A stretch of DNA of 52,134 nucleotides from Pisciglobus halotolerans (GTDB lineage Bacteria > Bacillota > Bacilli > Lactobacillales > Carnobacteriaceae): the NCBI RefSeq assembly GCF_900113675.1, contig NZ_FOQE01000014.1, positions 1-52,134 on the forward strand, read 5' to 3'. This document shows positions 1 to 52,134 of this stretch, piece by piece. The notes under the pieces are model-generated. The model was not told the DNA's origin. It made no database searches and was given only the letters and a program-made list of their open reading frames with translations. The first letter of the stretch is position 1. Every line of letters starts with the position of its first letter. The translations under genes and the position numbers were made by a program.

Positions 1-42
1 TTCATGATATCTTTTACCAATATCTATACCAACAAAAAACAT
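1..42 (-). CDS. IS110-family transposase, N-terminal fragment cut by window edge
   Basis: Read on the minus strand from 42, an ATG opens a frame that runs off the window: MFFVGIDIGKRYHE. The VGIDIGK pattern is the usual start of IS110-family DEDD recombinases, where the Asp is the first acidic residue of the RuvC-like catalytic site. A purine-rich AGGCAGGTG lies about 6 bases upstream of the ATG. Only 14 codons are visible, so subgroup and integrity cannot be judged. The long non-coding stretch upstream of the gene fits the IS110 subgroup rather than IS1111, whose long end lies downstream. The main alternative would be a chance match, but the structured region behind it argues against that. 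Confidence 0.7.
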   Translation of the reverse strand, partial: MFFVGIDIGKRYHE

Positions 43-69
43 AAAGAACACCTGCCTTATAAAATTTTA

Positions 70-231
70 GATAAAGGTTATCCTCTCTGCTTTACGAAAC
101 ATACAACCTCGTTCGATATGCGACAACCATGTGCCATCCAGCTCATTCGTATATTATTCGTAAAGAAGAGGTGTCAGTCTGTGCGACGAAGACAAGGCTC
201 CAAGGATGCGAACTACAACCTCTATCTGTAC
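70..231 (-). ncRNA. Candidate IS110 bridge RNA
   Basis: Transcribed toward the transposase, this stretch can fold into two successive stem-loops with internal loops, the known layout of IS110/IS621 bridge RNAs (target-binding then donor-binding loop). Stem 1 pairs 218-223 with 167-172 (AGAGGT/ACCTCT). Stem 2 pairs 157-165 with 90-98 (nine perfect base pairs), with an inner stem 147-154/116-123 (7 of 8 pairs) and a 17-nt internal loop at 99-115. Loop 1 contains CGCATCCT (plus-strand 203-210) and loop 2 contains ACGAGG. A TATAAT box lies just upstream at 243-238 on the minus strand. Ends are estimates. Confidence 0.5.
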
Positions 232-237
232 AAATAA

Positions 238-243
238 ATTATA
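238..243 (-). promoter_or_regulatory. -10 box for the putative bridge RNA
   Basis: On the minus strand the hexamer is a perfect TATAAT, placed 7-12 bases before the estimated RNA start near 231. No good -35 box is seen at the expected 17-base distance. A 12-bp palindrome TCTCAAATGAGA (244-255) adjoins it and may be an operator. Confidence 0.35.
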
Positions 244-315
244 TCTCAAATGAGAGACATAATGATTTAAAAAGTTAACAAATACGTATATTTATTAACT
301 AACTATATTATACGA

Positions 316-440
316 GGATGCGGAGAAAGTTCGAAAAAGCAAGACCGTCATCGGAAGCACTGTTGCCGTTCCGGCAAAGTGTAGCATGTCTCTAAGCGAT
401 TAAAATCGCAAGAGCCATGACAATGCGGAGCGAGGTCGAT
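316..440 (+). repeat. Dispersed repeat, two modules (E and F) beside the IS110 end
   Basis: Module E begins GGATGCGGAGAAAG at 316. Module F begins with the variant CAATGCGGAGCGAGG at 421. Both border motifs recur in the array at 39657-40165. Module E matches the last module of that array over about 110 bases with scattered substitutions, sharing for example CGGAAGCACTGTTGCCGTTC and GTCTCTAAGCGAT. No reading frame is conserved between copies, so this is a structured non-coding repeat rather than a gene. Confidence 0.65.
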
Positions 441-525
441 AGAAACACAACGTCAACAAGGTAATTGGCACAAAGAGATCTGGATATATAAAAAAATAAG
501 CAATTTAACAAATGGGTGAAAATTT

Positions 526-882
526 ATGGTGAAGAGAGAAGAAATTTTTGATTTCGTTAAAGTAAAGTATCACGTAACACCTGATTATCCTTGGGAAACC
601 TATCCTAACTATGCAGCTTTAAGACATTAGAATAATGAGAAATGGTTTGGTTTAGTCATGAATGTATCTAGTGATAAAATTGGTTTAAATGACAATCAGG
701 AAATTGATATACTAAACTTGAAAACAAGAGAAGAATTGATTGGTCCTTTAAGAAAAAAGGAAGGCATTTATCAGGCTTACCATATGAACAAGTCAAAGTG
801 GGTCAGTGTCAATTTAAATGAGATGAAATCTGTTGATAGTATTAAAGAATTGATTGATGAAAGTTATGAGCTGACAAGTTAG
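526..882 (+). pseudogene. MmcQ/YjbR-family protein, interrupted by in-frame TAG
   Basis: From ATG 526 the frame reads MVKREEIFDF..., then meets TAG at 628-630 (codon 35), and continues in the same frame to 882. The pieces together give a normal-length YjbR-type protein (about 118 residues). Family landmarks lie on both sides of the stop: YPNYAALRH before it, NNEKWFGLVMNVS directly after it, and ILNLK and AYHMNKSKWV further on. YjbR-family proteins have a double wing-like fold thought to bind DNA; their role is unclear. ATG 658 could allow a 74-residue C-terminal fragment, but no convincing ribosome binding site precedes it. A single-base change or a sequencing error would both explain the stop. 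Confidence 0.8.
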
Positions 883-939
883 GAAGAAAGTTAAAAATAA
901 GTAAAAATGAAAAGATGTAACTGAATCAGATTCAATAAT

Positions 940-986
940 AAAAGCAGCAGCTCAATCCAGAAGGAGAATAGAGCGGCTGCTTTTTT
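940..986. terminator. Bidirectional intrinsic terminator
   Basis: A stem of AAAAGCAGC(A)GCTC (940-953) pairs with GAGC(G)GCTGCTTTT (971-984), with T runs on both sides. It separates the YjbR pseudogene from the convergent DedA gene. Confidence 0.8.
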
Positions 987-1003
987 AGATAAGCTATGAA
1001 ATA

Positions 1004-1618
1004 TTAAGATTTTGTTTTTTTAACTCTGCGGATATACCATACAGCCACCAGAATGATCGCAAGGGCGATAATAGCATAGGCAATGTTTGAGTAGATGTCC
1101 ATATAGTGAACGATTGTTTCCCATTGAGCACCAACGATCGAACCTAAATAAATCAGGATAGTATTCCAAATCAAAGTCCCGATCGTAGTAAAAACGAGAA
1201 AGAGACCTAAGCTCATGTCGGACATCCCTGCAGGAATCGATATCAAACTTCTGATCAATGGAATAAATCGACAAAAGAAAACGGTCCATACATTATACCG
1301 CTCAAACCACGCATCAGCTTTATAAAGATCTTCTTTTGTTAATCTCAAAAATTTTCCATATCGATCGATTATTTTTTCTAAACGACTAATATCGAGTAAT
1401 CTCCCAATAAAATACAGAATCAAAGCGCCTAAGACAGCTCCTACTGTAGAGGCTAGCACCATTCCAGTTATATTTAGAGAGGTATGAGTCGTCATAAAAC
1501 CGCCAAAAGTCAAAATAACTTCAGAAGGGATCGGCGGGAAGATATTTTCAATCATGATCAAAAAAGCTACTCCAAAGTAACCAAATTGTTCCATAATACT
1601 TTGAATCCAAGTTTCTAT
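1004..1618 (-). CDS. DedA family membrane protein
   Basis: DedA proteins are multi-span inner-membrane proteins of the SNARE-associated superfamily. Members help recycle undecaprenyl phosphate or phosphatidylethanolamine and maintain the proton motive force. Visible landmarks are the re-entrant region ENIFPPIPSEVIL near the N-terminus, a FFCRFIPLIRSLISIPAG segment in the middle and several hydrophobic helices. The first ATG (1594) lacks a nearby Shine-Dalgarno. Upstream in frame lies ATA at 1618-1616, preceded by AGGAG at the usual 9-base distance and coding ETWIQSIMEQFGYFG, the typical DedA N-terminus. I therefore place the start at the ATA (204 residues); the conservative alternative is 1594 (196 residues). 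It is a single gene between two terminator or promoter regions. Confidence 0.85.
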   Translation of the reverse strand: METWIQSIMEQFGYFGVAFLIMIENIFPPIPSEVILTFGGFMTTHTSLNITGMVLASTVGAVLGALILYFIGRLLDISRLEKIIDRYGKFLRLTKEDLYKADAWFERYNVWTVFFCRFIPLIRSLISIPAGMSDMSLGLFLVFTTIGTLIWNTILIYLGSIVGAQWETIVHYMDIYSNIAYAIIALAIILVAVWYIRRVKKTKS

Positions 1619-1852
1619 AGGTCTTCACTCCTAAAAAAAGTCCATTTACTTTTGTAACAAATCTTACTATACAGGAAATTAGAAGAAATTCAATTTATTA
1701 TTTTATTAAAATTATTTTCAATATTTGGAGAGAAGAGTAGACAATAAAGTTAACAATTGCTACATTAGTAAATTTAGATAAATAAAAAAAGAGGATAAGA
1801 TAAACATTTTACTTCATTTGTGTATAATAGGAAAGAGAGTGAGGGATGACTG

Positions 1853-2770
1853 TTGAAAAAATCAGCAAAACGGCACCAATCTAAAAAACAAACAGAAAAA
1901 AAGTACATCGTAAAAGGTGAAAGTGAATTGCTTCCATTTTTATTGGAGCAGAAAATAAAAAGTAGTCGCAATGCCACTAAATCTATTTTGTCTCGAGGAC
2001 AGGTCAAGGTTGACGGAAAAACGATCACACAGCACAATGCTGTACTCAAGCCTGGACAAGAGATAGAAATCATTGAAAATAAAGAAATGCAGCGAAAAAG
2101 CGAACTAATGGGCATCCGCATTCTTTATGAAGATCAAGATTTAATCGTCATTGATAAAGAAGCCGGGATTTTATCTGTCGCAGCCAAGCACCCTAATGAA
2201 TGGACAGCTCATTATCAACTGAGCTTATATGTGAAAGACAAAAATCCTCGAAATAGAGTATTTGTTGTTCACCGTTTGGATCGAGATACTTCTGGGGTGA
2301 TGATGTTTGCTAAAAATGAAAAAGCAAAACGAATATTGCAGGATAATTGGAAAAAAATGGTGACTGAACGGATATATACAGCAATGGTTGAAGGAGAACC
2401 AGCTAAAAAAGAAGATACGATCGATTCTTGGCTAAGTGAAAATAAAGCTTTTAAAGTTTATTCTAGCCCTAAAGACAATGGCGGTAAACGAGCAGTGACA
2501 CATTATCATGTTGCGCAAACGAATGGTAATTATAGCTTGTTAACATTAACATTAGAGACAGGAAGAAAAAATCAAATTCGTGTGCATCTGTCAGATATTG
2601 GTCATCCAATCGTTGGAGACAAGAAGTATGGAGCACAAACGAATCCATTAAAACGTTTAGGTTTACATGCCACAACGATCAAGTTCAAACATCCAACTTC
2701 TGGAAAGTTGATGCAATTTCATTCAGCTGTACCGAAAATATTCAAATTGAAGACCAAAACATCCGTCTAA
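1853..2770 (+). CDS. RluA-family 23S rRNA pseudouridine synthase
   Basis: The protein converts uridine to pseudouridine in RNA, probably 23S rRNA. An N-terminal S4 RNA-binding domain (about residues 20-75) precedes the catalytic domain. The motif HRLDRDTSGVMMFAKN holds the catalytic Asp, and GRKNQIRVHLSDIGHPIVGD is the conserved C-terminal family block. The start is a TTG with a GAGTGAGGGA Shine-Dalgarno 7 bases upstream; a nearby ATG at 1845 is in another frame and stops soon. Length (305 aa) is normal. Which of the several Bacillota paralogues it matches, and thus the target uridine, cannot be told here. Confidence 0.9.
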   Translation: MKKSAKRHQSKKQTEKKYIVKGESELLPFLLEQKIKSSRNATKSILSRGQVKVDGKTITQHNAVLKPGQEIEIIENKEMQRKSELMGIRILYEDQDLIVIDKEAGILSVAAKHPNEWTAHYQLSLYVKDKNPRNRVFVVHRLDRDTSGVMMFAKNEKAKRILQDNWKKMVTERIYTAMVEGEPAKKEDTIDSWLSENKAFKVYSSPKDNGGKRAVTHYHVAQTNGNYSLLTLTLETGRKNQIRVHLSDIGHPIVGDKKYGAQTNPLKRLGLHATTIKFKHPTSGKLMQFHSAVPKIFKLKTKTSV

Positions 2771-2839
2771 AGTTTGACGACAAATAGAAAAATCTTCAGT
2801 AAGATAAAATAAAGTCAACATGAAAGTAGGGAAAATAAA

Positions 2840-3811
2840 ATGAAACGATTAAAAAAAGCTGTAATGATCTCGGCAGTAGTGCTTGGAATTGGCGGTACAC
2901 TGGGGTTTTCTCAACCAGTATCGGCGGCAAGTGATGGGATAGATACGACTGTGGTGAATGAAAAGTGGGGAAAACCAACTTTTGTACATGGCGGAGGGCT
3001 ATCCAACAGTGAAGTAAAAGAAACAGCTGATTTGCTGCAAATCGAAAACGCAGAAAATGTAGCGAGTGTAGCAATCAATGGTCAAGATGTGATCCACTAT
3101 TTGGGCTCTGGATCAGGGAATACTTCAAGCTTGATCTCATCTGTCTTGGTTGAAAAAGAAGACAGTGGGCATGGTGTAAAAGTAAATATCAAAACGCCAG
3201 AAAATATTACACAAATCACCCAAGAGCAATATGCTAATGCGGCTATCACAGCGGGGATTGCAGATGCAACGATCCTCGTAGCAAGTATTCGTCCAGCAAC
3301 AGGTGAAAGTGCTTTGACAGGTGTGTATAAAGCTTTTGATGTTAATGGAGAAGATCTAGATCAAGACCGGATGGAAGTAGCACAGGAAGAATTAGAAACG
3401 ACAAACGATATCGCTCAAGAAAATGCCGATAAAAGTGATTTTGATTCGGGCAAACTTGATCAAGCCATCATTGATATCAAGCAAGGATTGGCGGACTTGA
3501 AAGAACAACAAGGTAAACTAGCAACAAAAGAAGAAATTCAGCAGATCATCAACGATGCGATAGAAAAAAATAACTTAGACAATGTTGTTACTCAAGATCA
3601 AATGGATCAATTAATGAAATTGTTTGAAAACTATCAAAAAACTTCTGCTATTGATTCACAAGAAGTAAAGGATCAGTTGCAAAACCTTTCTAACACGGTA
3701 AAAGATAAATTAGGCAACTTGGTCAACCAAGCGGAAGAAAGTGGCTTAACAGATAAAATCGGAAATTTCTTTAGACAAATCTGGGATGCTATCGTCAATT
3801 TATTTAATTAA
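2840..3811 (+). CDS. Secreted DUF1002 protein (YpuA-like)
   Basis: An N-terminal signal peptide (KRLKKAV, hydrophobic core, likely cleavage after VSA near residue 30) indicates export. The body matches the DUF1002 family, with ATILVASIRPATGESALTGVYKAF as its conserved core. The C-terminal half (about 185-300) is rich in Gln, Asp and Lys and looks helical or coiled-coil, ending in an amphipathic IGNFFRQIWDAIVNLF. Function of the family is unknown. It stands alone, with a good start context (AGTAGGG) and a bidirectional terminator downstream. Confidence 0.85.
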   Translation: MKRLKKAVMISAVVLGIGGTLGFSQPVSAASDGIDTTVVNEKWGKPTFVHGGGLSNSEVKETADLLQIENAENVASVAINGQDVIHYLGSGSGNTSSLISSVLVEKEDSGHGVKVNIKTPENITQITQEQYANAAITAGIADATILVASIRPATGESALTGVYKAFDVNGEDLDQDRMEVAQEELETTNDIAQENADKSDFDSGKLDQAIIDIKQGLADLKEQQGKLATKEEIQQIINDAIEKNNLDNVVTQDQMDQLMKLFENYQKTSAIDSQEVKDQLQNLSNTVKDKLGNLVNQAEESGLTDKIGNFFRQIWDAIVNLFN

Positions 3812-3862
3812 TAACGGAAACGCTCAAAAGAACACAGCTTCTTTTGCAACGGATAAAAATGA

Positions 3863-3918
3863 TAAAAAAAGACAAACCTCACATTGTATTTATATAATAG
3901 TGAAGGTCTGTCTTTTTG
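3863..3918. terminator. Bidirectional intrinsic terminator
   Basis: AAAAAGACAAACCTCAC pairs with GTGAAGGTCTGTCTTTTT across an AT-rich loop. It lies between the DUF1002 gene and the convergent FMN reductase gene. Confidence 0.7.
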
Positions 3919-3932
3919 ATTTTATTTAAACA

Positions 3933-4487
3933 TTATAAGTTAACTTCTAAAGCAGCAAAATTTTTGAAGCGTTCAACGACCATGCTAATGAATTGAGCAG
4001 TTGGTTCGTCGGTCAATTGGCCATTTTCATCAAATTTTGTATGAGCAGCTCCTACAAAGATATCATTTCCGCCAGCTGCTGGCATGACATAAGCAGCTAC
4101 ACCAACAGTATCTAAAACATCGCGTAAGTGGATTTGAGCTTTGACGGTTCCTAAAGCGCCCATTGAAGCGCCCATGATCAAGACTTTCTTTCCAGCCATT
4201 TCTTTTCCTTCACGAGAAACCCAGTCGATCGCATTTTTTAAGACAGCTGGCATTGAAGCATTGTATTCAGGTGTTGCAACGATAACAGCATCTGCACTTT
4301 TCACTAAAGCTTGGAAATCGCGGACCGTTTGACCTGGATCTGCTTCGATTTCTTCATTAAAGAAAGGCAAATGAGAAATATCAGCTATTTCAATTCCTAA
4401 TTCTGGAAACTTTTCTTGAATGTGTTTCACCAATTTCATATTATAAGAATCTTTACGTAAACTCCCTACCAAAGCAACAGTTTTCAA
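3933..4487 (-). CDS. NAD(P)H-dependent FMN reductase (NADPH-dependent FMN reductase family)
   Basis: This is a flavodoxin-fold reductase that transfers electrons from NAD(P)H to FMN or to quinone- or azo-type acceptors in the cytoplasm. The FMN phosphate-binding loop LVGSLRKDSYNMKL is at the N-terminus and the family signature TPEYNASMPAVLKNAIDW lies near the middle. The start chosen is TTG at 4487: AGAGG lies 8 bases upstream and the protein then begins directly with the first beta strand. An ATG 30 bases further out (4517) would add ten residues without homology value. Single gene. Confidence 0.88.
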   Translation of the reverse strand: MKTVALVGSLRKDSYNMKLVKHIQEKFPELGIEIADISHLPFFNEEIEADPGQTVRDFQALVKSADAVIVATPEYNASMPAVLKNAIDWVSREGKEMAGKKVLIMGASMGALGTVKAQIHLRDVLDTVGVAAYVMPAAGGNDIFVGAAHTKFDENGQLTDEPTAQFISMVVERFKNFAALEVNL

Positions 4488-4646
4488 ATAACTAACCTCT
4501 TTCTGATTAAGTATCATGTTCTTAAGTAGTAGTATAACATCATTTGCTTACTTTTTACAAGTTAACTTTAAGAAAAAATAAATAATGTTTTTTTTGACGC
4601 TAGATTTAGATTAAAAAGGTAAAAAAATAAAAATACATACAAGATA

Positions 4647-4674
4647 TTGTGTCTGTCGAAGAATATGCTATACT
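4647..4674 (+). promoter_or_regulatory. Promoter of the adenosyltransferase gene
   Basis: TTGTGT and TATACT are 16 bases apart, and TGC directly before the -10 makes it an extended -10 promoter. It lies about 40 bases ahead of the ATG at 4713. Confidence 0.5.
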
Positions 4675-4712
4675 AGATAGTGCGACGTTGAACAAGGAAG
4701 GAGGAAGAAAAA

Positions 4713-5309
4713 ATGCAATTGTATACAAAAAGAGGAGACTATGGGAATACCAACTTGATTGGTCAAAGAACCATTCCAAAAGATAACATACGCGTCGAAA
4801 CATATGGGACATTAGATGAACTAAATTCGTTGATTGGTGTGATCGTCAGCCAAATGGATGAAGAAGACAATCGTTTAAAAAGTGAATTGATAGATCTGCA
4901 GCATTTGTTGTTTGATTGCGGTACTGACTTAGCCACTTTTGATGGAGAGAGACCTTACAAAGTCAAAAAAGAAGCTGTCGAATGGATCGAAGAACAGATT
5001 GATGTTTATGCGGAAGAACCACCGATCATTGAGAAGTTTGTGATTCCAGGCGGACATCCAGTAGCGAGTTTATTGCATTTGGCTCGAACCGTAACGAGAA
5101 GAGCTGAGCATCTGATCGTCACACTAAATAGAGAAGAAAAAATCAATACCGTCGTTGCTATATTCGTCAATCGTTTATCTGATTACTTGTTTGCTTTGGC
5201 ACGAATAGTGAACCATCGTAAAGGAGTAGCTGAGCCGCTTTATGAACGAGGCGGAAAAGTTTTTCATCCAGAATTGAAAAAAGAACAGTTACCAAAAACA
5301 CATTATTGA
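4713..5309 (+). CDS. PduO-type ATP:cob(I)alamin adenosyltransferase
   Basis: The enzyme transfers the adenosyl group of ATP to cob(I)alamin to make coenzyme B12. The N-terminus KRGDYGNTNLIGQRTIPKDN and the following YGTLDELNSLIG match the ATP-binding segment of PduO/MMAB-type enzymes. The central RTVTRRAEH and the later NRLSDYLFALAR carry the conserved Arg and Asp of the active site. Length (198 aa) is usual. The GGAGG site sits 9 bases before the ATG. It is directly followed by a cobalamin riboswitch and a B12 uptake pair, which supports a salvage role: imported cobalamin is adenosylated here. Confidence 0.92.
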   Translation: MQLYTKRGDYGNTNLIGQRTIPKDNIRVETYGTLDELNSLIGVIVSQMDEEDNRLKSELIDLQHLLFDCGTDLATFDGERPYKVKKEAVEWIEEQIDVYAEEPPIIEKFVIPGGHPVASLLHLARTVTRRAEHLIVTLNREEKINTVVAIFVNRLSDYLFALARIVNHRKGVAEPLYERGGKVFHPELKKEQLPKTHY

Positions 5310-5310
5310 T

Positions 5311-5510
5311 TTGATAAGATGGAAGACTGGTGAAAATCCAGCACGGTCCCGCCACTGTAAGGAGCTTCAGCTCTAAGTCAGATCTTTCTTAAAAAATCAA
5401 AAAACAGTTGCTTCGAGGCAAAGCGACTGTCGAACAGCTAATGTTATCGCTGTTACATATTGCCTCACCAGACCATTTTATTTTTGCTTTAAATCTGAGG
5501 AGGAAGAATC
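5311..5510 (+). promoter_or_regulatory. Cobalamin riboswitch with expression platform
   Basis: The aptamer core is plain: GGTGAAAATCC (5329-5339), GGTCCCGCCACTGTAA (5345-5360) and AAGTCAGAT (5375-5383). The closing stem can form from TTGATAAGA (5311-5319) with TCTTA and TCAA (5387-5400). Downstream, hairpin 5405-5413/5421-5429 shows GAGGCA in its loop, complementary to TGCCTC at 5461-5466. The same CCTC could also pair with the Shine-Dalgarno GAGGAGG (5497-5503). I infer translational control of the lipoprotein and S-component genes. No poly-T terminator is seen. Confidence 0.9.
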
Positions 5511-5945
5511 ATGTTACGTCAATTAAAATTAAAATCATTTATCTTTTTATCTTTATTGTTTGTCTTAACGGCTTGTGGAACAGAAACAGAAAAAGAGACG
5601 ACTGGAAGCCAAGCTGTTTCCGAGCAATCCAGTGTAGTGGACACTGCTGAAAAAGATGCTCAGATCCAAGCTGAAATGTCATTCGAAATAGATGGAAAAG
5701 AAGCAGCAGACCTTGCAAAAAGTGTAGAAGTTTCAGAAGGAACCTCTGTATTGGAAGCAATGAAAGAGCATTATGAAGTTGAAGAAAAAGACGGCTTTAT
5801 TACAGCAATCAATGGACATGAACAAGATGAAGCTGAAGGCAAATGGTGGTTATATACTGTCAACGACGAACAGCCTACAGTAGGTGCTGCCGAGTATGAA
5901 TTGAAGGATGGAGACCAAGTGAAGTGGACCTTAAATGGCAACTAA
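5511..5945 (+). CDS. Transcobalamin-like (DUF4430) lipoprotein, probable B12-binding
   Basis: A lipoprotein signal ends in the lipobox LTAC near residue 21, so the mature protein should be anchored outside the membrane. After a short linker, the single domain reads GTSVLEAMKEHYEVEE, then KWWLYTVNDEQPTVGAAEYELKDGD. This is the DUF4430 pattern, related to the C-terminal domain of eukaryotic transcobalamin and intrinsic factor. Position under a cobalamin riboswitch and an 11-base overlap with the ECF S-component gene indicate a role in capturing cobalamin or cobinamide for uptake; this is inference from context. The ATG has GAGGAGG 7 bases upstream. Confidence 0.88.
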   Translation: MLRQLKLKSFIFLSLLFVLTACGTETEKETTGSQAVSEQSSVVDTAEKDAQIQAEMSFEIDGKEAADLAKSVEVSEGTSVLEAMKEHYEVEEKDGFITAINGHEQDEAEGKWWLYTVNDEQPTVGAAEYELKDGDQVKWTLNGN

Positions 5946-6462
5946 GTCTGTTTTTTCTGTTCAAAGAATTGCGTTGCTAGGTTTACTGACAGCTTTATGC
6001 TATGTCAGCCGCGTAATTTTTCAGTTTTTGCCCAATGTGCAACCTGTGACCGTTATTCTGATCATTCTAGTTCTTAAAATGACAGTCGTTGATAGTTGGA
6101 TCGTCGCGATTCTTTCCATTTTGATCTCAAACATCCAACTAGGAATGGGTGTCTGGACGATCGCGCAAATCTTATCTTTTTCTATTTTAGTAGGAATCAC
6201 AGGATTACTCATCAAACCTTTTATCAATCAAATCCCTTTTGTGGTGATGGTGCTATATGCAGGTCTAACGGGTTATCTCTATGGTTTTATCATCTCAGCT
6301 GTTCAAGCGCCTTTTTTTGGGATTCAAAATTTTTGGGCTTATTACCTTGCAGGATTGCCGTTTGATACGATGCATGCGTTAGGGAATGCTGCTTTTTATG
6401 TTCTATTAGCTCCGGTTTTAGGCAGCATTTTAGATCGTTTCGATGTAAAAAATAGGTTCTAA
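5935..6462 (+). CDS. ECF transporter S component, probably cobalamin-specific (CbrT-like)
   Basis: The protein is 175 residues long with about six hydrophobic helices and a short cytoplasmic N-terminus. It has the size and composition of the substrate-binding S subunits of energy-coupling factor importers. The sequence FLPNVQPVTVILIILVLKM and the later GLPFDTMHALGNAAFYVLLAPVLG are typical of the group. It would dock on the shared EcfA-EcfA'-EcfT module encoded elsewhere. The gene overlaps the lipoprotein gene by 11 bases and shares its cobalamin riboswitch, so B12 or a precursor is the expected substrate. A strong terminator follows at once. Confidence 0.88.
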   Translation: MATKSVFSVQRIALLGLLTALCYVSRVIFQFLPNVQPVTVILIILVLKMTVVDSWIVAILSILISNIQLGMGVWTIAQILSFSILVGITGLLIKPFINQIPFVVMVLYAGLTGYLYGFIISAVQAPFFGIQNFWAYYLAGLPFDTMHALGNAAFYVLLAPVLGSILDRFDVKNRF

Positions 6463-6466
6463 AAAG

Positions 6467-6510
6467 GACAAAAAAGTAAGCCGCTTTACATTAGGGCTTG
6501 CTTTTTTGTC
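6467..6510. terminator. Bidirectional intrinsic terminator
   Basis: GACAAAAAAGTAAGCC pairs with GGCTTGCTTTTTTGTC around an 11-12 base loop. It ends the B12 uptake operon and the convergent gene at 6554. Confidence 0.8.
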
Positions 6511-6553
6511 GTTTAAGAAATGATAAAAAGATAGGTTTCAAACAATTTTTTTT

Positions 6554-7222
6554 TTAACCATCTTCATGATTTTCTTGGTTGAGCTCTCTTTCTTTTTGTG
6601 CCAATTCTCGTTCTCTTGCAGCTTTGTCACGTTTCTTTTGCTCTTCGTCTCTTTGTTTTTCACGTTCTTCTTCTTTTTCTTGTTCATCTGTTTGGTCTTG
6701 CTCATAATCAGATAAACCAGGAAGAACTTTGCTGATGATGCTCGGATCTTGCTGTGATTCATTTTCTTGATCGCCTTGGTTTTCTTGATTTTCTTCAGCC
6801 TTTTTCCGATCTTCTTCAGCTTGTTCTCGGTCCTTCTCAGCTTGCTTCCGATCTTCTTCAGCTTGATCTCGATCTTTCTCTGCTTCATTCAAATCTTCTT
6901 CAGTTTCACTTTGACCTTCTTCATCATTCTCATCTTTACCACGATCATTATATAAAAAGACATTGTGGACGATTTTGATCAGAGGACGAAAAGTCAAAAA
7001 GACAGCGCCTAAAAGATAGAGTGAAGTACTGTAAATAGAAGGAACACCCATTAAACTTAGCACACTGGCAATCATGTACATCAAACCTGTCAATAGGTCA
7101 TTCGTTAAAGAAATCAAATTATAAAAGTTTTGGAAGTAAAAACGAAAGCCACTTGACTTAATAATAATATCTTCTTCTTTATCGGGTTCAATTTGATGTT
7201 CTTTTCTTTTTATTTTTGGCAT
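6554..7222 (-). CDS. Membrane protein with YrhK-like N-terminus and charged heptad-repeat tail
   Basis: Residues about 25-90 hold two hydrophobic helices around SVLSLMGVPSIYSTSLYLLGAVF. This layout resembles the YrhK-like domain, though I hold the assignment loosely. From about residue 100 the protein is almost wholly charged. A seven-residue unit of the type AEEDRKQ repeats about five times (roughly 113-145), which should form a long coiled coil in the cytoplasm. A second Glu/Arg/Lys-rich stretch ends the protein. Function is unknown. The reading frame opposite the repeats is open only because of low complexity. The start ATG follows a weak AAGGATAAGAG. Confidence 0.75.
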   Translation of the reverse strand: MPKIKRKEHQIEPDKEEDIIIKSSGFRFYFQNFYNLISLTNDLLTGLMYMIASVLSLMGVPSIYSTSLYLLGAVFLTFRPLIKIVHNVFLYNDRGKDENDEEGQSETEEDLNEAEKDRDQAEEDRKQAEKDREQAEEDRKKAEENQENQGDQENESQQDPSIISKVLPGLSDYEQDQTDEQEKEEEREKQRDEEQKKRDKAARERELAQKERELNQENHEDG

Positions 7223-7272
7223 CTCTTATCCTTTCTTTTCTACTTGAACAAAGGCAACAACAAAAAATAGTG

Positions 7273-8415
7273 TTAAGGTTTCAAAATCGTTTTGATATTG
7301 TGATCTGCTTTTTCATCAAACATTTGATAAGCTTCGCTGGCTTTTTCAAGCGGCAATACATGAGTGATGATTTCTGTAGGATCAAAAACATCATTGGAAA
7401 TCATGTCGTACAATTTAGGCATAAGGTGAACAACAGGCGCTTGGCCCGATTTTAAAACAACGTTGCGAGAAAACAATTCATTCAAAGGGAAGAAAGCAGC
7501 AGGAGAGAGGTAAACGCCAGTCATTTGGACTGTACCAAACTTTTTGACACATTCGATCGCGGTTTTTAAAGGAGCAATCGTACCCATTTGAGGACTCAAG
7601 GTATTCAAAAGTTTCTCGCTGGTTTTGCTTTCTACACCATCCATGCCGACACAGTCAATGACTACATCAGCGCCGCCATTCGTCATTTCTTTCAAAGCTT
7701 TTCCTGGCTTATCCGCTTCCATAAAATTGAATGTCTCTACCCCCTCTGTTTTAGCAGAATGTTCGATTCGATGCGCAATGCAATCGACTGCAATGACTCG
7801 TTCTGCACCTTTCATTTTTGCAAACTTTTGGGCAAGTAAACCGACAGGACCGGAACCTAACACGATTACCGTATCACCAGGTTTAACTTGACTATTTTCA
7901 ACACTCCACCATGCAGTAGGGACGATATCAGATAAGAAAAGGATCTTTTCATCAGGCAGGTTGCTTTCGGGGACGACAAAAGAAGACGTATCAGCAAAAG
8001 GAACACGTAAATATTCAGCTTGTCCACCAGGATAATTTCCATTGAGTTTTCCAAAACCGAATAATCCACCATAATCTACATCAGGATTGGGATTGGAGTT
8101 ACCACATTGACTTTCCATATCGTGCTTACAGAAATGGCAATGTCCACAGCTGATATTAAAAGGAATAACGACACGATCTCCTTTTTTCACTTTTTTAACC
8201 TCTTTGCCTGTTTCAACTACGATTCCCATCGGTTCGTGGCCTACGACATAATCTTTCTATAATATAGCGCTGCCATGAGGGTAAAGATGTAGATCAGATC
8301 CGCAAATAGCAGTTGCAGTAATTTGGATGATCATGTCCGTTGGTTCTTTAATGATGGGATCAGATACAGTAGTAACTTCCATTTTTTCTTTTCCTTGCCA
8401 AGTGACGGCTCGCAT
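7273..8415 (-). pseudogene. Zinc-dependent alcohol dehydrogenase (MDR family), interrupted by in-frame TAG
   Basis: From ATG 8415 (AAGGAG upstream) the frame reads [14 protein letters not shown]..., includes the catalytic zinc Cys in ICGSDLHLY, and meets TAG at 8259-8257 (codon 53). It then continues without a frame change through KDYVVGHEPMGIVVETG to the stop at 7273. Joined, it is a normal zinc-type dehydrogenase of about 380 residues. It has the four structural zinc Cys (CGHCHFCKHDMESQC) and the Rossmann motif GSGPVGLLAQ. A fragment starting at 8229 would keep the NAD fold but lose the catalytic Cys and part of the substrate site, so it is unlikely to be an active dehydrogenase. Family members act on glutathione-linked formaldehyde or sugar alcohols. 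Confidence 0.85.
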
Positions 8416-8565
8416 AAAATCGCTCCTTTATTCGGTAATGGCTCTCATTTCATCTAGTTTACCATTTGTAAAAGTTGGGCAAAAGCAATCACACTTGAGA
8501 TAGGAGAAAAGAAGGAAACCTGCGAGTATTTCTTGCGGGTATTTGATCAGAAGAAGTGTTTTGAG

Positions 8566-8595
8566 TTGCTCACAAGTTGTGTAACTTACTATAAT
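8566..8595 (+). promoter_or_regulatory. Promoter of the sugar ABC importer operon
   Basis: TTGCTC and a perfect TATAAT are 18 bases apart. An 11-bp palindrome CACAAGTTGTG (8571-8581) fills part of the spacer and could be a repressor site. A cre-like sequence follows about 20 bases after the expected start. Confidence 0.55.
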
Positions 8596-8622
8596 TGGGG
8601 CAGGTAAAGCAGTAGCAAAAAA

Positions 8623-8636
8623 TGAAAGCGCTTATT
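8623..8636 (+). promoter_or_regulatory. cre-like site (CcpA operator)
   Basis: TGAAAGCGCTTATT matches 12 of 14 positions of the consensus TGWNANCGNTNWCA. It lies about 21-34 bases after the predicted transcription start, where CcpA would act as a roadblock. Carbon catabolite repression fits a sugar importer. Confidence 0.45.
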
Positions 8637-8681
8637 TTAGATGAAAATTCCCTTTATTGGGAACAAAAGGAGGAGTACCAA

Positions 8682-10028
8682 ATGAACAAGCAGAAAACTC
8701 TGATTGGATTATTGATTGGCTCTGCACTACTACTAGCAGCTTGCGGCGGCGGTTCAGGTTCAGATCAACAGGACAACACAGAAGGAGGAAAAGTTCTTCA
8801 AGTTTCTTATCCCTCATGGTGGGAAGACTGGTTCAAAGATCTGGAAAAAGATTTTGAGGCTGCAAATGAAGGGGTAGATGTTGAACTGATTCCTTTGTAT
8901 GATGATACAACCACGAAGCAAGCTATCATGATGCAGTCAAAAGATACTGCGCCGGATGTTGCGATTGAAGACACTTTTATCTTGAATTCAGATGTCAATG
9001 CCGGCTATTTGAGCTCTTTAGATGACTTTGTCAATAACTGGGACGATTGGAGCAACATTGAAGAAACGACAAAAGAAGGGGTCAAAGGAGAAGACGGCTC
9101 AATTTACGGTGTGCCGTTCAGTACCGATGTCCAAGGATTATGGTATGACAAAAAAATCTTTGATCAAGCAGGAATTTCTGTACCTTTTGAGCCGACTAAC
9201 TGGCAAGATATTTTAGATGCTGCTGAAAAGGTGCACGCGGCAAACAAAGAAACCATTCCTCTATTCCTTTATGCAACCAAGTCGACAGGTGAAGCAACTT
9301 CGATGCGGACTTTCCAAGTTCTGTATAGCGGAACAGGTTCAGAGTTGTACGATTGGGAAGCTGGAAAATGGGTTATTGATGAAAATGCATTGACGGATAC
9401 CTTTACTTTCATTCAAGACGTTTATCAAAATGATTTAGGACCAAGTATGAGTGTCGCTTCAAATAGTCAAATTGGCACCATGTTGGCAGAAGATTACATG
9501 CAGAATGGCGGAGTAGCTATGGTGATCGATGGAAACTGGGTATCCGGGAGCTGGAGAGAAGGACGCGCCAAACCTTGGCTGGATGCTTTAGATACATGGG
9601 ACTTTATTCCATTCCCGACCCAGACAGGAAAAGATCCAAAATATACCTCTATGTCAGGCGGTTGGGCATTTTCAATTCCAAAACAAGCTGATAATAAAGC
9701 ATTAGCAGAAAAATTTATTCAAATGGCTGTTGATGAAGAACACCAGCTTGGCTACGTGACTCAAACAGGAGATATGACTGTTCGAACGGATGTAGCGAAG
9801 AATGAAGAATATCTTAACCAACCTGTCAGCAACTATAAAGAAGCAGGTGAAATTTTACAATATTCTCATTTCAGACCAGCTGTCGATGACTATCCAACTG
9901 TTTCCACGCACATTCAAGAAGTGGTAGAATCAGTAGCCTCTGGAAATGCTACGCCTGAGCAAGCTGTCAAAGCTTATCATGCTGGTTTAGAAAGAATCGT
10001 TGGTGCAGACAACATCATGAAGAAATAA
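8682..10028 (+). CDS. Sugar ABC transporter substrate-binding lipoprotein
   Basis: This family 1 extracellular solute-binding protein is anchored through a lipobox (LLAAC, near residue 21 of the chosen start). ATG 8682 was chosen because AAGGAGGAG lies 7 bases upstream and the signal peptide begins directly there; the longer frame from 8622 adds 20 residues without signal character. The mature part has the usual layout: GVDVELIPLYDDTTTKQAIMMQSKDTAPDV near the N-terminus, GVPFSTDVQGLWYDKKIFDQAGI, and MSGGWAFSIPKQADNKALAEKFI toward the end. The substrate is probably a sugar or oligosaccharide; nothing nearby identifies it. The two permeases follow. Confidence 0.92.
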   Translation: MNKQKTLIGLLIGSALLLAACGGGSGSDQQDNTEGGKVLQVSYPSWWEDWFKDLEKDFEAANEGVDVELIPLYDDTTTKQAIMMQSKDTAPDVAIEDTFILNSDVNAGYLSSLDDFVNNWDDWSNIEETTKEGVKGEDGSIYGVPFSTDVQGLWYDKKIFDQAGISVPFEPTNWQDILDAAEKVHAANKETIPLFLYATKSTGEATSMRTFQVLYSGTGSELYDWEAGKWVIDENALTDTFTFIQDVYQNDLGPSMSVASNSQIGTMLAEDYMQNGGVAMVIDGNWVSGSWREGRAKPWLDALDTWDFIPFPTQTGKDPKYTSMSGGWAFSIPKQADNKALAEKFIQMAVDEEHQLGYVTQTGDMTVRTDVAKNEEYLNQPVSNYKEAGEILQYSHFRPAVDDYPTVSTHIQEVVESVASGNATPEQAVKAYHAGLERIVGADNIMKK

Positions 10029-10052
10029 AACCATCAACCAATAAACCAAAAA

Positions 10053-10089
10053 GAAGAGGCCAATTCTAAGCGAGTTGGCCTTCATTTTT
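10053..10089 (+). terminator. Intra-operon attenuating terminator
   Basis: GAAGAGGCCAA pairs with TTGGCCTTC and is followed by ATTTTTC. It lies between the binding-protein gene and the permeases. Partial read-through would give more binding protein than permease, a common arrangement in such operons. Confidence 0.6.
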
Positions 10090-10146
10090 CAGATTAGCAG
10101 CTCAAAAGATCAGAGGGCTGTTAGCTGTAGCAAGGGGGAAGTTAAC

Positions 10147-11055
10147 ATGCAGAACCATCAGAATCGTCCACAGAAGCGAAAAACGAAAAATCGACAAATG
10201 TTCAAACAGGCAGCTTGGTTTTTAACACCTTCTTTACTGCTGCTGCTGATCTTTTTTATTGGTCCAATCATCATGACCCTCTTTTTTTCATTTACCAATC
10301 TATCTTTAACAGGTGTTGCTGCACAAAACATTCAATTTGTCGGTTTTCAAAACTTTGTGCAATTGTTTAAAGATCCTAAATTTTTCAGTTCTTTTAAGAA
10401 TACCCTGATTTTCCTCTTATTTTCGGGAATAATTGGACAACAAGTACTAGGTTTTTTACTAGCTGTTTTAATGAAAAATAAACATAAAGCTTTTCGGAAA
10501 ATCGTTGGCGGGACTGTCATGGCTGGGTGGGTAACACCGGAATTGATCGTGGCCATCATCTTTGTGTCTTTTTTACATGATGGTGGAACGTTGAACCGGT
10601 TTATGGCTGGCTTACAGCTTCAACCAATTTCATGGTTGTTTACTTTTCCAATGGTTTCAGTCGTCGTCGCTAACATTTGGCAAGGTTCAGCTTTGAGTAT
10701 GTTGATGTTTCAATCAGCTTTAGACGGCATCCCAAATGATATAGAAGACGCGGCTAAGATAGATGGCGCAACGGCTTGGCAACGCATGTGGAAAATTACC
10801 ATACCGATGATCAAAAGTACGATTTTTACGAATCTTGTGATCATTACCCTCAGCACATTGGGCGTATTCACCTTGCTTTATACCATGACAGGCGGAGGGC
10901 CAAGTGGGGCCACATCAACCTTGCCAGTCTTGATGTACGAACAAGCTTTTGTCAATTACCAGTTAGGCTATGGCACAGCCATTTCGCTGATTATCTTAGG
11001 GATCGGCATTATTTTAAGCCTTGGCTACATTCGTTTGCTGAAAACTGAAGATTAG
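10147..11055 (+). CDS. Sugar ABC transporter permease (MalF-type)
   Basis: This is one of two membrane subunits of the importer, with about six transmembrane helices. The cytoplasmic EAA-type loop reads DIEDAAKIDGATAWQRMWKITIPMIKST and docks on the ATPase. The start was set at ATG 10147, after the AGGGGGAAG ribosome site; the extra 24 residues from 10075 overlap the attenuator and are not membrane-protein-like. It ends in TAG 13 bases before the next permease gene. No ATPase gene lies in the cluster, so a shared MsmK-type ATPase encoded elsewhere is expected. Confidence 0.92.
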   Translation: MQNHQNRPQKRKTKNRQMFKQAAWFLTPSLLLLLIFFIGPIIMTLFFSFTNLSLTGVAAQNIQFVGFQNFVQLFKDPKFFSSFKNTLIFLLFSGIIGQQVLGFLLAVLMKNKHKAFRKIVGGTVMAGWVTPELIVAIIFVSFLHDGGTLNRFMAGLQLQPISWLFTFPMVSVVVANIWQGSALSMLMFQSALDGIPNDIEDAAKIDGATAWQRMWKITIPMIKSTIFTNLVIITLSTLGVFTLLYTMTGGGPSGATSTLPVLMYEQAFVNYQLGYGTAISLIILGIGIILSLGYIRLLKTED

Positions 11056-11068
11056 GAGGGACAGAAAA

Positions 11069-11893
11069 ATGAAAAATAAAAAAACATCTTCTGCACTGGC
11101 TTATATTGTATTGACTTTGATTGCCATCATTTTTGTGATCCCACTACTTTGGGTTTTCGTGGCTTCTTTTGATGCGAATGCAACGCAAGTACTGAAAATG
11201 CCAGAACACTTTACATTGACCAACTATCAAGAAGTCATTACCGATCGCGGAAACCAGCAAGCTTTCCTCAACGGGTTATTTTTATCAGGCGGTCAGACGA
11301 TTTTAGTTGTCTTATTCTCTCTGCTGGCTGCTTATCCTTTGTCTCGGTTTCCTTTAAAAAACAAACAAAAGCTCTTGATGACGATTTTATTTATGACGTC
11401 GCTTCCGATTACCGCAGTTATGGTTCCGGTCTATCAGTTGTTCACTTTTTTCAACTTGACCGACTCGCTCGTAGGCACATTGCTATTTTTGACAGCTTCT
11501 TCTTTGCCATTTGGGATCTGGATGATGAAGAACTTTATGGATGGTGTGCCGATCGAACTAGAAGAGTCTGCATGGATCGATGGTGCCTCGAAGCTCAGCA
11601 CATTATATAAAGTCATCGTTCCTTTGATGAAGTCCGGTATGTATACTGTTGCGATCTTTACGTTTATCGGCAGCTGGGGAAATTTCTTTGTTCCTTATAT
11701 TTTACTTTCTTCACCGAAAAAACTGCCGGCATCTGTCACATTGTTCCAATTTTTTGGGCAATATGGTTATGCTGCTTATGGCCAACTGGCAGCTTATTCC
11801 GTTCTTTATATGCTGCCGACTTTTATTCTATACTATTTTTCTCAAAACCATATGTCAAAAGGATTCAACATGGGAGGAGCTGCCAAAGGATAA
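11069..11893 (+). CDS. Sugar ABC transporter permease (MalG-type)
   Basis: The second membrane subunit of the importer has 274 residues and six predicted helices. Its EAA loop is PIELEESAWIDGASKLSTLYKVIVPLMKSG. The N-terminal helix (about 9-30) and the final GFNMGGAAKG are typical of MalG-like permeases. GGAGGG lies 8 bases before the ATG. It is the last gene of the operon, followed by a strong terminator. Confidence 0.93.
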   Translation: MKNKKTSSALAYIVLTLIAIIFVIPLLWVFVASFDANATQVLKMPEHFTLTNYQEVITDRGNQQAFLNGLFLSGGQTILVVLFSLLAAYPLSRFPLKNKQKLLMTILFMTSLPITAVMVPVYQLFTFFNLTDSLVGTLLFLTASSLPFGIWMMKNFMDGVPIELEESAWIDGASKLSTLYKVIVPLMKSGMYTVAIFTFIGSWGNFFVPYILLSSPKKLPASVTLFQFFGQYGYAAYGQLAAYSVLYMLPTFILYYFSQNHMSKGFNMGGAAKG

Positions 11894-11912
11894 AGAGAGA
11901 ACCGTCCCAAAT

Positions 11913-11958
11913 AAAAAGGAGCAGAAGACCGATCAAATGGTCTTTTGCTCCTTTTTTT
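11913..11958 (+). terminator. Intrinsic terminator of the sugar importer operon
   Basis: AAAAAGGAGCAGAAGACC pairs with GGTCTTTTGCTCCTTTTT (one mismatched step), followed by a T run. Confidence 0.85.
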
Positions 11959-12059
11959 GTCTTTATCAGTTTTAATAAAAGCATTCAAAAGAAATCCTTT
12001 CAAAAATATTAAAGAGTCTTTTGAAAAATTTTGTCTCATTCCATTTAGATAAAAAATGT

Positions 12060-12698
12060 TTATCTAATCGGTCTTTGGCTCCTAGGTTTGTCCAGAATTT
12101 CCTTATACATAAAAGCATGAAGCCATTTTTGTTGTTCATTCGTAGGTTGGATCTTTTTTTTCTTATCATGCTGCATTTGTCCTTTGCGTACGATCGTCTG
12201 TTTCATCGTACGGTGTCCTCGAGGATGAAATTCTGTTCCTTCAACACTGCCGGTTCCTTCTGATCCAGTACGTCCTTGACGACTCAAGAAAGCTTCGAAA
12301 TCTCTGCCTTCTTGATTAGTAAAAGACTCAAAATTTTTGCCTTCTTTACTCATAAGGGACGCACGATTTTTTCTAATAGCAGCTTTTTTTTCTTGAGTTC
12401 CAGCGTTTCTTCCACTAACAGATTGTTCCATTTTTCCCAATTCTTTTTTCATGCGTTCTTGGATGCTGCTGGCTTTTGTAGCAGCATTCCGACGTTGCCC
12501 AGCTGTTGATCGTGGTGCAGTACGAGAAGTAGGAGCTGCGTTGCTTTTGTTTTGAGCAGAAGGCGCATTTTGACGAGAAGGCTTGGGTTTTGTTGCTGTA
12601 GACACTGAAGAGATGACTCTAAAAATAAAAACGACTGCTTGAACGATAAGATAAAAAACAAAGAAAATGACGATGCCTAAATTAAGAAAATCTGACAT
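12060..12698 (-). CDS. Hypothetical membrane-anchored basic protein of the FloA operon
   Basis: One hydrophobic helix lies at residues 7-30. The rest is hydrophilic and strongly basic, with an Ala/Ser/Pro/Asn-rich linker (about 35-75) that is probably disordered and a Lys/Arg-rich C-terminus. I do not recognise a domain. Its start codon overlaps the floA stop (TAATG), so it is co-translated with the flotillin and is the third gene of nfeD-floA-orf. By position it may be a partner or scaffold of flotillin microdomains; that is inference only. Only weak terminator-like pairing is seen downstream (11985-12030). Confidence 0.8.
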   Translation of the reverse strand: MSDFLNLGIVIFFVFYLIVQAVVFIFRVISSVSTATKPKPSRQNAPSAQNKSNAAPTSRTAPRSTAGQRRNAATKASSIQERMKKELGKMEQSVSGRNAGTQEKKAAIRKNRASLMSKEGKNFESFTNQEGRDFEAFLSRQGRTGSEGTGSVEGTEFHPRGHRTMKQTIVRKGQMQHDKKKKIQPTNEQQKWLHAFMYKEILDKPRSQRPIR

Positions 12699-13687
12699 TA
12701 TTCATCACTGTCCCTCTTAGATACATCAGAGATCGAAGTTCTCATATCTGTATCTGCATTGATGTTTTTCATATTGTAGTAATCCATTGCGCCGATATTT
12801 CCTGATTTCAATGCTTCAGCCAAAGCAAGTGGTACTTGAGATTCGGATTCCACAACTTTTGCGCGCATCCGTTGTACTTCTGCCACCATTTCTTGCTCTT
12901 CAGCAATAGCCATTGAACGTCTTTCTTCCGCTTTTGCTTGTGCAATATTTTTATCTGCTTCTGCTTGTTCTGTTTGAAGTTGAGCGCCAATGTTACGACC
13001 TACATCCACGTCAGCAATATCGATCGACAAGATCTCAAAAGCTGTGCCTGAGTCTAAACCTTTATTTAAAATCGTTTTGGAAATAGCATCTGGATTTTCT
13101 AAAACAGCAGAATGCTGTAATGAGCTCCCGACTGTTGTAACGATCCCTTCACCAACACGCGCGATGATCGTATCTTCACCAGCACCACCAACTAAACGTT
13201 CAATATTTGCTCGTACAGTTACTTTTGCTTTAACACGAACTTCGATCCCATTCTTTGCAACGGCTGCAATGAATGGTGTTTCGATCACTTTCGGGTTAAC
13301 ACTGACTTGAACAGCCTCAAAAACGTTTCTTCCAGCAAGGTCGATCGCTGCAGCTTGTTCGAATTTCAACGGAATGTTTGCTCGTTCTGCAGCAATCAAA
13401 GCGTCAATGACCTGGTTGATATCACCGCCTGCTAAGTAGTGAGCTTCCAAATCATTGATATCCAATGACAATCCTGCTTTCGTTGCTTTGATCAATGGAC
13501 GAATAATGTGATGAGGCGTTACACGTCTCAATCGCATACCAACTAATGTACCGATGCCTACTTTTACGCCTGAGAAAAAGGCTGTGATCCATAAACCAAC
13601 AGGTACAAAACGCAAGAAAATGCTGACGAGTATAATGAGTATGACAGCAATAATCGCAAAACCAATCCAACTTCCTGTATTATCCAT
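12698..13687 (-). CDS. floA: Flotillin-like protein FloA
   Basis: This SPFH-domain protein of 329 residues organises functional membrane microdomains. The short N-terminal hydrophobic hairpin (about 7-45) embeds in the membrane. The long SPFH region carries the family blocks [19 protein letters not shown] and [25 protein letters not shown]-like text (here beginning GIEVRVK). The C-terminal coiled coil is rich in Ala, Glu and Lys ([16 protein letters not shown]-like) and ends in an acidic tail. The start lies within the last codons of nfeD (8-base overlap). The pair NfeD-FloA is the standard Bacillota arrangement (yqeZ-yqfA). Confidence 0.95.
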
Positions 13688-14291
13688 TCATTTTCACTCT
13701 CCTTACAATAATTTTTGACCCTTCTACCTTAACCACTTCAACTTCTGCATCTTTTTCAATGTGTTCTCCATTGCTTAACACGTCATAAATCTCTTCTCCA
13801 AACTGAGCTTTCCCAGTTGGTCTTAAAAATGTTACGGTTTTGCCTGTTTGTTCAAGTAACGAGGATTGATCCTGACTACTTAAGAAACCACGTGTCGTAC
13901 TTAAATCATTCTTTAATACGATTTTGTTTAAATTCGCCAGTGAGTAACCTCTTCGAATCAGCAGAACGACCAAACCGATCGTGAGAATGAACGCGATACT
14001 CAAATCGCGCAGTGCCAATGTTAAGTCGCCTAATGTCTGATATAGACCAAATACGATCAGCCCGATTCCAGTCATTCCTATGATACCAAAACCGGGAATG
14101 AATACTTCCAAAATCAGCAGACCGATCCCCAAAATAAAGACGATGATCATATACCATTCGCTTAAGTCATTCACGAGGAAGTAAGCCAAAAAGCTGACTA
14201 GAGAAACAGCCGCTCCTACTGTCGATTTAGGTGTGAGTGCTGCAATAACAAGACCGATAAAACCTAATGTCAGTAGAGCAATATTTAACAT
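13680..14291 (-). CDS. NfeD family protein (membrane-bound, flotillin partner)
   Basis: Four to five hydrophobic helices (about residues 1-125 of the chosen start) are followed by a soluble OB-fold domain. There the text [29 protein letters not shown] is the NfeD C-terminal signature. The start was set at 14291, where GGAGG lies 10 bases upstream; the longer frame from 14330 adds 13 residues and lacks a ribosome site. No N-terminal serine protease domain is present, so this is the short form. It overlaps floA by 8 bases and is first in the operon. Confidence 0.88.
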
Positions 14292-14724
14292 GATGATGTA
14301 TCCTCCTTTCAAAAAAAAGTAACGGAGCAAATGTTGTGAGAGAAGAAAAAAGTTAAAGAAAGGTGAGAAAAGGTTCTCATGTACATTTTACCATGAAAGC
14401 GTAAAAGATACACTTGAAATAAAAACAAAGATGTATATAACGATCAAAGAATGCTTATCGTAACAAAACAAAATACCTTTAATAAATGGAGGTTTAGCAA
14501 ACGATTCTAGCGCTGATTGTTTAATAACGCAAATTTCACAAGTGTTTCTAAAAGCCTTTCTAAAGAAGAAGTGTTATAGTGAAAATAGAGTTCGACAATG
14601 TTTTTGAAAGAAAAAGGCTTGCTTGTAAAAAAAATAACAAAAAAGCCATGACAAAATGAAATAATAATGATAACCTGATTAAAATGAATTTAAATACATA
14701 TTTGAGAAAGAGGGGGAGCATGCG
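14292..14724. other. Intergenic region between the divergent nfeD-floA and glycogen operons
   Basis: This region of 433 bases is AT-rich and has no supportable gene. It must hold both promoters, but I see no clear -35/-10 pair. The hexamer TATAGT at 14575-14580 is the best -10 candidate toward glgB. A weak inverted repeat (GGCTTgcTTGT / AACAA...AAGCC, about 14616-14647) lies just before glgB. No convincing cre site was found. Confidence 0.4.
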
Positions 14725-16659
14725 ATGAGCCGTTCATCCAACATGAAAAAAACGAAGAAACAATTAGAACAAGAACTCTACTTATTCAATACGGGTCAGT
14801 ATTTTGACAGCTACCTTACTTTTGGTTGTCATGAAGAAACGAGTCAAGAAGAAGAAGGTTTTCGGTTCACTGTTTGGGCTCCTCATGCGAGAAGTGTTTC
14901 GCTTGTTTCTGACTGCACAAACTGGGAAGAAGGTCTGCCGATGGAAAAGATCGATCAAACCGGTGTGTGGACAGTATTTTGTAAAGAGGCTGAAGAAGGA
15001 CAGCCCTATAAATATCGGATCGAACAGGCAAACGGAACGGTCAAATTAAAGATCGATCCATATGCTTTTGCCTTTGAGGTCAGACCGAAAGAGGCTTCTG
15101 TGATCAAAGCCCTTCCCGAAAGAAAATGGAAAGATGGCTTGTGGATGGCCAATAAAAAACGCTATCCGATTTATGAGCGTCCTTTGAATATTTATGAAGT
15201 TCACATGAGCTCATGGAAACAGCATGAAGATGGTTCTTGGTATACCTTTCCTGAGTTGCAAGCTGAACTGATCCCCTATGCAAAAGAAATGGGCTATACC
15301 CACATCGAATTCCTTCCCTTAGTCGAACACCCGCTAGATGCCTCCTGGGGTTATCAAGCAACAGGCTACTATGCTCTTTCTTCAAAATTTGGAACAATAG
15401 AAGAGTTTCAAGATTTTGTCGAAGCTGCTCACCAAGCTGGCATTGGGGTCATCATGGATTGGGTGCCGAGTCATTTTAATCGCAACAATTACGGGATGGC
15501 TTATTACGACGGAACACCGCAGTTTGAGTATCAAGACAGCAATCGTGCACAAAACTTTCGTTGGGGTACATTGAACTTTGATTTAGGAAAACCTCAAGTC
15601 CACAGTTTTTTGATTTCGAATGCGTTCTTTTGGCTAAATCAATGTCATCTTGATGGTCTGCGTGTGGATGCGGTCAGCAATATGCTGTATCTCGATTATG
15701 ACGAAGGCGAATGGACACCAAATGAAGATGGCAGCAATCATAATCGGGAAGGCGTCGAATTTATTCAGAAAATGAATACGGTTATTTTTGAGCGGCATCC
15801 TGATGTCTTGATGATCGCTGAAGAAAGCACCTCCTGGGGAAATGTGACGGGACCTGTAGATAAGGGCGGCTTAGGATTTAATTATAAATGGAACATGGGT
15901 TGGATGAATGATACATTGCGTTTCTTTGAAATGGATCCCTTATTTAGAAAAGATCATTTTGATTTGATCACTTTTTCATTCATGTACATGTTCAATGAAA
16001 ACTTTTTGCTTCCTTTCTCTCACGATGAAGTGGTCCATGGAAAGAAATCGTTGATGCATAAAATGTTTGGTGACCGGTACAACCAATTTGCTGGTTTGCG
16101 AACGTTGGAAGCTTACCACATGACCTTTCCTGGGAAAAAGCTCAACTTTATGAGCAATGAATATGGACAATTTTTAGAATGGCGTTTTTATTCTGGGTTA
16201 GAGTGGATCAGCTTAGAAGATGAGAAAAATAAAGCTCATCTAGAATATATGAAAACATTGAACCATCTCTACAAAGAAAATCGCGCTTTGTGGGAAGTGG
16301 ACCATGATCATAGCGGGATAGAGATTTTAGATGCGGATAACCGTGCCGAAACGATTTTATCCTTTATCCGCAAAGGGAAAAAAGCTAGAGATTTCTTGAT
16401 CGTGATCTGCAATTTTGTTCCAGTAGAGCGAAAAGGTTTCCGAGTAGGCGTTCCTTATGCAGGCATGTATGAAGAATTGCTGAATACTGAGATGGAAGAA
16501 TTTGGCGGTACATGGACAGCAGGACAAGGTGTTTTGAAGAGTGAAGAGATTCCTCATGACCACCAGCAACATTCTGTCGAGCTGATCATTCCGGCTTTAA
16601 GTACAGTAATTTTAAAACCAAAACGTGTATATGGCGTACCAAAAGACAAAAAGAAATAG
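14725..16659 (+). CDS. glgB: 1,4-alpha-glucan branching enzyme
   Basis: The enzyme makes alpha-1,6 branches in glycogen. An N-terminal CBM48 domain (about residues 40-125) is followed by a GH13 barrel. Catalytic regions are visible: DWVPSHF (245-251), GLRVDAVSNM with nucleophile Asp315, AEEST with the acid Glu near 366, and FSHDEVVHG with Asp434. A C-terminal all-beta domain ends the protein. Length (644 aa) fits the short Bacillota form without the extra N-terminal domain. The ATG has AGAGGGGGA 8 bases upstream. It is the first gene of glgBCDAP and ends in TAG. Confidence 0.97.
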   Translation: MSRSSNMKKTKKQLEQELYLFNTGQYFDSYLTFGCHEETSQEEEGFRFTVWAPHARSVSLVSDCTNWEEGLPMEKIDQTGVWTVFCKEAEEGQPYKYRIEQANGTVKLKIDPYAFAFEVRPKEASVIKALPERKWKDGLWMANKKRYPIYERPLNIYEVHMSSWKQHEDGSWYTFPELQAELIPYAKEMGYTHIEFLPLVEHPLDASWGYQATGYYALSSKFGTIEEFQDFVEAAHQAGIGVIMDWVPSHFNRNNYGMAYYDGTPQFEYQDSNRAQNFRWGTLNFDLGKPQVHSFLISNAFFWLNQCHLDGLRVDAVSNMLYLDYDEGEWTPNEDGSNHNREGVEFIQKMNTVIFERHPDVLMIAEESTSWGNVTGPVDKGGLGFNYKWNMGWMNDTLRFFEMDPLFRKDHFDLITFSFMYMFNENFLLPFSHDEVVHGKKSLMHKMFGDRYNQFAGLRTLEAYHMTFPGKKLNFMSNEYGQFLEWRFYSGLEWISLEDEKNKAHLEYMKTLNHLYKENRALWEVDHDHSGIEILDADNRAETILSFIRKGKKARDFLIVICNFVPVERKGFRVGVPYAGMYEELLNTEMEEFGGTWTAGQGVLKSEEIPHDHQQHSVELIIPALSTVILKPKRVYGVPKDKKK

Positions 16660-16698
16660 ATGAGTGTGCAATAGGAGTAGACAAATAAGGAGGGAAGA

Positions 16699-16724
16699 GG
16701 AAGAAGGGCTTCACCCGTTCTTCC
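16699..16724 (+). promoter_or_regulatory. Hairpin between Shine-Dalgarno and start codon of glgC
   Basis: GGAAGAAGGG (16699-16708) pairs with CCC-g-TTCTTCC (16714-16724), ten base pairs with one bulged G and a five-base loop. The only good ribosome site, AAGGAGGG (16687-16694), lies 38 bases before the ATG at 16733. When the hairpin is folded the effective distance falls to about 12 bases. Confidence 0.6.
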
Positions 16725-16732
16725 GCAGACAA

Positions 16733-17878
16733 ATGAAAAAAGAAATCATCGCAATGGTATTAGCAGGAGGACAAGGCAGTCGATTAGGTAAATTGACCAA
16801 AGAAATCGCCAAACCGGCTGTTTCTTTTGGCGGCAGATACCGTATTATTGATTTTGCTTTAAGCAATTGCGCAAATTCAGGAATCAAAAATGTAGGGGTC
16901 GTAAAGCAGTATAAACCTTTGGAACTGAATGCGCATGTCGGCAATGGATCAGCATGGGGCTTAAACTCTCACGATGGCGGTGCGACCATCTTGCAACCTT
17001 ATTCCAGCATTGAAGGTGAAAACTGGTTTAAAGGAACAGCTCATGCCGTTTATCAAAACATCGACTATATTGATAACTACAATCCTGATTATGTTCTTGT
17101 TCTTTCAGGAGACCACATTTATAAAATGGACTATCAAAAAATGTTAGACTTCCATAAAGAAAAAAATGCAGCATTGACGGTTGGTGTTATTCCGGTTCCG
17201 TTAGAAGAAGCTTCTCGTTTTGGAATTATGAACACGGATGAAACAGGTCGAATCATCGAGTTTGAAGAAAAACCAGAACATCCAAAAAATAATTTGGCTT
17301 CAATGGGGATCTACATTTTCAGCTGGCCAAGACTAAAACAATACTTAGTAGATAACCAAGCTAAAAATAGAGAGATGCTTGACTTTGGGCACCATGTGAT
17401 CCCGGCTTATTTGCGCAATAGCGAAAACGTCTTTGCTTATGCTTTCAGAGATTATTGGAAAGATGTAGGAACAGTAGAAAGTCTGTGGGAAGCCAACATG
17501 GAGTTTATCGATCCTAACCATGACTTGAATATTCGAGATGACAACTGGCGTGTTTATACCAAAAACGTCGCTGCACCACCTCAATTTTTGACAGAAACAT
17601 CAAATGTGAAAAATGCGATGGTAACAGATGGTTGCTACGTTTCTGGAGAAGTGGAACATTCCATTTTATCTTACAATGTAAAAGTCGGAAAAGGTTCGAA
17701 GATCAAAGACTCCTTTATTATGCCAGGGGCAACGATCGGAGAGAATGTGACAGTTGACCATGCGATCATCGGAGAAAATGCCGTTATCCACGATGGAGCA
17801 CAATTAATTGGAAAAGATAAAGAAATCGCCGTTTTAGGAAAAGATGAAACCATAGGGGGAGTAAAAGATGTTGAGTAA
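16733..17878 (+). CDS. glgC: Glucose-1-phosphate adenylyltransferase, catalytic subunit
   Basis: The enzyme makes ADP-glucose from glucose-1-phosphate and ATP, the committed step of glycogen synthesis. The nucleotide-binding loop [11 protein letters not shown] (12-22) and [19 protein letters not shown] are intact, as are [10 protein letters not shown] (metal and substrate site) and FEEKPEHP. A left-handed beta-helix of hexapeptide repeats forms the C-terminal third. The ATG at 16733 begins the family-typical [13 protein letters not shown]; an upstream in-frame ATG (16664) would add 23 residues of no similarity. A stem-loop separates the ribosome site from this ATG. It overlaps glgD by 11 bases. 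Confidence 0.95.
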
Positions 17879-19046
17879 TAAGATGTGTGCCATATTAAAT
17901 CTGATGGAAAATGATTCAAAGTTGAAACCTTTGACAAATCGGCGCCCAATCGCCACACTTCCTTTTGCTAGCCGCTATCGTTTGATCGACTTTCAACTGA
18001 CGAGCTTGTATGGAGCTGAAATCGGTTCGGCTGCAATTTTTATCGAAGGCAGCGGACATTCTTTGTATGACCATATCAGAAGCGGTTCTGCATGGGGATT
18101 AGATTCAACGATCGGCGGCGGAGTGTTTACCCACTCGCAGCTTGAATTAAAAGGAAAAGATAACTTTGAAAAAAGCCAAGCTTCTTACTTTGAAGACCAA
18201 CGCAGTTACGTGAAAAAATCTAAAGCAGACTATGTAGTGATCATGGGCAGTCAAATGCTTTGCAACATCGACTTGCAAGCTGTGCTGCGCTACCACAAAG
18301 AACGAGGAGCAGCTGTTACTGCGATTTATAAGAATGTACCAACGAACGACAGCTTATTTGAAAAAGATGTTTGCTATTATGAGTTTGCAGATAAAGGCAG
18401 TGCTGATATCCAGTCGATCAAAGAAGTCGATCAGGAAGCAACTTCTTCCCATGAAAGACTGCCAATACAGATGCGGTACGAAATCGTCTGTGTCGATAAG
18501 TTTTTGGAATACTTAGACAGCGCTGAAAAGAATGACGCACCACATGACATGGGCTTTATTTCTGAATATGCGCTTGAAGCAGGCGATAAAATCAGTGGGT
18601 ATGAATACACAGGCTATTTAAAAGATATTGACAGCACCCAAAGCTATTTCGAAGCCAATATGGAGATGCTAGATGATGTCAATTATAATGCACTGTTCTA
18701 CCGTAACCAACAAGTGATCACCAAAGCAAAAAACGGTGCACCGACTTACTATGCGGAAACAGCTAATGTCAAAAATGTTTTGGTCGCTACTGACTGCATC
18801 ATTGAAGGAGAAGTTGAAAATGCTGTTCTTTTCCGCAAAGTAGAAATCAAAAAAACGGCCAGTGTTAAAAATGCGGTCATCATGCAAGGGGCAAAAATTG
18901 CCGAAGACACTGAGTTGAATTATGTGATCTTAGACAAGAATGTCAAAATTGAACCAGGTGTCAAATTAATCGGGACACCAGAAAAACCAATTGTGGTGAA
19001 GAAAAATGAAGTGATTCATCAATCGGAAGGAGCGCTAAACCAGTGA
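17868..19046 (+). CDS. glgD: Glucose-1-phosphate adenylyltransferase, regulatory subunit GlgD
   Basis: GlgD is a GlgC paralogue that forms a hetero-tetramer with it in Bacillota and raises its activity. The fold is kept: [22 protein letters not shown] aligns with the GlgC substrate loop, and the C-terminal beta-helix is present. The N-terminal phosphate loop GGxGxRL is absent, replaced by [16 protein letters not shown], and the GlgC metal motif SGDH reads MGSQM. It is therefore not expected to be catalytic alone. The start overlaps the end of glgC, with GGGGGAG 7 bases upstream. Confidence 0.94.
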
Positions 19047-20482
19047 AAATTTTGTTTGCAGCTGCAGAATGCGCACCATTCTTTAAAACAGGGGGCCTCG
19101 GTGATGTTGCCGGGGCTCTTCCTAAAGAATTGAAACGACAAGGCGCAGATATCCGTGTGGTACTTCCGTATCACATCCAACAAATGCCTGAAGTGTACAA
19201 AGAACAGTTAGAAGATGTCGCTCAATTTGAAGTTAAAGTGGGTTGGCGCAAACAATTCTGCGGAATCAAAAAACTTGTCAAAGATGCTGTAACGTACTAT
19301 TTTATCGACAATCTTTATTATTTTGATCGACCAGGATTATATGGTTTTGATGATGACGGCGAACGCTTTGCTTTCTTCTCGCAAGCGATCATTGAAATGC
19401 TGGAAAGAATTGATTTTATTCCGGATGTGCTACATGTCAACGATTATCATACAGCGATCATTCCGGTCTTGCTAAAAGATAAATATCAATGGATCCAAGC
19501 GTACCAATCTATTAAAACCGTCTTGACCATTCACAATCTTCAATTCCAAGGGATTTACGATCAAATCGTGCTCTCGGATCTGTTCGATATCGGTTATAAC
19601 GCGTTTCATGAGCATGGATTAGAGTATTATGGCAACGTCAACTTTTTGAAAGGCGGTATTTTTTACGCTGACTTAGTTACAACCGTTAGTCCAACTTATG
19701 CGCAAGAAATCCAAACGCCAGCATTTGGATTAGGTTTGGAAGGTGTTTTGCGGGAAAATAGTTGGAAACTGAAAGGGATCTTGAATGGGATCGATTATGA
19801 CATGCTGAATCCTGAAACAGATGAATGGATCGCAGCTCACTTCTCTGTTGATCATTTAGAAGGCAAAAAAGCGAACAAAAAAGCTTTACAAGAGAGAGTA
19901 GGCTTGCCGGTTAGAGAAGATGTACCGTTAATGGCGATGGTTAGTCGTTTGACGGAACAAAAAGGCTGCCATTTGCTGGAAGAAAAAATGAATGAATTGA
20001 TGCAGCGAGATATTCAAGTTCTGATTTTAGGAACTGGAGAAGCACAGTTTGAACATAGTTTCAACTTTTTCAATAGTGTTTATCCTGAAAAGTTCAAAGC
20101 CATTATTGACTTTGATATTGAATTGGCGCAACAGATCTATGCTGGCAGCGACTTATATATCATGCCGTCTGCTTTTGAGCCATGCGGACTTTCTCAGCTC
20201 AATTCTTTGCGTTACGGTACACTGCCGATCGTTCATGAAACAGGTGGATTGAAAGATACCGTTCAGCCGTATAATGAATTTACGGGTGAAGGAACTGGCT
20301 TTAGCTTTTATGATTTCAATGGACAAGTCATGTTAGAGACGATCGATCGAGCTTTATCTGTTTACTATGATCAGTCTAAAGATTGGACAACATTAGTTAA
20401 AACAGCGATGAGACAAGACTTTAGTTGGGAAAAATCAACACGCGAATACTTGGATTCCTATGAACAGATCACTGAACAATAG
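19043..20482 (+). CDS. glgA: Glycogen synthase (ADP-glucose, GT5)
   Basis: The enzyme adds glucose from ADP-glucose to the non-reducing end of glycogen. The N-terminal KTGGLGDVAG (15-24) binds ADP-glucose. The C-terminal PSAFEPCGLSQLNSLRYGT carries the retaining-transferase Glu, followed by ETGGLKDTV. Length (479 aa) is typical. The start is GTG at 19043 with AAGGAGC 9 bases upstream, overlapping the glgD stop by 4 bases, so translation is likely coupled. It ends in TAG. Confidence 0.96.
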   Translation: MKILFAAAECAPFFKTGGLGDVAGALPKELKRQGADIRVVLPYHIQQMPEVYKEQLEDVAQFEVKVGWRKQFCGIKKLVKDAVTYYFIDNLYYFDRPGLYGFDDDGERFAFFSQAIIEMLERIDFIPDVLHVNDYHTAIIPVLLKDKYQWIQAYQSIKTVLTIHNLQFQGIYDQIVLSDLFDIGYNAFHEHGLEYYGNVNFLKGGIFYADLVTTVSPTYAQEIQTPAFGLGLEGVLRENSWKLKGILNGIDYDMLNPETDEWIAAHFSVDHLEGKKANKKALQERVGLPVREDVPLMAMVSRLTEQKGCHLLEEKMNELMQRDIQVLILGTGEAQFEHSFNFFNSVYPEKFKAIIDFDIELAQQIYAGSDLYIMPSAFEPCGLSQLNSLRYGTLPIVHETGGLKDTVQPYNEFTGEGTGFSFYDFNGQVMLETIDRALSVYYDQSKDWTTLVKTAMRQDFSWEKSTREYLDSYEQITEQ

Positions 20483-20534
20483 AAGGATAAACAACGTTTT
20501 AGATGCCCGAGAAGAGTAAAGGCAGGGGGACGCT

Positions 20535-22967
20535 ATGGAACTGGATAGAACGGATTTTAAAAAAAATTTTCAGCGGGTAACGACTGGCTTATACGGGGTG
20601 GATATTGAAGAGTGTTCACCCTCTCAGCTGTACACCGTTTTAGGAACACTTATAAAAGCTTATGCAGGAGAAGACTGGAATAAAACAAAGAAGTATTATG
20701 AAGAAGAACAAGTCAAACAATTGTATTACTTTTCAATGGAATATTTGCCAGGACGGATGTTAAAAAGCAACTTGCTGAATCTTGACCTGCTGGATACGGT
20801 CCGCGATATTCTAAAAGACATGCACCTCGATCTGGATGAATTGATTCAAGCAGAAGTCGATCCAGCTTTAGGAAACGGCGGTCTGGGAAGGTTAGCTTCC
20901 TGCTTCATGGATTCGCTTGCTTCCTTAGGCATCCCGGGTGCCGGCGATGGTATTCGCTACAAGTACGGCCTCTTCCAACAAAAATTTATTGAAGGACATC
21001 AAGTTGAAGTGCCTGAAAATTGGTTGCGGAATGGGAACGTTTGGGAAACACGACGCGAAAACAAAGCGGTGATTGTACGATTTGGCGGTCAAGCTTACTT
21101 ATATGAAGACGCAAATGGACATCTTGTGCCTTTTTACCAAAATACACAGAACATTTTAGCCGTTCCTTATGACACGGCCGTCATAGGTTATCAAAATGAA
21201 ATCATCAATACACTGCGACTATGGTCAGCAGAGATTCCGCCGCATGAAGAAATTCATTATCATAACTTGGCTGATCAGCAATCGGTCAATCAACTGACAG
21301 AAGTCCTATATCCTGACGATTCCAATTATGAAGGTCGTCTTTTGCGGTTGCGTCAAGAATACTTTTTGTGCTCAGCAGGGATCCAAAGTATTATTCGCTA
21401 TTATAAAAAGATGGATCGTACTATGCAAGAAATCGCGGAATATGTGGCGATACATATTAATGATACTCATCCAGCACTCTGCATCCCAGAATTTATGCGG
21501 ATCTTGTTGGATGAAGAACAGATGAGTTGGGGGCAAGTTTGGGAAATCACTAAAAAGACGATGAGCTATACCAACCATACGATCATGCAAGAAGCGATGG
21601 AAAAATGGCCTGTTTATATGTTGGAAGAAACGATCCCGCGTGTCTATCAAATTATTGAAGAGTTGAATAGACGCCAAATTGAAAAGAAAATTCCGCTTTA
21701 TGGAGAAGAAATGGCTTATCGAACAGCCATCATTCAAGAAGGACATGTCAATATGGCTCATTTGGCGATCATCGGCAGTCATAGTGTGAATGGTGTAGCT
21801 CAGCTGCACACGAATCTATTGAAGCATGAGGTATTAAAAGAATTCAATCAGTTGTACCCAGCAAAATTCAATAATAAAACGAATGGGATCACTCAGCGTC
21901 GGTGGCTGCAGCTGGCAAACGAAGAATTGACCGCTCTATTGGATCGGAAAATCGGTACAGAATGGAAAAAGAATCCTGCTGAATTGAAGATTTTTAAGAG
22001 TTTTGCGGAAGATGAAGAAACATTGAATGAATTAGCAGAAGTGAAGTTGAAAAACAAAAAACGTTTTGCAGCTTATGTCAAAGAAGCGTTAGACATTGAA
22101 ATCGATCCAACTGCTTTGTTTGATGTACAGATCAAGCGTCTGCATGAATACAAGCGACAACTGTTAAATGTTTTGCATATTATTCACCGGTATTTTGATA
22201 TCAAAGAGAACCCAGAAAAAGATATTCAACCGCGTGTATTCATCTTTGGAGCCAAAGCTGCGCCAAGTTATCTCTACGCCAAGTATGTGATCAAGCTGAT
22301 CAATTCAGTAGCTAAACTAGTCAATGAAGATCACGCTGTTGGAGACAAGCTCAAAGTCATTTTTGTTGAAAACTATGGTGTCTCATTGGCAGAACTGATT
22401 ATTCCAGCTGCTGAAGTCAGTGAACAAATTTCGTTAGCCAGTAAAGAAGCATCGGGTACTAGCAACATGAAGTTGATGTTGAATGGTGCGTTAACAGTTG
22501 CGACATTAGATGGTGCGAATGTTGAGATTCGAGATCACGTCGGCGACGATAATATATTCTTATTTGGTCTGACAGCTGAAGAAGTTTATCAATATTATCA
22601 AGATGGCACTTATCAATCAAGAGAAATTTATGAAACCAATCCACAGGTGCGAAAAGTATTGAACGCGCTGATCGATGGAACGATCCCAGATGTATTAGAA
22701 GAAGGTCATGTGATTTTTGACTCATTGGTCAACGATAATGATGAATACTTTATTCTAAAGGATTTTGACAGCTATTTGCGTGCACAAGAAAAAGTTGATG
22801 AACTCTATCAAGATCCGCACAAATGGAATCAAAAATCACTTCTAAATATCGCCAGTTCTGGACCGTTCTCAGCTGACTTTACCATCAAACGATATGCAGA
22901 TGAGATCTGGCACATTGATTCAGTTTTGCCAGAAGAAGAACAGCATATGCATCATGAACCGATGTGA
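20535..22967 (+). CDS. glgP: Glycogen/maltodextrin phosphorylase (GT35)
   Basis: The enzyme releases glucose-1-phosphate from glycogen. The pyridoxal-phosphate lysine is Lys646 in EASGTSNMKLMLNGALT. ALGNGGLGRLASCF and HINDTHPAL are the conserved N-domain blocks, and IKRLHEYKRQLLN lies ahead of the cofactor site. Length (810 aa) is usual. AGGGGGA lies 5 bases before the ATG. It closes the operon, 52 bases after glgA, so synthesis and breakdown enzymes are made together. No strong terminator follows. Confidence 0.96.
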   Translation: MELDRTDFKKNFQRVTTGLYGVDIEECSPSQLYTVLGTLIKAYAGEDWNKTKKYYEEEQVKQLYYFSMEYLPGRMLKSNLLNLDLLDTVRDILKDMHLDLDELIQAEVDPALGNGGLGRLASCFMDSLASLGIPGAGDGIRYKYGLFQQKFIEGHQVEVPENWLRNGNVWETRRENKAVIVRFGGQAYLYEDANGHLVPFYQNTQNILAVPYDTAVIGYQNEIINTLRLWSAEIPPHEEIHYHNLADQQSVNQLTEVLYPDDSNYEGRLLRLRQEYFLCSAGIQSIIRYYKKMDRTMQEIAEYVAIHINDTHPALCIPEFMRILLDEEQMSWGQVWEITKKTMSYTNHTIMQEAMEKWPVYMLEETIPRVYQIIEELNRRQIEKKIPLYGEEMAYRTAIIQEGHVNMAHLAIIGSHSVNGVAQLHTNLLKHEVLKEFNQLYPAKFNNKTNGITQRRWLQLANEELTALLDRKIGTEWKKNPAELKIFKSFAEDEETLNELAEVKLKNKKRFAAYVKEALDIEIDPTALFDVQIKRLHEYKRQLLNVLHIIHRYFDIKENPEKDIQPRVFIFGAKAAPSYLYAKYVIKLINSVAKLVNEDHAVGDKLKVIFVENYGVSLAELIIPAAEVSEQISLASKEASGTSNMKLMLNGALTVATLDGANVEIRDHVGDDNIFLFGLTAEEVYQYYQDGTYQSREIYETNPQVRKVLNALIDGTIPDVLEEGHVIFDSLVNDNDEYFILKDFDSYLRAQEKVDELYQDPHKWNQKSLLNIASSGPFSADFTIKRYADEIWHIDSVLPEEEQHMHHEPM

Positions 22968-23146
22968 AGCTGATAAAAAACGTGCCATTTTCTTTTGAGA
23001 ACCCGCAACTTATACAAGTGTCCTATTTCTGATGGGGCTGCAAGCAAATGAATGACAGCCGGTATGACATAAAGGATGCGAGTTAAAAAAATATAGCCAA
23101 TGTTCTGTCTTTTCTTATATAATGAAAAAAAGAGGAGGAGAGTTGG

Positions 23147-23353
23147 ATGGAAGAAAAAAGAAGATTTGAATGTGAAAAATGTGGGCACCACGAATATGAA
23201 AACGATCAGTTCCAAGCTACAGGCGGCAACTTTGCAAAGTTTATGGATATTCAGAATAAAAAGTTTATTACGATCAGTTGTAAGAATTGTGGATATACAG
23301 AATTATACAAAGCCAATGCAGAATGGAATGTATTAGACTTCTTAATTGGATAA
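23147..23353 (+). CDS. Small Zn-ribbon protein (COG3478-like)
   Basis: This 68-residue protein has two CxxC knuckles, CEKCG near residue 9 and CKNCGYTE near residue 45, expected to bind one zinc ion. The overall text, with the middle FMDIQNKKFITISC and the end WNVLDFLIG, matches the predicted nucleic-acid-binding Zn-ribbon family COG3478. GAGGAGGAG lies upstream of the ATG and a TATAAT sits about 30 bases before that. Function unknown. It stands apart from the glycogen operon. Confidence 0.85.
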   Translation: MEEKRRFECEKCGHHEYENDQFQATGGNFAKFMDIQNKKFITISCKNCGYTELYKANAEWNVLDFLIG

Positions 23354-23360
23354 AAAATAG

Positions 23361-23404
23361 AGACCCATGGAGGATTCCTTTTAAAGGAGTATCTTCATGG
23401 GTCT
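23361..23404. terminator. Intrinsic terminator between convergent genes
   Basis: AGACCCATG pairs with CATGGGTCT, with a further inner stem TCCTTTTAAAGGA. The T-rich tract follows on the minus strand, so it serves best the EamA transporter gene. Confidence 0.6.
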
Positions 23405-23419
23405 TACTGTTTCTGCTGA

Positions 23420-24343
23420 TTAAGGATCTGTTTGTTCAACGGTTGTCAAATGGGGGATTGATTCGGCAGACACCTTTCGCTTAGGCCATTTGATTTTAGC
23501 AAAATTGAGCTGAGCGACAATAGAGCCGGATAAAATAAAGAAGGCACCGATAAGCATTTGGACGGTGACCCATTCGTTCAAAATCAAGATAGAAAGCACC
23601 ATTCCCCAAAGAGATTCTAAAGAGGCAATGATCATCGCTTCGCTATCTGAAATGAAGCGCAAGGCAACTGATTGAATAAAGTAGGCAATAAAGGTTCCAA
23701 ACAAAGCCAAGTATAATACCGATAAATTGGCTTCTTTACTAGAAAAGTTATAGCCTTCGCCGCGGATCAGAAGCGTCACAAGGCCTGAAATGGCAGCAGC
23801 TCCTAGTTGAACGATGGTTAATGCTTGGACATTTTCATGTTTGACATACAAACCTGAAAAAATAGTCTGCAGTGCGAAACAAACCGCGCAGATCAAAGTC
23901 AAGATATCACCAATATTTAATCCGCTGATTTGATCAAGCGACAGCAAAGCTGAACCAACAAATGTAAAAAGCGCACCGAATATGGCTTTTAACGGCACTT
24001 TGTTTTTAAAGAAAACCGAGCTGATGAAAGGAACAAGCACGACACCGGCTGCAGTTAAAAATGCATTTTTGGAAGGTGTTGTATAAGCCAAACCCACTGT
24101 TTGGAATATGAAAGCCAAAAAGAGCGTGACGCCGATCATACTGCCGCGAATCAAAGTGGATTTCTTAATGTCTTTGAGCGCTTTGAAAAAGAACAGCAAA
24201 GATAAGATGAAAGCTATTAAAAAACGGCTAGCAATCAGTTGATAGGGACTGATTGCTTGAATACCTACACTGCTGACAACATATCCAGCTCCCCATATAA
24301 CGGTAACGACCAGCATAAGCAGGCGACTGACCAATTGTTTCAA
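23420..24343 (-). CDS. DMT-superfamily transporter (EamA family)
   Basis: The protein has ten hydrophobic helices in two EamA repeats (about residues 5-140 and 150-285). The first opens with VTVIWGAGYVVSSVGIQAISPYQLIASRFLIAF and the second ends in ESLWGMVLSILILNEWVTVQMLIGAFFILSGSI. Family members move small metabolites, often outward; the substrate is unknown. The start is TTG with GGAGAGG about 6 bases upstream. A perfect 8-bp inverted repeat (24363-24396) lies just upstream of the ribosome site. Confidence 0.9.
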   Translation of the reverse strand: MKQLVSRLLMLVVTVIWGAGYVVSSVGIQAISPYQLIASRFLIAFILSLLFFFKALKDIKKSTLIRGSMIGVTLFLAFIFQTVGLAYTTPSKNAFLTAAGVVLVPFISSVFFKNKVPLKAIFGALFTFVGSALLSLDQISGLNIGDILTLICAVCFALQTIFSGLYVKHENVQALTIVQLGAAAISGLVTLLIRGEGYNFSSKEANLSVLYLALFGTFIAYFIQSVALRFISDSEAMIIASLESLWGMVLSILILNEWVTVQMLIGAFFILSGSIVAQLNFAKIKWPKRKVSAESIPHLTTVEQTDP

Positions 24344-24362
24344 TATAACCTCTCCTTAAACA

Positions 24363-24396
24363 GACTAGAAAAGGCCATCGTTATGTACTTCTAGTC
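24363..24396. repeat. Inverted repeat in the leader of the EamA gene
   Basis: GACTAGAA (24363-24370) and TTCTAGTC (24389-24396) are perfect inverted copies with an 18-base loop. It lies 20-53 bases ahead of the TTG start. It could be an operator or a leader hairpin. Confidence 0.4.
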
Positions 24397-24919
24397 AAAA
24401 AATTCTTACACAAACATTTAGTTTACGCAACTTTCAGAAAAAAGGCAAACAAAAATTTTCATGCAGACAATGTTGTGTGATTATAAGTAGTTATTTCCGC
24501 TTTATCTGACCCTTTACATAAAGGCACCAAGCAAATGTAAGGAGCTTTTTTTGCTCCTTTCACATCGGGACCAATTCGCTGCACAACTATAGGATAGTCG
24601 AGCTGCTAAATATCGTCTGTTAGTAGATATCTAAAAGTTCATCATCCTATATTGAGCAAACAAAGAGAAGACTGCTTTCTCAAGTGCATTCGTTAGTATC
24701 ATTTAAGGACTAGCAACGATATTTCTAAACGAAGAGAGTTCATTTTTGTAAATAAAACGAGAACTTAAATGGCAAAAATAAGATTTCTTCCTATTATGAC
24801 TATCTGAATTAAACTTTAAGAATAAAAAGAAATATTGTCAGCATAAGGATAATATTTTTTCAACAGTTAACTAAGTTACCTAATATTTATTTTTTGATGA
24901 AAAGAGGGGATTCTTATGG
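24397..24919. other. Long intergenic region between divergent EamA and purine permease genes
   Basis: No gene is supported here. Two overlapping hairpins lie at 24511-24560: CCTTTACAT/ATGTAAGG followed by agc and seven T, and AAGGAGC/GCTCCTT with a T loop. The first looks like an orphan plus-strand terminator; the two cannot form together. A second inverted pair, TATAGGAT (24588-24595) and ATCCTATA (24644-24651), lies further on. Confidence 0.4.
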
Positions 24920-24925
24920 TATAAT
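24917..24925 (+). promoter_or_regulatory. Extended -10 promoter of the purine permease gene
   Basis: TGG followed directly by a perfect TATAAT forms an extended -10 element. The -35 region is poor. The expected transcript starts near 24932 and has a leader of about 100 bases. Confidence 0.55.
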
Positions 24926-24932
24926 TTAATGT

Positions 24933-25032
24933 TGAGGCGTGTGAGAAAGTTGCTTTCTCTCTGCGTGGTACAGAAATGAAAACTCGCCCATGTCTCCGCG
25001 AATTTATATTAAATGAATGCGAGGAGAGAAAA
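24933..25032 (+). promoter_or_regulatory. Structured leader of the purine permease gene, unclassified
   Basis: A three-way fold is possible: outer GGCG (24936-24939) with CGCC (24985-24988), hairpin GAGAAAG/CTTTCTC (24943-24959) and a short TCTG/CAGA stem (24960-24974). The conserved bases of the guanine/adenine, xanthine or PreQ1 riboswitches are not recognised. ATG 24976 inside it is in frame with the permease. Confidence 0.35.
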
Positions 25033-26313
25033 ATGGAAAAATTATTTCATCTAAATCAAAAAGGAACGTCCTTGAAGCAAGAAATAATGGCAGGGCTGAC
25101 TTCCTTTTTTGCAATTTCTTATATTATTGTCGTAAACCCAATGATATTGGCAGATGCAGGAATACCTTCTGAGTTAAGTGTATTTGCGACTATCTTAGCT
25201 TCTGCGATGGGCAGTTTATTGATGGGATTGCTTGCAAATGCTCCGCTTGTGATGACTCCTGGGATGGGCGTTAATGCTTTCTTTACGTATACCATCGTTG
25301 TCTCTATGGGCTTGAGTTGGCAGCAAGCGCTAGGCGTTATTCTGATTTCTAGCTTGATTTTTATCGTCATCAGTTTTACAAATCTCGGCATGAAGTTGGC
25401 GGAGTCTATACCAGAATCTTTAAAGCAAGGAATTACAGCAGGAATAGGACTATTTTTAGTGATGATTGGGCTGGAAAACGGGGGAGTGATCGTGGATGGT
25501 GGCAGTCATTCGTTTGTTGCCTTAGGAAATCTGACGGATCCTTTGGTTCTGTTGACGTTGCTGGGCATCGTGCTATCTGCGGTTTTATATTTGCGGAAAG
25601 TCAAAGGCAGCTTTTTTATCGGTATTATCGTGATCACGCTTTTATCGCTTGTGACCGGCAGTCATCAACCAACGTCTTCGACTTTTTCCATGAGTCAAAT
25701 TGTGGAATACCCACAGATTTTAGGTGCGTTTGATTTATCTGCTTTCTTCAACTTGCCGTTTATATTGGCTGTCTTTTCAATGACCATGATCTTGATTTTT
25801 GAGTCGATTGGTCTTCTGGAAGGTTTGTTGGAAGATAAAAAACAATTTAAACAAGCTTTTCGTGTGACAGGAATCATGACGGTACTTTCCAGTTTGTTGG
25901 GAACAAGTCCGACTGTTGTTGCTGCTGAAAGTGCTTCAGGGATCAAAGAAGGCGGTAAGACTGGACTGACTTCTGTGACAGTGAGCATCTTGTTTTTGCT
26001 GTCCTTTGTTTTTACACCTTTACTGACCTATATTCCTAGTGCAGCGCTCTCGCCTGTTGTTGTGATTACGGGAGCGATCATGATGGAAAGTTTGAAAAGG
26101 ATCGATTTTGAAGATTTCAGTGAATGGTTCCCTGCTTTCCTTATTGTCGTCATGATCCCGCTGACGTCTAGTATTGTAGACGGATTGGCATTTGGTTTTA
26201 TTGCTTATCCGCTTTTAAAAATGGCAAAAGGTGAATTTTTCAAAATCAAAAAAATGATGCATGTCGTTTCTTTCTTATTCTTCTTGACGATGATCGCCAT
26301 TGCAACTTTATAA
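25033..26313 (+). CDS. NCS2 family purine permease (AzgA/PbuG type)
   Basis: The protein is a proton-coupled importer of hypoxanthine, guanine or adenine with about 12-14 membrane helices. The AzgA-type blocks are present: IMAGLTSFFAISYIIVVNP, ALVMTPGMGVNAFFTY-like text from residue 70 (here PLVMTPGMGVNAFF) and FDTLGTL-position text FESIGLLEGLL, followed by TSPTVVAAESASGIKEGGKTGLTS. The start was set at 25033, where AGGAGAG lies 5 bases upstream; ATG 24976 would add 19 hydrophilic residues. A bidirectional terminator follows. Confidence 0.92.
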   Translation: MEKLFHLNQKGTSLKQEIMAGLTSFFAISYIIVVNPMILADAGIPSELSVFATILASAMGSLLMGLLANAPLVMTPGMGVNAFFTYTIVVSMGLSWQQALGVILISSLIFIVISFTNLGMKLAESIPESLKQGITAGIGLFLVMIGLENGGVIVDGGSHSFVALGNLTDPLVLLTLLGIVLSAVLYLRKVKGSFFIGIIVITLLSLVTGSHQPTSSTFSMSQIVEYPQILGAFDLSAFFNLPFILAVFSMTMILIFESIGLLEGLLEDKKQFKQAFRVTGIMTVLSSLLGTSPTVVAAESASGIKEGGKTGLTSVTVSILFLLSFVFTPLLTYIPSAALSPVVVITGAIMMESLKRIDFEDFSEWFPAFLIVVMIPLTSSIVDGLAFGFIAYPLLKMAKGEFFKIKKMMHVVSFLFFLTMIAIATL

Positions 26314-26315
26314 CA

Positions 26316-26387
26316 AAAAAACTCCGAATGGATGAAGAGGTTCTGCTGCTGGTCAGCAAGAATACCTCTCCTAAGTTCGGAGTTTTT
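26316..26387. terminator. Bidirectional intrinsic terminator
   Basis: AAAAACTCCGAA (26316-26327) pairs with TTCGGAGTTTTT (26376-26387), with an inner GAGG/CCTC and TGCTG/CAGCA stem. It ends the permease gene and overlaps the stop of the convergent CLC gene. Confidence 0.75.
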
Positions 26388-27603
26388 ATTCGTTCAATTC
26401 CCAAATGATTTCTTTTTGTCCGCCGTAAATAGACTGATTGCCATTAAAGGCATATGCTGCGATGACAGCTAAAAAGAAGAAAGGCAAGTGTTGAAAGCCA
26501 AATACTTCTGCTCCAATAAAAGCTGGGCCGATAAAGGTATTGGTTGCGGAAGCAAATACGCTAATGTAACCTAGCGCAGCCGCAAATTCAATTGGAAATC
26601 CGAGGAGAGGCGCTAAGATAAATCCTAGACTGGCTCCAATAGCAAAAAGCGGTGTCACCTCTCCACCTTGGAATCCAGCTGCTAAAGTGATGATCGTGAG
26701 CGCCAACTTCAAGAACCAGTCATAAGAATAAATAGAACCATTTGTAAAACTTTCGCTGATCAGATTGGTTCCTAAACCAGAGTAACGGCCAAAGTGAAAG
26801 GCCATCAGCAACAAGCTGACAAGCAAACCAATCAGAAAAATCCTTTTATAGAGATCCGGGAAGCGAGCAGTAGACCAACTTTTTGCTTTTTTTAATCCAA
26901 AAGCAAAAAAGCCGCCGACGATCCCGAAAATGATGCCGATCAACAAAGTCCGTAAAACAGAAGAAAGGTCAAAAACAACCTCTTGCTTTAATACAACACT
27001 GAATTTTTCTAGTCCTAACAAGTGAGAAGTCGTACTAGCTGTAAAGGCAGCTAATGTAGCTGGAAGAACAGCCCGACTTTCGATTCTGCCGACCATCAAA
27101 ACTTCCATAGCGAAAAAAACAGCTGCAATAGGTGTTTGGAATAACCCACCAAAACCGGCTGCCATTCCAGAAACCAGCAACAACTTTCCAGCTGATGGGT
27201 AGGGAAGGACGCGTCCAGCTCGGTGACCAACGACGGCACCAATTTGTACAGCTACACCTTCACGTCCAGCACTTCCACCAAATAAATGCGTCAACCAAGT
27301 TCCAGCGATCACTAAAGGGATCATTCGTTTTGGAATTTCGTCTTCTTCCTCGTTGCCAACTGCAAATACCAATCCCATTCCTTTTCCAGTATTTTTTCCA
27401 AATTTCTGATAACCATAAACGATGATCAGACCAATAAGAGACAAAAAAGGCAATAAGAAATAAGCATGAAGATCGCGAAAATCTGTAATGGCGATCAATA
27501 CGCGTCCAAATAACGCATCAATTGCGCCTACTACTATCCCGATCAAGACAGCCAATATTGAGAAATATCCTATTTCTTGCATTACTTTTATCCGTTTAGA
27601 CAT
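26386..27603 (-). CDS. CLC-family channel/antiporter, probably the fluoride/proton type (CLC-F)
   Basis: This CLC membrane protein has about 405 residues. The gating Glu lies in GREGVAVQIG (Glu115), where chloride-type CLCs usually have GREGP. At the first anion-site loop the sequence is GKGMGL (Met76) instead of GSGIP. A Met there with GREG[T/V] is the mark of CLC-F proteins, which export fluoride in exchange for protons. From memory, the E. casseliflavus CLC-F has these residues at Met79 and Glu118, a constant offset of three. GGAGG lies before the ATG. Substrate is inferred from these residues. Confidence 0.88.
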   Translation of the reverse strand: MSKRIKVMQEIGYFSILAVLIGIVVGAIDALFGRVLIAITDFRDLHAYFLLPFLSLIGLIIVYGYQKFGKNTGKGMGLVFAVGNEEEDEIPKRMIPLVIAGTWLTHLFGGSAGREGVAVQIGAVVGHRAGRVLPYPSAGKLLLVSGMAAGFGGLFQTPIAAVFFAMEVLMVGRIESRAVLPATLAAFTASTTSHLLGLEKFSVVLKQEVVFDLSSVLRTLLIGIIFGIVGGFFAFGLKKAKSWSTARFPDLYKRIFLIGLLVSLLLMAFHFGRYSGLGTNLISESFTNGSIYSYDWFLKLALTIITLAAGFQGGEVTPLFAIGASLGFILAPLLGFPIEFAAALGYISVFASATNTFIGPAFIGAEVFGFQHLPFFFLAVIAAYAFNGNQSIYGGQKEIIWELNE

Positions 27604-27659
27604 GTTTTTCCTCCAAAAAACCTTCTCCTCATCTATAAGAAAGAGCTGAATCGCTTTAT

Positions 27660-28292
27660 TTAATCTTCTTTTTCGCTGATTTCTTTTAATACTTGCTGAA
27701 AGGTTTCAACAGGTTGTGCACCGCTAAGTCCATACTTTCCATCTATAACGAAAAACGGAACGCCTTGTACACCGATTTGTTGAGCTAATGCAATGTCGTT
27801 TTGCATTTCAAGCAAATATTCATCTTCATTCGCTAAGATTTCTTCAGCTTTCTTATGTTCTAAGCCCAGTTCATCTGCAAGCGATAAAAGAAACAGGTTA
27901 TCATTCAACCACTGACCTTGTGTGAAATAGCCTTTTTTTGCTAGCTCCATAAATTCCGTACCTTTGTCTTGTATTTTAGCATATTGGAATAAGCGATGAG
28001 CTTTGACTGTATTGCTGTGTTGGATATTTTCATAATGATAATCTAGTCCTGCTTGATGGGCCATTTCGGTTACATTTTTGATCATTTCTTCTGTTTGTTC
28101 AAGAGACAAGCCTTTTGATTGAGCAAAGTAATCGCTCATACTGCTAGTTACCTTATTGGGTGCTTGCGGATCTAATTCAAAACTATGATATTCAAATTCA
28201 ACCTTACCCAAATCTTTGACAGCTTCTTCAATATGACGCTTGCCGATATAGCAAAACGGACAAACAAAATCGGACCAAATATCGATCTTCAA
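27660..28292 (-). CDS. DsbA-family oxidoreductase (FrnE-like)
   Basis: This thioredoxin-fold protein with a helical insertion has the motif CPFC at residues 11-14 of the chosen start, directly after the first strand IDIWSDFV. The cis-Pro loop is GVQGVPFFVIDGKYGLSGAQP. FrnE-like proteins are cytoplasmic and act in thiol redox or polyketide-type chemistry; no signal peptide is present here. The start is TTG 28292 with AGGAG 8 bases upstream; the GTG at 28301 overlaps that site. Length is 210 residues. Confidence 0.88.
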   Translation of the reverse strand: MKIDIWSDFVCPFCYIGKRHIEEAVKDLGKVEFEYHSFELDPQAPNKVTSSMSDYFAQSKGLSLEQTEEMIKNVTEMAHQAGLDYHYENIQHSNTVKAHRLFQYAKIQDKGTEFMELAKKGYFTQGQWLNDNLFLLSLADELGLEHKKAEEILANEDEYLLEMQNDIALAQQIGVQGVPFFVIDGKYGLSGAQPVETFQQVLKEISEKED

Positions 28293-28475
28293 AAAAAGCA
28301 CTCCTTTATATGTTGTTGATGTATCCTTTCATTTTAAGGGAGGGAGTAGCGGATTGCAATGTAAAATCGTTTAGCAAAAGAATGGTTGTTTTTTAAAAAT
28401 TGGTTTCATCATAAGATAGGGAATCAGCAGTAGCTGAAAATAAATGAGGTAAACCAGGTAGAAGCAAATGAAAGT

Positions 28476-28509
28476 AAAAAAACCGGATGATATTCTATCC
28501 GGCTTTTTT
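28476..28509 (-). terminator. Intrinsic terminator of the DUF4828 gene
   Basis: CCGGAT and ATCCGG form the stem (with flanking A/T pairs), loop of eight, T run on the minus strand. Confidence 0.8.
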
Positions 28510-28879
28510 AATCTATTTTCTTCAATAAGTAAGTTTTGTCGTCTGCACTATCTAATAGGGTCAAATTGTTTTCATCCTGGACTTTAAATGTCAACTCATA
28601 GCCAAAATGGTCAGTATAAACCAACTGATCTTTTGTTAAAGCAGTTACTGAACCTTTCATTGCTTTTCCATTTAAAACGATATTTTCTTCAGCGTCGATC
28701 AATAGTTGTCCCGAAAAGAGACCTGCTGGATCTTGCATATGCCAATTCCCAAGATAAGGCGACAAGAGCTGATCATTCTTTTGGTTAGTCTTGCTTTCCT
28801 TATATTTCAGAGAAGCTCTAGTAAGACCTGCGATAAAAGAAGCGCTGAGAAGATATTTAAGTAAACGATGTGAAGCCAT
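28508..28879 (-). CDS. DUF4828 protein
   Basis: The protein has 123 residues. The N-terminal 20 residues (LLKYLLSASFIAGLTRAS) are hydrophobic enough to be a membrane anchor or weak signal. The rest, beginning SPYLGNWHMQDPAGLF, forms a small beta-rich domain matching DUF4828 of Lactobacillales. Function unknown. GGGGG lies before the ATG. It is a single gene with its own terminator. Confidence 0.8.
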   Translation of the reverse strand: MASHRLLKYLLSASFIAGLTRASLKYKESKTNQKNDQLLSPYLGNWHMQDPAGLFSGQLLIDAEENIVLNGKAMKGSVTALTKDQLVYTDHFGYELTFKVQDENNLTLLDSADDKTYLLKKID

Positions 28880-29041
28880 TTGAAAACCCCCTTTGAATAT
28901 TCATACCAACCGGACATTACGAACAATGAGGAAATAGAACAATCCTTTTGCCATCACTTTCATTATAAGCCGAAACAGAAAAATAAAATAGTGGACTTTA
29001 GCCTTGTTTTATAAATTATTTTGCTTTTTGTGGCAAAATAA

Positions 29042-29084
29042 TCGAAAAAAAAGGATCTTCCTGCCGAAGCAAAAAGATCTTTTG
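29042..29084 (-). terminator. Intrinsic terminator of uppP with UUCG tetraloop
   Basis: On the minus strand AAAAGATCTTTTTGC and GCAGGAAGATCCTTTT pair around a TTCG loop, followed by a T run. Confidence 0.8.
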
Positions 29085-29089
29085 ATTGA

Positions 29090-29914
29090 TTAATGAAAAA
29101 GAATAAAGTAGCCGATCACTAGGATCCCTAAAATGATTCGGTACCAGCCAAAAGCTTTGAAGTCGTTGTTGCGGATGTAACCTAATAAGAATTTGATGGC
29201 TAAAACAGATACGATAAAAGCAACGACCATACCAGTTAGCAATACAGCTAATTCCATACCAGTAAAGGACCAACCAAAGTCTAAAAGTTTGATCAAACTA
29301 GCACCAAACATGATAGGAATAGACATAAAGAAAGAAAATTCAGTCGCTACAAATCGAGACGTACCAAGTAAGATAGCACCTAGAATCGTTGCCCCAGAGC
29401 GCGAGGTTCCCGGAATCAAGGAGAGAACTTGGAAGACACCGATAAGAAAGGCTGTTTGATAGCTTAAATCTTGAAAATTTTCATAACGTGCAGCTTTCCC
29501 TTTGTTTCTATTTTCCACAAGAATAAACAAAACACCATAAACGATCAGCATAATCGCAACAGTTTGATAATTGTAAAGGTGGGCATTCAACCAATCATCC
29601 AGCAACACACCAATGATACCAGCTGGAATCACACCAACGATCACTTTATACCAGATGGACATCGTTTCTTTCTTTTCCTCTGTTGTTTTCTTTGGCGAAA
29701 GAGGATTGAGTTTATGGAAAAAGAGAAAAATGACGGCTAGGATAGCTCCTAATTGGATGACAACAAAAAACATTTCTTTAAAGGCAGGAGAAGCATCTAG
29801 TTGAATGAACTCATCTACCAATATCATGTGACCAGTACTGCTGATAGGCAGCCACTCGGTAATTCCTTCAACAATCCCGAGAACAATTGCTTTTAAAATT
29901 TCAAAAAAATCCAT
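29090..29914 (-). CDS. uppP: Undecaprenyl-diphosphatase
   Basis: The membrane enzyme dephosphorylates undecaprenyl diphosphate to recycle the lipid carrier of cell-wall synthesis; extra copies give bacitracin resistance. The two catalytic loops are [14 protein letters not shown] (16-29) and [10 protein letters not shown] (168-177), both intact. About eight helices, 274 residues, normal length. AAGGAAG lies before the ATG. Single gene with its own terminator. Confidence 0.96.
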
Positions 29915-30080
29915 TTTCTACTTCCTTTCATACTTGGAAAAATATGTACAACAAACAGTATTATACCGAATTTATAAAAAATATGCTAGAACTAAGAAAA
30001 AGAGAAGTGGGCGTAATCGGATAACAACAAAGGAAGCAACGCGTGGAGAGCATGTAACAAACAACTCAGAAAATAGCGGA
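29915..30080. other. AT-rich spacer upstream of the 52-bp repeats
   Basis: It must contain the uppP promoter on the minus strand. The plus-strand 62-codon frame here has no family features and runs into the repeats, so I do not call it a gene. Confidence 0.3.
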
Positions 30081-30258
30081 ATTCAGCTGATCGTTCCAAC
30101 TCAATGGTCAGAATCAGTTTAAGTAGGAGTGCAAATCAGTTATCATTCCAACTCAATGGATAGAATCAGTTTGAGTAGGAACGCAAATCAGTTACCATTC
30201 CAACTCAATGGACAGAACCAATTTGAGTAGGAGTGCAAATCAGTTATCATTCCAACTT
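30081..30258 (+). repeat. 52-bp tandem repeat, about 3.4 copies, each a hairpin
   Basis: Copies begin at about 30081, 30133, 30185 and 30237 (last one partial), with an exact 52-base step. Each holds TTCCAACTCAA, a spacer of about 14 bases and TTGAGTAGGAA, inverted copies with one mismatch in the middle units. The two central copies differ at only a few positions, and several changes fall in the spacer. The array lies 117 bases ahead of the next gene. Confidence 0.85.
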
Positions 30259-30374
30259 AGTGCAGTGATACGATCTTCCAGCTGAAGGTATATTGTAAAG
30301 AAAAGGCTTTTTTGATAAACTGATGGAGGAGAGAAAGATAGCTATTAACATACACTAAAGGAGTCTGCTAAAGA

Positions 30375-30863
30375 ATGTTCGAAACAAAAAAAGCAGAGGT
30401 AAAAAAAAGAAAAACGCTCTTTTATAACCTTACTATGGGGTACTGGATCGTCCTATCGCTCGTATATTTCGGCTCGCTGAATCTTGCTTTAACGCATCAG
30501 CAGACAGAAGAGCAGGGCGTTGCAGTGATTGCGACTTCATTGATGTTGGCGTTCAATTTATTTTTTGCGTATTTGCTCTATGGAACAGAAGTAAAAGAAC
30601 GCAGTCGAGAAGGTCTTAGCGGTTTGATCTTTAAGTTTGCGATTCTGCAACAACTGATCGTAGGAAATATCTTTGGTGCAGTGCTTGCTTTTTTTGCACA
30701 CTTAGAGTTGCCTGAAAGTATGTCTGCAGCATCCGAAGATGAAGAGAAAAGCAAACCGATAAAAGGGAAACACAAAAAAGGAGTTTTGTTTATACTCGCT
30801 GCCATAATTGTGTTATCATTAGGTATAGCATTTGTTAACTGGCGTGTTTCAAATGCAACATAG
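30375..30863 (+). CDS. Small membrane protein upstream of EIIA-Glc
   Basis: I do not recognise a family. The 162 residues contain four likely helices (about 24-41, 47-67, 84-107, 135-154). A basic N-terminus and a charged linker EDEEKSKPIKGKHKKG stand before the last helix. It is 23 bases ahead of the EIIA gene and very likely co-transcribed with it. The AAAGGAG site lies 11 bases before the ATG. A regulatory or accessory role beside EIIA is possible but unsupported. Confidence 0.8.
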   Translation: MFETKKAEVKKRKTLFYNLTMGYWIVLSLVYFGSLNLALTHQQTEEQGVAVIATSLMLAFNLFFAYLLYGTEVKERSREGLSGLIFKFAILQQLIVGNIFGAVLAFFAHLELPESMSAASEDEEKSKPIKGKHKKGVLFILAAIIVLSLGIAFVNWRVSNAT

Positions 30864-30886
30864 AATGAAGAAAGTAGGGATGGAAA

Positions 30887-31393
30887 ATGGGGTTATTCGA
30901 TTTTCTAAAAGGCAAAGATAAAAAAGAGGAAAGTAAAGAAGTTAAACTGTTTTCACCAGTAAATGGTACTGTGATCGCTATCGAAGAAGTAGCAGATCCA
31001 GTGTTTTCTCAAAAAATGATGGGAGACGGCTTTGCTGTAAAACCATCAGACGGCAACATTTATTCTCCAGTCTCTGGTAAAGTGGTCAGTGTATTTCCAA
31101 CGCAACATGCAGTAGGAATTACAATGGACAACGGCATCGAAGTATTGGTTCACATGGGATTGGACACTGTTGAACTAGATGGGAAACCTTTTAATACAGT
31201 TGCAACTGAAGGGCAAGAAGTCACGCCAGAAACGAAACTATCAACGATTGATTTGAAAGGACTAGCGGAAGCTGATAAAGATGATGCAATCGTTGTTGTA
31301 TTCACTAATATGGATCAAGTTAGCGAATACAGCTTGAGCAAAACAGGCCAAGTTTCTGTTAATAATGAAATCGGAACAGTTTCCGGCAAATAA
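30887..31393 (+). CDS. PTS glucose-type EIIA domain protein
   Basis: The soluble phosphocarrier accepts phosphate from HPr and passes it to a glucose-family EIIB. The family blocks are LFSPVNGTVI near residue 21, FPTQHAVGI with His74 and VLVHMGLDTVELDG with the phosphorylated His89. These match His75 and His90 of E. coli EIIA-Glc. Length (168 aa) is that of the free-standing form. No EIIBC is nearby, so it probably serves several permeases lacking their own EIIA. A strong terminator follows. Confidence 0.95.
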   Translation: MGLFDFLKGKDKKEESKEVKLFSPVNGTVIAIEEVADPVFSQKMMGDGFAVKPSDGNIYSPVSGKVVSVFPTQHAVGITMDNGIEVLVHMGLDTVELDGKPFNTVATEGQEVTPETKLSTIDLKGLAEADKDDAIVVVFTNMDQVSEYSLSKTGQVSVNNEIGTVSGK

Positions 31394-31403
31394 AAAAATA
31401 TAC

Positions 31404-31433
31404 AAAAGACGTTGCGATCGCAACGTCTTTTTT
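31404..31433. terminator. Intrinsic terminator after EIIA
   Basis: AAAAGACGTTGC and GCAACGTCTTTT pair around GATC, with a T run. It also faces the convergent flavin reductase gene. Confidence 0.85.
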
Positions 31434-31445
31434 AGTGGGGTGATT

Positions 31446-32069
31446 TTAGTTAGTTGGGCGTTTAAGGGTATATTCTTTTTCAAGCGTAGCATATTGGTTG
31501 CCAGATAAACGAGCGACTGGTAGCAGAGCCAAAGGTTGAATATATTCTTTCTCTGAGTCAAAAACAGCTTCATCAAAATAAAAGTCCGTCACTTTTACAA
31601 TAAAAAGATCGGAAACCGTTTCCCCTTCTAAACCTTGTACAGGCACATACTGGTGAAGCCGGCATTCAAAACGAATTTTTGCCTCTTTAATCGCGGGAAC
31701 TTGAACTGTTTGACTGTTTATCAATGTTAGATCTGTACGACTTAATTCAGTTTCTTCTGGCGGAAGCGGAGCAGCAGTCGCATTCATCGCTTCAACCACG
31801 CTTTGATCCACGATATGCACAACTGCTTCTTGGCGTTCTAGCAAATTGCGAGCAGTATCCTTTGGCTGTCCGTTGTTTCTCAAAATGGCAAAGGTCAACA
31901 GCGGAAGTTCATTAGATGCACCGCTAAAGAAGCTGAAAGGCGCAACATTGACGACTTTTCCGTCTTTGGAAAGCGTTGTGATCCAGGCGATCGGACGAGG
32001 AATCACGCTGCCTGAAATAAATTTGTACTGTTGTTTTTTTGAAAGCTTGTCTGCGCTAAAGTGAATCAT
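31446..32069 (-). CDS. Flavin reductase-like FMN-binding protein
   Basis: This is a split-barrel flavin reductase. The FMN-binding text YKFISGSVIPRPIAWITTLSKDG and VAPFSFFSG is the family signature. The start was set at ATG 32069 (GAGG 8 bases upstream); the longer frame from 32189 would overlap the VOC gene by 86 bases with no similarity. It follows two ring-cleaving dioxygenase genes in the same direction and probably forms an operon with them. A role in supplying reduced flavin or reducing quinones is inferred. Confidence 0.88.
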   Translation of the reverse strand: MIHFSADKLSKKQQYKFISGSVIPRPIAWITTLSKDGKVVNVAPFSFFSGASNELPLLTFAILRNNGQPKDTARNLLERQEAVVHIVDQSVVEAMNATAAPLPPEETELSRTDLTLINSQTVQVPAIKEAKIRFECRLHQYVPVQGLEGETVSDLFIVKVTDFYFDEAVFDSEKEYIQPLALLPVARLSGNQYATLEKEYTLKRPTN

Positions 32070-32103
32070 TTCAGTTTCCTCTCTCGATCGGTCTGTTTCT
32101 TTC

Positions 32104-33096
32104 TTAATCAAAATATTCTTTCTTAAATTCTTTGGTGCTGCGTACGGTGTCGATCGGACGTACAAGTTTTTCGATCCGTTCACGGTCATTTCTGAATTTA
32201 GGCGGCAATGCTAACGTTTCGCCAAGGGTCTCAATCGTTTCTTCATCATCGATAAAGCCAGGACCGTCAGTTGCTAATTCAAATAAAATATTTGGATAGA
32301 TGCGAGTATAAGTGGATTCAAAGTAGAAACGGTCTACATACCCTGAGTTTGGCAAGTTAAAGTCTTGCATCCGTTCGACCCATTCCTCGATCCCGTTGCG
32401 GTCATCTACGCGGAAAGCAACATGATGGACACTTCCGTAACCTTGCATAGCGCGCGGCAAGAATTGAGTCGGTTCCACAATAATTTGTGCACCATGTCCG
32501 CCTTCATCGCCGACTTCAAATAGATGATACCGTTCGTTTTTGTTAATTTCCTTAAAGTAAAGAACATTTTCCAGAATATCTTTCATAAAGTCAAATTGAG
32601 AAACTCTAAAGAAGATAGGTCCCAAGCCAGTAATGGCAAATTCGTCTGGTACTGGTCCTTTATGCCAAGGGATACCAGCTACCACACCTGTATTGTGTTC
32701 ATCAGAAATCAATTGATATTGCTGATCATCAAAGTCGTGGAAGGACAAAACTTTTGCCCCAAATAGTTCGCGGATCCCTTCATGAGCAATGTCATAGTGG
32801 TCAAAGCGTTTGACCCAGTAGTCTAATGCAGCATCATTCGGCACACGGAATGATGTTTTTGAAATATCATCTGTTCCTTTAGAACCTTTAGGGATGCCTG
32901 GAAAATCAAAGAATGTCATATCTGTTCCAGCATTTCCAGCGCCATCTGAGAAGAATAAGTGATACGTATGAATATCATCTTGGTTAACCGTCTTTTTTAC
33001 CAAACGCAAACCCAAAACATAGGTGAAAAAGTCATAAATTTTTTCTGCACTACTCGTAATCGCTGTAACATGGTGTATACCTTTAATCATTTCCAT
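32104..33096 (-). CDS. VOC-family ring-cleaving dioxygenase (MhqA/MhqO-like)
   Basis: The protein has two vicinal-oxygen-chelate modules (about residues 1-145 and 150-300). The metal ligands are likely His in GIHHVTAITSS (N-terminal module) and GSVHHVAFRVDD (C-terminal module), with Glu in ILFELATDGPGF. Family members from Bacillus are hydroquinone- or catechol-specific dioxygenases. Length (330 aa) is normal. The start ATG follows the stop of the upstream paralogue with no gap, so the two are translationally coupled. They share about the same layout but differ clearly in sequence. Confidence 0.9.
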   Translation of the reverse strand: MEMIKGIHHVTAITSSAEKIYDFFTYVLGLRLVKKTVNQDDIHTYHLFFSDGAGNAGTDMTFFDFPGIPKGSKGTDDISKTSFRVPNDAALDYWVKRFDHYDIAHEGIRELFGAKVLSFHDFDDQQYQLISDEHNTGVVAGIPWHKGPVPDEFAITGLGPIFFRVSQFDFMKDILENVLYFKEINKNERYHLFEVGDEGGHGAQIIVEPTQFLPRAMQGYGSVHHVAFRVDDRNGIEEWVERMQDFNLPNSGYVDRFYFESTYTRIYPNILFELATDGPGFIDDEETIETLGETLALPPKFRNDRERIEKLVRPIDTVRSTKEFKKEYFD

Positions 33097-33990
33097 TTAA
33101 AATTCCTCCAATTGTTGGGTAATAGCAGTTCTTTTATCTTCTAGAAAAGAGGGTAGAGCTAGGGAATCACCTAAAGAATCAAGCGATTCATCAATGGCAA
33201 AGCCTGGTCCATTTGTCGCGATCTCAATACGTAATCCATTGGGGTCCGTTACATACAGGCATTTAAAGTAGTCGCGATTAACGTATAGTTCAATCGGTAC
33301 AGACATTTGCTGAGCTTTTTGATAAAGCTCTTCTAGATCTGCTTCCGTTTCAACGCCATAAGCAATATGATCGATGGCACCTCGGCCAAAACGTGTCTTC
33401 TTTTTGCTATCGGAAGGCAAAACAGTCGTGATAAAGCCTTGATTTTGGTCAATGAATTGCTGATCATTCAACTGCTTAAACCCTAAAAATTCAGTTAAGA
33501 AAGCTTGCGTTTTTTCAGGATATTCAACTTTCAGCGAAGCTTCAAAGAGACCAGTGATTTGATGCGCTGCAGGAATATCAGTTTGTTGAACAACAGCTGC
33601 AACAGGAAGGATTTCATCCATTTCAATGAAGGCAAGAGATAAGCCATCTGGATCATAAAAACAGAGTCGCCCTTCATCGTGTTCGACCTGCAGACCAAAA
33701 GCTGTTAAACGTTCTTTCCAAAAAGTTAAACTGCCTTTAGGAATCTTTAAGGTAACAGTAGAAAAGAAATTTGCTTCAAGGTAAGCATGGCCTGCTTTTT
33801 TTAGTTCAAAAAAGGTCAAGAGCGTGCCAGGGTTTCCTTGGTAATCGCCATAAAAGAGATGACGTATGTTAGTATCTTGTTGATTGACAGTATTTTTGAC
33901 TAATCTCAGTCCAAGCAAATCAGTATAAAAACGGTCTGTTTCCTGTGCGGATTTAACAAAAGCTGAAATATGATGGATGCCGGTTATCAT
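33097..33990 (-). CDS. VOC-family ring-cleaving dioxygenase, paralogue
   Basis: This is a second two-module VOC protein of 297 residues. GIHHISAFVKSAQET opens the first module, GAIDHIAYGVETEADL the second, and LRIEIATNGPGFAID carries the final Glu ligand. It resembles the MhqO/LinE-type proteins. First gene of the run mhqO-like, mhqA-like, flavin reductase. In Bacillus such genes answer to quinones through MhqR; no MarR-type regulator is seen here. Confidence 0.9.
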   Translation of the reverse strand: MITGIHHISAFVKSAQETDRFYTDLLGLRLVKNTVNQQDTNIRHLFYGDYQGNPGTLLTFFELKKAGHAYLEANFFSTVTLKIPKGSLTFWKERLTAFGLQVEHDEGRLCFYDPDGLSLAFIEMDEILPVAAVVQQTDIPAAHQITGLFEASLKVEYPEKTQAFLTEFLGFKQLNDQQFIDQNQGFITTVLPSDSKKKTRFGRGAIDHIAYGVETEADLEELYQKAQQMSVPIELYVNRDYFKCLYVTDPNGLRIEIATNGPGFAIDESLDSLGDSLALPSFLEDKRTAITQQLEEF

Positions 33991-34100
33991 TAACTCACTC
34001 CTATAAAGTAAGAAATTTGGGTTAGATGTTTAAGATAAACCTAGTGTATCATAAAAATATTAAACTTACAATAAATAAGTAAAATGAATTTTGTATAGTT

Positions 34101-34133
34101 AAAAAGCCGAGAAATTCATCTCGGCTTTTTTTT
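34101..34133. terminator. Bidirectional intrinsic terminator
   Basis: AAAAAGCCGAGA and TCTCGGCTTTTT pair around six bases, with T runs on both strands. It ends the lactonase gene on the minus strand. Confidence 0.85.
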
Positions 34134-34146
34134 AAATGATAGGGCA

Positions 34147-35181
34147 TTAAGCAAAATAAACACAGACAGCTTCTGGTGCATAAACATCTTTTTCAAGAAG
34201 TGTTAGTTTGCCGGAATCACTGTTACGTTCAAACAACGTTAAGTTATCTGTATCTTGATGGGCAACCACCACAAACTGATTTGTCGGGTCTAAATCAAAA
34301 TCGCGAGGGATATTCCCTTCAGTCGGAACATATTCAACTAATGAAAGCGAACCGTCTGAAGCAGAAACAGCAAAAACAGCGATAGAATCATGTCCACGGT
34401 TAGAAGCATAGACGTATTTTCCGTCATTTGAAATGCGAATTGCGGCTCCTCCATTGAAAGAAGTATGGGATTCTGGAATTGTTGAAATGGTTTGGAATGG
34501 TGTAAGAATCCCTGTTTCTGGATCATAATCAAGAGCGATCACGTCACTGCTCAGCTCGCCAAACAAGTAGGCTTTCTTTCCGTTAGGCGCAAAAACGATA
34601 TGACGCGGTCCAGTTCCAGCCGCAACCGTTGTCGTGCTGATTTCTTTCACTTTTCCTTCTTCATCTACAGCATACGTATAAACCGTATCATTACCTAAGT
34701 CGCAAGCAATAAGGAATTTCTTATCTGGAGACAAGTCGAAGTAGTGGGCATGAGGACGGTCTTGGTTTTTATGAACGCTTGTCCCTTCATGCTGCACGGT
34801 GTCTGTTAATGTCAAATGACCTTCATCATCTGTTTTGAAAACAGCGACTTGTCCCTTGTGATAATTAGCTGTATAAACGAATGAACGATCTGCATCGTAA
34901 GACACGTAACATGGAGAAGCGCCAGTAGCAGTGGCCGTATCGACTTGCGCATATTCGCCATTTTCATTTTTCTTATAAGAAGCAATGCCGCCTTCACCGT
35001 CTCCGCCAAGAACAGCATAGATGACCTGGTGTTCTTTATCCAAAGTTAAGTAAGTTGGTCCGTTCGTTTCAGCTGCAACCGTTAAATCCTCCAACTTTTT
35101 AGCTTCTGTATCTAGCGTGATCTGGTAGATCCCTTTGCTTTCGCGTTTTGTATAAGTCCCTAAGAAAATCTTCTCTTTCAT
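34147..35181 (-). CDS. Lactonase family protein (6-phosphogluconolactonase-type beta-propeller)
   Basis: The seven-bladed propeller of the lactonase family (Pgl/YkgB type) probably hydrolyses 6-phosphogluconolactone in the oxidative pentose phosphate pathway. Repeated blade text is visible, for example TNGPTYLTLD, GASPCYVSYD, RPHAHYFDLSPD, GTGPRHIVFAPNGKKAYL, GNIPRDFDLDPTNQFVVVAHQD. The catalytic-site Asp/His/Arg lie in the HAHYFD and GPRHIVF blocks. Length (344 aa) is usual and AAGGAGG precedes the ATG. Single gene. Confidence 0.9.
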   Translation of the reverse strand: MKEKIFLGTYTKRESKGIYQITLDTEAKKLEDLTVAAETNGPTYLTLDKEHQVIYAVLGGDGEGGIASYKKNENGEYAQVDTATATGASPCYVSYDADRSFVYTANYHKGQVAVFKTDDEGHLTLTDTVQHEGTSVHKNQDRPHAHYFDLSPDKKFLIACDLGNDTVYTYAVDEEGKVKEISTTTVAAGTGPRHIVFAPNGKKAYLFGELSSDVIALDYDPETGILTPFQTISTIPESHTSFNGGAAIRISNDGKYVYASNRGHDSIAVFAVSASDGSLSLVEYVPTEGNIPRDFDLDPTNQFVVVAHQDTDNLTLFERNSDSGKLTLLEKDVYAPEAVCVYFA

Positions 35182-35379
35182 GGGTATCCTCCTTGATAGC
35201 TTGTCATTTTATCCAAATCCAGTATAACACAGTTGCCATAAAACAAAATGAAAAAGGATTCATTTACAACGGAAGCTTAGCTCTTATCAAAAAGCTTACA
35301 TTTGTAAAACAATCCTTTATTTTACCGACTCCGATTTACAGCAGGATTGGATGGTCCTAAAATGCTAGTAAGAAAAAAG

Positions 35380-35661
35380 GGTTCTACAATATTTAACGTT
35401 GGTCTGTAAAAAATCAATTTTTTTAATGCTAAGCTCGTTAGAATCCTATTTCTAGAAATTTCAGGAGGCGCATAGGGCTACTGATAGCCATGAAAAAAGA
35501 TGCAATGTGAATCACTTAGTGTTAGGCTTTAGCCGTTACACTAAGTTTGAAGCTTGCAAGCATTGAGACGTGATTTTCGGCTCAATGTGTTCTCATGGCT
35601 TTCCATCAGCAGCCCATTGACTGTAGGAAATTTCTTTACCAACGTTAAAAGAGGAAGAACC
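35380..35661 (+). mobile_element. MITE-like structured repeat element, copy 1
   Basis: This non-coding unit of about 282 bases has imperfect terminal inverted repeats: GGTTCT...TTAACGTTGGT (35380-35403) and ACCAACGTTAA...AGAACC (35638-35661). Nested pairs follow inward: AGAAATTTC with its inverse, GGGCTACTGAT with ATCAGCAGCCC, GCCATGA with TCATGGC, and a core hairpin CTTAGTGT/ACACTAAG enclosing GGCT/AGCC. Positions 35475-35584 are identical over 110 bases to the reverse complement of 52025-52134. No open frame is conserved. A terminator begins directly at its right end. Confidence 0.75.
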
Positions 35662-35662
35662 G

Positions 35663-35735
35663 AAAAAAGACACGTTCATTGTAGTGGTCCCCAAAAGTTA
35701 AACTTTTGGAGATGATACAATACACGAGTCTTTTT
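35663..35735 (-). terminator. Long intrinsic terminator of the TagF-like gene
   Basis: On the minus strand AAAAAGAC...CGTGTATTGTA pairs with TACAATgaACGtGTCTTTTT, with an inner CCAAAAGTT/AACTTTTGG. It abuts the MITE-like element. Confidence 0.7.
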
Positions 35736-35747
35736 GATTTTATTTAG

Positions 35748-37841
35748 TTAAGATAAGAAAGTTTGAACAGCTTTGAATATGCGTTCATTAGAGTGAGCAT
35801 CGCGATATTCAAATAAAGCATCCATTTTTTGTCGATTCTTTCGCGACATATTAAATTGATCGTTAGCCAACAGTTCCAATAAATGCAGCAAGCTATCTTT
35901 GGTTACAGCTATTTCTCCAGGAAGCTCATTTAAATAAGTGTGTCTGACATTCGCTTCATTGGTTACTCTGCGTTCGTCTGTTTCAGGCTGATAGAATAAA
36001 ACTGGTTTTTCTAAGAAACTAAAATCAAAAGCTCTAGCATCTGCATCGGTGATCAACAGCAGACTTGTTTTAAATAAATCAATCATTTCTTCTTGATCTT
36101 GCTGCACTAACGTCACGTCAGTTTCTTCAAATGCCGTTTCATATTGTTTCAATGAAGTAGGCAGAGCAACAACAACTTCTAAATGGTGAGTCGCTGTAAA
36201 CGCTTGGAAGTCTGCATCATTAAGCAGCGATAAGAAAGCTTTAGCTGTTTGTTTCAAATCATCTCGCGGATCGAAGGCGCCTGTCCAACGATTTTCAGGC
36301 AAAATGAGTAAACGACGCTGGATTTTATCTGAAGGAGCATCTGAAAGCAACTCATCAAATTTTGCAAGCCCAGTTTTGCGGATCATTTTCTCAGGGTAGC
36401 CCAACGTTTGCTGGACATAACGTTCTTCGGTTTTTGAACTGACTAAGAGCAGATCATTGCGGAATGTTTTCTCTGTATAGCCGATTGTCTGACTCAAGTC
36501 ATTCAAGCCTAATACATTTTTACCTAACAAAACATGTTTCGCGCGTATATGTTCAACCGCTAAAGGACTGCGTGAAGGATAAATGGCATAAGGTTCACCA
36601 GTCGTCAAGATTACTCTTGACGCCAACAGCGTTTGGATATACTTTTTAGATTTAAAAATCAAGATAGCTTCTGGGTCGACGGCCGCAACTTTGGCAAAAT
36701 CTGGGGATTGTTCGTCGAGAACATAATACGTTTCGATCTCTGGATGTTCTTCACGCATATAGCGGAAGAAGTGCCAGCCATTTCCTTTTGCTGTCAAAGG
36801 CGTTTCCCCTATGACCCAAATGTTCCGCTTTTCATAGAGCGTATGCATCAGCCATGAGGCAGGAGCCGATTCTCGGTATTCCGTGTAAATTTCTTTTTCA
36901 TACACTGAAATAGCTAAAGTCAATGCTTGCTGAATACCTGTAAAGTAAAAGCTTAAAACAGCCGTTGAACGACCATAAGAGATGCCGAAATCGCGGTAAA
37001 AGTTTTTAGGAACAGGTTCACTAGGATGTGCCAATGGAATCACAGTTGGACTATAGAGCCCGTTCAAATAGACGGTCAAATAAAAATCAACGTCTTCATC
37101 TTGTTTATTTTTAACAAAATGCTCGCGTGTAAAAGTTTGTAAAGATAAAGAAAAGTCATAAGTATAATAGGATAAATGTTTTTCATGCTCATCCCTATGC
37201 TCAAACTGGTGCTCAGTATGAATGACTGTTTCTTTTCCAGACCGTCTGCCAACCGTTAAAACATCGATCCGATTAACGGTAAAAGCTTTAACAGCTAATC
37301 TACCGCTGGCTTTTAACGATTCCTTCGAAACAGAAATGGCTTCGATCGTATGATCACGGATGAAACGTGTACTGCGGATCGGCACATTGACTGCCAGACA
37401 GAAGATGTCATTTCTTCTACTGAAGTAAGGAATAATCGTATTCCCGTCGATAGTGCTTTGGCTTAAGCCTAAAGAGTCAAACTGCTGAAATAAATTCAAA
37501 GACAGAGGATACTCTTCAGTATGCCAATTTTCGCCGTCTCTTATTTCTAAGGAAAAGAAAAATTCAATATGCTCTTTTGTTTTTTCTTTGGCCGTATCGG
37601 CAAATAAGTTATAAAGAGAAAGACAAAAGGCAAAAGAACCATCCTCTAGTCTAACAGCGTCAAATGTTTCTCGTTTACCTGTTTCTCGATGAATAATGAA
37701 AAAGTCTTTCATTTTAATCTCGTCTTTATTGAGTAATTTCAAGCTGACTTCGATTTGATCCTCATTTTTTCGAATGGAAAAGAGAGGGTGAAGATTCTTT
37801 TCACTGAGATTATGCAAAGAATCTGTTTCGTTTCTATTCAC
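35748..37841 (-). CDS. TagF/CDP-glycerol glycerophosphotransferase-like protein with degenerate active site
   Basis: The protein has 697 residues. The N-terminal half (1-330) looks beta-rich. The C-terminal half (about 340-697) follows the wall-teichoic-acid glycerophosphotransferase fold: GWHFFRYMREEHPEIETYYVLDE, then SRVILTTGEPYAIYP and FRNDLLLVSSKTEERYVQQTLGYPEKMIRKTGLAKFDELL. Two catalytic blocks are altered. The WHG[T]PLK or LQHG block reads VLLGKNVLGLN without His, and TDYSS before FDF reads TDADARAFDF. The start is GTG with GGAGG 8 bases upstream. It may be a teichoic-acid accessory or regulatory protein rather than a transferase. Single gene. Confidence 0.78.
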   Translation of the reverse strand: MNRNETDSLHNLSEKNLHPLFSIRKNEDQIEVSLKLLNKDEIKMKDFFIIHRETGKRETFDAVRLEDGSFAFCLSLYNLFADTAKEKTKEHIEFFFSLEIRDGENWHTEEYPLSLNLFQQFDSLGLSQSTIDGNTIIPYFSRRNDIFCLAVNVPIRSTRFIRDHTIEAISVSKESLKASGRLAVKAFTVNRIDVLTVGRRSGKETVIHTEHQFEHRDEHEKHLSYYTYDFSLSLQTFTREHFVKNKQDEDVDFYLTVYLNGLYSPTVIPLAHPSEPVPKNFYRDFGISYGRSTAVLSFYFTGIQQALTLAISVYEKEIYTEYRESAPASWLMHTLYEKRNIWVIGETPLTAKGNGWHFFRYMREEHPEIETYYVLDEQSPDFAKVAAVDPEAILIFKSKKYIQTLLASRVILTTGEPYAIYPSRSPLAVEHIRAKHVLLGKNVLGLNDLSQTIGYTEKTFRNDLLLVSSKTEERYVQQTLGYPEKMIRKTGLAKFDELLSDAPSDKIQRRLLILPENRWTGAFDPRDDLKQTAKAFLSLLNDADFQAFTATHHLEVVVALPTSLKQYETAFEETDVTLVQQDQEEMIDLFKTSLLLITDADARAFDFSFLEKPVLFYQPETDERRVTNEANVRHTYLNELPGEIAVTKDSLLHLLELLANDQFNMSRKNRQKMDALFEYRDAHSNERIFKAVQTFLS

Positions 37842-38029
37842 TTTTTAAACCTCCGTTAACAAAAAGGTGCCTTCTTTATTTATCTTTTCTATCATACCAG
37901 TATAATAGGCTTGCTGGCAAACGGTTTCTAAGATTATCAGTCAATTCTAACACGCAGAAGGTTATTATTCTGAAATAGAATATGGTAGAATAGAGCCAGT
38001 AAAAGCAAGTTTGCGAAAGGAAGAGTCGA

Positions 38030-38392
38030 ATGTTTAAATCATCTGTTACAGAAATTGGTGCATCTGCCATCAGCAAGAAAGACCCTTTGATTATTTTATT
38101 TGGAGAAGAAGCAACCGAGGAACTGCGAAAAGTTTCCGTTATCCATACTGTTCAAACAGAAGCGAATCAGGTCGATTTGAACCAGGCCCAAACGGTTTCT
38201 TTTGATGATCAAGTTTATACCATTGAAGAGGTCGGAACTTTGGCCAATAAAAATTTCAACAGTATCGGACACGTTACCTTGAACTTTTCTGAAGTGCCTG
38301 ATGAAAAAGACCATCGCATCGAGAATGCCATTTATTTAGCTCCTCATGAATTGCCGGTCTTAAAGGTTGGCACAAAAATCAGTATTTCTTAA
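38030..38392 (+). CDS. PTS glucitol/sorbitol-type EIIA, orphan
   Basis: This 120-residue soluble protein has the GutA pattern: PLIILFGEEATEELRKVSVIH, then YTIEEVGTLANKNFNSIGHVTLNF and a final VLKVGTKISIS. His in IGHVTLNF is a candidate phosphorylation site. No GutB/GutE, sorbitol dehydrogenase or regulator lies nearby, so it is an orphan. Such orphans are common in Enterococcus and may have a regulatory role. AAAGGAAG precedes the ATG. It is 51 bases ahead of the AI-2E family gene and may be co-transcribed. Confidence 0.87.
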   Translation: MFKSSVTEIGASAISKKDPLIILFGEEATEELRKVSVIHTVQTEANQVDLNQAQTVSFDDQVYTIEEVGTLANKNFNSIGHVTLNFSEVPDEKDHRIENAIYLAPHELPVLKVGTKISIS

Positions 38393-38443
38393 AGATATTG
38401 GCTTCTTTTTAGTCAAATTTGTTGTTAGAGGAGGTCTTTTTGA

Positions 38444-39670
38444 TTGGAAAATCCAGAGAAGAAAATAGGCAACCGAAAAGCTGTAGTCGGTTGGTTTAAA
38501 CAGTGGGTGTTGAATAATAAAGCAGTAGCGATTTTTAGTATTTCTTTATTGATCCTGCTGAATATTCTCGTCTTCAGCAAAGTATCTTATATTTTAAATC
38601 CAGTCAGAGGCTTTTTTGAAATCGTCGGACTGCCAGTAATTTTATCGGCCATCTTGTATTACTTACTAAATCCAGTGATCGATTGGTTAGAAAAGAAAAA
38701 AGTGCCGCGTGTTTGGGGAATCACGATCGTCTTTATTGTGATTGTTGGTTTGCTGATCTGGGGGATCACAACCGTTTTTCCATTCATTCGCAATCAGATC
38801 GTTAGTTTGGTTGATAACTGGCCAGATTATTGGAAAACATTGACTTTGAAAGTCGAAGGACTCATTAAGAGTCAAGGCTTCTCACAGTTGCAGATACAAT
38901 GGGATGAATTCAGAGAAAACTTGCTGACGACACTTACCGACCAAGGAAAATTGGTCTTAGGTTCCACTTTTGATGGACTAGGCAACTTTTTGGGCACCGT
39001 CACCAGTGTGGTCATCGCAATTGTTACCATGCCTTTTATCTTATTTTACCTATTGCGAGATGGACGCGAATTACCGAATTACCTATTAAAATTTGTTCCT
39101 ACAAGAATGCGCAGCAAAACGTATCATGTGATGTATGAAATGAATATGCAAGTCAGTCAATATGTGAGAGGTCAGCTGGTCGTTGCCTTTTTCGTAGGGA
39201 TGATGTTCTGGATCGGCTTCAGCATTATCGGCTTAGACTATGCAGCAAGTATAGGAACACTGGCCGGATTTTTAAACTTGATCCCTTACCTAGGCTCCTT
39301 TTTGGCAACCATTCCCGCTATCGTAGTTGGATTAGTCGACTCGCCTGCGATGTTCGTTAAAGTCATTTTGGTTTTTGGGATCGAACAACTAATTGAAGGA
39401 CGAGTGATCCAACCGCAGATCCTAGGCAGCACCCTGAAAATCCATCCTATTACGATCCTATTTGTTCTTTTAACAGCCGGAAAACTCTTCGGCGTAACCG
39501 GCGTCCTCATCGGGATACCCGGCTATGCCATCTTAAAAATTATCGTTACCCACATCTTCAAATGGTACAAAGACAACTCCAACCTATACCAAAACGAAGA
39601 AAGCTACCAACCCGCCGAAATCATACAAAAAGAAAAAAAACAAATGCAAAATAACCCGGATGTGGAGTGA
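38444..39670 (+). CDS. AI-2E family transporter (TqsA/YdiK-type permease)
   Basis: The protein has about eight membrane helices, 408 residues. The family core is clear: IGTLAGFLNLIPYLGSFLATIPAIVVGL and IEQLIEGRVIQPQILGSTLKIHPITILFVLL, then LFGVTGVLIGIPGYAI. Substrates vary (signal molecules, sodium ions), so the name is only a family label. The start is TTG with AGGAGG 9 bases upstream. The last codons lie inside a chromosomal repeat module: the stop TGA at 39668 falls within GGATGTGGAGTGA. The final 30 residues are very hydrophilic with unusually C-ending codons. Confidence 0.9.
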   Translation: MENPEKKIGNRKAVVGWFKQWVLNNKAVAIFSISLLILLNILVFSKVSYILNPVRGFFEIVGLPVILSAILYYLLNPVIDWLEKKKVPRVWGITIVFIVIVGLLIWGITTVFPFIRNQIVSLVDNWPDYWKTLTLKVEGLIKSQGFSQLQIQWDEFRENLLTTLTDQGKLVLGSTFDGLGNFLGTVTSVVIAIVTMPFILFYLLRDGRELPNYLLKFVPTRMRSKTYHVMYEMNMQVSQYVRGQLVVAFFVGMMFWIGFSIIGLDYAASIGTLAGFLNLIPYLGSFLATIPAIVVGLVDSPAMFVKVILVFGIEQLIEGRVIQPQILGSTLKIHPITILFVLLTAGKLFGVTGVLIGIPGYAILKIIVTHIFKWYKDNSNLYQNEESYQPAEIIQKEKKQMQNNPDVE

Positions 39671-40165
39671 CTCTGCAAGAGAACAAGCACTAACGAAGGA
39701 ACAACGCAAGCAACCCAGCGAAGCGGTTGTGCGGATGTTGCAAGTTAGGCGGAGATCTCTGGGGAGCGCAACTCAACAACCAGGATACGGAGAAAGCCTG
39801 AAAGAGTCACAGCAAAAACAGGAAGTTGTTGAAGAGAGTAGCGGAGCGCGCATCAAAACAACTTATCTTTTTTGCAAAGACTCTGGCTTTCGCAGTTCAA
39901 TTAAAACGAGGATGCGGAGTGAGGTTGATAGGGGCGACAGGAAAATGAAAAAGCGCGGCGCAGAGCATCCCGCGCATGCGAGCGACTTTTGAATTTTACC
40001 CGAGCCACTACCTCGCGCAGCTCAACTAAAAATAGGATACGGAGAAAGCCTGAAATAACACAGAATGAAAAAGCAAAATCGTTATCGGAAGCACTGTTGC
40101 CGTTCCATCCAGCAAAGTATATCCTGTCTCTAAGCGATGAAAATGCAAGAGTCATGACAATATAA
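39657..40165 (+). repeat. Array of four ~126-bp structured modules (A-D)
   Basis: Modules begin at 39657, 39783, 39910 and 40035, each with GGATRYGGAG or close to it, at steps of 126, 127 and 125 bases. Each of the first three ends in GCARYTCAA(C/T)(A/T)A before the next module. B and D share GGATACGGAGAAAGCCTGAAA; C resembles module F near 430 (GCGGAGtGAGGTTGATAG). The interiors differ but are self-complementary, for instance AAGTTGTT/AACAACTT and GAAAGCC/GGCTTTC in B, and GCGCGG/CCGCGC in C. GC content is above that of the surroundings. No conserved protein frame. Confidence 0.75.
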
Positions 40166-40409
40166 ACTGACCTAAAAGAAGCAGAGCAAAAATCATCTGC
40201 CAAAAGTAGAGTCTATCGTTTGTATGTCTTCTTATCATTATACTATGATGATAGGGAGGCATCTTTTTTTATTCTGAGAACAGATAAAAGCGTACTGGTC
40301 AAGAGTGCGATCCGAATCAGAAAGTATGTTTGGAATGAGGGAGAAAGCATGTGGGATGCTGATGTCACTTCATTATGATAGAAGAAAATGTAAAAAAGGA
40401 GGTCGCAGG
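40166..40409 (+). promoter_or_regulatory. Promoter and operator region of the ABC exporter operon
   Basis: TATACT at 40239-40244 is the likely -10. It is covered by a palindrome TATCAT (40233-40238), nine bases, ATGATA (40248-40253), with the inner pair ATCAT/ATGAT. This has the size of a MarR- or TetR-type operator. No regulator gene is in the window. The stretch after it to the ATG at 40410 has no supported gene. Confidence 0.45.
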
Positions 40410-42131
40410 ATGCTGAAACTTGCTAAAAGAATGAACAAAGGGATGATCGGGTTAGCTGTCTTGTTCATGATCATTCGAACAGTCGGCGAATTATACTTGC
40501 CGACTTTAACGGCAGACATCATTGATAATGGAGTTGCTAATGGAGATATCCCTTATATTTTGAAAATGGGTATGTATATGATTATTGTCTCTTTGATCTC
40601 GATCGGTGGGGCAGTAGCCAATGTTTATGTTGCTGCTAAAGAATCGCAAGGAACAGGGAAAGAGATTCGAAATGAGATTTATCGAAAAGTATCTTATTTT
40701 TCAAGAGATGAAATGGATGATATTGGAACAGCTTCACTTATGACTCGTACAACAAACGATGTGGTACAGGTGCAATTGATTTTCATGATGATGTTGCGCA
40801 TGGTGATCATGTCGCCCATCATGATCATTGGAGCTGGTTACTTAGCTTATCAGCGTGAACCAAGAATGGCTAGCGTATTTTTAGGAACTGTACCGTTACT
40901 GGCTTTATTGATCGGCATTATTATGTACTTTGCTGTACCGATTTTTAAATCATTACAAAGAAAGACAGACCGACTCAACTTGGTTTTCAGAGAAGGGTTG
41001 ACGGGTGTCAGGGTGATTCGTGCTTTTCGTAAAGGACAACATGAAATTGAACGGTTTGACGAAGCCAACAAAGATTTTGCTGAAACGGCGATCAAAGGAC
41101 AAACCATCATGGCTTTTCTTATGCCGTCTTTAACGTTAGCGTTTAGTTTGACCAACATTTTTATCGTATGGATCGGTGCCCGCTTGATCAGCTTTGATGA
41201 AATGGGAGCCGGGAACTTAGTAACGTTTCTGACGTACGCAGGACAAATTTTAATGAGTGTCATGATGTTGAGTATGGTCATTATGTATTATCCAAGAGCG
41301 CAAGTTTCTGCCGCTCGTATCAATGAAGTATTAGATAAAACAAGCAGTGTGAAAGATCCAGCGCGAAGTCAGTCGCTCGATAAGGATAAACCAGCTTCAC
41401 TTGCCTTTGAACATGTTGACTTCCGTTACACGGGTGCTGAAAAACTGGCCCTTAAAGACATTGACTTTTATGCAAAAGAAGGACAGACACTGGCTATTAT
41501 TGGCGGTACAGGTGTTGGGAAATCCACGATTGCCAATTTGATCCCGCGCTTTTACGACGTTGAGACCGGCAGTATTAAAATCAACGGAACAGATATTCGA
41601 GACATCACCCAACATAAATTGCGCACCTTACTCGGCTATGCCCCGCAAAAAGCTTTGCTATTCACTGGTACGATTCGTGAAAATATGCAGTATGGGAAAC
41701 CAGAAGCAACAGATGAAGAAATTTGGCATGCACTAGATATTGCTCAAGCAAGCGATTTTATAAAAGCGATGCCCAAACAGTTGGATGCTCATGTAGAACA
41801 AGGCGGCGGCAACTTTTCTGGCGGACAAAAGCAGCGATTGAGTATTGCTCGAGCACTTGTTTCCAAAGCCAAGATTTTGATTTTTGATGATTCATTTTCT
41901 GCTTTAGACTTCAAAACAGATGCTGAATTGCGGCAAGCATTAAAGAAAGAGACAAAAGATGCAGTTGTAATGATCATTGCGCAGCGCATCAGTACAGTCA
42001 TCGATGCAGACACGATTTTAGTTTTGGACAAAGGAACGATCGTGGGTAAAGGAACGCACGAAGAATTGAAAGCTTCAAATGAGACTTATCAAGAAATCAT
42101 GAAGTCGCAAATGAGAGAGGAGGATATTTAA
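40410..42131 (+). CDS. Heterodimeric ABC multidrug exporter, subunit 1 (EfrC/LmrC-like)
   Basis: This half-exporter has six N-terminal helices (about 1-300) and a C-terminal ATPase. Walker A is GGTGVGKST, the signature is NFSGGQKQR (canonical), and Walker B ILIFDD ends in Asp where the catalytic Glu normally stands. That makes its own ATP site degenerate, as in known heterodimeric exporters (TM287/288, LmrCD, BmrCD). The start was set at ATG 40410 (AAGGAGG 7 bases upstream); the frame from 40305 adds 35 residues without similarity. It overlaps the next gene by one base. Likely drug or lipid efflux. Confidence 0.92.
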   Translation: MLKLAKRMNKGMIGLAVLFMIIRTVGELYLPTLTADIIDNGVANGDIPYILKMGMYMIIVSLISIGGAVANVYVAAKESQGTGKEIRNEIYRKVSYFSRDEMDDIGTASLMTRTTNDVVQVQLIFMMMLRMVIMSPIMIIGAGYLAYQREPRMASVFLGTVPLLALLIGIIMYFAVPIFKSLQRKTDRLNLVFREGLTGVRVIRAFRKGQHEIERFDEANKDFAETAIKGQTIMAFLMPSLTLAFSLTNIFIVWIGARLISFDEMGAGNLVTFLTYAGQILMSVMMLSMVIMYYPRAQVSAARINEVLDKTSSVKDPARSQSLDKDKPASLAFEHVDFRYTGAEKLALKDIDFYAKEGQTLAIIGGTGVGKSTIANLIPRFYDVETGSIKINGTDIRDITQHKLRTLLGYAPQKALLFTGTIRENMQYGKPEATDEEIWHALDIAQASDFIKAMPKQLDAHVEQGGGNFSGGQKQRLSIARALVSKAKILIFDDSFSALDFKTDAELRQALKKETKDAVVMIIAQRISTVIDADTILVLDKGTIVGKGTHEELKASNETYQEIMKSQMREEDI

Positions 42132-44002
42132 TGAAGGAAAGAAAAAATGTTGTCAAACAAAAAAGCCGAGATACCCAAAAAGCAAAAGATTTTTGGGGAA
42201 CCGTCAAACGCTTGCTTCATTATATGTCCAGACGAGTTTGGGTGATCGTCCTCGTGCTCGTTTTAGCCATCATTGCGACCATTTTCCGTTCTGTAACTCC
42301 TAGTATCCTAGGAAGAGCCACAACTGAAATCTACCGTGGCTTCCAAGAAGGACAAGCAATGAAGCAAGCTGGAGAAGTAGTCAAAGTGATGCCGATTCGT
42401 TTTGATTTGATCGTGAAGATACTGGCTTTTGTGTTTGTTTTATATGTTTTATCCGGTATCTTCCAGTATTTCCAACAGTTTATGATGACGCGTATTGCGC
42501 AGCGTACCGTATATGATTTGCGGAAAGACTTGAAAGCAAAAATGGAAAGATTACCGATCAATTACTATGACACTCATTCAAATGGAGACATCATGTCTCG
42601 TGTCGTAAATGATATGGACCAAATCGCAACGACTTTCCAGCAAACACTGACCAACTTTGTACAGAGTATCGTTCAATTCGTAACTGTTTTGCTGATGATG
42701 CTGTTGATCAGTCCCTTACTGACGCTCGTTACAATGATTTTAGTCCCAATTAGTTTGGTTTTTATTTCTTTTATCGCTCCGCGTTCCCAACGGATGTTTG
42801 CTAAACAGCAGAGAGATTTAGGTATTTTGAATAACCAAGTGGAAGAGACCTATGCTGGGCATGATATCGTTAAAATCTATAATCGTGAAGAAAGAGAAAT
42901 AAAAGACTTTGAAGAACAAAATGAAGCTTATTATGATGCTTCTTGGAAAGCTCAGTTTCTATCAGGGATCATGATGCCGCTGATCACCTTTGCAAAAAAT
43001 ATTGCTTATCTAGCTGTAGCCGTACTCGGCGGGATCCAAGTGGCCAATGGGACAGTAACATTAGGGAATGTGCAAGCTTTCTTGCAATACGTCAATCAGT
43101 TTAGTCAACCCATGCGTCAAATCGCTAACTTGACCAATATTATCCAAGCAACCGTAGCTTCTGCAGAGCGTGTTTTTGAGTTGTTGGATGAACCTGAAAT
43201 GACAACGACTTCTTCTGAAAAAGAAATACCGCAGCAAGAAGCGAACACACCATATAAAGTTCAATTTGAACATGTTCAGTTTGGATATGGCGGACCAGAC
43301 GAGCCTTATTTGATCAATGATTTTAACCTTGATGTGAAAGATGGTCAAATGATCGCGATCGTTGGACCAACCGGGGCCGGTAAATCGACATTGATCAACT
43401 TGCTAGAACGATTCTATGATGTGAATGGCGGCTCGATCAAATATGAAGGCACTGATATTCGCAATATTCCTCGAGAAACATTGCGTTCGCATTTTGGAAT
43501 GGTGTTGCAAGATACGTGGCTGTTCAATGGTACGATCAAAGATAATATTGCATACGGTGGCAAAGGCAAAGAAGCTAGCGATGATAAGATCATGAAAGCT
43601 GCTAAAGCAGCTCATGTCGATGACTTTATCGGTCGTCTCTCCAATGGATATGATACGGTGCTGAATGAAGAAGGCAGTAATATTTCTCAAGGACAACAAC
43701 AATTGATCACGATTGCACGGGCCTTTTTAGCAGATCCGGAAATTTTGATACTGGATGAAGCTACTTCTAGTGTTGATACACGGACGGAAATTTTGATCCA
43801 AAAAGCGATGAGCAAGTTATTGAAAGACCGAACCAGTTTTGTCGTTGCACACCGTTTATCCACCATTCGTGATGCGGACAACATTATTGTAATGAATCAA
43901 GGAGATATCATTGAAACAGGAACACATGATGAATTGATGGCTAAAAATGGTTTTTATGCTGACTTGTACAACAGTCAATTTGCTCAAAAAGAAGCCGTCT
44001 AA
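42131..44002 (+). CDS. Heterodimeric ABC multidrug exporter, subunit 2 (EfrD/LmrD-like)
   Basis: The partner half-exporter has 623 residues, with six helices after a 35-residue basic N-terminus. Walker A is GPTGAGKST, the signature is altered (ISQGQQQ instead of LSGGQ), and Walker B ILILDE has the catalytic Glu. Its Walker sites with the partner's normal signature form the active ATP site; its altered signature faces the partner's Asp site. The ATG shares one base with the upstream stop codon, giving tight coupling. Confidence 0.93.
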   Translation: MKERKNVVKQKSRDTQKAKDFWGTVKRLLHYMSRRVWVIVLVLVLAIIATIFRSVTPSILGRATTEIYRGFQEGQAMKQAGEVVKVMPIRFDLIVKILAFVFVLYVLSGIFQYFQQFMMTRIAQRTVYDLRKDLKAKMERLPINYYDTHSNGDIMSRVVNDMDQIATTFQQTLTNFVQSIVQFVTVLLMMLLISPLLTLVTMILVPISLVFISFIAPRSQRMFAKQQRDLGILNNQVEETYAGHDIVKIYNREEREIKDFEEQNEAYYDASWKAQFLSGIMMPLITFAKNIAYLAVAVLGGIQVANGTVTLGNVQAFLQYVNQFSQPMRQIANLTNIIQATVASAERVFELLDEPEMTTTSSEKEIPQQEANTPYKVQFEHVQFGYGGPDEPYLINDFNLDVKDGQMIAIVGPTGAGKSTLINLLERFYDVNGGSIKYEGTDIRNIPRETLRSHFGMVLQDTWLFNGTIKDNIAYGGKGKEASDDKIMKAAKAAHVDDFIGRLSNGYDTVLNEEGSNISQGQQQLITIARAFLADPEILILDEATSSVDTRTEILIQKAMSKLLKDRTSFVVAHRLSTIRDADNIIVMNQGDIIETGTHDELMAKNGFYADLYNSQFAQKEAV

Positions 44003-44040
44003 GCAATAAAGATGCTGAACGTAGAAAGGAAGGGGAAAAT

Positions 44041-45231
44041 ATGGACTATCAACAGATCCAACCTGATCGTTTTAAGGAAATGCTTGAACTTGCCGCTTAT
44101 GCTTTTGATCTTGAACCCGATGAAGAATTCCAAAAAATGCTGCATTCTTTTGCCCTTCATTCAGCTGTGTATGGTGCAATTGATCAAGATCATTTAACGA
44201 GTCAGTTGCTCGTTTTGCAAATGAGTATTTTTTTACATGAAACAGAGATACCGATGGGCGGTGTAAGTTATGTTTCTAGCTATCCTGAAGTTCGAGGTTC
44301 AGGAAACATTACAGAACTAATCGGTCGAGCGCTGAAAGGAATGAAAGAAAAAGGACAACTGCTCTCTTTCTTGAGCCCTTTTTCTTACGCTTTTTATCGC
44401 AAATATGGGTATGAACATGTTTTTAATCAAACAACGTATACCATCGCAAATAAAGACTTGCCTCATTTCAAAGAGGTAAAAGGAACTGTGAAACGAGTCA
44501 AGGGTACACAAGTCCTTTCTCAATTAGCTGACTTGTACCAAAAAAGGTATCAACAAGCTGTTGGTCCAGTCGTAAGAAGAGAATGGAATTGGGAATTAAA
44601 ACTGGAGCAGCATAAACATCAACAGGTCGCTCTTTATCTTGATGAAGATAATCAGGCACAAGGTTATTTGCTTTATCATTTCAGTAAGTCGCAAAAATCA
44701 ACCTTTGTGTTAGATGAAATGGTCTATTTGACCCATGATGCATTTAAAGGATTGTGGCAATTCATCACTTCGCATCGCTCTTCTTTCGCTGCTTTTTCTT
44801 ATGTGGCTAACGATGGGGAAAAACTAGCTGACTTATTTGAAAATCCTCGTATCCAGCAGAAAACACAGCCCCATATGATGGCAAGAATCGTTGACTTTCC
44901 GGCGTTCATTCAAACTTATCCATTTTTAGAACGAGCGCAAGCGACTTTTTATCTCAAGGTGAAAGACGACTTTGCTGAATGGAACAACGGCCTTTGGAAA
45001 GTGGAGCTGCGCACGACCGGCAGGAAAGTAACCAAAGTGCAAGAGGAAGAAAAAGTTCCGGCACATCATTGGATCGAAGGAACGATTCAGGACTGGACTT
45101 GCTTTTTGCTTCATAGTCAGGATATTAAAAAGATGGCCTTTCATGAACGCATCTTAGCTGACAAAGCTGTTTTACAAGACTTTGTAGAACGAGTGCCGAA
45201 TGGACATCCCGAACTGTATGATGCATTTTGA
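44041..45231 (+). CDS. GNAT acetyltransferase of the Eis type with SCP2-like C-terminus
   Basis: The 396-residue protein has a tandem GNAT layout followed by a sterol-carrier-like domain, as in Eis (enhanced intracellular survival). The first GNAT domain shows MGGVSYVSSYPEVRGSGNITELI, the acetyl-CoA loop, then LSFLSPFSYAFYRKYGYEHVF. Eis-type enzymes acetylate amines on small molecules, including aminoglycosides, or proteins; the substrate here is unknown. AAGGAAGGGG lies before the ATG, 38 bases after the exporter genes, so it may belong to their operon. Confidence 0.88.
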   Translation: MDYQQIQPDRFKEMLELAAYAFDLEPDEEFQKMLHSFALHSAVYGAIDQDHLTSQLLVLQMSIFLHETEIPMGGVSYVSSYPEVRGSGNITELIGRALKGMKEKGQLLSFLSPFSYAFYRKYGYEHVFNQTTYTIANKDLPHFKEVKGTVKRVKGTQVLSQLADLYQKRYQQAVGPVVRREWNWELKLEQHKHQQVALYLDEDNQAQGYLLYHFSKSQKSTFVLDEMVYLTHDAFKGLWQFITSHRSSFAAFSYVANDGEKLADLFENPRIQQKTQPHMMARIVDFPAFIQTYPFLERAQATFYLKVKDDFAEWNNGLWKVELRTTGRKVTKVQEEEKVPAHHWIEGTIQDWTCFLLHSQDIKKMAFHERILADKAVLQDFVERVPNGHPELYDAF

Positions 45232-45467
45232 CCAAATAGAAATAAAATGCTCAGATTTCAAATGAATATCCGGGCTTCATCTTTCAAATGTAAAGTTGTG
45301 TACATGCTTGACTTGTCCATAAAAACGTTGATTGGAACACCGGTAATTTGAAAGAAAAAAGCAATAGCCTTTTCATTTAAGTAGATAGTGCATAGTTTCT
45401 GCTCAACAATCGTAATGATTTATGCTAAAATGAGCATGTGAAAATTTAAAGCACGGAGGGAACAAAT

Positions 45468-46433
45468 ATGTTGAAATATCCTTTATTTTTAAAACCTGTT
45501 ATGCAAGAAAAAATATGGGGCGGAACAAAACTGGAAGAATTTGGGTATGAACTGCCGAGTGAACACGTAGGAGAATGCTGGGCGATCAGCGCTCATCCAA
45601 ATGGTCCAAGTACTGTTGAAAATGGTCCTTTTGCTGGCATGACGCTAAATGAGGTCTGGGACAAACATCGGGAAGTTTTTGGAAACAGTGAAGGCGATGT
45701 TTTTCCTTTATTGACAAAAATCCTCGATGCTAGTCAAGATCTTTCCGTGCAAGTCCATCCCGATGATGAATACGGCTTGGAACATGAAGGCGAATTAGGC
45801 AAAACTGAATGTTGGTATGTTATCGATGCAGATGAAGGCGCAGAAATCGTTTATGGTCATCATGCTCAATCGAAAGAAGAATTGAAACAGATGATCGATA
45901 GCGGCGATTGGGAACATTTGCTAAGAAAAATAAAAGTGAAAAAAGGCGACTTTTTCTTTGTTCCAAGTGGCACGATCCATGCGATCGGCGGCGGTATCAT
46001 GATTTTAGAAACGCAACAATCTAGCGATACGACTTACCGTGTGTATGATTATGATCGTAAAGGTGACGATGGCAAACCACGTGAGCTTCACCTTAAACAA
46101 TCGATTGAAGTAACCAACACACCGCATGTTGATCCTGAATTGGATATCCACACAGATAAAGAAAATAACGTTGATATCACGACTTTTGTCGAAACGGACT
46201 TCTTTAATGTGTACAAATGGGATGTCAGCGGGGTAGCAACCTTCACAGCTGATGCACCTTATACATTGGTCAGTGTCCTTTCAGGAGAAGGAAATTTGAT
46301 TATTGATGCTGAACACGAAGCATGGATCGAAAAAGGAATGCACTTTATTTTGCCAAATGACTTGAAATCTTGGTCGATCAACGGCAACTTAGAAATCATC
46401 GCTTCTACTCCAGGGAAAAAATTAACCAAATAA
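45468..46433 (+). CDS. manA: Mannose-6-phosphate isomerase, class I
   Basis: The enzyme interconverts mannose-6-phosphate and fructose-6-phosphate. The zinc-binding cupin motifs are SVQVHPDDEYGLEHEGELGKTECWYV and the later VPSGTIHAIGGGIMILETQQSSDTTYRVYDYDR. The short Bacillota form (321 aa) is complete. Upstream an extended -10 (TGC TAAAAT, 45423-45431) is likely. A terminator follows. Confidence 0.95.
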   Translation: MLKYPLFLKPVMQEKIWGGTKLEEFGYELPSEHVGECWAISAHPNGPSTVENGPFAGMTLNEVWDKHREVFGNSEGDVFPLLTKILDASQDLSVQVHPDDEYGLEHEGELGKTECWYVIDADEGAEIVYGHHAQSKEELKQMIDSGDWEHLLRKIKVKKGDFFFVPSGTIHAIGGGIMILETQQSSDTTYRVYDYDRKGDDGKPRELHLKQSIEVTNTPHVDPELDIHTDKENNVDITTFVETDFFNVYKWDVSGVATFTADAPYTLVSVLSGEGNLIIDAEHEAWIEKGMHFILPNDLKSWSINGNLEIIASTPGKKLTK

Positions 46434-46449
46434 AATAAGCTTGTAGAGG

Positions 46450-46483
46450 AAAAGGAGACTGTGAAAAGCAGGCTCCTTTTTTT
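46450..46483 (+). terminator. Intrinsic terminator of manA
   Basis: AAAAGGAG(A)CTG pairs with CAG(G)CTCCTTTT, seven-base loop, T run. Confidence 0.8.
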
Positions 46484-46713
46484 GTGCGAAATAAGAAAAA
46501 CATCCAACGCAACGTCTCGCCTATTCATTTTATCCTCATTCATTAAGATTTAGGATATCCATCAAGCTCAATAGCAAAAGTGAAGGATTTGCCTTGCGTC
46601 TATCATCGTTCTGGATAAAAAAGCAAAAAAATAAAAAATAGCAAACATGGCCAGCATAAGTGCGAAAACCTTTTTCTAACACTTAATGGACGCGATCCTA
46701 TACCATATCTCTC
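46484..46713. other. Intergenic region between manA and tdk
   Basis: No gene or clear structure is seen. The tdk promoter follows at 46714. Confidence 0.4.
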
Positions 46714-46742
46714 TTGTATGTTCCGATTTTTTACAGTATAAT
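46714..46742 (+). promoter_or_regulatory. Promoter of tdk-prfA-prmC
   Basis: TTGTAT and a perfect TATAAT are 17 bases apart, 39 bases before the tdk ATG. Confidence 0.65.
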
Positions 46743-46781
46743 TTTATTGGATTTCTACAGATGAAATGAGGATTAAAAGAG

Positions 46782-47396
46782 ATGGCTCAGTTATTTTTTA
46801 AGTATGGTGCAATGAATAGTGGGAAAACAATTGAAATTTTAAAGGTAGCCCACAACTATGAAGAACAGAATAAACCTGTCCTCATCATGACAAGTGGGAT
46901 CGATAATCGCGATGAAACTGGAGTCGTATCCAGCCGAATTGGTTTACGCAGATCAGCTGTGTCGATTTATGATGAAACGGATATTTTAGAGGTCGTCGAT
47001 ACATTAGATTACAATCCAGCTTGCGTTTTGATCGATGAGTCACAGTTTCTAAAAAAAGCGCATATTCTGCAGTTGACAAAAGTTGTGGATGAATTAGGTA
47101 TCCCTGTGATGGCATTCGGCTTAAAAAATGATTTTCAAAATGAGCTCTTTGAAGGGTCAAAATATCTGTTGTTATACGCTGATAAAATAGAAGAAATGAA
47201 AACCATTTGTTGGTACTGCCATAAGAAAGCGACGATGAACTTACGCATCGTGGACGGGAAACCCGTCTATGCAGGCGAGCAGATCCAGATCGGCGGCAAT
47301 GAAAGTTACCTTCCCGTTTGTCGCAAACATTATCACCACCCGCCGCAAATGGTAACGGTAGAAGAAAGTAGAAGAGAGGAAAAAGAAAATGTTTGA
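46782..47396 (+). CDS. tdk: Thymidine kinase
   Basis: The enzyme phosphorylates thymidine in the salvage pathway. The P-loop is GAMNSGKT (9-16), the Asp/Glu of the second motif lies in CVLIDESQF, and a zinc lobe shows CWYCHKKA and CRKH. Length (204 aa) is normal. Its TGA overlaps the prfA start by 8 bases, the conserved Bacillota order. Confidence 0.96.
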
Positions 47397-48468
47397 TCAA
47401 TTAGAAAGTGTGTTGGGACGTTACGAAGAATTAAATGAACTGCTCAGTGACCCAGATGTCATCAGTGATACGAAACGTTTCATGCAATTGTCAAAAGAAG
47501 AAGCAAATTTACGTGAAACCGTAGCGACTTATAAAAATTATAAAGCAGTCGTGGAAGGCATTTCTGAAACAGAAGAAATGCTGAACGAAAACTTAGAACC
47601 AGAAATGGCTGAAATGGCTAAAGAAGAATTGGCAGATCTGAAGGGTCAAAAAGATGAATTAGAAGAAAAGATCAAAATTTTGATGCTGCCTAAAGATGAA
47701 AATGATGATAAAAATATCATTATGGAAATCCGCGGCGCTGCTGGCGGAGACGAAGCTCAGCTCTTTGCTGGCGACTTGTTCAGTATGTACCAACGTTATG
47801 CAGAAGCACAAGGCTGGAAAACGGAAGTAATGAATGCGAACATTACTGGTATTGGCGGCTATAAAGAAATTACCTTTATGATCACGGGCAACAACGTTTA
47901 TTCCAAACTGAAGTATGAAAGTGGTGCACATCGTGTACAACGTGTTCCTTCAACCGAATCACAAGGACGCGTGCACACATCGACTGCGACCGTCGTGGTT
48001 ATGCCAGAAGCAGAAGAAGTAGAATTAGACCTTGCAGACAAAGATATCCGCACAGATATTTATCATGCCAGCGGTGCAGGTGGACAGCACGTCAACAAAA
48101 CAGCTTCTGCAGTACGGTTGACTCACCTTCCAACAGGGATTGTTGTGGCTATGCAAGATGAACGTTCACAAATCAAAAACCGTGAGAAAGCGATGAAAGT
48201 CTTGCGTGCAAGAGTATATGATCAGATTCAACAAGAAGCTCAAAGTGAATACGATGCAGAACGGAAATCTGCCATTGGAACAGGGGACCGTTCAGAACGG
48301 ATCCGAACGTACAACTTCCCGCAAAACCGTGTTACGGATCATCGTATTGGTTTGACGATTCAAAAGCTGGATAAGATTTTAGGCGGCGAATTGGATGAGA
48401 TCATTGATGCCTTGATCTTAGCGGACCAAACTTCAAAACTGGAGAAGTTAAAGAATAATGAGTACTAA
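47389..48468 (+). CDS. prfA: Peptide chain release factor 1
   Basis: RF1 reads UAA and UAG and triggers peptide release. The GGQ motif is at 231-233 and the codon-recognition tripeptide PxT is PST at 187-189. Length (359 aa) is normal and the protein is intact, which matters because two genes in this window are broken by UAG. GAGG precedes the ATG within the tdk end. It overlaps prmC by 11 bases. Confidence 0.97.
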
Positions 48469-49306
48469 TGCAACTGTAAGAGAAGTCCTGAAATGGGCTT
48501 CTTCTTTTTTAAAAGCCAGCGGGAAAGAGGCAGCAGCTGCTGAACGGCTGCTGATGGAAAGACAACAGTGGAATCGGACGGATTTGTTATTGCATTTGGA
48601 TCAGGCGATGCCTTTAGCCGTTAAAAAGCAATTGATCGAAGACGTTTCTGAGCATGGATCAGGTATTCCGATCCAGCATTTGTTAGGCTATGAATGGTTT
48701 TATGACTACTCTTTTAAAGTGACCAAAGACACCTTGATCCCTCGACCTGAAACGGAAGAGATCGTGGATAAATGTTTAAAGCGAAATCCTGATGGAAAAA
48801 CATTGCAGGTGCTCGATATTGGCACAGGAACAGGTGCGATCGCCATTACCATCAAGAAAGAACGGCCCTCTTTTTCTGTGACCGCGACAGACCTTTCTGC
48901 TCATGCTTTGAAAGTAGCAGAAGAAAATGCAGAAGAACTCGGTGCAGCAGTTCGCTTCAAATTAGGCGACTTGACCGAACCAGTACAAGATGAACAGTTT
49001 GACATCATATTGTCTAACCCTCCATATATTGCTGAGAATGAAAAAAAGTTCATGGATGAATCGGTGCTGGCTTATGAGCCGAAAATGGCCCTTTTTGCAG
49101 CGTCTAATGGGTTAGAGATTTATCAACGTTTAGCAAAAGAATTGCCTGAACGCTTGAAAGCAGGCGGACAAATTTATTTAGAGATCGGTTTTCGTCAGGG
49201 AAAGGCAGTAAAATCTTTATTTGAAGCAGCTTTTCCCACCGCAGAAGTGTCGGTTGAAAAAGATATGAGCGGACAAGACCGGTTAATATTCGTTCAATTA
49301 AGTTAA
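48458..49306 (+). CDS. prmC: Release factor glutamine methyltransferase
   Basis: The enzyme methylates the Gln of the GGQ motif in RF1 and RF2 using S-adenosylmethionine. The SAM-binding loop is [13 protein letters not shown] and the catalytic motif NPPYI. The N-terminal helical domain (1-75) binds the release factor, and [12 protein letters not shown] is a family block. The gene overlaps its substrate's gene prfA, the standard arrangement. 282 residues. Confidence 0.96.
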
Positions 49307-49369
49307 TAAAGTTCTAAGCTTTGAACGATGGCACTTTGCGTGAAAGGGATAAAAGGAAAGAAGGAAGTC

Positions 49370-50395
49370 ATGTTGGAAACAAAAATATTTCATACAAACG
49401 AAATAAAGGAAGCAGCGGAAAAAATACGAGAAGGAGAATGCGTCTCTTTTCCGACTGAAACGGTATACGGATTAGGAGCTGATGCGCTGAACGAAACAGC
49501 GGTCAGCAAAGTCTACCAAGCAAAGGGACGACCAAGCGATAATCCATTGATCGTACATGTATCTTCTAAAGCAGAAGTCGCAAAATATGCTAAAACGGTG
49601 CCAGCTGTAGCAGAGAAACTAATGTCTGCTTTTTGGCCAGGACCGTTGACGTTGATCTTTCAAGTAAAAGAAGATGTATTTGCGCCGACAGTAACAGCTG
49701 GATTGAACAGCGTGGCAATGCGCATGCCGAACAACGAGGCGACGTTGCAGCTGATCAAAGAAGCAGGAACTCCTTTAGTCGGTCCCAGTGCTAATACTTC
49801 CGGAAAGCCGAGCCCAACAACAGCTGAACATGTTTATCACGATTTAAAAGGGAATATTGCAGGAATCTTAGATGATGGAGAAACAGGTGTTGGATTAGAG
49901 TCGACCGTCTTAGATATTACTGACCCAAGTCGCCCAGCGATCTTGCGTCCCGGCGGCGTATCCAAGGAAGCATTGGAACAAGTGATTGGAACTGTTTATG
50001 TCGATGCTCATTTGGTCAGTGCTGATGAAGTGCCTAAAGCTCCTGGAATGAAATACAAGCACTATTCTCCTGAAGAACCTGTCGTGATCGTAGACGGAGA
50101 TGACAAAGTGTGGGAAGAAGCCATTGCTTTTTATCAGCATAAAGGGGAAAAAATCGGATTATTGGCAAATGAAGACAGAATCGCTCGTTTGCAGTCTGAT
50201 GATCTGATTCCTTTTTCATTAGGCAAAGAAGGAAATATCGAAATGGCAGCTCATCGTCTATTTGCCGGTTTGCGCTATTTTGAAACAACAAACGCCACGC
50301 TGATCTTAGCTGAAGCTTTTCCTGAAAAAGGGTTGGGGATAGCTTATATGAATCGATTAAAGAAAGCAGCAGGTGCTCACTTTTTTGGTGAGTGA
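49370..50395 (+). CDS. ywlC: L-threonylcarbamoyladenylate synthase (Sua5/YwlC)
   Basis: The enzyme makes threonylcarbamoyl-AMP for the t6A modification of tRNAs reading ANN codons. The YrdC domain shows SFPTETVYGLGADA and the KGRPSDNPLIVH substrate loop, then GPSANTSGKPSPT. A C-terminal Sua5 domain (about 215-341) is present, so this is the long form. The start was set at ATG 49370 (AAGAAGGAAG upstream); the frame from 49328 adds 14 residues lacking similarity. It lies 63 bases after prmC and very likely belongs to the same transcript. Confidence 0.94.
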   Translation: MLETKIFHTNEIKEAAEKIREGECVSFPTETVYGLGADALNETAVSKVYQAKGRPSDNPLIVHVSSKAEVAKYAKTVPAVAEKLMSAFWPGPLTLIFQVKEDVFAPTVTAGLNSVAMRMPNNEATLQLIKEAGTPLVGPSANTSGKPSPTTAEHVYHDLKGNIAGILDDGETGVGLESTVLDITDPSRPAILRPGGVSKEALEQVIGTVYVDAHLVSADEVPKAPGMKYKHYSPEEPVVIVDGDDKVWEEAIAFYQHKGEKIGLLANEDRIARLQSDDLIPFSLGKEGNIEMAAHRLFAGLRYFETTNATLILAEAFPEKGLGIAYMNRLKKAAGAHFFGE

Positions 50396-50578
50396 CAAGA
50401 AACCGACAGTAGTGTAGGATAGAAGAGAAGAGAAAAGAGAAGAGAAAAGAGAAGCGGATACAATAAGGAGCTTTGGCTTCTTACCTGCTGTATCGAGTAC
50501 ATGAGATACGTATGATCCAAGCTTTTGGAGAAACGGGCCGCTGCTTTTTGGAAAAGTGAACAATGGGAGATGAGAGAG
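50396..50578 (+). other. Leader region of glyA
   Basis: It contains a purine tract of AGAGAAGAGAA-type direct repeats (about 50430-50455) and a small hairpin TAAGgAGC/GCTtCTTA (about 50464-50482). No T-box, glycine or ZTP riboswitch core was recognised. Confidence 0.35.
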
Positions 50579-51811
50579 ATGGAAATCAAACAAATGGATC
50601 CAGATGTATTTGAAGCGATCGAACACGAAAAACAACGTCAAGAACAAAATATTGAATTGATTGCTTCTGAAAATTTTGTTTCAAAAGCTGTGTTGGCTGC
50701 CCAAGGGAGTATCTTAACGAACAAATATGCAGAAGGTTATCCGGGCAAACGCTATTATGGCGGCTGTGAATATATAGATGTGATCGAAAACTTGGCGATC
50801 GACAGAGCCAAAGCGCTATTTGGAGCAGAATATGCTAATGTTCAACCCCATTCCGGCTCAAACGCTAATATGGCGGTTTATAATAGTTTACTGGAGCCTG
50901 GCGATACTGTTTTGGGAATGGATCTTACACATGGCGGACACTTAACACATGGATCACCCGTCAACTTTAGCGGCAAGCAGTATCATTTTGTGGCGTATGG
51001 CGTTGATAAAGCTACCGAAACCATTGATTATGAACAAGTTCGGCAACTGGCACTCGAACACCAACCCAAGTTGATCATTGCTGGTGCAAGTGCTTATCCG
51101 CGCGCCATCGACTTTAAAAAATTCAAAGCGATCGCTGATGAAATTGGCAGTTACTTTATGGTTGATATGGCGCATATTGCTGGATTGGTGGCAGTAGGGT
51201 TGCATCAAAACCCAGTTGAGTATGCAGACGTTGTGACTACCACTACTCACAAAACACTTCGCGGTCCAAGAGGCGGTTTGATTTTGGCCAAAGAAGCCTT
51301 CGGTAAAAAAATCAATAGTGCGATTTTCCCAGGCATTCAAGGCGGACCATTGGAACATGTCATCGCTGGAAAAGCTGTGGCTTTAAAAGAAGCCATGCAA
51401 CCAGAATTTAAGACGTATGGAGAACAAATCATCAAGAATGCCCAAGCAATGGCTGAAGTATTGAAGCAGTCAAAAGGACACCTTGTTAGTGGCGGAACAG
51501 ACAACCATTTGTTGCTGTTAGACGTTCGTCCATTTGATTTAAATGGAAAAGAAGCTGAAAAATTGTTAGATCAAGTAGGAATCACAGTCAATAAAAATAC
51601 GATTCCATTCGAAACACTCAGTCCAATGAAGACCAGTGGAATCCGTATTGGTACTCCAGCTATCACAACAAGAAAATTCGATGAAGCAGATGCCAAAAAG
51701 GTGGCAGAATTGATCGTGGCGACACTTGAATCAAAAGATGATGAAGCTAAGCTAGCTGAGATCAAAGAGGCTGTCCACGAACTAACAACACAACGCCCTC
51801 TTTACGACTAA
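50579..51811 (+). CDS. glyA: Serine hydroxymethyltransferase
   Basis: The enzyme converts serine and tetrahydrofolate to glycine and methylene-tetrahydrofolate, the main one-carbon source. The N-terminus has [11 protein letters not shown] and the substrate block [11 protein letters not shown]. The pyridoxal-phosphate lysine lies in [16 protein letters not shown]. The start was set at ATG 50579 (GGGAG 9 bases upstream); the frame from 50525 adds 18 residues outside the family. Length is 410 residues. A strong terminator follows at 51910. Confidence 0.97.
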
Positions 51812-51909
51812 TATTTTCGTTGCTATCTATTTTAATTAGGCGTTTTAAACGTTTCTTTGCGATTCTTTTGAAAGCCTTTATGAGAAACGATAGGAACGTT
51901 TATTCATTC

Positions 51910-51946
51910 AAAGCATGGTCAGAGCCAAACTCTGCCATGCTTTTTT
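51910..51946 (+). terminator. Intrinsic terminator of glyA
   Basis: AAAGCATGG(T)CAGAG pairs with CTCTGCCATGCTTT around a five-base loop, then T run. It lies directly before the second MITE-like copy. Confidence 0.85.
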
Positions 51947-51948
51947 GA

Positions 51949-52134
51949 GTTCTTCGTCAAATAACGTTGATAAAGAAATTTCCTCTGGTCGATGAGCTAC
52001 TGATGGAAAGCCATGAGAACACAGTGAGCCGAAAATCACGTCTCAATGCTTGCAAGCTTCAAACTTAGTGTAACGGCTAAAGCCTAACACTAAGTGATTC
52101 ACATTGCATCTTTTTTCATGGCTATCAGTAGCCC
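51949..52134 (-). mobile_element. MITE-like structured repeat element, copy 2, cut by window edge
   Basis: The inverse of the element at 35380. It begins GTTCTTC...ATAACGTTG at 51949, has GAAATTTCC and GAGCTACTGATGGAAAGCCATGA, and from 52025 to the end is identical to the reverse complement of 35475-35584 (110 bases). The outer part is more diverged than the core. The remainder of the element lies outside the window. Confidence 0.75.

Follow-up and report, generated by a model that had tools for sequence, protein, structure and literature searches.

An IS110-group insertion sequence in Pisciglobus halotolerans with a candidate bridge RNA whose left target guide very probably explains its junctions

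The contig of P. halotolerans analysed here (the window, i.e., the whole stretch of 52,134 nucleotides) opens inside the left end (LE) of an insertion sequence that abuts a hairpin repeat of the host. The initial annotation had noticed that two loops of a putative RNA encoded in this end match the insertion junction, which raises the question of whether these matches are the address by which the element recognises its target. Since the element continues off the contig, the guide match cannot be judged from the window alone, and we compared it with further copies in the same genome and with relatives in others. Considering these comparisons together, the locus is very probably an IS110-group insertion sequence with a candidate bridge RNA in its left end, the left target guide (LTG) of which explains the element's junctions. 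The element and the layout of its guides are of a known kind; the novelty lies in the particular repeat, in a right guide that lacks a match and, most of all, in the Shine-Dalgarno guides carried by relatives, a target class that we did not find described. The features of the window are as follows.

1–316, minus strand: left end of the IS110-group element including the CT core, running off the contig at base 1
1–51, minus strand: first codons of the DEDD/Ser transposase, starting with GTG at 51 or ATG at 42
69–232, minus strand: candidate bridge RNA, a 164-nt region aligned with relatives, with a predicted fold and covarying stems
107–112, minus strand: right donor guide (RDG) ACGAG plus handshake base G, loop 2
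138–143, minus strand: left donor guide (LDG) AGCTGG, loop 2, the same as in the right end (RE), AGCTGGT-CT
177–178, minus strand: putative handshake bases AC, loop 1, complementary to the terminal GT of the RE, their role assigned by analogy with IS621
179–187, minus strand: right target guide (RTG) GTCGCACAG, loop 1, predicting CT-GTGCGAC and unmatched by the element's right flanks
203–210, minus strand: LTG CGCATC plus core CT, loop 1
307–312, minus strand: TATAAT, which forms a promoter-like pair with TTGACT of the RE at 17 nt in the joined circle
315–316, minus strand: CT core, found at both element ends and as a single CT in the empty PTS site
317–322, plus strand: left target GATGCG, i.e., CGCATC in the sense of the element
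315–446, plus strand: hairpin-repeat module in a shortened form, beside the insertion
39782–40161, plus strand: array of the same module family, without the element

Extent, copies and boundary of the element

Read on the minus strand, the junction in the window consists of the target CGCATC, the core CT (316–315) and then the left end CGTATAATATAG... Elsewhere in the genome, contig C85 carries a sequence 99% identical to positions 1–327, and about 95 bases of the element's LE stand at two more contig ends, C88 and C78; between copies, the left ends are 99–100% identical. Right ends were found on C85, C24, C34 and C72. Based on the four left and four right ends compared, the element is 1,682 bp long counting both CT cores (L002), and the genome holds one complete copy, on C85. 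The four LE junctions carry CGCATC three times and CGCGTC once, each before CTCGTATAATATAG, while the four RE junctions all end in TAGCTGGT-CT. Before the core, the left flanks read ...TTTCTCCGCATC in the window, ...CTCGTTCCGCATC on C88, ...CGAAAGCGCATC on C78 and ...CTTCTTCGCGTC on C85; after it, the right flanks read TTTAGTTGAG on C85, which is a module end, ATTAGTATCC on C24, GGTGTTTTTA on C34 and ATCGAAAATA on C72.

The boundary could be fixed to the base: besides the two ends and the CT core, an empty site was recovered. Splicing the flank on C34 to the flank on C85 through a single AG gives an uninterrupted frame of 556 codons for a PTS gene (...KKFDLKTPGREEETEES...), a paralogue of which has KTPGRE at the same point. 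These two flanks, the right one of C34 and the left one of C85, are thus halves of the same gene, which makes the boundary exact, leaves a single core and assigns CGCGTC to the host. Insertion at this site took place at a short core without further target duplication, the empty site holding a single CT. It also follows that C85 (G000:C85, L011) joins two ends of different insertions, which arose by assembly collapse or by recombination between copies; left and right ends can be paired for this one insertion, and the others stop at contig edges. A longer element, with CGCATC as part of its end, was considered and rejected, those bases being host coding sequence in the PTS copy.

In the complete copy, the transposase is an open frame of 404 aa (L002:337–1551) with the domains PF01548 (143.5 bits) and PF02371 (86.5 bits), both above the cut-off, and it is the only match to either family in the genome. 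Among the PDB sequences it matches ISCro4 (E 1.4e-27) and IS621 (E 1e-26), and by eye its D, E, DxxD and S positions line up with those of ISCro4. A structured non-coding RNA region lies upstream of the transposase gene, between the LE and the gene start, as in the IS110 group; in IS1111 elements, the non-coding region is usually downstream of the gene. Searches of plasmid records gave no match to the element DNA and none to a pair of modules. With the transposase, 31 plasmid records were matched, the best being 62.5% identical (Salimicrobium, L203), in an element with a GCCCC-type guide and target. Rfam searches of L002, L096, L103 and L106 gave one match over the cut-off, all others being below it; this match, L17DE in L106, concerns neither the element nor the module.

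The candidate bridge RNA, its guides and the target repeat

The minus strand of window positions 60–240 is predicted to fold at −55.8 kcal/mol, compared with −38.9 ± 3.6 kcal/mol for shuffled sequences (z −4.69, better than 200 of 200 shuffles), and in the consensus derived from an alignment of 18 elements, 11 of 24 pairs have changes on both sides. In loop 1, the LTG is accompanied by another variable segment, the RTG, which ends in AG. The positions and letters given by the initial annotation are all correct. Within window positions 1–400, AGGATGCG (CGCATCCT in the RNA) is found only at 203–210 and 315–322, and CCTCGT, the complement of ACGAGG in loop 2, occurs on the plus strand only at 107–112, with minus-strand positions 317–312 reading CCTCGT. 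The extent of the two matches had to be corrected. Two of the eight bases proposed for loop 1 are the shared core, so that the target-specific match is six bases long; of ACGAGG, which had been proposed to pair with the donor, the first five bases do so, but the sixth corresponds to the 'handshake' base of IS621 and meets the target instead.

The expected identity of the LTG with left target plus core is borne out at all four left junctions, exactly at three and with one mismatch at the fourth. Both donor guides match the element's own ends, as in IS621-type elements, the RDG ACGAG being the complement of CTCGT at the left end. In the relatives L039 and L057, an RDG reading ACAAG is paired with an end reading CTTGT. 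The RDG of another relative, L079, has its core-pairing G changed to A (ACGAA) and is possibly impaired as a donor guide. When the RE is joined to the LE, the joint reads TTGACT-17-TATAAT, a promoter-like pattern of the sigma-70 type; among the relatives, 18 of 23 rows have a matching pattern, or 15 of 19 once duplicate loci are removed, and it is missing in L025/L169, L027, L031 and L038. This suggests a mechanism in which the excised circle would rebuild a promoter across the RE–LE joint and transcribe the RNA from it.

The right half of the address departs from the pattern of IS621-type elements, in which the RTG is complementary to the core together with the right target. Here the core fits, but GTCGCACAG predicts GTGC after the core and the four right flanks read TTTA, ATTA, GGTG and ATCG, i.e., one of four bases matched in each, which is no better than chance. 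In IS621, only two right-target bases beyond the core are paired, according to the available text of PMC11208158, and over these first two bases one of two is matched at each of the four sites. Thus, the right half of the address looks unused or drifted. In the relatives, the RTG matches the right target on average, with only one of four bases in L042 and L079. We conclude that the misfit is a property of the present address and not of the class of the element, membership in which rests on the other features described. The misfit at four of four right flanks also raises the question of whether the guide is still fully working, the copies being relics or the right half of the address having decayed. 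We consider this improbable, although it is the likeliest of the alternatives: the transposase frame of 404 aa is open, the left ends are 99–100% identical between copies, and the left targets match the guide, so the left half worked at the time of insertion. For the copies on C88 and C78, the assembly lacks the RNA.

The target in the window belongs to a family of dispersed modules. Those with a tail are 120–123 nt long (nine cut out), begin with AGGATGCG(G/A)AG, end with CAGCTCAACTA and stand in tandem; some begin with ATG TGA. By eye, there are at least four module types with unrelated stem sequences and a similar long hairpin, and nine modules, out of ten examples chosen, fold at −40.2 to −48.4 kcal/mol, as raw energies without a shuffle control. 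Weaker relatives of the module were found in 10 of 17 other genomes of the family searched. A literature search with few subscription papers or preprints in its scope found nothing on this module; the EFAR repeats of Enterococcus faecalis are, we presume, a possible likeness. In the arrays of L115, L152 and L160, the few bases that separate modules at times duplicate those immediately preceding the first module (AGAAAA, AGAAT, AAAACA), as if modules may have been inserted or amplified with a short duplication. Window positions 526–882 hold a remnant of a YjbR-family gene, in which a 74-aa ORF (658–882) matches only profile positions 32–88 of PF04237 and an in-frame stop separates the upstream part from it.

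The genome contains 77 copies of AGGATGCG, compared with 14 of its backwards control, and 76 of these 77 sites were examined with their surroundings, the guide copy on C85 being left out. With the guide copy at window position 203 also set aside, a simple pattern identifies 42 of 75 sites as module heads and 33 as other sites; the 75 include three junctions of the element itself. The initial annotation had proposed recognition of the module border GGATGCGGAG. What is recognised is CGCATC-CT and not that border, and only two of the four left junctions (window and C88) lie in a module. Likewise, the predicted sharing of core and GGATGCG flank among copies was confirmed for the CT core, but the match at C78 is limited to GATGCG, and the C85/C34 insertion lies within the PTS gene. 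Given that 42 of 75 sites are module heads, two of four junctions in modules require no additional preference, and a preference for modules beyond the six-base match lacks support here.

The first modules of the arrays mostly lie at gene ends. Counting stop codons that close an open frame of at least 70 codons, 17 of 23 first-in-array heads begin 1–10 nt after the first base of a stop codon, as against 1 of 33 non-module AGGATGCG sites and 0 of 31 internal heads; among the six other first-in-array heads, two are junctions of the element (window and C88). The guide would therefore offer many landing sites at gene ends at which an insertion could spare the gene: the sites are many because the genome is rich in repeats beginning with AGGATGCG, the first of an array usually lying at a stop codon, and a stop codon that draws on the AG of the core stays intact, as insertion leaves both core bases on either side.

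Covariation of guides and targets in relatives

Scanning GTDB genomes with the transposase gave 65 loci. The aligned set comprises elements about 55–67% identical to the query, and most of their upstream regions align from LE to gene, L028 being an exception; most loci below about 50% identity fell outside the analysis, their ends not being recognised by the patterns used. The left-target test also leaves out L028, the left end of which was not recognised, and L062 and L064, in which the guide was not recognised. L169, L170, L172 and L173 have the same left target and guide as L025, L032, L034 and L035 and were merged with them in site counts. Loci of four genomes assigned to the order of the query (G198, G078, G043 and G232) have guides and targets identical to those of the Vagococcus elongatus, Atopostipes, Alkalibacterium and Falseniella loci, in line with a placement of the query in the Lactobacillales.

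Across this set, the left flank changes with the LTG; for example, CACCTC-CT goes with the guide CACCTCCT and CTGCG-CT with CTGCGCT. In shuffles, which leave some relatedness between elements in place, none of 20,000 was as good as the pairing of each guide with its own left target in 20 rows, at 4–8 bases, and the 27 distinct sites with 14 guide classes match at 5.02 of six bases, compared with 2.59 when shuffled (0 of 20,000). For the RTG and the right target, 0–1 of 20,000 shuffles were as good in 18 rows, and 0–6 of 20,000 with 12 distinct guides. Four of the 27 sites (L029, L033, L034/L172 and L037) give a good guide fit only with one extra target C bulged; this C stands next to the core, as if bulged in the pairing. 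In all 19 relatives whose left target could be read, and also in the query, the nucleotide that follows the RDG is complementary to the final base of the target, a handshake pairing as described for IS621 in the available text of PMC11208158. It has two states only, and its covariation may thus reflect a single evolutionary change.

These results bear on the remaining alternatives. The transposase itself might read CGCATC or the DNA hairpin of the repeat, the CGCATCCT copy in the LE being an internal binding site. The strong hairpins formed by the nine module copies would fit such a reading, as would the fact that REP and attC are known targets of IS110/IS1111 elements (PMC1525189 and PMC11187229, available portions). 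We regard it as very unlikely, given that the C78 and PTS sites are not modules, that elements with closely related transposases carry different guides, which follow the target, and that the same layout is an RNA guide in IS621, as far as the accessible part of PMC11208158 describes it. That both matches are a chance coincidence of short motifs is hardly credible and was rejected: two of the eight bases are indeed the core and AGGATGCG is common in the genome, but three junctions have the same six bases and the fourth has five of them (the three junctions beyond the window carrying CGCATC, CGCATC and CGCGTC before CT), and no shuffle in 20,000 equalled the guide–target covariation of the relatives, in agreement with the earlier judgement that two matches at one junction are less likely to be chance.

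Repeat-reading and anti-Shine-Dalgarno-like guides

One Bacillaceae branch of the relatives, with two sub-branches, has its insertions in other dispersed repeats. In patterns picked after the flanks were seen, CGCTTTCCGNGGG, which spans the core and the right flank, occurs 50, 13, 113, 118 and 14 times in five host genomes, with 0 for the backwards controls; GACTTGANTTCGANATA, a right-flank motif counted with up to one mismatch, has 75, 25 and 6 occurrences in three host genomes versus 1, 0 and 3, the enrichment being weak in the third.

A third class of guides, which was unexpected, ends in CTCCT and is thus anti-Shine-Dalgarno-like. It comprises 12 distinct sites with eight guides (L025, L029, L030, L032, L033, L034, L035, L073, L171, L174, L176 and L199), the ends of which were set by the pattern CTCGTA. 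In the sense of the gene, 11 of the 12 targets read AGGAG or AGGGAG, and that of L171 reads AGGAA. At 10 of the 12, a start codon follows 12–16 nt after the first base of the core and opens an ORF of 54 to 572 codons, that of L033 running off the contig and that of L034 starting with TTG; the ORFs of L171 and L174 have only 20 and 11 codons. In the same loci, an ORF of at least 40 codons is so placed at 210 of 841 AGGAG/AGGGAG positions and at 15,124 of 105,936 sampled positions, and at a rate of 25% the binomial chance of 10 of 12 is 4e-5. L064, with its unrecognised guide, has an AGGAG flank before an ORF of 8 codons and, if counted, would make this 10 of 13. The outgroup elements L039 and L057 have guides ending in CTCTCCT and lie 10 and 12 nt before ORFs (at least 137 and 228 codons, respectively); as their core was picked with a Shine-Dalgarno filter and their guides match four of six target bases, they are supporting cases and not independent evidence. 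Nine of the ten downstream ORFs scanned match Pfam families (SUKH, adenine deaminase, GH4, GH127, DUF1831, NikA/MobC, E1-E2 ATPase, prepilin peptidase and glyoxalase), seven of them from residue 11 or earlier, and the 54-aa ORF of L025 has no Pfam match. Because the AG of the core stays on the side of the gene, the Shine-Dalgarno sequence survives the insertion.

In a 23-row tree with a midpoint root, used for drawing only, guides ending in CTCCT are found in an eight-row clade, in the pair L029/L030, which adjoins the Bacillaceae repeat branch, and in L174, which groups with two outgroup rows. The query and the nine rows of the Bacillaceae branch have repeat-reading guides. Long branches lead to the query and to L174, and two changes of guide label were counted, one of them forced by well-supported branches. 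Since the label changes are few, the root is a midpoint and these two branches are long, we infer, rather than observe, an ancestral CTCCT guide, from which the ...ATCCT guide of the query and the Bacillaceae guides would be derived. We tentatively propose, with slightly more to be said against it than for it, that the lineage was ancestrally anti-Shine-Dalgarno (...CTCCT); the Shine-Dalgarno filter applied to L039 and L057 and the small number of label changes lower its probability. The ribosome-binding site of any gene would then be its default site, with AGGAG rebuilt from left target and core, and the query and the Bacillaceae elements would have been re-addressed by few guide changes to dispersed repeats, in the query a hairpin beginning with AGGATGCG at stop codons, placing the lineage on both edges of genes.

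In a literature search with few subscription papers or preprints in its scope, no report of Shine-Dalgarno targeting by IS110 elements was found in the available parts of the sources. The text of PMC11208160 contains neither 'Shine' nor 'ribosome'; in its accessible portions, PMC11187229 uses 'ribosome binding site' a single time, in connection with cloning, and names no Shine-Dalgarno target in its section on targets, and PMC3196728, as far as available, concerns another matter. Overall, the joint covariation of left guide, right guide and handshake base with the flanks gives natural and independent confirmation of bridge-RNA targeting in a lineage of the Bacillota. It also suggests a path of guide evolution from a motif before most genes to repeats specific to one host, and it opens the origin of IS110 target addresses to phylogenetic testing. 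Anti-Shine-Dalgarno guides would make for a natural multi-site integrator that leaves genes translatable.

Among known systems, IS621, an IS110-group element of E. coli that targets REP sequences (PMC11208160 and PMC11208158, available passages) and has a junction promoter (PMC11208160, likewise in part), is the closest in organisation. The likeness, as far as the accessible descriptions go, covers the structured RNA upstream of the gene, the two loops, the LTG/RTG and LDG/RDG pairs, the CT core, the handshake bases, the junction promoter and insertion into dispersed repeats. Unlike IS621, the query has another repeat family and host, a transposase of 404 aa as against a PDB chain of 328 residues, and an RTG that does not fit its right targets. 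According to the available text of PMC1525189 and PMC11187229, ISPpu9, ISPpu10, ISPa11 and other REP-targeting elements likewise land in dispersed extragenic repeats, and the IS110/IS1111 members in ISfinder, as described in the available portion of PMC11187229, likewise have their own short target for each element or close group.
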